From Deltaproteobacteria bacterium (GTDB taxonomy: Bacteria > Myxococcota > XYA12-FULL-58-9 > JABJBS01), in the NCBI GenBank assembly GCA_018668695.1, contig JABJBS010000247.1, positions 1 to 32,782 on the forward strand: a DNA stretch of 32,782 bases, in the 5' to 3' direction. How positions within the stretch are numbered: the first letter of the stretch is position 1; each line of letters opens with the position of its first letter. The position numbers and the translations under genes are program-made. Below the pieces are notes generated by a model, which ran no database searches, had not been told where the DNA came from, and saw only the letters and a list, made by a program, of their open reading frames with translations. Positions 1-32,782 of the stretch are shown here, piece after piece.

Positions 1-629
1 ATCAAAACCTCGGGGGTCCCCGCCAAAGCCTCAGTTTCGCTATTTTTAGCATCCTGAAGCAAAGCACTAAAATCTCCCTCAGGCTCCTCTTCCAGCTCCA
101 TATCCAAATCGAGGTCGAGATCCAGCTCAATATCGAGCTCCTCCCCCTCAGGTTCAGGCTCAGATGCGCCCGAGCGCGCCGCCAGTGCTTGTTCTAAATC
201 ATCGACCGAAATGGCCATGGTGGCATCAACATCGCCAATATCGATATCTTCATCTTCTTCGCTCGAGATATAACGCCCTAAGAGTCCAACCATTTGTTCT
301 AAACTGTAGGGCTTGTGAACATATCCATCAGCATGCGTTTTTAGCTTCTGGTGCTGAGCAAAATCACCTGGCGTGGCCTGAGCACTAACTAGAATCAACG
401 GAACCTCTTTAAGGTTCGGATCTTTTTTGAACTTATTACAAATGGCGTAGCCGCTCACCCGGTCAAGTTCCACAGCTAAAATGATCAACTCGGGCGGGTT
501 TTCCCGCGCCATAGCGAGGCCTTCGCTGCCTCCTGCTATCCGCTGACAGGTATGTCCCACATGGGACAGGTGGGCGGCGAGCTCGTCATGGTCAGCCGGC
601 AGAGAATCAATGATGAGGACATTCGACAT
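1..629 (-). CDS. FrzS-like pseudo-receiver protein (N-terminal part, cut by window edge)
   Basis: The frame opens at an ATG at 629 and stays open to the window edge, giving 209 residues without a stop. Residues 1-120 have a response-regulator receiver fold: D8 in the acidic pocket, S82 at the Thr/Ser switch position and K106 in HKP. The phosphoacceptor Asp position is Ala (A52 in LIILAVEL), so ordinary phosphorylation is not expected. The wording (LAVEL, then GYAICNKFKKD, then HQKLKTHADGYVHKP) closely resembles, from memory, the pseudo-receiver of Myxococcus FrzS, a polar motility protein. After about residue 121 comes a very acidic, low-complexity stretch (EEDEDID, later ELDLDLDLDMELEEE) that looks like a disordered linker. 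The C-terminal part, coiled coil in FrzS, lies outside the window. A signalling or scaffold role in motility or polarity is inferred from the resemblance only. Confidence 0.8.
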   Translation of the reverse strand, partial: MSNVLIIDSLPADHDELAAHLSHVGHTCQRIAGGSEGLAMARENPPELIILAVELDRVSGYAICNKFKKDPNLKEVPLILVSAQATPGDFAQHQKLKTHADGYVHKPYSLEQMVGLLGRYISSEEDEDIDIGDVDATMAISVDDLEQALAARSGASEPEPEGEELDIELDLDLDLDMELEEEPEGDFSALLQDAKNSETEALAGTPEVL

Positions 630-695
630 AGTGGGATTATATGTAGTCTGGGCTTTCAAGAGCAAGCTTTGCTGGTTTCTGTAGAATGCCGCCGG

Positions 696-1184
696 CTACA
701 CTTCAGCCTTTCTCAAATTTAAAGCAGTTCCAAATGCCATGACCTCAACCCCTACGGGCGACGCTTGTTGGCCTGACATCGAGCCTAAATCCGCCGAGTC
801 ATATCGGATATTGATGACAGTGTCGGCTCCCATAACTTTTGCATCCTCTAACATACGCAAACAAGCCTCACGCCGAGCTCTGTCCATTAAACTTTCGTAA
901 CTTTTGATGTTGCCGCCCACCAAACCTTTGAGGCGCGCCAAAAATCTTTTCCAGACATCCTCAGAAATCACGACTGTTCCAAAAACCAAATCGGCCCGCG
1001 AAACGACATGGCCCTCCGGTATTTTTGACCAGTTTTGGACTAGAAATGTTTTGTGGGTCTCTTCACGGCGGGCAAGGTCTTCGAAATGCTTTTTCTCATT
1101 GCGCCGGCCCATTAGAGCGCCGCCGATAAAGATAATGAACGGCACGATGAAAATTAAAACGACCTGGAGTAAAGTGACTTCCAC
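696..1184 (-). CDS. UPF0145/YbjQ-family protein with N-terminal membrane anchor
   Basis: This 162-residue protein has one hydrophobic segment at about residues 4-25, followed by RRNEKK, so it is probably anchored with the soluble part in the cytoplasm. From about residue 50 it matches the YbjQ/UPF0145 domain: VLFGTVVISEDVW-like start, GGNIKSYESLMDRAR, the helix ACLRMLEDAKVMGADTVINI and the end EVMAFGTAL. The family was once described as putative heavy-metal-binding, but its function is unknown. The start is a GTG three bases after the stop of the upstream paralogue, so the two are probably translationally coupled. The two proteins share the GG(N/E)..Y..L...AR pattern and look like a local duplication in which one copy gained a membrane segment. 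Confidence 0.8.
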   Translation of the reverse strand: MEVTLLQVVLIFIVPFIIFIGGALMGRRNEKKHFEDLARREETHKTFLVQNWSKIPEGHVVSRADLVFGTVVISEDVWKRFLARLKGLVGGNIKSYESLMDRARREACLRMLEDAKVMGADTVINIRYDSADLGSMSGQQASPVGVEVMAFGTALNLRKAEV

Positions 1185-1187
1185 TAT

Positions 1188-1502
1188 CTACTCAACTTTC
1201 AGGGCCGTACCGTAGGCAAACAATTCAGCAGCGCCTTGAGTGACCGCAGCGGTTGAAAAACGAACATTCACGATAGCATTTGCACCGAGGCCTTCAGCTT
1301 CAACTATCATACGCTCGACCGCATGCTGCCGCGCTTCCCGAAGCAGCTCGGTATAACCAACCAGCTCGCCGCCAACGATATTCTTTAAACCAGCCATTAA
1401 GTCTCTGCCAAGGTGCTTAGCGCGCACATTGCTGCCACTTACCAAACCCATACAGGCAATCACTTTACGGCCAGGAACTTCTTCAATATTCGTCAGGATC
1501 AT
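1188..1502 (-). CDS. UPF0145/YbjQ-family protein, soluble form
   Basis: This 104-residue protein has the usual length of a single UPF0145/YbjQ domain. Recognisable parts are the N-terminal ILTNIEEVPGRKV, GLVSGSNVRAKHLGRDL, the core KNIVGGELVGYTELLREAR and GANAIVNVRF, ending in the typical AYGTALKVE. Known structures of the family form oligomeric rings; the cellular role is not established. The ATG start has a purine-rich GGAAGGTGG just upstream. It is the first of two tandem paralogues; the second (696-1184) starts three bases downstream and adds a transmembrane segment. Confidence 0.9.
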   Translation of the reverse strand: MILTNIEEVPGRKVIACMGLVSGSNVRAKHLGRDLMAGLKNIVGGELVGYTELLREARQHAVERMIVEAEGLGANAIVNVRFSTAAVTQGAAELFAYGTALKVE

Positions 1503-1638
1503 GGTGCCACCTTCCGAAGAGACCGTTTCACAGAAAAACTTTACTCACAAGTCGTCTCTGACCTACTCCGAGAAGTTGGACTTACAAAATGTTGGGGGAG
1601 AAAACAGAAAAGATAGGGGGGCTCAAAGGAAAATTCGA

Positions 1639-2406
1639 TTAACGAGCCCGCATACCAAAGAAGGCTTGCAACTCACGTTCGGGCAGTTCGCTGACCACCG
1701 AATAAACCAGGCCTCCTTCGCGCCACCGCGCAATATTCAGCCCTTTCATTTGTCGCATCATCACCTCGTGACGACCCATGCGATAGCCGGGCGCGACTTC
1801 TGAAGCCTTGCCGTCTTGGTCTTGATAAACAAAAATCGAAATATGACCGCGCGGTAAACGGTAACGTAGATACGCCGCTTCTTGATTGCCCACTTGAGTG
1901 ATACGGCCGCCCACTAAAGCAGCAGACTGTGAGTCTCCTACTTCAGGCTGACGGACCGAAAACGGCAGGCGTGTATTTAAGTAGGTTTGAACACTTTGCC
2001 AATCTGCCCCAGAGACATCCATCGGCAAATTGCGCGCGTGTCGTGATGTAACAGTACTTAGCTCATCACCCGGATTATCAAACATCTGACCACCAGCCAG
2101 CACAATCAAAAGCGCGGCGGCGGCGGCAAGCGGAACCATTCTCCTAAACCCGGAAGGACGCTTTTCACTGGCATCTATCTCAGCCTGAATCCGTCGTCGT
2201 AAACTCTGAGGAGCCACCACACGTTGAGCCGCCCGGCGCAGTGCCAAGCGCAGCTCACCCTCTTGCTGGAGTTCTTTTTGACACGCGTCACATGCTGCCA
2301 CGTGCACTTCCATGAGAAGACTTTGCTCAGCATCAAGTTCATCATCCAGAAAAAATGGAATCAAACGCCGTGACTCTTCGCAATCCATGGCCGAATCCAA
2401 TGTCAT
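1639..2406 (-). CDS. Zinc-finger (ZAS) anti-sigma factor, membrane-anchored
   Basis: The 255-residue product begins with an anti-sigma zinc-finger domain: C9, then H35-x3-C39-x2-C42 (HVAACDAC), the ZAS signature that binds the partner sigma factor. Residues about 91-108 (VPLAAAAALLIVLAGGQM) form a single membrane helix after a basic stretch, so the C-terminal part of about 145 residues should be periplasmic and may sense envelope conditions. The ATG overlaps the TGA of the sigma gene as ATGA, a classic translationally coupled sigma/anti-sigma pair. A second Met at residue 7 is possible, but the overlap favours the first. The inducing signal cannot be read from the sequence. Confidence 0.9.
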   Translation of the reverse strand: MTLDSAMDCEESRRLIPFFLDDELDAEQSLLMEVHVAACDACQKELQQEGELRLALRRAAQRVVAPQSLRRRIQAEIDASEKRPSGFRRMVPLAAAAALLIVLAGGQMFDNPGDELSTVTSRHARNLPMDVSGADWQSVQTYLNTRLPFSVRQPEVGDSQSAALVGGRITQVGNQEAAYLRYRLPRGHISIFVYQDQDGKASEVAPGYRMGRHEVMMRQMKGLNIARWREGGLVYSVVSELPERELQAFFGMRAR

Positions 2407-3050
2407 GCCTCACGTCTCCTACGAAAACGATTCATATCGAGTACTTTCTCGGAATCTGAGTCGGTATCTGCTTCACCTTTGATAATGCCCCGCTCCTTCG
2501 CCAAGCCGCGTAACTTCGTTTCGAGTGTTCGGCGTCCTCGGTAGAGTCGGCTCATGACGGTACCTACTGGGCGATCGATGGCTTCAGCAATCTGCTTGTA
2601 ACTTAGGCCTTCCAAATCGCAGAGTACGATGACGGTGCGGTAGTCTTCCGGTAAGTCATCGAGGGCGGCCAACACATCGTCGCTGAGCATATCTCGTAAA
2701 TAGCTGTTCTCTGGATTTTGAGCAGCTTCTCGAGATTCTTCCGAATGGAGACGGCTTTCGACATCCCGGCGTGTGGTACCATTCAAAATCTCGCGCTCAC
2801 GCTGACTGCGCCGATATTTATGAATGAAGGTATTCGTAAGAATGGTGTAAATCCATGCCTTAAAATTGGTACCCATCTCGAAGCTTTCTTTAAAGCGCAG
2901 TGCCCGGACGACAGTGTCGTGGACAAGGTCTTCAGCCGCTTGAGGCTGACGGGTATAACGCAAAGCTGCGCCGTAGAGGCCATCGAGGTGAACCTGGATC
3001 AGGTCCTCAAAAGTCTCTTGGCTTGTGGGTGGCTTTCTCAATCTTAACAT
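2403..3050 (-). CDS. ECF-type RNA polymerase sigma factor
   Basis: An extracytoplasmic-function sigma factor of 215 residues from the preferred ATG. Region 2 is seen at residues 20-83 (ALRYTRQPQAAEDLVHDT, then FKAWIYTILTNTFIHKYRR) and region 4 at about 131-183 (LDDLPEDYRTVIVLCDLEGL, then the helix-turn-helix IAEAIDRPVGTVMSRLYRGR). There is no region 1 or 3, as expected for this class. An in-frame ATG lies 18 codons further upstream at 3104, but 3050 is chosen because GAGACGACC precedes it and because the candidate promoter would start transcription near 3100. The C-terminus adds about 35 residues, acidic then Arg-rich. It pairs with the overlapping anti-sigma gene. Confidence 0.92.
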   Translation of the reverse strand: MLRLRKPPTSQETFEDLIQVHLDGLYGAALRYTRQPQAAEDLVHDTVVRALRFKESFEMGTNFKAWIYTILTNTFIHKYRRSQREREILNGTTRRDVESRLHSEESREAAQNPENSYLRDMLSDDVLAALDDLPEDYRTVIVLCDLEGLSYKQIAEAIDRPVGTVMSRLYRGRRTLETKLRGLAKERGIIKGEADTDSDSEKVLDMNRFRRRREA

Positions 3051-3106
3051 GGTCGTCTCAATGCTGCTCTCTGTCCAGAGTACTGAAATAATTGGCTTTC
3101 TCATAC

Positions 3107-3134
3107 TAAACGACCGGGCAACTGCGTTTATTCC
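3107..3134 (-). promoter_or_regulatory. Candidate ECF-type autoregulatory promoter
   Basis: Reading the minus strand, GGAAT (3134-3130) is followed after 17 bases by CGTTTA (3112-3107). This resembles ECF promoters, which usually have a GGAA-type -35 and a CGT-type -10. Transcription would begin near 3100, about 50 bases before the preferred sigma factor start. ECF sigma factors often activate their own operon. The call rests on pattern and position only. Confidence 0.35.
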
Positions 3135-3254
3135 GGAAATCTTTAAGATCTTACGTTTTTTGTGACTCCGAGCAAAAATGGAGGGAATCCACCACCCAAG
3201 AATTATATATCAAGTGATTACAGCAAGTTAGAATCTAATGGGAATGGCCTAAGC

Positions 3255-3614
<360 letters not shown>

Positions 3615-3690
3615 TTAAAGCGTGACTCAGATTTTAAAATACGTTGCACACGCCCAGAAGGCAAACCCTAGAGAAGAATTCGCCATCGAC

Positions 3691-3707
3691 CTCGGCTGCT
3701 AGCCGAG
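3691..3707. repeat. Perfect 7-bp inverted repeat upstream of the TPR gene
   Basis: CTCGGCT, GCT, AGCCGAG forms a perfect 7-base stem with a 3-base spacer, ending 13 bases before the ATG at 3721 and lying between two divergent genes. No T-run follows on either strand, so it is not an ordinary intrinsic terminator. It could be a protein-binding operator or an RNA hairpin near the ribosome site of the TPR gene. Confidence 0.5.
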
Positions 3708-3720
3708 ATAGCCTATCATT

Positions 3721-4536
3721 ATGCGATCTTCGCAAGCACTTCATGAGCAAATCACAGACGCAATCTCCAGAGGACGGCTTTGTCTCGCTGAAGGGTGTGG
3801 TTTAACCCGGGCCGAGTTGGACGCTCTGTGTGAGCTGGGCGCTGAAAAGCTCGAGCTTGGCCTGGTGGACGAAGCAGTCACCGTCTTACGAGGGCTTGTC
3901 GCACTCTACCCATTTAGCTCGAAATACTATCAATGCCTGGGCATCGCTCTCTTACGAGCCGGGCAAGCTCAGAGCGCGGCCACTGCACTTAAATTAGCGT
4001 CCACCTTATGCCCAAACGACCTTACCATTCGCATCACTTTACTCGAGGCCCTACTAAAAGCAGGACTTTTGGAGCAAGCTAGGCAAAGCTGCGGTGAAAT
4101 TCCCGGCGACGTTCAATTACCCGAAGCCAGTCTTCATCGTTTGAGCATCATCAAAGCATGCCTCGGTGACTCCAGCCCACAAACCCTTCCACCCAAAACT
4201 GTGCCCGCTCCTCTGCCCGAAACAAAGAGGACCTTCAAACTTCCAAATGGGGAACCGCTTCCCTTAAAAAACAGCCAATACGAAGTAACCCAGCCGTACA
4301 TAACCGCGTCCGAAACCAAGCCGACGCCACCGCAAACGACGCTGATGACCTTCGATGAATCCGTCACCATTACCGCGGTTGTTAGAAGACGCCGGCCTTC
4401 AAAAAGCGGAGCGACCAAGAGCAGCGATGTAACCCAGACGGCTGTGGTGGTTCGCCGAAATATCTGCTCAGCGGAAAACGGTTCAGGCGAAAACACTGTG
4501 TTGTCTTATCTTCCTGAAATAGAGCCGGAGAGTTAG
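3721..4536 (+). CDS. TPR protein with LcrH/SycD-like domain and disordered tail
   Basis: Residues about 20-140 contain three TPR-like helical pairs: LCELGAEKLELGLVDEAVTV, then YYQCLGIALLRAGQAQSAAT, then a third ending LLKAGLLEQA. Domain length, spacing and the short helix before the first repeat recall the LcrH/SycD chaperones of type III secretion translocators, but no other secretion gene is visible here. Residues about 150-271 look disordered, rich in Pro, Thr and Lys. They carry two copies of a short motif, VTITAVVRRRR and VTQTAVVVRRN, about 29 residues apart. The start is the first ATG; the upstream GAGATA is a weak ribosome site. The next gene begins two bases after the stop, so the two are likely one operon. 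The function is not known; protein-protein interaction is the safe inference. Confidence 0.7.
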   Translation: MRSSQALHEQITDAISRGRLCLAEGCGLTRAELDALCELGAEKLELGLVDEAVTVLRGLVALYPFSSKYYQCLGIALLRAGQAQSAATALKLASTLCPNDLTIRITLLEALLKAGLLEQARQSCGEIPGDVQLPEASLHRLSIIKACLGDSSPQTLPPKTVPAPLPETKRTFKLPNGEPLPLKNSQYEVTQPYITASETKPTPPQTTLMTFDESVTITAVVRRRRPSKSGATKSSDVTQTAVVVRRNICSAENGSGENTVLSYLPEIEPES

Positions 4537-4538
4537 AC

Positions 4539-5171
4539 ATGGATGGACCGATTCGCCATGTTGTTTTGCCGTGGACTCAGCCCGCCGTTACTCCCGACGC
4601 GTCTCAAGCGCCAAACGTTTTAGAGCTTCAAAAAGATTCACTGGTCAAAGTTGGAGAGTCTCATCAAAGCAGCGCCCTTCAGGATTCGCCTCGACAACAG
4701 CTTGGCCAAACATCTTCTGAAGGCAACCTAGATAACCCCTGGTATAATTTTATGAAACTTGAACCTCCTCAAATTCCTGAGGAGCATCGCAGCCTACTCA
4801 ATGAAACGGGTCTTATCGGCGCCTCGATTATACTCGACGTGTTCACCACACGAAGTGCAGAGCTTCAAGAAGAGGAGACCATACTCTCAGAGCTTGCACA
4901 GCTGCTTTTGGATACAAATCTTTCAGTAAACGGTGACTCCACAGAACTGGAAAACGTTGCGAAAATTCTCATTGAAAACGAGGGCACCATCCGCCAACAA
5001 TTGGGGGAAAGCTTGCAAGAGGCCGCCACCGTAGATGACAAAGCGGCTCTTCCTAACCCTCTCACGGTAACCCTGGCCATTCGAAGTATTGAAGCGATGA
5101 GCGATGTCGCAATTCGCGAAGTCACTTTGATAATCGACGGGCAACCCGTGGTGGAACACAAACAGATTTAA
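4539..5171 (+). CDS. Hypothetical protein, 210 aa
   Basis: I do not recognise this family. The first 65 residues or so are polar and Gln/Ser-rich, probably disordered. A Trp-containing stretch (NPWYNFMKLEPPQIPEEHR, residues 66-84) leads into a mostly helical acidic domain, about residues 85-165, with LLNETGLIGASIILDVFTTR and repeated Leu/Glu patterns. The end (VAIREVTLIIDGQPVVEH) looks like a short beta hairpin. There is no signal peptide or membrane segment, so it should be cytoplasmic. GGAG lies 8 bases before the ATG, and the TPR gene stops two bases upstream. This tight spacing suggests it is a partner, possibly a client, of the TPR protein. That is inference from context. Confidence 0.6.
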   Translation: MDGPIRHVVLPWTQPAVTPDASQAPNVLELQKDSLVKVGESHQSSALQDSPRQQLGQTSSEGNLDNPWYNFMKLEPPQIPEEHRSLLNETGLIGASIILDVFTTRSAELQEEETILSELAQLLLDTNLSVNGDSTELENVAKILIENEGTIRQQLGESLQEAATVDDKAALPNPLTVTLAIRSIEAMSDVAIREVTLIIDGQPVVEHKQI

Positions 5172-5323
5172 GAACGTGCGTAAGCCATGCGTTTCAATCA
5201 ATAGACACAAATAATGACTTTCAACGTCGATCCATCCGTGCTACCCATATGAACAGCGCGATGCGTCATACGATAGTGTTCGAACCATGGAACTTGCGCG
5301 AGTTCATACATGGAGGGGAAAAC

Positions 5324-6241
5324 ATGGCTAATAATATTCGCAACAGAATTGCTGGACGACTTCGTAACCTCATAGCGGAACCTTTGGAGAAAGGTCAGCA
5401 TGAGGCAATTACCATTGCAGTTGCTTCAAGTAAGGGCGGTGTTGGTAAAACAACCACCTCCGTGAATCTTGCTGTGGCCTTTGCTAAGCGCGGCGTGAAA
5501 ACCTTGTTGGTGGATCTTGATCCTCAAGCACATGTAGCCGCATCACTTCGTTCACAAACGCCAGCGACTTCCATGACCATCTCAGATGTTCTACTCGGCC
5601 GAGCCCGTGAAGTATTTGAAGTGGCTTATCCTTCGGACTGCCCTAATTTGGATCTGGCGGGTTCCGACAAAGGTCTGGCCGAAACGGAAATGGTTCTTTC
5701 TGCGAAAATTGGCAAAGAGCTTATCCTCGAAGGCGCTCTCGAAACGACCCGCAGTCATTATGAACTCATCATTCTAGACTGCCCGCCCAACCTTGGGACC
5801 ATTACCCTCAACGCACTATGCGCCGCCGACCAATTGCTTGTTCCAAGCGATATGTCGATGCTGGCTCTTGAAGGTGTTGGTGATATTCTCGCAACTGTTC
5901 AAACGCTAAGAACACGTTTACATCGCCAGCTCGGTGTTTTGGGAATCTTAGCCACCCGAGTTGACGGCAGAGCGACGCGCATGAATTCAGATATTGAAGA
6001 AAGCGTAAACGACCTCTACGGCAAGCAACTTCTTAAGACCCGGATCCCGCAAAGCTCGCCGCTGAACAAAGCACACCTTGCCGGCAAACATATCTTCAGC
6101 TTTGCACCACGTTCACCGGGTGCCCTGGCCTACGCCAATCTCGCAGCGGAACTGGCACCTCGTCTCGCCCTTGAGAAAGCGAAGCTGCCCCGCCATAAAG
6201 TTGCGACAGTGGCTCAGCAAAGTGCAAGCCGCGCACAGTAA
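5324..6241 (+). CDS. ParA/MinD-like ATPase (orphan)
   Basis: The protein has 305 residues from the ATG at 5324. This start is chosen because GGAGGGG sits 5 bases upstream; an in-frame ATG at 5249 has no such site. The deviant Walker A motif is KGGVGKTT (residues 37-44, signature Lys37), followed by LLVDLDPQ (61-68) and a Walker B LIILDCPP, so it should hydrolyse ATP and dimerise like ParA. The first 20 residues (NNIRNRIAGRLRNLIAEPL) could form an amphipathic helix. No parB or parS lies nearby, so chromosome partitioning is not indicated. Positioning of a protein complex, perhaps with the TPR and PilZ neighbours, is a guess. The gap to the gene upstream is about 150 bases. Confidence 0.88.
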   Translation: MANNIRNRIAGRLRNLIAEPLEKGQHEAITIAVASSKGGVGKTTTSVNLAVAFAKRGVKTLLVDLDPQAHVAASLRSQTPATSMTISDVLLGRAREVFEVAYPSDCPNLDLAGSDKGLAETEMVLSAKIGKELILEGALETTRSHYELIILDCPPNLGTITLNALCAADQLLVPSDMSMLALEGVGDILATVQTLRTRLHRQLGVLGILATRVDGRATRMNSDIEESVNDLYGKQLLKTRIPQSSPLNKAHLAGKHIFSFAPRSPGALAYANLAAELAPRLALEKAKLPRHKVATVAQQSASRAQ

Positions 6242-6460
6242 CCCCTTAATTTCAGATACTTAAGAGTCATCCCCGATATAAGCTTGGTACGGGCTCAGCT
6301 CTAACCGGGCCGTCATACCTTTAAAAAGAGTCCGCCAATTTCTGCCTAAAGACCAAGCTTTGCACTACACTTTCCTCAGTAGATACGGTAGGACCCGCAG
6401 CTATAAAATAATTACGCCAGTGGATTCATCCCTTGGCTAAGATACGGAAGGCTTCTTGCT

Positions 6461-7126
6461 GTGGACGACCAGCACGACATTCCAGTCCTCAAGACTGTTA
6501 AAATCAAGCTGCAAAATGGTGCAGACTTTCTTACCTATTATTTTCATGAAAATAGCTCGGGCGGAATTCTGGTTCCCGGCCGTGTAGATTTGGAATTAGG
6601 TCAAGAGGTTAACCTTGAGCTTTATTTCCTCGAAGAGAATCGGGTCTTCCACATCCGTGGAACCGTTAAATGGCGGCGCCTCAAGAATCAAACCGAACTT
6701 CCAGCTGGTGCGGGCGTTGAATTCCCAGAGAGCGAACGCAAGGCCCGAGATGTACTGCTCGAGTTTGCAAACGGGCGTAACATCGTTATTCAACGACGCC
6801 GGTCATCGAGGCTCCCTGCTCTTCTTCAAGTTGATTATGCAACCGACAGCGTATTTCTGACGGATGTCACTGACAACCTCAGCCATGGCGGTGCCTTTCT
6901 ACTGACCAAAGACCCTCCACCTGTTGGAAGCATCATTAAGCTAAAACTGCGCCCCCCTGGCTATCGCTCGGGTATCACACTCAATGCTGAAGTTGTTTGG
7001 AGCCGAACAGAAGGTGAATCCGGCGTTGGAGTTCGTTTTATCTTTCCGTGGTACAAATCAGCTCGTAAGCTCAACAAACTCATTGAGCGCATTCGAATTC
7101 AAATCGGGCTTCAAGACTCACGCTAA
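6461..7126 (+). CDS. PilZ-domain protein with two PilZ-like halves
   Basis: Residues about 110-215 form a canonical PilZ domain with both c-di-GMP-binding motifs: RRSSR (113-117) and NLSHGG (139-144). The first half, about 10-105, looks like a degenerate PilZ/YcgR-N-like barrel ([15 protein letters not shown], then [12 protein letters not shown]) without the RxxxR motif. It has 221 residues and no signal or membrane segment. It should act as a cytoplasmic c-di-GMP effector, for example in motility or surface attachment. The start is a GTG with GGAAGG about 10 bases upstream. The stop overlaps the stop of convergent lysC by 4 bases. Its target is unknown. Confidence 0.88.
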
Positions 7127-8283
7127 CCAAGGCGAAAATTGGCATGCAGCATCTCGAGAGCTTGGTCTAAACTTTCGCTCGCAACCACCAAGGCAATGGC
7201 TCCGTCAGAGGCACCAAGCATTGTATGAACAATCTTGGCATCGTTTAATTGTCCCAGTACCTGAGAAACCACGGCCATAAGACCCGCTCCTACAAGTGTT
7301 AGGGCACAAACCTCTTCAGCACGAATGCCATGAGCTAAGGCGACAGCTTCTAAACCACGGTGCTCTTTTCCTGGAATTTGAGCTCGGTTTACCAGGAGCA
7401 CTCCAGATTGCGTCGTCGCCATGGCCAAGACCGTGGCGCCCAAGCGCTCTACATCCTCGAGTAAACTCGAAACATCTTGAATGGGGCCGTGCATCAGCGA
7501 CGCATCGGGAGCGCCTACGACAGCTGTGACGTGCCCCACTTCAACCTTTGCATCCGCACTGATTCGTGTTTGACGACCACTTGTATCGGCGGTCTTACGG
7601 GCCAAGATCTGAATACCGGCTTTGCGCGCAAATTCTACCGCTTGAGCATTTAAAACCCGAGCACCCGCGGCCGCCATGTGTTGCATCGTTTCATAGTCGA
7701 TTTCTGAAAGCAGTGTGGCCTGCGGGCAGACGTTGGGATCTGCATCATAGACGCCATCAACATCTGAATAGATTTCACAGGCCTCAGCCTCCAGCGCCGC
7801 CGCCATGGCAACAGCCGTGGTGTCTGAGCCGCCTCGGCCAAGGGTTGTTATCTCACGCTCAAGGCTTACCCCTTGAAAACCCGCCACAATCACCACTTTC
7901 CCGGCTTCCAGTGCCTCTTGAATTCGGTAGGGACGCACTTCGATAATACGGGCACCTTGGTGGCTGTTCTCTGTGATAATCCCCGACTGACTTCCGGTGA
8001 ACGAGATCGAATTCACCCCGGCTTTGTGCATCGCCATACTCAAGAGTGCCATGGAGATGCGCTCGCCTGCCGTCACCAACATATCAAGTTCACGCTGAGG
8101 AGGGTTTTGAGTGACCAAGGCCGCTTGAGCTAACAACTGGTCGGTCGTTTTACCCATTGCGCTGACAACCACGACAATTCTATCGCCGGCGGCAACCCGC
8201 TTTGCCACGGATTGAGCCACAGCGTGAAGCTTGTCCACGTCAGCTACAGAAGACCCACCATATTTTTGAACAATGATTGCCAT
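7123..8283 (-). CDS. lysC: Aspartokinase
   Basis: This monofunctional aspartate kinase of 386 residues phosphorylates L-aspartate in the first step toward lysine, threonine, methionine and diaminopimelate. The kinase core shows QKYGGSSV (6-13, Lys7 in the nucleotide/substrate loop), [22 protein letters not shown] (149-156) and the [10 protein letters not shown] segment. Two ACT domains occupy about residues 257-386 and are the usual site of feedback inhibition by lysine and/or threonine. The length is slightly short of the common 400-410 but nothing essential appears missing. The downstream end overlaps the PilZ gene tail to tail. An unknown gene lies 92 bases upstream on the same strand. No other lysine pathway gene is adjacent. 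Confidence 0.96.
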
Positions 8284-8375
8284 GACAAATGAAAGTGCTT
8301 TCGACGACGAACTATTCCCAGCTCACCAAGTCCTTGGAGGTTTTTAAGGATAGACTGTATCGAAGCTCTTAAGAA

Positions 8376-8909
8376 TCAGCGACGGTGCAACTCGTAGTTG
8401 TGCCACGCCTTCTTTGACTCTTCTAAATCCGACTTGAGATCTTTGCAGTCTTCATCGCTTTCAAGCAACGAAGCATCAATCTTCTCAATAAGCCCAACCA
8501 GGGCATCGCCCATCTCAACACTTGCTCGCACAAGTGTCTCCAGGCGGACCGTGACCGGTTCGAAGATATAATCTTCTACCTCAAGTTCGGTTCCTTCAAA
8601 GAGGCTTATTTCAACGCCACCACCAGCAGGCATAAATGCAAAGCACTGTTCGCTGTTGCGAAATGGAATCGTTTCCGAGTCCCCTGCGATGATCCATTGA
8701 AGTTTTCGTAGCCATTGACCAGCCAAGCGTATCAGCGGTTCGCTGTAATCACCTGAGTCTTTAACGGCTGAAGTAGCGACGAGAATCCGACCTTCCTCGC
8801 GTACAATGTCCGCAAGTTTGTCCTGATGAGATTCAAAGTCACTGGCCAGCGTTTCAACGGTGAAGCGCTGGTCGTCCAATTCAAATTCTAAATTTAGTTG
8901 AAATTCCAT
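8376..8909 (-). CDS. Hypothetical protein, 177 aa
   Basis: I do not recognise this family. The product starts MEFQLNLEFELDDQRF, a beta-rich opening, and continues as a mixed alpha/beta acidic protein with two Trp-containing helices (LAGQWLRKLQWIIAG). The C-terminal 60 residues, from about 117, are strongly helical and charged (LVGLIEKIDASLLESDEDCKD, then LEESKKAWHNYELHRR) and may form a coiled coil. There is no signal peptide or membrane segment. The codon pattern and the clean frame support a real gene. It lies 92 bases upstream of lysC on the same strand, so they might be co-transcribed, but nothing links them in function. Confidence 0.65.
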   Translation of the reverse strand: MEFQLNLEFELDDQRFTVETLASDFESHQDKLADIVREEGRILVATSAVKDSGDYSEPLIRLAGQWLRKLQWIIAGDSETIPFRNSEQCFAFMPAGGGVEISLFEGTELEVEDYIFEPVTVRLETLVRASVEMGDALVGLIEKIDASLLESDEDCKDLKSDLEESKKAWHNYELHRR

Positions 8910-9006
8910 CTTAGTGATGCGTTTAAAGGCCTTTTTAGGGTTTTAATTCTCTTCCACCATACTGAAATCAAGCCGGGACGGTCAAGCCATGATCTCATGA
9001 ACTGAC

Positions 9007-10194
9007 CTAGAGCGGGTCTTTAAAGGCCGCTTCTTCCTCTAAATAAAGAGTTTTCATGCGAGATAACGCCCTTTCCAATTGGATAAGCCAGCTTTCGCTA
9101 CTTTGAAGCCTTTTCCCCAATTTTAAAGATTTTTCGTAAATCCGGATGGCCTTTTTGAGTAATACAATCACCTTTCGGCGCACTTCCTCGTCATAAAGCT
9201 CTATCTGGTCTTCGCTTAGCTCCTCGGGAGGCTCAAAAGAAACGATGGTTTGATAAAGGTCCTCGTATAAATCACCCAATCGGTAACCAGCAGCGGCCAT
9301 GGTGTGGCCGTCACCAAATCGAATCGAACGCAGGTAGCGATTTTGAGCCGTCAGTAAAAATCCACACTTGGTTTCAAGCCGCTCTCGTAGCAGTTCAATA
9401 GGGTAGCTTAATTCCACCGCCTCATATTTTTTCCGCGTCATTTCCCCGAGGCGAAAAGCTGCTTCTGCAGCCATCGTCCTGTCGCCGCCGATTCCTCGTT
9501 GCAAACGTCGATAAAGACTTAAAACTCTTGAATAAGCAGACTCAGCCAAAGTGGTTTCACCAGCTCCCTCGAAGGTAATCCCCTTGCCCAGCTGAATTTC
9601 CATCCGGTCTTGCTCATCAATCCACTCTAAACTGACAAGATTCTCAAAAGCGTAAACCGCGTCCCACCAGCGTTCGAGCTTGGCAAAGCAGACCCCCAAA
9701 CGCATAAACGTATCAAAATAAAGCTGGTCCTCGTCGATTGGCATTCCATCGTAGAGCTTAATCACCTGCTCATAGTACCCAATGGCCTCAGCCCACTTTT
9801 CTTTGTCTTCATGAAGCATACCAAGGTTGAAGAGACTCACCTGCTGGTAATCCACATTATCAAACTCTTCAATCAGCTTCTTATAAAGTACAATCGCAAG
9901 CGCCGACTCCTTACGGCGCTCGGCTTCCCCAGCGAGATGAAAAAGCCTTGGGGCATCGTATACCTTTTCTAGAATAATGGGGTCCGGAGTCATGCGGATG
10001 ACGGTTCCCGGCATCGATATTTTTTGCACACCTGCGGGGCCTGAATGAACTCGCGACCGAGTTTGAGTCGTCGCACAGCCCCAAAGCGTTGCCAGCAAAC
10101 AGCAAATCGTCATGATATGAAAACAGGGTTGAGCCGGCACTTTTTGGAAGTGTTTAAAGCCTGTAGCTAGGGATTTGCTGAAAGAGTCGGTCAT
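9007..10194 (-). CDS. TPR-repeat lipoprotein
   Basis: Near the start is a lipoprotein signal: a basic stretch (FKHFQK), a hydrophobic run and the lipobox LWGC, so the mature protein would be lipidated on that Cys. The rest is a helical repeat protein with several TPR units, such as FHLAGEAERRKESALAIVLY, VSLFNLGMLHEDKEKWAEAI, TFMRLGVCFAKLERWWDAVY and a later YRLGDLYEDLY. Start choice is uncertain: an in-frame TTG at 10242 has a purine-rich GAAGTGA before it, while the ATG at 10194 gives a more normal signal length; the ATG is preferred. It follows the UDG gene by at most 60 bases and is probably in its operon. An envelope-assembly or scaffold role is inferred from the fold class only. Confidence 0.82.
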   Translation of the reverse strand: MTDSFSKSLATGFKHFQKVPAQPCFHIMTICCLLATLWGCATTQTRSRVHSGPAGVQKISMPGTVIRMTPDPIILEKVYDAPRLFHLAGEAERRKESALAIVLYKKLIEEFDNVDYQQVSLFNLGMLHEDKEKWAEAIGYYEQVIKLYDGMPIDEDQLYFDTFMRLGVCFAKLERWWDAVYAFENLVSLEWIDEQDRMEIQLGKGITFEGAGETTLAESAYSRVLSLYRRLQRGIGGDRTMAAEAAFRLGEMTRKKYEAVELSYPIELLRERLETKCGFLLTAQNRYLRSIRFGDGHTMAAAGYRLGDLYEDLYQTIVSFEPPEELSEDQIELYDEEVRRKVIVLLKKAIRIYEKSLKLGKRLQSSESWLIQLERALSRMKTLYLEEEAAFKDPL

Positions 10195-10252
10195 CGAGAC
10201 GACTGTATCGCCAGACTCGGTAAACCCCAAATCAGAGTTCAATCACTTCGTG

Positions 10253-11065
10253 CTATGAACCGGGCCGCTTTAAACCGAGGCGGTGCATGACAACCTGAAG
10301 ATCCATCCAAACAGGTTTCTTTTTAGCAGCATCACGTAAAAGCTCGTTGGGATGAAAAGTTGGCATCACAGCCACGCCCTCAGACTCACACCACTGCCCT
10401 CGCATCTTAGAAATCGGCGTGTTGTCACCGAGTAAGAGCTCGGTCGCGAATTCCCCGAAAGTCACAATCACTTCTGGACGAATCACATCTATCTGTTGGC
10501 TTAGGACCGCTTTACAAGCGTCTGGTGAGACCGACTCAGTCTGATTTTGGCGAGCGCGCCGCCGTTTCACAACATTTGTAAGGTACACGTCAGAGCGCTC
10601 AAGGCCCATGGCTTGAATCATCTTCGTTAAGAGATCTCCGGCCGGTCCCACAAAGGGTTCACCCAAAAGCTCTACATCTCGTCTTGGTGCCTCGCCTACA
10701 AACATCAATCGCGCATTCGGATTACCCGCTCCTAAGACCAAATTACTTTGAGCTTGATGCAGTGGGCTGAGCTTGGAATCGCCGGATTGCCCGGAGCTTG
10801 CGACCGCCGAGTCGTTTTGACCAGGCAGCTTAGCACCGCCTTTTAGCATGCGAGCCAGCTCTTCTCGGGCTTGCTCAGGAGCCGAGCCGTGGCTTCCCCC
10901 CAGACTTCCAACTTCAGCTTCCGCCGGCGATGCACTCGACCGAGCTTTTCGAGGCCTTAAAACTTTGTCGTCGATTTCGAGTGCTTGCAAACCAAGCTCA
11001 CGCTGAAACACCAACGCTTCACGTAGGTCGCTCAACAGCGAATGCACCATGGCTTGTTCACTCAT
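10253..11065 (-). CDS. Uracil-DNA glycosylase, family 4-like, lacking most Fe-S cysteines
   Basis: The C-terminal two thirds match family 4 (UDGa-type) uracil-DNA glycosylases, which remove uracil from DNA in base excision repair. Seen are [20 protein letters not shown] (124-143), [10 protein letters not shown] (158-167), the core [18 protein letters not shown] and the late motif TFHPNELLR (236-244). The first 95 residues are a low-complexity extension. Family 4 enzymes normally hold a 4Fe-4S cluster with four Cys: a CxxC before PLH, one in KCRPP and one further on. Here these read SKLS (S97, S100), KRRRA (R168) and C184, so only the last remains. Cluster loss, and perhaps altered activity, is therefore likely. 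The ATG overlaps the previous gene by 8 bases. Confidence 0.85.
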
Positions 11066-11630
11066 ACTCTACCCCAAAAACTAAATGCCGAAGCTTTGCT
11101 ACCGGCAACTCGAAACGTTCTTCTAACACTTCCCAGACCAGCTGGGAAAGGCGACCACCCGGTGGTTTCGCAATCAGCCCTAAAAGTTTTGTTCCGCGAT
11201 AAGGCACCGGCCAATCGCCAATAGAGTAAAAAGTACCTTCGGCTTCCCGCCAATCATTCTCAAGGCTCGCCAATGGCACTGATTTTACATTGTTTTTCCC
11301 AAGCCAGGCTTTAACCGCCAGTGCTTGCTTCAACAACGCATGGTATTCCCAACACACCTGAGCCCAATCGGGGAGATCAACGGGCCCAGCTGGAATTCTT
11401 TCAAGTATCTCCAGCCTTTGTTCAAGCGCCTGTGAGGATTGAGTGTCTAGCTCTTTGAGAGCTCCTGGAAAAGCATCAGCCAGAGCTTTTGAACTCTCCC
11501 TGCGCTGCCTCGCGGGCTCACCGCTCAGCTTAAAAACTCCACGAGATTCAAGGGCTTCACGCTCAAGACGCATCATCAGCATGAGGCGATATTTTTGTTC
11601 TAGCGCCAGTTTAATCTCATTGCCCGTCAT
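11058..11630 (-). CDS. Hypothetical protein, 190 aa
   Basis: I do not recognise this family. The start is placed at the ATG at 11630, where GAGGGAG precedes it at ideal spacing; the frame is open further upstream but without a ribosome site. The N-terminal half is helical and charged (MTGNEIKLALEQKYRLMLMM, then a long run of Arg/Glu/Ala), and the middle has a Trp-rich segment (DWAQVCWEYHALLKQALAVK). The C-terminal part (EGTFYSIGDWPVPYRG, then a Leu/Val-rich end) looks like a small folded domain. There is no signal or membrane segment. Its last 8 bases overlap the UDG start, so it heads an operon with the UDG and the TPR lipoprotein. A link to DNA repair is possible but not shown. Confidence 0.65.
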   Translation of the reverse strand: MTGNEIKLALEQKYRLMLMMRLEREALESRGVFKLSGEPARQRRESSKALADAFPGALKELDTQSSQALEQRLEILERIPAGPVDLPDWAQVCWEYHALLKQALAVKAWLGKNNVKSVPLASLENDWREAEGTFYSIGDWPVPYRGTKLLGLIAKPPGGRLSQLVWEVLEERFELPVAKLRHLVFGVEYE

Positions 11631-11700
11631 CACTCCCTCGTACCGAGAGTGTAAGCCCAGTGCAATAGGCCCTAAGTGCGTAAAATTTTTCACAGTTTTG

Positions 11701-11708
11701 ATTATATA
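11701..11708 (-). promoter_or_regulatory. Possible -10 element for the unknown/UDG/lipoprotein operon
   Basis: On the minus strand TATATAAT contains a perfect TATAAT (11706-11701), about 70 bases before the ATG at 11630, in an AT-rich spacer between divergent operons. No good TTGACA-like -35 is seen 16-18 bases upstream, so the call is weak. Confidence 0.25.
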
Positions 11709-11794
11709 TCGAAGCTTATGAGGGCTTTTCCTTATGCTCCACCTTGTATATGTATGGCTAAGGCTCACCTAATTAACTGAGGACTTGTAAACTC

Positions 11795-12211
11795 GTGATC
11801 AGTACCGTTGAAAAAGTGTTGTTTCTAAAAGGCGTCGACCTTTTCAAAAACATCCCCGGTGAAGAACTCACCCACATCGCTCGGATTACTGACGAAGTGG
11901 AATACGGAACTGAATCAACTATCTTCGCAGAAGGTGACCAAGGCGATGCAATGTACCTGATTGTTGAAGGTAATGTGCGCGTCCATGCCGGCTCACAGCA
12001 GCTCGCTGAACTGGGTACCAAACAATGCTTCGGAGAAATGTCCATTCTTGATGCGGAACCTCGCTCGGCTTCGGTGACAGCACTCTCAGAACTTATCCTT
12101 CTCAAAATCCTAAACAGCGATTTTGGAGAAATTCTAAACGAAAAACCAGAAATCTCGCAGGGAATCATAAAGGTTCTTACCCGGCGTCTACGCGAGGCCA
12201 ACAAACGCTAA
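11795..12211 (+). CDS. Single-domain cyclic-nucleotide-binding protein
   Basis: The 138-residue product is essentially one cNMP-binding (CAP_ED) domain. It starts with the usual helix (VEKVLFLKGVDLFKNIPGEE), has the beta-roll (ESTIFAEGDQGDAMYLIVEG) and the phosphate-binding cassette CFGEMSILDAEPRSAS, whose Glu and Arg normally contact the ribose and cyclic phosphate. There is no C-terminal DNA-binding domain, so it is not a Crp-type transcription factor; it more likely acts on a partner protein. Start is a GTG with GAGGA a little far upstream (11 bases). plsB begins 52 bases downstream in the same direction, which suggests cyclic-nucleotide control of the acyltransferase, as an inference. The ligand (cAMP or cGMP) is unknown. 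Confidence 0.9.
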   Translation: MISTVEKVLFLKGVDLFKNIPGEELTHIARITDEVEYGTESTIFAEGDQGDAMYLIVEGNVRVHAGSQQLAELGTKQCFGEMSILDAEPRSASVTALSELILLKILNSDFGEILNEKPEISQGIIKVLTRRLREANKR

Positions 12212-12263
12212 ACGCGTCCGCGGCTGCGACTTTTATCAACGAAAAGCTTTAACGAAGTAAATC

Positions 12264-14888
12264 ATGAACACTCCAAGCCCGCAGAGCTCTCAGCCATCAA
12301 CCGAGCCCAGTGATGCACCCATGATGCACACACGGTACAGTAAAATTCTTCAATGGTTCTTCGGCCGTCTTTTCGATGGCATTGATTATCCCCAGCAGTC
12401 CGCTGACGAAATCAACGCACTGGCCAAAGATGGCATTGTCGTTTACGTGGCAAGAGCACCCTCCGCGTGGCTCTACCTTTACCTAAACCACGCACTGCGA
12501 AAGTTAGGGCTTCCCCTGGCGCAATATGTTGCTGGATTTAGCTTCGTACTCTGGCAACCCATCAGTAAGCTTTGGCGCTGGTGGCTTAAGCGAAGCGACC
12601 CGCCCAACGGACCTTGGCGTGAGAGCTATCAATCATCGACACCTGGTGCTGAAGAAGCTCGCTACGCAGACGCAGTATTAAGAGGACAAACTTCCTTTCT
12701 GATGCTGCAACCCAGAAGCGGTATCAAAATGCGACGCAAAGGAGGCCCCAATAACTTCGTGCGGGCTCTCGTTGCAGTTCAGCGTGTTATCGACAAACCG
12801 ATTTATATTATTCCACACGTTCTCACCGACCGAGCATTCAGTGGTTCTACCGGCAAACTGGCCAAGCGGATTTTTGGCGGTCGCCGTCAACCTGGGTCAC
12901 TTCGAGAGATGGCAATACGCGTATCTACGCTGAAAACAGCCACCATCCGCACCGGTACCGTGGTCAACCTACAAGAGTTTTTAAACGGCCAAGAAGAGGC
13001 CGAGGATTTAAAACTCGCTCGTAAGCTAAGCCATGAACTCAGTAAACGCCTCACCGAAGAAGAGCGCGTGATTGCCGGACCTGAAATTCCAGATCACGAA
13101 ACTATGGCGCGTCACGTATTGCGAGAACCCTTTCTTCGAGATGTCATTCGGGATGAGGCCAAACGCTCCGGCCGTACCGAGGCAGCGATTGAGAAACGAG
13201 CCGGGTCTTACGTCAAAGAAATTGCCGCCCGCTACAACGTCAACATGCTTCGCTTTTTAGAGGGCATGATTTCAATCTTGTTCAACCGGATTTACGACGG
13301 CGTTTACTTTGACTCCGAAGGCTACGCCAAGCTCACAGAAGCTGCGCGTAAAGGGCCACTTATCTTTTGCCCATGTCATAGAAGCCACGTGGATTACCTG
13401 GCCCTCTCCCACACTCTCTGGCGCAATGGCATGATGCCTCCTCATATTGCTGCCGGCATCAACCTCTCATTTTTTCCAATGGGATTGATATTCCGAGGTT
13501 GCGGAGCCTTCTTCCTTAGACGATCGTTTCGAGACAACGCACTCTACGGTGCCGTGTTCAAAGCCTATATGTATGAGGTTCTGCACACGGGTATCTCCAT
13601 CGAGTTTTTCCTTGAAGGAACCCGAACGAGAACCGGCAAGCTTCTCATGCCACGATACGGACTTCTCAATATGGTTGTCGACGCTTGGCGCCGAGGGGCC
13701 CAGGAAGACCTTCAATTCATTCCCGTCTCCATTGATTACGAAAAAATTATCGAGGCTGGCTCTTATGCTCGCGAGCTTCGCGGCGGCGAAAAGAAAAAAG
13801 AAGATATGGGTGCTTTGCTTCGCACCACCGGCGTACTTCGCTCTCGATATGGACGGCTTCATCTTCAATTTGGTGAACCGCTATCGATGCGTGAATTCGC
13901 AGAAAAATCGGACTTGGAGCAAAGTGCAGACCAGAGTCACGATGAGAGCTGGCGCAAGGGCGTCCAGCGGCTGGGCTTTGATATTCTCCATCGTATCTCT
14001 AAAGCATGCACAGTGACGCCAACAACCATTGCTGCCACAGTGCTCTTGAATCACCATGGCCGAGGTATTTCTCAATCAAGCCTCACCGAACAAAGTCAGT
14101 GGATGCTAGAATTTCTCGACGAAGAGTCCGCTCGGTTCTCGTCTCCTCTTCAGCACCAAGCAACACGCGAGGCTGCCGTTCTCGAGGCTGTCGAAAAGCT
14201 GGTTGATGATGGCACCGTTTCGGTTGAGCGTCCTGGGCGCGGCGACGCCGAACCTATTTACTATGTTTCTGAAGACCACCGAGTTGAGCTTGATTTCCCC
14301 AAGAATCAGAGCATCAACCACTTTGCACCATCGGCACTTATCGCGCGATGCCTCCTTAGAGACGATAAAGAAGAGGCTTCCTATGACGATGTTAAGGCGG
14401 GCGCAGATTTACTCTCGTCTATCTTCAAGCGTGAATTCGTTTTTCGAACCGATGTAAACTTCGATGTTGCATTTGACGAATGCCTCGCAACGCTTGCCGC
14501 GCGCGGTTACCTTGATGTCACTGAAAACAACACCATCATCATGCGTAATAAAGAGAAGCTGGCCCTACTCTCAGGTTTCTTAGATAGCTTCGTGGAGGCC
14601 TATTGGGCAACTCTTGGAGCGGTCACCGAGCTGCGCCGCTTCCCGCTCTGGGAAAAAGAACTAACAAACCGAGCGCTTGAGCAAACACGCCGAGCTTTCC
14701 TTGAAGGCAAACTCAAAAGACCTGAGGCAGCCAACAAGACCTTGATTGGGTCGGCTCTTAGCTGGCTGCAGGATAAGAAAGTTATCGTCATCCATGGCGG
14801 CGACAAGAAGCGCACCATCGCACTTAGCGAGGCTTACGCAGGACCAGAGCTCGATGCTCTCCAGGAAACTCTAAGCCGTTTTCTCTAG
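12264..14888 (+). CDS. plsB: Glycerol-3-phosphate acyltransferase
   Basis: The 874-residue protein matches E. coli PlsB (807 aa), the inner-membrane-associated enzyme that acylates the sn-1 position of glycerol-3-phosphate to begin phospholipid synthesis. The acyltransferase motifs are all present: block I HRSHVDY (372-378, catalytic His372 and Asp377), GAFFLRRSF (414-422), block III EGTRTRTG (451-458) and block IV IPVSIDY (486-492). The extended signature AAGINLSFFPMG and the ELRGGEKKKE segment are also PlsB-like. The N-terminal 330 residues include the PlsB-type GIVVYVARAPSAWLYLYLNH; residues 540-874 form the C-terminal helical part. It probably shares an operon with the cNMP-binding gene upstream. 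The last 18 bases overlap a convergent gene. Confidence 0.95.
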   Translation: MNTPSPQSSQPSTEPSDAPMMHTRYSKILQWFFGRLFDGIDYPQQSADEINALAKDGIVVYVARAPSAWLYLYLNHALRKLGLPLAQYVAGFSFVLWQPISKLWRWWLKRSDPPNGPWRESYQSSTPGAEEARYADAVLRGQTSFLMLQPRSGIKMRRKGGPNNFVRALVAVQRVIDKPIYIIPHVLTDRAFSGSTGKLAKRIFGGRRQPGSLREMAIRVSTLKTATIRTGTVVNLQEFLNGQEEAEDLKLARKLSHELSKRLTEEERVIAGPEIPDHETMARHVLREPFLRDVIRDEAKRSGRTEAAIEKRAGSYVKEIAARYNVNMLRFLEGMISILFNRIYDGVYFDSEGYAKLTEAARKGPLIFCPCHRSHVDYLALSHTLWRNGMMPPHIAAGINLSFFPMGLIFRGCGAFFLRRSFRDNALYGAVFKAYMYEVLHTGISIEFFLEGTRTRTGKLLMPRYGLLNMVVDAWRRGAQEDLQFIPVSIDYEKIIEAGSYARELRGGEKKKEDMGALLRTTGVLRSRYGRLHLQFGEPLSMREFAEKSDLEQSADQSHDESWRKGVQRLGFDILHRISKACTVTPTTIAATVLLNHHGRGISQSSLTEQSQWMLEFLDEESARFSSPLQHQATREAAVLEAVEKLVDDGTVSVERPGRGDAEPIYYVSEDHRVELDFPKNQSINHFAPSALIARCLLRDDKEEASYDDVKAGADLLSSIFKREFVFRTDVNFDVAFDECLATLAARGYLDVTENNTIIMRNKEKLALLSGFLDSFVEAYWATLGAVTELRRFPLWEKELTNRALEQTRRAFLEGKLKRPEAANKTLIGSALSWLQDKKVIVIHGGDKKRTIALSEAYAGPELDALQETLSRFL

Positions 14889-15668
14889 TGCGTTTTCAAT
14901 AATTGATACGAGGGCATCCAAACCGTCCGTGAGAGCAGCTGGCCCTGGTTGCAAAATCAATGTGCTGTTGATTTCATGAACTTGGTTATTTTTTATTGCT
15001 GGGATTGAGTCCCAGCCATCTCGTTCAAGTATCTCTTGCTTCTTTACCATTTTACCGCACCAAGAACCGATAATGATATCCGGCGCTCTTTCCACAACAT
15101 CTGCAGGATTGATAATTCTACCCTTGGCCAGACCGGCTTCTCGAAGCTCTTTAAAAATATCCTCACCACCTGCTATTTCAATGAGTTCAGACACCCAGCG
15201 AATGGTCGAAATCATCGGGTCAGGCCACTCTTCGAAATAAACCTTCAGACGCTTGGGGTAGCGCTTGGTTCGAGCCTGAATCTTCGTAATGCGTTCCTGG
15301 TAGCTCTCCACCAATGACTTGGCCTCTTGGCTGCGCCCCACGAAAGCACCGGTGGTTATAATTGCACGGTAAATCTCATCGAGACTGCGCTGATTAAACG
15401 TCATCACCGTATGGCCACGCTTGACCAGTTCACGGGTGATATCAGCTTGGATGTCGGAAAAGGCCAAGATTAGGTCTGGGCTCAGAGCTTCAATCTTTGG
15501 AATATCTGCATCTACAAATGCGCTTACCTTGGGCTTATTTTTTCGAGCCTCGGGTGGCCGATAAGTAAATCCAGAGATTCCAATGATTCGGTCTTCCTCA
15601 CCTAAGAGGTAAAGAGTTTCAGTGGTTTCTTCCGTAAGGCATATGATTCGTTTTGGATAAAGCGACAC
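14871..15668 (-). CDS. BtuF-like ABC-type binding protein without signal peptide
   Basis: The 265-residue product belongs to the cobalamin/iron-type periplasmic binding protein fold (BtuF-like): RIICLTEETTETLYLLGEED at the start, KPKVSAFVDADIPKIEALSP, DLILAFSDIQ, a long linking helix, then ERAPDIIIGSWCGK and the C-terminal LILQPGPAALTDGLDAL. Unlike usual family members it begins directly at the first beta strand with no signal peptide, so it appears cytoplasmic. No permease or ATPase gene is adjacent. GTG start with GGAAG five bases upstream. It is the last gene of the pyrD operon (17-base gap) and overlaps the plsB end by 18 bases. The ligand is unknown; corrinoid binding is only a family-level guess. 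Confidence 0.82.
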   Translation of the reverse strand: MSLYPKRIICLTEETTETLYLLGEEDRIIGISGFTYRPPEARKNKPKVSAFVDADIPKIEALSPDLILAFSDIQADITRELVKRGHTVMTFNQRSLDEIYRAIITTGAFVGRSQEAKSLVESYQERITKIQARTKRYPKRLKVYFEEWPDPMISTIRWVSELIEIAGGEDIFKELREAGLAKGRIINPADVVERAPDIIIGSWCGKMVKKQEILERDGWDSIPAIKNNQVHEINSTLILQPGPAALTDGLDALVSIIENALEKTA

Positions 15669-15685
15669 GAATGCTTCCTTAAAAT

Positions 15686-16738
15686 CTAAGCTGATTGCAG
15701 AGCTGCCCGAAACTCATCGAACGTATCGATTCCGCGCTTATTCATTTCTTTTAAGATGCCAGCGTTGATTCGTGAAACCAAGCCAGGCCCTTCGAAAATA
15801 AGTGCTGAGTAAATTTGTACCGCTTGGGCACCCGCGGCGATGGCTGCAATGGCGTCCTCTGCACTCGCAATACCGCCCACGCCAATAATCGGTAAATCCG
15901 TCATGCTCGATACAGCTCGAATCACCTCAAGCGAGCGTTTTGCCAGTGGCTTACCCGACATACCGCCTGCGCCCACATCGGCAATGCCGTGGTGATCGAT
16001 GGTGGTATTCGTGGCGATAATTCCAGAAGCCCCGGCGTGCGTTGCAACGTCCACGGCATGCTTCAGGCCTTCGTCTGCCAAATCAGGTGCCAGTTTAACG
16101 AAAACCGGAATATCGCTGTGCGCTTTCACCTTTGCGGTGATGTCTTTTAGAAACTCGGGATCTTGGAGCTTTCGAAGCCCCGGCGTGTTTGGAGAACTTA
16201 CATTCACAACCAAATACTCGCAGTGTCCTGCAACACGTTTGGTGCTCGTCGCGTAATCCTCGGCAGCATCTTCAAGCGCTGTAATCTTCGACTTCCCAAG
16301 GTTTACGCCCAAGGGTACGCCAACCGATTTATCGCGGCTACCGAGTTCAACCAAGCGCTGCGCCAAAACCTCAGAGCCTTCGTTATTGAAGCCCATTCGG
16401 TTGACCAATGCGCCATGGCTGGGGAAGCGAAACATTCTTGGCTTTGGGTTTCCAGACTGAGCGTGCGCCGTCACTGTACCCATTTCAATGAAGCCAAACC
16501 CAAGGACTGGCCAAAAACGAGCCAGCACTCCATTTTTATCAAGGCCTGCAGCAAGCCCAACAGGCCCCGTAAGCTCCATACCGGCCAGATGCGTAGCCAA
16601 GCGTTTATCTGGTTTTCCGTAGGCAATAGTCGCCATCATACGACCCGCAGAGCCAGTTAAGCGCAGTATTTTAAACACTGAATTATGCGCCGTTTCGGCA
16701 TCAAATTGAAATAAAACAGGTCGAACCAAACTGTACAT
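15686..16738 (-). CDS. pyrD: Dihydroorotate dehydrogenase (quinone), class 2
   Basis: The 350-residue enzyme oxidises dihydroorotate to orotate in pyrimidine synthesis, with FMN and membrane quinone as acceptor. Class 2 features are the N-terminal helical stretch (YSLVRPVLFQFDAETAHNS) that contacts quinone, GLAAGLDKNG, NRMGFNNEG, and the catalytic segment NVSSPNTPGLR (179-189), where Ser182 aligns with the catalytic Cys of class 1 enzymes. FMN-binding parts include FVKLAPDL, IATNTT, GGMSGKPL and GVGGI. Length and motifs are typical. AGAGGAAAC precedes the ATG. It is 65 bases downstream of rimI and is followed closely by the BtuF-like gene. Confidence 0.96.
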   Translation of the reverse strand: MYSLVRPVLFQFDAETAHNSVFKILRLTGSAGRMMATIAYGKPDKRLATHLAGMELTGPVGLAAGLDKNGVLARFWPVLGFGFIEMGTVTAHAQSGNPKPRMFRFPSHGALVNRMGFNNEGSEVLAQRLVELGSRDKSVGVPLGVNLGKSKITALEDAAEDYATSTKRVAGHCEYLVVNVSSPNTPGLRKLQDPEFLKDITAKVKAHSDIPVFVKLAPDLADEGLKHAVDVATHAGASGIIATNTTIDHHGIADVGAGGMSGKPLAKRSLEVIRAVSSMTDLPIIGVGGIASAEDAIAAIAAGAQAVQIYSALIFEGPGLVSRINAGILKEMNKRGIDTFDEFRAALQSA

Positions 16739-16803
16739 GCGTGTTTCCTCTTTGGCAGTGTCCTACCTCCGCCACCCCGCTCTCGCAAGTGGAAGAGGAG
16801 CAC

Positions 16804-17256
16804 CTAAAGCGAGCGTGCGAGCACCAATGCGTCTTCTTGATCGGGCTGGTAATATCTCGCCCTACGGCCCACTTCACTGAATCCGAAGTTTTCGTAGAGA
16901 GTAATTGCGGGCAAGTTAGAAACACGAACCTCAAGGAAGAGGCGTTTGACCAACTCTTTTTTCATAGACGCAACCCACTCCCCTACCAAGGCGCGGCCCC
17001 AGCCCTTACGCCGCATTCCTTCGGCCACCACAATATTGAGAAGTTCGGCCTCACCCGCGACCACGCGCGTAATCAAGATAGCTTGGAGTCGGCTCACTTG
17101 ATCGAAGCCAAGCCAAATGGAGTCTTGGGGGTTTTGCAGAGTGTCCGCTAGGCTATCTGGAGTCCACCCGGTCCCAAGAGGTTGAGCCTCAACGAACTCC
17201 CTAAGAGGAGCCAGGTCGTCACCCTGCGCACGACGAATCAGCATCGCATCGGTCAC
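16804..17256 (-). CDS. rimI: Ribosomal protein S18 alanine N-acetyltransferase-like GNAT protein
   Basis: A 150-residue GNAT acetyltransferase that most resembles RimI, which acetylates the N-terminus of ribosomal protein S18. It has the RimI-style order: EAELLNIVVAEGMRRKGWGR (with the acetyl-CoA loop RRKGWGRA), LFLEVRVSNLPAITLYENFG and the closing GRRARYYQPDQEDALVLA. Start is GTG, overlapping the TGA of the upstream gene as GTGA. An ATG four codons later is possible. The substrate is inferred from the family; other GNAT targets cannot be excluded. Confidence 0.85.
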   Translation of the reverse strand: MTDAMLIRRAQGDDLAPLREFVEAQPLGTGWTPDSLADTLQNPQDSIWLGFDQVSRLQAILITRVVAGEAELLNIVVAEGMRRKGWGRALVGEWVASMKKELVKRLFLEVRVSNLPAITLYENFGFSEVGRRARYYQPDQEDALVLARSL

Positions 17257-17840
17257 TGTATTTCGAGTTGTTGATCAGGCCCTAAAAATCGAATCTGCAC
17301 TGTCTGTTTCATCTCAGTGAACAAAGTATTCATGGCCTCCTCGGACCAAGATTTGTTCTGCCCGCCAAATCGCTGCGTTAATTGTCGTGAACGTAATCGG
17401 TCTTCAATGAATATTTGATTTCGCAATTCTCTTCGAAGGGTGCTTCGAATTTTCTCTTCGCTTATGTCAAAACGCCGCTTAAAGGCGTCGTATGCACTGG
17501 GCGAGCGAAACTTCGCTTTGAACTTTTGAAGGGCACCATCGATTTTCTTACGAGGCAACTCAATGGTTCCAAGGCGACGAACATGAACTGCAACCACCAT
17601 TTGGTTTACAATATAATCGCGAAAGGCTACCAAAACCTCCGCATCCAATGGCGTTAGAGCTGCCACCTCGCCTTTTCTAAAGGCTAAAGCAATTCGTGAC
17701 TCCTGACGCAGCTCACTTTCGGTAATCGTTTCAGCGCCGACAACTGCGATGATCTGATCGATCGCAACGCCTCGCTCTTTGGCCGAAAGATTCATGGGCA
17801 AAACAAACGTCAAAAGTGCGATGCATGCTGCAAATCTCAC
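17253..17840 (-). CDS. SurA N-terminal-like periplasmic protein without PPIase domain
   Basis: The 195-residue product begins with a signal peptide (RFAACIALLTFVLPMNLSA, cleavage near residue 20). The mature part starts VAIDQIIAVVGAETITESEL, the usual opening of SurA/PrsA-type chaperones, and continues as a helical SurA_N-like domain (DYIVNQMVVAVHVRRLG, then EEKIRSTLRRELRNQIFIED). The sequence ends where a parvulin-type PPIase domain would begin, so it is a short chaperone-like protein, probably periplasmic. Both ends are coupled: the GTG start overlaps the engB stop and its TGA overlaps the rimI start. A role in outer-membrane protein folding is a family-based inference. Confidence 0.75.
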   Translation of the reverse strand: MRFAACIALLTFVLPMNLSAKERGVAIDQIIAVVGAETITESELRQESRIALAFRKGEVAALTPLDAEVLVAFRDYIVNQMVVAVHVRRLGTIELPRKKIDGALQKFKAKFRSPSAYDAFKRRFDISEEKIRSTLRRELRNQIFIEDRLRSRQLTQRFGGQNKSWSEEAMNTLFTEMKQTVQIRFLGPDQQLEIQ

Positions 17841-18415
17841 AATCCGCAGACCTCTATCAGGCGGCTGTATAGCGCGCGTTTGCCTTCACCACTTTTAGCG
17901 GAGCAGACCACGGCGGTGCCGGCCTGAACCTGAAGTTGTTTTTCAATCTGACGAACATGGTTTAGACGCTTGTTCTTCGGCACCAAGTCGGATTTTGTAA
18001 TAGCGGGAACGAGCAAGCGATTATGATGGGCTACCCAATCAACGGCCGTCAGGTCATCGTCGCTCACCTTCGTGCGCCGAGCATCAAGAACCAGAACAAC
18101 TGCTCGCAGGGTATCTCGACGCGCCAAATAGTCAGCAATCATAATTTGAAGTTCTTTGCGCTGAGTTTTGGAAAGTTTGGCGTAGCCGTAACCCGGTAAA
18201 TCAACAAAAGCCCAGCGGTTATCAACCTGAAAGAGGTTCAACATCTGCGTTCGACCCGGAGTACGGGACGTCCTTACCAGACTTGCTTGCCCAATGAGAC
18301 GACCGATAAGCGAACTCTTGCCAACATTGGAACGGCCAGCGAAAGCAATTTCCGGCAAATCAAGTACCGGTAATTTCGAAAAATTTGGGGAGGATGCAAT
18401 AAATCGCGGTGCCAT
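17837..18415 (-). CDS. engB: Ribosome biogenesis GTPase EngB (YsxC/YihA)
   Basis: The 192-residue GTPase, from the ATG at 18415, belongs to the EngB/YihA/YsxC family that takes part in assembly of the 50S subunit. Motifs: G1 AGRSNVGKSS, switch area RTSRTPGRTQ, G3 DLPGYGYAK, G4 TKSD, and the G5-like CSAKSGEG. The start is chosen because AGAGGAAATT stands directly before it; a TTG eight codons upstream has no support. It overlaps the next gene by 4 bases (GTGA) and lies 48 bases after the cytochrome gene. Confidence 0.95.
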   Translation of the reverse strand: MAPRFIASSPNFSKLPVLDLPEIAFAGRSNVGKSSLIGRLIGQASLVRTSRTPGRTQMLNLFQVDNRWAFVDLPGYGYAKLSKTQRKELQIMIADYLARRDTLRAVVLVLDARRTKVSDDDLTAVDWVAHHNRLLVPAITKSDLVPKNKRLNHVRQIEKQLQVQAGTAVVCSAKSGEGKRALYSRLIEVCGL

Positions 18416-18463
18416 AATTTCCTCTATCACTCTGCGCAAACTACGTTACGCGTACCTTAAGCG

Positions 18464-18961
18464 CTATGGAGTGGCAGCGCTTTGTTCGGCTTCCCATCGT
18501 TCACGAGCCGCTTTGCCATGATCGATTTCTTTCCAAAACGTCTCAAAATCAAACACACGAATACTCGGTGTACCTTCAGTGTGACACTGACGACAGTTGG
18601 CTTCGGTCGGCGTAATTAAACCCACTGCCGCTGCCAGCTCTTTATCCTTCATGACATAATCAGGATGATAGTATTGGCCTGGTCCATGGCAGCTTTCACA
18701 GCCAATACCTACAGGTCCCGCATTGACAACGCTGCGTTGCTTTGACGTTTTCGCGATATGACACGTGTTGCATTTTGCGTCTTTTTGCTGCGGAGCAGTA
18801 AGAGACTTATGGGAATTCATGTGCGGCCCTGCTGCCCATTGCTGATAAGCAAATGGATGACAGCCCTGACATGTCTGGGAACCCACGTACCGCTGCGCGG
18901 AAACATTCAATGCGGTCAGCCCGAGCGCCGCAAAAACACTTGTAAAGATAAGCCACTTCAT
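18464..18961 (-). CDS. Tetrahaem c-type cytochrome, periplasmic
   Basis: A 165-residue protein with a signal peptide (residues 1-22, cleavage after SA) and four CxxCH haem-binding sites: CQGCH (31-35), CNTCH (64-68), CESCH (88-92) and CRQCH (123-127). Arrangement and wording (YVGSQTCQGCHPFAYQQW, GIGCESCHGPG) recall the cytochrome c-554-like domains common in deltaproteobacterial respiratory chains. It should be an electron carrier in the periplasm; the partner is unknown. AGGG precedes the ATG. It lies just past the rpoC terminator and heads a chain of genes (engB, chaperone-like, rimI, pyrD, BtuF-like) with which it has no obvious functional tie. Confidence 0.92.
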   Translation of the reverse strand: MKWLIFTSVFAALGLTALNVSAQRYVGSQTCQGCHPFAYQQWAAGPHMNSHKSLTAPQQKDAKCNTCHIAKTSKQRSVVNAGPVGIGCESCHGPGQYYHPDYVMKDKELAAAVGLITPTEANCRQCHTEGTPSIRVFDFETFWKEIDHGKAARERWEAEQSAATP

Positions 18962-18974
18962 ATGTGACCCTATA

Positions 18975-19018
18975 CAAAAAGAGGGCTGGCTTGCACAAGG
19001 TGTGCGGAGCCAGCCCTC
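18975..19018 (-). terminator. Intrinsic terminator of rpoC
   Basis: A perfect 11-base stem, GAGGGCTGGCT (18981-18991) with AGCCAGCCCTC (19008-19018), is extended inside by GCAC/GTGC. On the minus strand it is followed at once by TTTTTGT. It begins about 25 bases after the rpoC stop and should end the long ribosomal/RNA polymerase transcript. Confidence 0.9.
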
Positions 19019-19043
19019 ATAATCATCTAAGTTTTTTCAGTAA

Positions 19044-22000
19044 TTACTGGTTAACAGCAATTCCTGGCAGATTTGCCAAAAGCGGACCTTCACGATCCTC
19101 AATTGTCATTTCATACTCTTCGTCCTCTTCGAGGAGCTCAGGGTCAACGACGCTGGACAATCGCCCATATCCGGTCAGTCCGGTACCTGCTGGCACCAAA
19201 CGTCCCATGATAACGTTTTCCTTAAGTCCTTGAAGAACGTCAACCTTACCGGCCAATGAAGCTTCTGTAAGAACCTTGGTAGTCTCTTGGAAAGAAGACG
19301 CAGAGATAAAAGACTCGGTTGAGAGTGATGCTTTGGTAATACCCAAGAGCATTGGCTCACCAATGGCTGGCTTACCGCCATCATTCATGATGCGCTCGTT
19401 CTCAGCTTCAAATACAGTCTTTTCAACCTGCTCTTCTACGAGGAACTTCGTATCGCCCACATCCTTGATACGAACACGACGAAGCATCTGACGAACAATC
19501 GTTTCGATGTGCTTATCGTTAATACGAACACCCTGCAGACGGTAAACTTCTTGGATTTCATCCGTGAGGTACTTACCGAGAGCTTTTTCACCGAGAACCC
19601 GAAGGATATCGTGTGGGTTGTTAGGACCGTCCATCAATGGCTCACCCGCGCGAACACGGTCATTTTCCTGGACAGTCAAGTGACGGCCTTTGGCCACCAA
19701 GTACTCAGCAGGGTCACCGATATCAGGTACAACGATAACTTTTCGCTTACCTTTGGTGTCCTTACCGAACTGGACAGTACCATCGATTTCAGAAATCAAA
19801 GCGTGCTCTTTCGGCTTGCGAGCTTCGAAGAGCTCAGCAACCCGTGGCAGACCACCTGTAATATCTTTATCTTTCGTTGTCTCACGAGGAATCTTCGCAA
19901 TAACGTCACCGGCTTCCATATCATCGCCATCTGCGGCTGTGATGTTGGTACCGATTGGCAAGTAATAACGTGCCTCGTTTTCGCTGCCAGGAATCTTAAG
20001 AATCTGGCCGTCATCCGCGGTGATTTGTAAACGTGGTCGAGTATCCTTGTCTTTCGACTCCATAACGGTACGTCGTGCAAGACCGGTGATATCATCAATC
20101 TGTTCCTGTGTAGTAACACCCTCAATAAGGTCACCAAACTGAACCTTACCTGCAACTTCTGTAAGAATTGGAGATGCAAAGGGGTCCCACTCACAAATGA
20201 TTCCGCCGGAAACCACTTGTTCGCCATCAGGCACCTTCATGGTTGCACCGTAGTTTACACTGTAGCGCTCACGCTCACGACCGCCTTCGTCAATAATTGC
20301 TACTTCACCGTTACGGTTCATAACAACGATTTGACCATCAACCTTCGTGATTGTGTTCAAGCCCATGTATCGGATGGTACCGTTACCACGTGCTTCCAAA
20401 GTAGACTGAGCGGCACGACCCGAAGCAATACCACCAATGTGGAATGTACGCATCGTAAGCTGAGTACCTGGCTCACCAATTGACTGAGCAGCGATAACGC
20501 CGACCGCTTCACCGATGTTTACCTTGTGGCCTCGGGAAAGGTCACGACCGTAACACTCAACGCAAATTCCTCGCTTCACCTGACAAGTCAGTGGTGAACG
20601 AACCCGCACACGTCGGATAGGTGAGTTATTGATTTCAATAACCTTCGCTTCATCAATCATTTCACCTGCGGCAACGAGCACCTGCTCAGTGTGTGGATGA
20701 ACGATATCTTCAAGCGCTGCGCGACCTAGAATACGGTCACCCAATGGCTCAATGACTTCACCAGCTTCAATCAATGCCTCGATTTCAATACCATCAAGAG
20801 TACCGCAATCGTATTCAACAACAACTGTGTCTTGTGCAACGTCAACGAGACGACGCGTTAGATAACCTGAGTTTGCTGTTTTCAAGGCTGTATCTGCTAG
20901 ACCCTTACGAGCACCGTGTGTGGAGATGAAGTACTGAAGTACGCTCAAGCCTTCACGGAAGTTCGCCGTAATCGGTGTTTCGATAATTTCACCAGATGGT
21001 TTCGCCATCAAGCCTCGCATACCTGCAAGTTGCTTAATCTGCTGACGAGAACCACGAGCACCTGAATCAGCCATGATATAAACTGAGTTCATGGATGCAA
21101 TTGGCTTTTCCTCGCCATTTTCATCTGTGTAGCTGTCGCTGGCGATGTTATTCATCAACTCAACTTCAAGCTCTTCAGCAACCCGTGACCAAATATCAAT
21201 AACCTTATTATAACGCTCACCGTCTGTAATCAGACCTTCGTTATACTGGTTTTCGATTTCACCCACTTGGTCCTGTGCTTTATCGATGAAAGCATCCTTC
21301 TTCTTCGGGATTTCCATGTCCTTGATAGCAATGGAGATACCAGCGCGAGTCGCGTTGTCATAACCCATGCTTCTCAAAGCGTCCGCAAGAAGAACTGTCG
21401 ATTTCTGACCACAGTTACGATAGCAAGCGTCAATCAACGAACCCAAAGCCTTCTTGTCCATGACCTGGTTAACCAGAGCAAAGGGCAATCCCTTAGGGAC
21501 GATTTCGTACATCAGCAAACGACCAACCGTAGTATCTACGTTCTCGCCGTCGACTTTGCACTTCACCGAAGCTTGTAAGCTTACAACACCTTGGTCGTAT
21601 GCTGCGCGCGCCTCATCGATGCTAGCAAACCGCATACCCGCGCCGACCATTCCTGGACGCTCACGAGTCATGTAGTAACAACCCAAGACGATATCTTGAG
21701 TAGGTACGATAATTGGACGACCGTTGGCTGGGCTCAAAATGTTGTTTGTAGACATCATTAGAACACGGGTTTCAAGCTGTGCTTCTACTGAGAGAGGCAC
21801 GTGAACCGCCATCTGGTCACCGTCAAAGTCGGCGTTGAATGCTGTACAAACGAGTGGGTGTAAGCGAATTGCTTTACCTTCAATCAGTACAGGTTCAAAT
21901 GCCTGGATACCTAAGCGGTGAAGCGTTGGTGCACGGTTAAGCATAACCGGGTGCTCGCGAATAACTTCGTCGAGGATATCCCAAACCTCTGGCATAGCCT

Positions 22001-23210
22001 TTTCAACCATCTTCTTCGCACTCTTGATGGTTGTAACGTAGCCGCGTTCTTCAAGCTTATTGTAAATAAACGGCTTGAATAGCTCGAGAGCCATAACCTT
22101 TGGTAGACCGCACTGGTGGAGCTTAAGCTCTGGACCAACAACGATGACTGAACGTGCAGAATAATCAACACGCTTACCAAGAAGGTTCTGACGGAATCGA
22201 CCTTGCTTACCTTTAATCATGTCGGAGAGTGACTTCAATGGACGCTTGCTTGGTCCAGTGATGCTCTTACCACGACGACCGTTATCGAACAGTGCGTCGA
22301 CTGCTTCTTGAAGCATACGCTTTTCGTTACGGATAATGATTTCAGGAGCGTTCAACTCTTGAAGACGCTTAAGTCGGTTGTTGCGGTTGATAACGCGTCG
22401 ATACAAGTCGTTAAGGTCAGACGTTGCAAAACGGCCGCCATCGAGAGGTACCAATGGGCGAAGATCTGGAGGAAGAACAGGAATAACTTCCAGCATCAAC
22501 CACTCAGCTCGGTTGCCCGAATCACGAATCGCTTCACAAACCTTCAGACGCTTGGCAAGCTTCTTACGCTTCGCTTCTGAAGTTGTTGTAACCATGCCTT
22601 CACGTAAAACACCGCACATTGCTTCAATGTCGCAGTTACGTAGAAGGTCACGAATCGCGTCACCACCCATGTTGGCTTCAAATGAACCTGGGCCGTGCTC
22701 AGTAACAAGCTCTTGGTATTCGTCTTCAGTCAGAATCTGACCTGGAACCAATTCCACTTTGCCTGGATCAGTTACCGTATAAGCTTCGCAGTAGAGAACC
22801 TTCTCAAGTTCACGCATGGTCATGTCGAGAACTGCACCAATTCGAGATGGTACAGAACGCAGGAACCAAATATGCGCTACAGGAGTGGCCAGGTTGATGT
22901 GACCTAAACGCTCACGACGAACCTTCGACTGAATAACCTCAACACCGCATTTTTCACATACGATACCGCGGTGTTTCATCCGCTTGTACTTACCGCAAAG
23001 GCATTCGTAATCTTTGATTGGTCCAAAGATACGTGCACAAAAGAGACCATCACGCTCGGGCTTAAATGTCCGGTAGTTGATGGTTTCTGGTTTCTTTACT
23101 TCGCCATGTGACCATTCACGAATTTTCTCTGGACTCGCAATCGAAACGCGAATCGCATTGAAGTGAACTGGGTCTTTGGGCTTCTCGAAGAATGAAAATA
23201 TATCCTTCAC
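19044..23210 (-). CDS. rpoC: RNA polymerase beta' subunit
   Basis: The 1388-residue beta' subunit is near the E. coli length (1407). The first zinc site has C70, C72, C85 and C88 (CLCGK, then CEKCG). The catalytic magnesium motif NADFDGDQM is at 459-467 (Asp461, 463, 465). The trigger-loop region [20 protein letters not shown] is intact, as is the second zinc site (CGT, then [11 protein letters not shown]). It starts with GTG after AGAGG, 82 bases from rpoB, and is clearly in the same operon. The window contains no rpsL downstream; a strong terminator follows. Confidence 0.98.
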
Positions 23211-23292
23211 GGTAAACCTCTTTTCGGTTGAACGACAACGATGTTACTCGGCCGAGAGATTAAAAAGTTGTATTGAATCAACCAATTAGGAA

Positions 23293-26200
23293 TTAAAATC
23301 CTGGAATGTCTTCGTTGGTCTCGTCTTCAAGCATTTCAACATCCAAACAAAGTGCCTGAAGCTCTTTGGTCAGTACGTTGAAAGACTCAGGGACACCGGA
23401 CTCAAGGGTGTTTTCACCCTTCACAATCGCCTCATACATTCGGGTACGACCCTGAACATCATCGGACTTGACTGTGAGAAACTCTTGGAGTGCATGTGCT
23501 GCCCCGTAAGCTTCCATTGCCCAAACTTCCATCTCACCCAAACGCTGTCCACCGAACTGTGCTTTACCACCGAGCGGTTGCTGCGTAACCAATGAGTACG
23601 GACCAATTGAACGTGCGTGAATCTTGTCATCCACCAAGTGGTGAAGCTTCAAGACATACATAACACCAACGGTTACAGGCTGGTCGAAGGGCTCGCCGCT
23701 ACGACCGTCAAACAATGTAGTTTGACCAGAGGTCGATAGACCAACCTTTTCTAGAACCTTATCAATGTCGGCTTCACGGGCACCTTCGAATACAGGTGTC
23801 GCAAAGTGAATACCGCCCTTGATACGTGATGCAAGCCGCGCCAGATCGTCTGCATCAAGCTTGTCGAGGAACGTTGACTCTTCAGAAGAGTCAAAGAACA
23901 ACTTAAGCTCATTGCGAATCGCATCTGTTTGGTACTGCTCAAGGAAGTCATCAATCTTACGACCAATTTCCCGAGCGCCCCAACCAAGGTGCGTTTCCAA
24001 AATCTGACCAACGTTCATACGAGATGGAACGCCCAGCGGGTTGAGAACAACATCCACTGGAATACCTTCAACGGTGTAAGGCATATCTTCAATCGGCATA
24101 ATGCGACTGATAACACCCTTGTTACCGTGACGGCCGGCCATCTTATCACCTACTTGGAGGCGACGTTTGATAGCCACGTAAACTTTAACCATCTTGATGA
24201 CGCCCGGAGCGAGTTCATCGCCCTTCTTTAGACGCGCAATCTTATCGGTGAAAGTCAGCTTAACGAGTGCAACACGTTCATCTGCTGATTCGAGAATGGC
24301 TTCTACCTTCTCTTCAACATCGTCGTCGCCTACCTGGATTTCCGCCAGATATTTTTCGCGTACGCTGGCAAGTAGTTCAGCCGTAAGAGTTTCACCCTTA
24401 GGAACAAGAACTTCACCTTTATCATCAATCAAGCGCGCAACGGTTTCCTTGTTCAGATACTGAGCAACGATTTTACGTCGAGCACTGTCTTTGATGATTT
24501 TGATTTCATCATTTTGGTCTTTGAGAAGACGTGTTTCTTCTTCTTCCTCAATCAGTTGAGCGCGCTCATCTTTATCAACGCCCTTACGAGCGAAGACTTG
24601 AGCCCCAATGACTGTACCTGTAACACCTGGTGAAACGCGTAGTGATGTATCGCGTACATCTCCCGCTTTTTCGCCAAAGATGGCACGAAGAAGTTTTTCC
24701 TCAGGTGAAAGCTGTGTTTCACCTTTTGGCGTAATTTTACCTACGAGAATATCGCCTGCGCGGACCTCTGCTCCGATACGAATAATACCGGCTTCATCAA
24801 GATCCGAGAGTGCTTCCTCACCTACGTTTGGAATATCTCGTGTGATTTCTTCTTTACCAAGCTTAGTATCACGCGCCACACACTCAAATTCCTCAATGTG
24901 AATTGAAGTGTAGTAATCTTCGTGAACCAACTTTTCACTCAGGAGGATTGAATCCTCAAAGTTGTAACCTTGCCATGGCATGAATGCCACTGTGAGGTTA
25001 CGACCCAGAGCGAGTTCGCCGCGGTCCGTTGAAGGACCATCAGCGATACAATCACCAACCTTAACTTTGTCGCCCTTCTTAACGATGGGACGCTGGTTAA
25101 TGCAGGTATTCTGGTTAGAGCGCTGATACTTAACGAGGTTGTAGATATCTACTTCCTGCGCAACATCAGTTGACTCTTCGTCACGTGTATTCGCTTTAAC
25201 AACGATTCTTGTAGCATCTACCGATTCAACAACGCCGTCTCGACGTGCTGTTACGGTAACACCGGAGTCACGCGCTACGTTAAGCTCCATACCGGTACCC
25301 ACAAGTGGTGCCTCGGTACGCAGTAACGGAACTGCTTGACGCTGCATGTTCGAACCCATCAATGCACGGTTCGCATCATCATTCTCGAGGAATGGGATGA
25401 GAGCCGATGCAACAGATACGAGCTGCTTCGGTGAAACGTCCATCAAAGTGATGTCTTCAGGACGCATCATGAGAGTATCGCTACCCCGTCGACACGCCAC
25501 GAGTGGTTCAGTGAAGTTGCCATCAGCTTCTAGCTGAGCGTTTGCCTGAGCAATGACGTGTGGCTCTTCCTGAAGTGCACTGTAGTACGAAATATCCGTC
25601 GTTGCTTTGCCGTCTAGCACCTTGCGATAAGGGGTTTCGACGAAACCGTATTCGTTCACGCGAGCATGTGTACTCAGTGAAGAAATCAGACCGATGTTAG
25701 GTCCTTCCGGTGTTTCAATCGGACAGATACGACCATAGTGAGTCGGGTGAACGTCTCGTACTTCAAAACCTGCACGTTCACGTGTCAAACCACCTGGCCC
25801 GAGAGCCGAAAGACGACGCTTGTGCGTCACTTCAGACAATGGGTTGGTCTGATCCATAAACTGTGAAAGTTGTGATGAACCGAAAAACTCTTTAACCACT
25901 GCCGAGACCGGCTTAGCGTTGATTAAATCGTGCGGCATAAGCGTTTCAATTTCTTGAAGGCTCATTCGCTCACGAATTGCGCGTTCCATACGCACCAAAC
26001 CTACGCGGAATTGGTTTTCGAGTAGCTCGCCAACAGCACGAACACGTCGGTTGCCCAAGTGATCGATATCGTCAACGTTCCCACGACCGTTTTTAAGCTC
26101 GAGCAAATAACGCACAACTTCCATGATGTCGTGCTTGCTGAGAACGGTGTTTTCCAAATCGCCATCGTCATCGCCAAACTTGTAGTTAAGCTTCAGACGA

Positions 26201-27438
26201 CCAACCTTCGAAAGGTCATAACGTTCTGGGTTGAAGAACAGGTTGTGAAAGAAAACCCGTGCTGTATCGATTGTCGGTGGATCACCGGGTCGCAACCGTC
26301 GATAGATTTCGAGAAGAGATTCCTCTTCAGTCTCAACCTTATCAACCAAGAGCGTGTCACGTAGGTAAGGACCTACGTTCAAACCATCGATGAAGAGAAT
26401 TGGAAACTCAGCTACGCCCTTTTCGAGCAGCATCGCGAGTTTTTCTTCAGTGATAGTCTCGTTGCTCTCGAGAAGCACTTCACCGGTTTCGTCGTCAATG
26501 ACGTCGCCCGCGGAAACCGCGCCGATGATTTCTTCTTCGTCAACCGAGATACGCGTGATTTCGGCCTTCGTAATCTTCTTGACTGCACCGCGAGTAAACT
26601 TGCGGTTCTTACGAACGATAATATCGTCAGTCTCGGGATCCCGAATTTCCTTAGTCGCGCGCTGCCCCAGTAGCAAAGATACATCGACAGACTTCTGATA
26701 ATCATCTTTACCTAAGAGGTAGATGGTTTCTTTATCATAGAAGTAGTCGAGGAGATCTTGTGCTGAATACGTCAACGCCTTGAGGAGAATAGTGGCCGGC
26801 ATCTTACGACGACGGTCAATTCTCACATGCAAGATATCCTTGGTATCGAACTCAAAGTCGAGCCAAGAACCGCGGTTTGGAATAATCCGCGCGCTGTGAA
26901 GTAGCATACCGCTTGCATTCGTTTTCGTCTTGTCTTGATTGACGAAAAAGAAGGCACCGGGACTTCGATGAAGCTGAGACACGATAACGCGCTCAGTACC
27001 ATTGATGATGAACGTACCATGTTCTGTCATCAACGGTATTTCACCAAAATATACGTCCTGCTCTTTGACAGACCGTACGGCCTGCTGGCCGGTGACTTCG
27101 TCTTGTTCCCATACGATGAGTTGAATAGACACCTTCATCGGCGCGGCATATGTCATGCCCCGCTGGTGACATTCGTCAACATCGTATTTCGGTGGATCGA
27201 TATCGTACTTCACGAAGTCCAGCGATGCTGTTTCGTTAAAGTCTTTAATCGGAAAGACCCGCTTAAACACGGCCTGTAGGCCAGTGTCTTCTCGTTCCAT
27301 CGGATCAACAGCCAATTGAAGAAACTTGTCGTAGCTTCTCTTCTGGGTGTCAATTAGATTAGGAATGTCGATAAGGGGCTTAATCTTGCCAAAACTCTTT
27401 CGCATGCGAAAGTTGTCTTGAATCTGAGACGTTGCCAT
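23293..27438 (-). CDS. rpoB: RNA polymerase beta subunit
   Basis: The 1381-residue beta subunit carries the usual landmarks: [20 protein letters not shown] with the rifampicin pocket residues D529, H539 and S544 (E. coli D516, H526, S531) all of the sensitive type; [23 protein letters not shown]; and [11 protein letters not shown] near the C-terminal part. It is about 40 residues longer than the E. coli subunit, mainly from lineage-specific insertions, such as an acidic segment ([19 protein letters not shown]-like) near residue 300. GGGAG lies a little upstream of the ATG. A 178-base spacer with possible hairpins separates it from rplL; rpoC follows after 82 bases. Confidence 0.98.
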
Positions 27439-27487
27439 GCGCAGACTCGCTCCCTGATAGGATTTCGGTAGAACCTAGAAACTACAC

Positions 27488-27511
27488 GAGGCCATCTTGA
27501 AGGATGACCTC
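27488..27511 (-). repeat. Hairpin in the rpoB leader
   Basis: GAGGCCATC and GATGACCTC can pair over 9 positions with one mismatch, leaving a 6-base loop, about 50-70 bases upstream of the rpoB ATG. It is not followed by a T-run. It may affect processing or translation of the rpoB message, or be without function. Confidence 0.35.
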
Positions 27512-27557
27512 ACGAGTGCCCAACGAGCCAGCTTACTGGCCCGAAAAGGTGCCGGTG

Positions 27558-27600
27558 TCAATAAAACCGAACATTTATTTTTAACTGCTCGGTTTATTGA
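27558..27600 (-). promoter_or_regulatory. Hairpin between rplL and rpoB (attenuator or processing site?)
   Basis: TCAATAAACCGA on the minus strand pairs with its complement 18 bases later (12 base pairs, one bulged base), starting 16 bases after the rplL stop. No U-rich run follows it. In E. coli the same spacer holds a partial terminator and an RNase III site that lower rpoBC output relative to rplJL; the position suggests a similar role here. Confidence 0.4.
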
Positions 27601-27616
27601 CTGCCAACTGTATAAC

Positions 27617-28021
27617 TCAAGCTTTGAGTTCGACCTTGCCACCAGCAGCTTCAAGCTTAGCTTTGAGCTCCTCGGCTTCTTCCTTAGGAAGGGTCTCTTT
27701 GATTGTGCTTGGTGCACTATCAACTAACTCTTTAGCTTCTTTGAGGCCAAGACCAGTTGCTGCACGTACTTCTTTAATCACCTGGATTTTCTTTGCACCA
27801 GCTTCAGTAAGAATTACGTTGAACTCTGTTGGCTCTGCTGCTGCTTCTGCGCCGCCAGCTGCTGGCGCTGCCATCATTACGGCTCCGCCTGCTGCTGCTT
27901 CCAAGCCATGCTCTTCCTTCAGGTAATCGCTTAGCTCTTTAGCCTGAAGAAGTGACAAGTTAACGATTTGGTCGCCCAAAGTCTTGATGCCGTCATTCCA
28001 AGTTGTTGCTGAATCTGCCAT
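27617..28021 (-). CDS. rplL: Ribosomal protein bL12 (L7/L12)
   Basis: The 134-residue stalk protein recruits translation factors to the ribosome. The N-terminal dimerisation helices ([20 protein letters not shown]) are followed by an Ala/Gly-rich hinge ([18 protein letters not shown]) and the conserved C-terminal domain with [37 protein letters not shown] and the usual ending GGKVELK. It follows rplJ after 77 bases. About 10 residues longer than in E. coli because of the N-terminus and hinge. Confidence 0.98.
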
Positions 28022-28098
28022 AGTAAACTCCTCTACTAGTATCGCTCTATAAACCGCGTTTTGCGGTGCTGTTGCTTGTTTCGTTTTATGGGAAGGGC

Positions 28099-28623
28099 TT
28101 AAGCCGCCTCTTGCCCTTCAATCATTTTCTCGATTTGGCTTAGAATCTTGCCTGCCGGACCCTTGAACTGACCAATAAGGTTGCTCGCTGGGCTCATTGC
28201 CAGACCTACGATTCCTGCCTGAATTTCAGTCTTGCTTGGCATCTTAGACAAAGCTTCAGCTTCTGCTGAGTTGATTGCTTTACTGTCTAGGATTCCGCCC
28301 TTGACTTTCATATTTGAAAACTCTTCGACAACGTCGAAGGTTGTTTTCGCTGCTGCTACCGGATCTTCGCCACCTATTACGATGCCAGTTGGCGTACCCT
28401 TTAGGTACGTTGCTGCATCAGCGTATGTAGAGCCTTCCATGGCGCGAGCCATCAAAGTGTTCTTTACGACAACATAGGTTACGCCTGCTTCCCGAAACTT
28501 CTTACGAACCAGGTTCGTATCGTTGACGGTAAGACCGGTATAATCGAGAAAAAGTGCTCCAGCCGCTTCGTTGAGGCTGGTTTTCATTTCTTCGACGAAC
28601 TGCTCTTTTTGTACACGATTCAT
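28099..28623 (-). CDS. rplJ: Ribosomal protein uL10
   Basis: The 174-residue protein anchors L7/L12 dimers to the 23S rRNA. It shows the typical start ([20 protein letters not shown]), [33 protein letters not shown], and the C-terminal helix ([17 protein letters not shown]) that binds L12. Only 12 bases separate it from rplA, so the long L10-binding leader seen in E. coli has no room here. Confidence 0.97.
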
Positions 28624-28635
28624 CTCTTTTACCCC

Positions 28636-29337
28636 TTACTTGCTGGATTGAGCCTTAACCGCGTCAATACGCAGGCCAGGACCCATGGTGCTAGAGAATG
28701 AAATTGCTTTGACATATGTGCCTTTAGCTGCAGCGGGCTTAAGCTTTGCGATGTTGTCCATCAAAGCTACAAAGTTTTCTTGTAACTTATCAGCATCAAA
28801 GCTGAGCTTTCCGATTGCAGCGTGCACGATGCCCGCTTTTTCTACGCGAAATTCAACGCGGCCTGCTTTTTCTTCTTGAACAGCCTTGGCTACGTCTGTT
28901 GTCACGGTGCCTACCTTCGGGTTTGGCATCAAACCGCGTGGACCAAGAATCCGTGCGATTGGACCAACCTTTGGCATCATGTCAGGTGTGGCGATTACTT
29001 TATCGAAATCGAGCCAACCCTCTTTGATTTTTTCCACCATGTCTTCGGCACCCACGAAATCTGCACCCGCTTGCTTGGCTTCATCGACTTTTTCGCCTTT
29101 AGCCAACACAAGAATACGTACCTTGCGGCCACTGCCATTTGGCAATTTGCACACACCACGTACCATCTGGTCTGATTTCTTTGGATCTACGCCTAAACGG
29201 ATGGAAACTTCAACAGTTTCGTCAAATTTGGCTTTAGACATGTCTTTGAGAAGCGTGATGGCCTCGGCCACCTCATATCGCTTATCACAGTCTATTTGGC
29301 CATAGTTCGCATTATAGCGCTTACTACTCTTTGGCAT
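28636..29337 (-). CDS. rplA: Ribosomal protein uL1
   Basis: The 233-residue product starts at the ATG at 29337, where GAGGTGA precedes it at good spacing; a TTG seven codons upstream is rejected. Typical features are [33 protein letters not shown], the strongly conserved [20 protein letters not shown], the second-half [18 protein letters not shown], and [12 protein letters not shown] near the end. It forms the L1 stalk and in many bacteria represses its own operon by binding the message. rplK lies 85 bases upstream. Confidence 0.98.
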
Positions 29338-29422
29338 ATAGTCACCTCGCAGTACCAACGGTCCTATGGACCTCCTGCATAGTTGAAAGGGCGCACCTTA
29401 TAGGGACGCCAGCAGTTCTTGT

Positions 29423-29866
29423 CTAGCCCTTGTACTCAATTCCCATGCTAGCAGCAGTCCCGGCGATCATATTGACGGCACCTTCAAGATCTTTTGCGTT
29501 CAAATCTGGCATTTTGATGTTCGCAACTTCTTCTGCTTGGGCTCGAGTTAGGGTTCCAACCTTGATCTTATTCGGCTCTTTTGAACCACTTCCGGGCTTC
29601 TTACCAAGCTTAAGACCGATAGTCTTCTTGATAAGGATAGACGCCGGAGGTGTCTTTGTTACGAATGAGAACGAACGGTCTGCAAATACAGTGATGACAA
29701 CTGGAATAACCATGTCACCTTGGCCCTGTGTTCGAGCGTTAAACTCTTTACAGAAACCCATGATGTTTACACCATGCTGACCAAGTGCGGGACCAACTGG
29801 TGGCGATGGGTTTGCCTTACCGGCTGGGATTTGCAGTTTGATGTATCCCGAGATTTTCTTAGCCAT
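29423..29866 (-). CDS. rplK: Ribosomal protein uL11
   Basis: A 147-residue L11 of normal length. The N-terminal domain has [20 protein letters not shown] and [20 protein letters not shown]; the C-terminal RNA-binding domain has [34 protein letters not shown] and the ending [13 protein letters not shown]. It sits in the GTPase centre with L10/L12. AGAGGTAGAAA precedes the ATG, and a perfect palindrome lies just upstream (29885-29900). Confidence 0.98.
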
Positions 29867-29884
29867 TTTCTACCTCTTCAGCTT

Positions 29885-29900
29885 CTGGCGAATTCGCCAG
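29885..29900. promoter_or_regulatory. Palindrome in the nusG-rplK spacer, possible L1 target
   Basis: CTGGCGAATTCGCCAG is a perfect 16-base palindrome that as RNA would fold into a 6-bp stem with an AAUU loop. It lies 18 bases before the rplK start and 11 bases after the nusG stop. In E. coli the L1 protein binds a hairpin at this spot to repress rplKA. The L1-site bases are not clearly recognisable here, so this is suggested by position. Confidence 0.4.
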
Positions 29901-29911
29901 GGGGCTCATTA

Positions 29912-30649
29912 TCAGGCCTTTTCTACCTGGACGAATTCTAGCTCGACAGGAGTGGAGCGACCAAAGATGGAAACCATCACGCGCACCTTTCCTTTATCTT
30001 CATTAACCGTTTCCACGATACCGTTGAAGTTAGCGAATGGACCATCTACGACCCTTACATCTTCACCTTCTTCAAACTTGACCCGTGGTTTGGCCTTCAA
30101 TGTTCCTTCATCGATCTGCTTAGTCAGGCGTTTAACCTGCTCTTCAGGCACCGGTGGCGGCTTGGTTGCATTGCCTACAAAACCGGTAATCTTTGGGGTG
30201 TCATTGATGAGGTGCCAGCTGGCATCCGTCAATTCCATTTGCACCAACATGTACCCAGGGAAAAACTTCCGCTTGCTGGTACGCTTGGTGCCGCCCTTAC
30301 CGAGTTCCACTACGTTTTCAGTAGGGATCAACACTTCACCGAATTCTGCTTCGAGTGATTGTTGCTTGATGCGTTCTTCCAACGATGCCTTCGCACGGTT
30401 TTCGTAGCCTGAGTAGGTATGCACAACATACCAACGGAAGTTTGGATTAACTTCAGGCTCTTCGACCTCAGCTTCACCTTCGCCTTCAGTGGCTTCGCCC
30501 TCAGCCGTCTCTGTAGCTACCTCTGCGGCTTCAACGGTTTCACCAGGCTCAGCGGCCTCGGTTACTTCTACCGTGTCTTCAGCTTCTGTTGCTGCGACTG
30601 GCGCCTCTTCAGGTGCTTGCACGTCTTGTTGCTCTTGCGTTGTCATCAT
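29912..30649 (-). CDS. nusG: Transcription elongation/termination factor NusG with acidic N-terminal tail
   Basis: The NusG core begins at about residue 71 (RWYVVHTYSGYENRAKASLE), followed by GEVLIPTENVVELGKGG, the RNAP-binding KRKFFPGYMLVQMELTDASW, the interdomain linker and the KOW domain (GEDVRVVDGPFANFNGIVET). Before the core lie about 70 residues, almost all Glu, Ala, Thr and Val (such as EAAEPGETVEAAEVATETAE), very acidic and surely disordered; E. coli NusG (181 aa) has no such tail. Start: two adjacent ATGs (30649, 30646) follow AGAGG, and either may be used. The longer frame back to 30844 overlaps secE and has no ribosome site. Confidence 0.95.
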   Translation of the reverse strand: MMTTQEQQDVQAPEEAPVAATEAEDTVEVTEAAEPGETVEAAEVATETAEGEATEGEGEAEVEEPEVNPNFRWYVVHTYSGYENRAKASLEERIKQQSLEAEFGEVLIPTENVVELGKGGTKRTSKRKFFPGYMLVQMELTDASWHLINDTPKITGFVGNATKPPPVPEEQVKRLTKQIDEGTLKAKPRVKFEEGEDVRVVDGPFANFNGIVETVNEDKGKVRVMVSIFGRSTPVELEFVQVEKA

Positions 30650-30696
30650 TGCCTCTGAATTTAAATTACTCGTTCTTCTTAGTGTGCCAGACTGAC

Positions 30697-31101
30697 TTAG
30701 CCGCCAGGCAGTTTCTCTATACCGAGAATCCAGTCTGTCATCCAAAGCCAAACGGCATCGAAGGTACCGAGGAAAGCTGAAGAAATCAGAACCGCGATAA
30801 CCACAACCATGGTTGCATGTCCGGTTTCTTCGCGTGTCGGCCACACCACCTTGGACAATTCATCCACAACCTCAAGGGCGATGGTATTGACCTCCGGATG
30901 GCGTAGGGTACCAACAGCAAGGGCAGCAGAGATTGCATAAGCAATCACGCTTGTTATTGGAAGTTGGCGAATCCCTAATATGAAGGGATCATTCCATTCT
31001 TGCCAAACCCAAAGCCATTCAAAACCGCGAGAGAGCGCCATGGAAATGACAATTGCCAATCCTACAACAACTCCAACAACATATCGTTCTCTAGAAAGCA
31101 T
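30697..31101 (-). CDS. secE: Preprotein translocase subunit SecE
   Basis: The 134-residue protein has three predicted membrane helices (about 7-24, 48-65, 96-118), like the longer E. coli type, and the conserved cytoplasmic segment VVWPTREET (85-93) before the last helix. It clamps the two halves of SecY in the Sec channel. GGATGAG precedes the ATG, which lies 17 bases after the 3' end of tRNA-Trp, so the gene is co-transcribed with the tRNA and nusG. Confidence 0.95.
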   Translation of the reverse strand: MLSRERYVVGVVVGLAIVISMALSRGFEWLWVWQEWNDPFILGIRQLPITSVIAYAISAALAVGTLRHPEVNTIALEVVDELSKVVWPTREETGHATMVVVIAVLISSAFLGTFDAVWLWMTDWILGIEKLPGG

Positions 31102-31118
31102 TGCTCATCCAGATTGTT

Positions 31119-31194
31119 TGGCACGGGAGGAGGGACTTGAACCCCCAACCAACGGTTTTGGAGACCGCTACTCTACCAATTGAGCTACTCCCGT
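31119..31194 (-). tRNA. tRNA-Trp (CCA)
   Basis: 76 bases including an encoded CCA. Acceptor arms ACGGGAG and CTCCCGT pair, the D-arm is GCTC/GAGT, the anticodon loop CTCCAAA has anticodon CCA, and the T-loop TTCAAGT is canonical. It lies between tuf and secE, the usual bacterial position. Confidence 0.97.
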
Positions 31195-31205
31195 AAATAC
31201 AAGTT

Positions 31206-31236
31206 GCGGCTGAGGACCCACATGGTCCGCAGCCGC
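31206..31236 (-). terminator. GC-rich hairpin between tuf and tRNA-Trp
   Basis: GCGGCTG/CAGCCGC plus GGACC/GGTCC form a 12-bp stem with one mismatch and a CACAT loop, 12 bases before the tRNA-Trp 5' end. On the minus strand it is followed by AACTTGTATTT, a poor U-tract. It may be a weak terminator of tuf or a processing signal that separates mRNA from tRNA. Confidence 0.5.
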
Positions 31237-31303
31237 TCCTAATTTTTAAAATGATCAGGCCTAGGACCTGTGCCGCAAACAGTAGCTCAATAAAGCTCGC
31301 GAC

Positions 31304-31321
31304 ATTTCCCCGAAGGAAAAT
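31304..31321 (-). other. UUCG-tetraloop hairpin in the tuf 3' region
   Basis: On the minus strand ATTTTCC-TTCG-GGGAAAT forms a 7-bp stem (one G-U pair) closed by the very stable C(UUCG)G tetraloop, 21 bases after the tuf stop. No U-run follows. It could protect the message from 3' exonucleases. Confidence 0.5.
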
Positions 31322-31342
31322 CTGCTACTTTAAAATCTTCGA

Positions 31343-32545
31343 CTACTCGAGGATTTCAGTAACAACACCCGCGCCAACCGTACGTCCACCTTCGCGAATT
31401 GCGAAACGAACTTCTTTTTCCATGGCGATTGGGCAGATAAGCTCAACTTCCATTGAAACGTTGTCACCAGGCATTACCATTTCAGTGCCTTCAGGCAGCT
31501 TGATGGAACCAGTAACATCAGTTGTACGGAAGTAGAACTGTGGGCGATAGTTGCTGAAGAAAGGAGTGTGGCGTCCGCCTTCGTCCTTGTTCAGTACATA
31601 TACTTCACAGGTAAACTTCTGGTGTGGGTGAATTGTGCCCGGAGCAGCCAGTACTTGGCCACGCTGAACATCTTCCTTCTTCGTACCACGAAGAAGAGCA
31701 CCAACGTTGTCGCCCGCTTGACCTTCGTCAAGAAGCTTACGAAACATCTCTACACCAGTTACGGTAGTAGTTGTTGTGTCGCGGATGCCTACGATTTCTA
31801 CAGAGTCACCAGTGCGAACAATACCGCGCTCGATACGACCTGTAACAACAGTACCACGACCTGAGATTGAGAATACGTCCTCAATTGGCATCAGGAATGG
31901 CTTGTCAGTAATACGAACTGGTTCCGGGATAAAAGTATCGAGTGCTTCGAAAAGCTCCTTGATGCTGTTTACGCCCTGCTCTTTACCTTCGATTGCACCA
32001 AGTGCAGAACCGCGGATAACTGGAGCGTCGTCTCCTGGGAAGTTGTACTCGCTGAGTAGTTCACGAACTTCGAGCTCTACGAGGTCGAGAAGTTCTTCAT
32101 CATCAACAACATCTACTTTGTTCATGAATACTACGAGGTGAGGTACGTTTACTTGACGTGCAAGCAGTACGTGCTCACGAGTCTGAGGCATTGGACCATC
32201 AGCAGCAGATACTACGAGGATTGCTCCGTCCATCTGTGCAGCACCCGTGATCATGTTTTTAACATAATCGGCGTGGCCTGGGCAGTCGACGTGTGCGTAG
32301 TGACGGTTCGCTGTTTCATACTCAACGTGTGAAGTAGCGATTGTCATGATCTTAGATGCATCACGACGGCCTTGTGATTCAGATGCCTTAGCAACTTCGT
32401 CATAAGCAATCGCGGCAACGCCGCCATGTTCTTTTGCTGAAATACAAGTCAACGCTGCTGTCAGGGTAGTTTTCCCGTGGTCAACGTGACCGATGGTTCC
32501 CACGTTTACGTGAGGCTTGTTACGTTCAAATTTTTCTTTGGCCAT
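31343..32545 (-). CDS. tuf: Elongation factor Tu with non-canonical switch I
   Basis: The 400-residue EF-Tu delivers aminoacyl-tRNA to the ribosome. Canonical parts: P-loop GHVDHGKT (19-26), [21 protein letters not shown], and domains 2-3 ([32 protein letters not shown], the ending [10 protein letters not shown]). The switch I segment differs: where nearly all EF-Tu read EKARGITI before TSHVEY, this one reads [20 protein letters not shown] (58-77), six residues longer overall. Thr68 (E. coli Thr62) is kept but the Arg-Gly before it is Lys-Ile. GGGAG precedes the ATG. It lies between tRNA-Thr and tRNA-Trp, like tufB in E. coli. Confidence 0.96.
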
Positions 32546-32619
32546 CTTTTTCTCCCTGAGCGCGTTGTGCGCCGACGTGCTGACCGCGTCCTATCTAAGT
32601 TCACTAGCTATATATGAAG

Positions 32620-32695
<76 letters not shown>

Positions 32696-32730
32696 ACCGT
32701 ATTACACTCTCGACTGGCTTCCGGCAGGGG

Positions 32731-32782
32731 TGGAGCGGGAGACGAGGTTCGAACTCGCGACCCTTAGCTTGGAAGGCTAATG
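32731..32782 (-). tRNA. tRNA-Gly (TCC), 3' part, cut by window edge
   Basis: The 3' 52 bases are present: anticodon stem-loop TTAGC-CTTCCAA-GCTAA with anticodon TCC, T-loop TTCGAAC, acceptor CTCCCGC, discriminator T and encoded CCA. The 5' part lies beyond the window. The order Gly, Thr, tuf matches glyT-thrT-tufB in E. coli. Confidence 0.93.

Follow-up and report, generated by a model that had tools for sequence, protein, structure and literature searches.

The locus and its glycosylase gene

The window, i.e. the whole stretch of 32,782 nucleotides that was analysed, comes from a bacterium of the phylum Myxococcota and carries an open reading frame for a uracil-DNA glycosylase (UDG). This gene and its neighbours are listed here together with their presence near the UDG in seven other genomes of the same order, counts in which some of the compared stretches stop at contig edges.

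7123–8283, minus strand: aspartate kinase (Pfam and NCBIfam matches), near the UDG in 5 of 7 order relatives
8376–8909, minus strand: protein of 177 aa with no Pfam or NCBIfam match, in 6 of 7 order relatives
9007–10242, minus strand: TPR protein (TPR models), in 4 of 7 order relatives
10253–11065, minus strand: UDG open reading frame, 270 aa
11795–12211, plus strand: cNMP-binding protein, 138 aa (PF00027), next to the UDG in 7 of 7 order relatives
12264–14888, plus strand: glycerol-3-phosphate acyltransferase (PF19277, PF01553), in 7 of 7 order relatives

In a Pfam profile search the UDG matches PF03167 at 5.9e-31, and with the family 4 UDG model TIGR00758 it scores 153.2 bits, above the cut-off of 125.3. 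Its closest solved relative according to phmmer is the UDGa of T. thermophilus (1ui0, 2.4e-35). The predicted structure has the family 4 fold, the top Foldseek matches being 1ui1, 1ui0 and 1l9g with E values from 8.3e-18 (1ui1) to 9.2e-17. Profile score, fold and a motif B with the catalytic His (H238) are all those of family 4. The complete set of four Cys ligands of the [4Fe-4S] cluster and the motif A GE(A/G)PG with the thymine-gate Glu are absent. Since these are two defining features, we do not file the protein as a canonical family 4 enzyme; judged from its sequence, it is a descendant of that family.

The cNMP-binding protein and the glycerol-3-phosphate acyltransferase adjoin the UDG in all seven other genomes of the order. 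Because the closest neighbour genes are the same, the UDG of the window must be the orthologue of the UDGs found there, and the synteny rules out horizontal gain of an odd paralogue. The family 4 UDGs (UDG4) of the order relatives have Cys in all four ligand columns (CCCC) and canonical cluster and motif columns as far as the sequence extends (the copy of genome G007 runs off its contig past the fourth ligand). Loss of the ligands has therefore occurred in the lineage of the window.

A phage origin of the gene was also considered and rejected, as a scan of viral contigs with the window UDG gave no relative. Phage matches in an annotated collection amount to 53 records, and the 15 that are listed are 24–34% identical to the window UDG. 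No PADLOC family (library of 2023) matches it, and a role in anti-phage defence was rejected on this ground. The 138-aa cNMP-binding protein matches the Pycsar TIR-effector models of PADLOC (best 5.1e-21) through its cNMP domain only, which we take as a shared sensor domain. The Pfam match of the aspartate kinase covers the kinase domain only, with no ACT domain model at 1e-3.

Loss of the cluster ligands

The features of the UDG are given below from the N- to the C-terminus of the protein; Tth denotes T. thermophilus UDGa.

10964–11044, minus strand: conserved N-terminal helix region, residues 8–34, shared with other bacterial family 4 UDGs and not of low complexity
10784–10960, minus strand: low-complexity linker, residues 36–94, mostly disordered (pLDDT <50 at 40–61 and 77–99)
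10766–10777, minus strand: SKLS, residues 97–100, replacing the CxxC of the [4Fe-4S] site (alignments)
10637–10696, minus strand: motif A region, residues 124–143, with G128R, E131V (Tth E47, thymine gate) and D132E; E125 and F138 kept
10574–10576, minus strand: N164 (Tth N80), the uracil-contacting Asn, kept (alignments)
10505–10564, minus strand: loop that carries the third and fourth ligand positions, residues 168–187, KCRPPxNR changed to KRRRARQN, with R168 in place of Cys and Q173 in place of Tth N89
10514–10516, minus strand: C184, sole remaining cluster ligand (alignments)
10334–10354, minus strand: motif B HPNELLR, residues 238–244, with H238 (Tth H155) and R244 retained and NE in place of AY

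The four ligand columns are occupied by S97, S100, R168 and C184, both in phmmer alignments with solved family 4 UDGs and in MAFFT alignments with relatives, which rules out misaligned cysteine columns. The corresponding codons are TCC at 10775–10777 (S97), CGG at 10562–10564 (R168) and TGT at 10514–10516 (C184). The whole protein has two Cys, the second being C226. A sequence-only reading of this DNA had named the same residues, with C184 as the only ligand left, and the alignments bear it out; by codon position its interval 10514–10777 is exactly S97 to C184. It had also suggested that the cluster was abandoned while the enzyme was retained. This agrees with our data: the ligands are gone, the loops are of low confidence in a model whose canonical control is confident, the frame is open and the core is conserved. 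With three of four ligands gone and both anchored loops rewritten, the [4Fe-4S] cluster has, on the evidence of the sequence, been abandoned, and there is good support for its loss from a gene that was itself retained.

How rare is such a loss? In the phylum-wide search a UDG match was found in 188 of 195 genomes, own genome included, and the residues discussed come from among the matches listed. Ligand columns were counted for 70 phylum relatives, out of 72 other genomes with a match (G032 and G025 are outside the count), and the residues were also read in eight further matches of the phylum, including that of G025, whose sequence ends before motif A. Of the 70, 66 are CCCC, two are CCSC and two are highly diverged sequences of family f14 that lack three or four ligands. 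In pairwise alignment one of the latter (G028) retains the fourth ligand only and the other (G015) none; with 67.8 and 52.9 bits, respectively, both fall below the TIGR00758 cut-off. Among named genome hits (80 of 572), 75 are CCCC, two CCSC, two CCDC and one SCCC. These were found through the motif A pattern GE[GA]PGx[DE]ED and are thus biased to canonical motif A; they partly overlap the phylum set, and motif A variants that also lack the second pattern of the scan escape it. The third ligand is Ser or Asp in 6 of the 150 rows, and KSRPP or KDRPP at this site with an otherwise canonical ligand set is seen in several bacteria. Three lost ligands combined with an otherwise recognisable family 4 core occur, among the phylum and named rows, in the window UDG only. 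A cellular family 4 UDG with three ligands lost was not found in the open-access literature that was searched.

Changes in the active site

The changes are not confined to the cluster. Motif A reads GEAPR, Val stands where Tth has the Glu that blocks thymine (E47), Gln stands where it has the Asn that positions the water (N89), and KCRPP has become KRRRA. In the alignment to 1ui0, Tth E41 corresponds to E125, G42 to A126, G44 to R128, E47 to V131, F54 to F138, N80 to N164, K83 to K167, N89 to Q173 and H155 to H238. E125, F138, N164, K167, H238 and R244 are kept; motif 3 thus has the Asn equivalent to Tth N80, while Q173 stands at the N89 position. G128R, E131V, D132E, P170R, P171A, N173Q and Y241E all fall in columns that are at least 95% identical in 67 relatives, and the window UDG deviates at 18 of the 62 such columns. 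The sequence-only reading, in which the remaining motifs were kept, holds for the core, N164, H238 and R244; it fails for motif A (GEAPR, E131V), the KCRPPxN loop and Y241E. As the alignments have it, residues that contact the base and assist the leaving group are kept, and what has been lost is the C5 gate and the Asn that positions the water.

Published mutants help to weigh these changes. According to PMC5387724, the pocket of T. thermophilus UDGa consists of E41, G42, E47, F54, N80 and H155, with thymine blocked by E47. The k2/Km of 2.4e5 falls to 2.0e3 in E47A (about 120-fold), to 3.5e4 in N89A (about 7-fold) and to 9.4e1 in H155S (PMC5387724). For Cys-to-Ser mutants of the family 4 UDGs from P. 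furiosus and A. fulgidus, PMC5295032 puts the drop in activity at only 40%, so losing the cluster would not by itself have to inactivate the enzyme. The literature searched offered no studied equivalent of G128R, and this substitution could block the pocket outright. A study by Engstrom (2012), the title of which reportedly concerns the cluster loop, was weighed against our best explanation.

N-terminus and predicted structure

The first 35 or so residues form a conserved helix region that is present in all seven order relatives; among 144 upstream regions of family 4 UDGs, 28 show it at z>3. In the model a helix spans residues 3–23 and the N-terminal block has pLDDT values of 82–90. A 95-residue low-complexity N-terminus, as read earlier from the sequence, was therefore mostly a misreading, and only the linker after the helix region is of low complexity and disordered. 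The AlphaFold2 model, built from 51 rows, shows a family 4 core and has pLDDT <50 at residues 40–61, 77–99 and 174–176. As a control, the domain alone of a canonical Anaeromyxobacter protein, folded from the same 51 rows, has a mean pLDDT of 97.4 and no residue below 70. The predicted structure thus loses confidence at the former cluster segments, in part owing to the lower similarity of the window UDG to the other rows.

Rate and distribution of the changes

Branches of the UDG were measured on a species tree built from five neighbouring genes, with the G007 copy included. The tip branch of the window UDG is 1.007 substitutions per site, as compared to 0.150–0.374 in the seven order relatives, or some four times the average of the latter. 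Taken together, the five neighbour genes have a tip branch of 0.63 against a mean of 0.52, a ratio of about 1.2. This genome accounts for 0.358 of the UDG tree and for 0.107–0.269 of the trees of the five neighbour genes, shares that are not strictly comparable since the neighbour-gene trees span five to eight genomes. The highest neighbour share belongs to the TPR protein (five genomes only), and its branch here is also long (1.179).

Among columns invariant in six order orthologues (the G007 copy left out), 27 of 88 are changed in the window UDG; when each relative is left out in turn, the number is 2–11 of 90–99. The changes are concentrated in the cluster loops, where 13 of 18 invariant columns are changed (3/4 in residues 95–106 and 10/14 in 168–190); in the rest of the protein the figure is 14 of 70 (Fisher p = 5e-5, or 7e-4 without the three Cys). 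Residues 144–158 and 246–265 are untouched, with 0 of 8 invariant columns changed in each.

The frame is open and the GC content by codon position resembles that of the neighbouring genes. In a neutral simulation (substitutions only, 400 runs per level), 18.5% of the runs with 20 amino-acid replacements in the domain stayed free of stop codons, as did 1.5% of those with 37, 1.5% with 50 and none with 70; the level of 37 is the deficit that follows from an identity of 51.5% against a mean of 73.4% over 170 columns. The open frame together with the local conservation argues against free drift; it is not proof, as no relative nearer than the order level was found.

Other repair enzymes of the genome

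The genome, which is 98.6% complete, was searched for a second, canonical UDG. Its one further PF03167 match is a SMUG1 (family 3; 3.3e-84 against the G. metallireducens SMUG1), and neither another family 4 enzyme nor a family 1 Ung was found. SMUG1 homologues occur in four of the seven order relatives, all with a canonical UDG4, so the presence of SMUG1 does not by itself explain the change in the UDG. It may permit it.

An organism-wide loss of Fe-S repair proteins found no support: the weaker of the two Nth-model hits in the genome, which we take to be a MutY-like protein, keeps C-x6-C-x2-C-x5-C. Endonuclease III (Nth) lacks the fourth cluster Cys (C-x9-C-x2-C) in this genome and in G003, and is of the usual C-x6-C-x2-C-x5-C type in the other six order genomes. 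Note that the UDG4 of G003 is canonical.

Parallel cases in the phylum

Two other groups of the phylum have altered UDG4 homologues. In genus g87 of family f30 (G189–G191) the four Cys are kept and the PFVG part of motif A is gone; N164 is replaced by Asp in two of the three genomes and the motif B His is kept. For the three pairs in this genus, dN/dS (NG86, computed on stop-to-stop frames) is 0.33/1.03, 0.51/1.38 and 0.51/1.25, with dS near saturation. In family f14 (G021, G028, G015) motif A is ruined in all and the erosion is uneven: G021 keeps the Cys but carries N164A and H238D, and the other two keep the motif B His. In each of these six genomes, which are incomplete (59–96%), the UDG4 homologue is the only PF03167 match. 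The UDG4 of a further genome, G188, matches as two separate pieces and is either split or interrupted.

Comparison with known systems

T. thermophilus UDGa (1ui0/1ui1) shares with the window UDG the fold, the profile score and the equivalents of E41, F54, N80, K83 and H155. The window UDG differs from it by the missing CxxC, Arg in place of the third Cys, the replacements E47V, N89Q and G44R and the lost KCRPP loop. The f14 homologue of G028, like the window UDG, has just the fourth ligand left in pairwise alignment, but its motif A is ruined and its profile score is below the cut-off. In SPO1-type phage DNA polymerases, such as that of phage phi18, the UDG-like domain at the N-terminus is family 4-like and has none of the four Cys; it is fused to a phage DNA polymerase, has no GE(A/G)PG and is 28% identical. 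A phage UDG annotated as family 4 (MW462191.1) has, by hand alignment, one CxxC Cys and the third ligand replaced, but for catalysis it has the canonical motifs GEAPGREED, PPGNR and HPAYLLR. The anti-phage glycosylases Brig1 and Brig3 are likened to the window UDG, itself without a PADLOC match, by description; they are UDG-superfamily enzymes with changed specificity for 5-substituted cytosines according to PMC11078745 and PMC13160076.

Discussion

We consider it an even chance that the window UDG is a cluster-free, weakened glycosylase derived from family 4, with a loosened C5 side of the base pocket. Inherited vertically, the family 4 UDG of this lineage has, to judge from the sequence, dropped its [4Fe-4S] cluster. 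What it retains is the alpha/beta core, the Arg of motif B and the base pocket (Tth E41, F54, N80, K83 and H155), so DNA binding, and flipping or cleavage of a base by the His/Asn mechanism, most likely persist. As judged from the T. thermophilus mutants, the replacement of E47 by Val, of N89 by Gln and of the GEAPG Gly by Arg should strongly cut uracil excision, and the same changes should remove the side chain that excludes bases of the size of thymine. The SMUG1 of the same genome probably fills the housekeeping role. A cluster-free UDG, an enzyme with changed specificity and a non-catalytic relative were the three possibilities raised by the sequence-only reading; the set was the right one, and its interpretation is supported in part, as the active-site motifs have changed too.

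The main rival is a pseudoenzyme without excision of any base, maintained because it binds DNA or contacts a protein through the N-terminal helix and the conserved C-terminal half, a reading that we regard as possible but on balance unlikely. G128R and the rewritten loop could abolish catalysis, and in genus g87 and family f14 a UDG4 homologue with a ruined motif A persists as an open gene and is the sole PF03167 match in each of six genomes. Nevertheless, all six pocket and motif residues named above as retained, from E125 to R244, are kept in the window UDG. The parallel cases are themselves ambiguous: five of the six g87 and f14 homologues retain the motif B His and may thus not be fully dead, and dS in g87 is near saturation. 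Moreover, the g87 and f14 loci have no other gene of the window, and neither do two canonical UDG4 loci, so that a common second role does not follow from them.

A relaxed gene on its way to becoming a pseudogene, tolerated as SMUG1 removes uracil, seems rather improbable to us. The long tip branch and the presence of SMUG1 are what such a gene would be expected to show, but the changes are strongly localised, residues 246–265 are intact at invariant columns, the frame is open despite the odds in the neutral simulation and codon-position GC is like that of the neighbours. A recent relaxation after a period of adaptation is conceivable.

It is very improbable that unusual ligands (S97, S100, H103, C184, C226 or a partner protein) still hold a cluster: swaps of a single ligand exist in nature, as at the third site in the rows described, but here three ligands are replaced together, one of them by Arg, both loops are rewritten and there are two Cys in all. 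A UdgX-like function, in which the basic KRRRAR loop would crosslink the protein to abasic DNA, can hardly be credited either. UdgX of M. smegmatis is close to family 4 and has its KRRIH loop where the window UDG is altered (PMC10359453). Yet UdgX carries a 4Fe-4S cluster (PMC10359453), motif A here is GEAPR and not GEQPG, KRRRARQN stands in place of KRRIH and has no His at the nucleophile position (Q173), and the TIGR03914 score of 116.1 bits lies below the cut-off of 189.95, on which UdgX identity was rejected.

Apart from the weakened, cluster-free glycosylase that we prefer for the window itself, a wider reading concerns the phylum. The lineage of the window has lost the cluster, g87 has lost motif A and f14 both to differing degrees, and all keep an open gene, the N-terminal helix and the C-terminal half. 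From this pattern it could be argued, though we hold it doubtful, that the family 4 UDG of this phylum has a second job, independent of catalysis, that outlives the cluster or the active site, and that the freed scaffold in the window, with its C5 gate opened, may have acquired a new base specificity.

The role of the iron-sulfur cluster in some uracil glycosylases is disputed, as it is seen either as a structural holder of loops or as a redox sensor. The natural loss of the cluster at a locus where relatives of the order keep it is a natural test of the changes in loops and pocket and of the residual activity. Lineages without motif A but with the ligands would separate the functions of the cluster from those of the active site.
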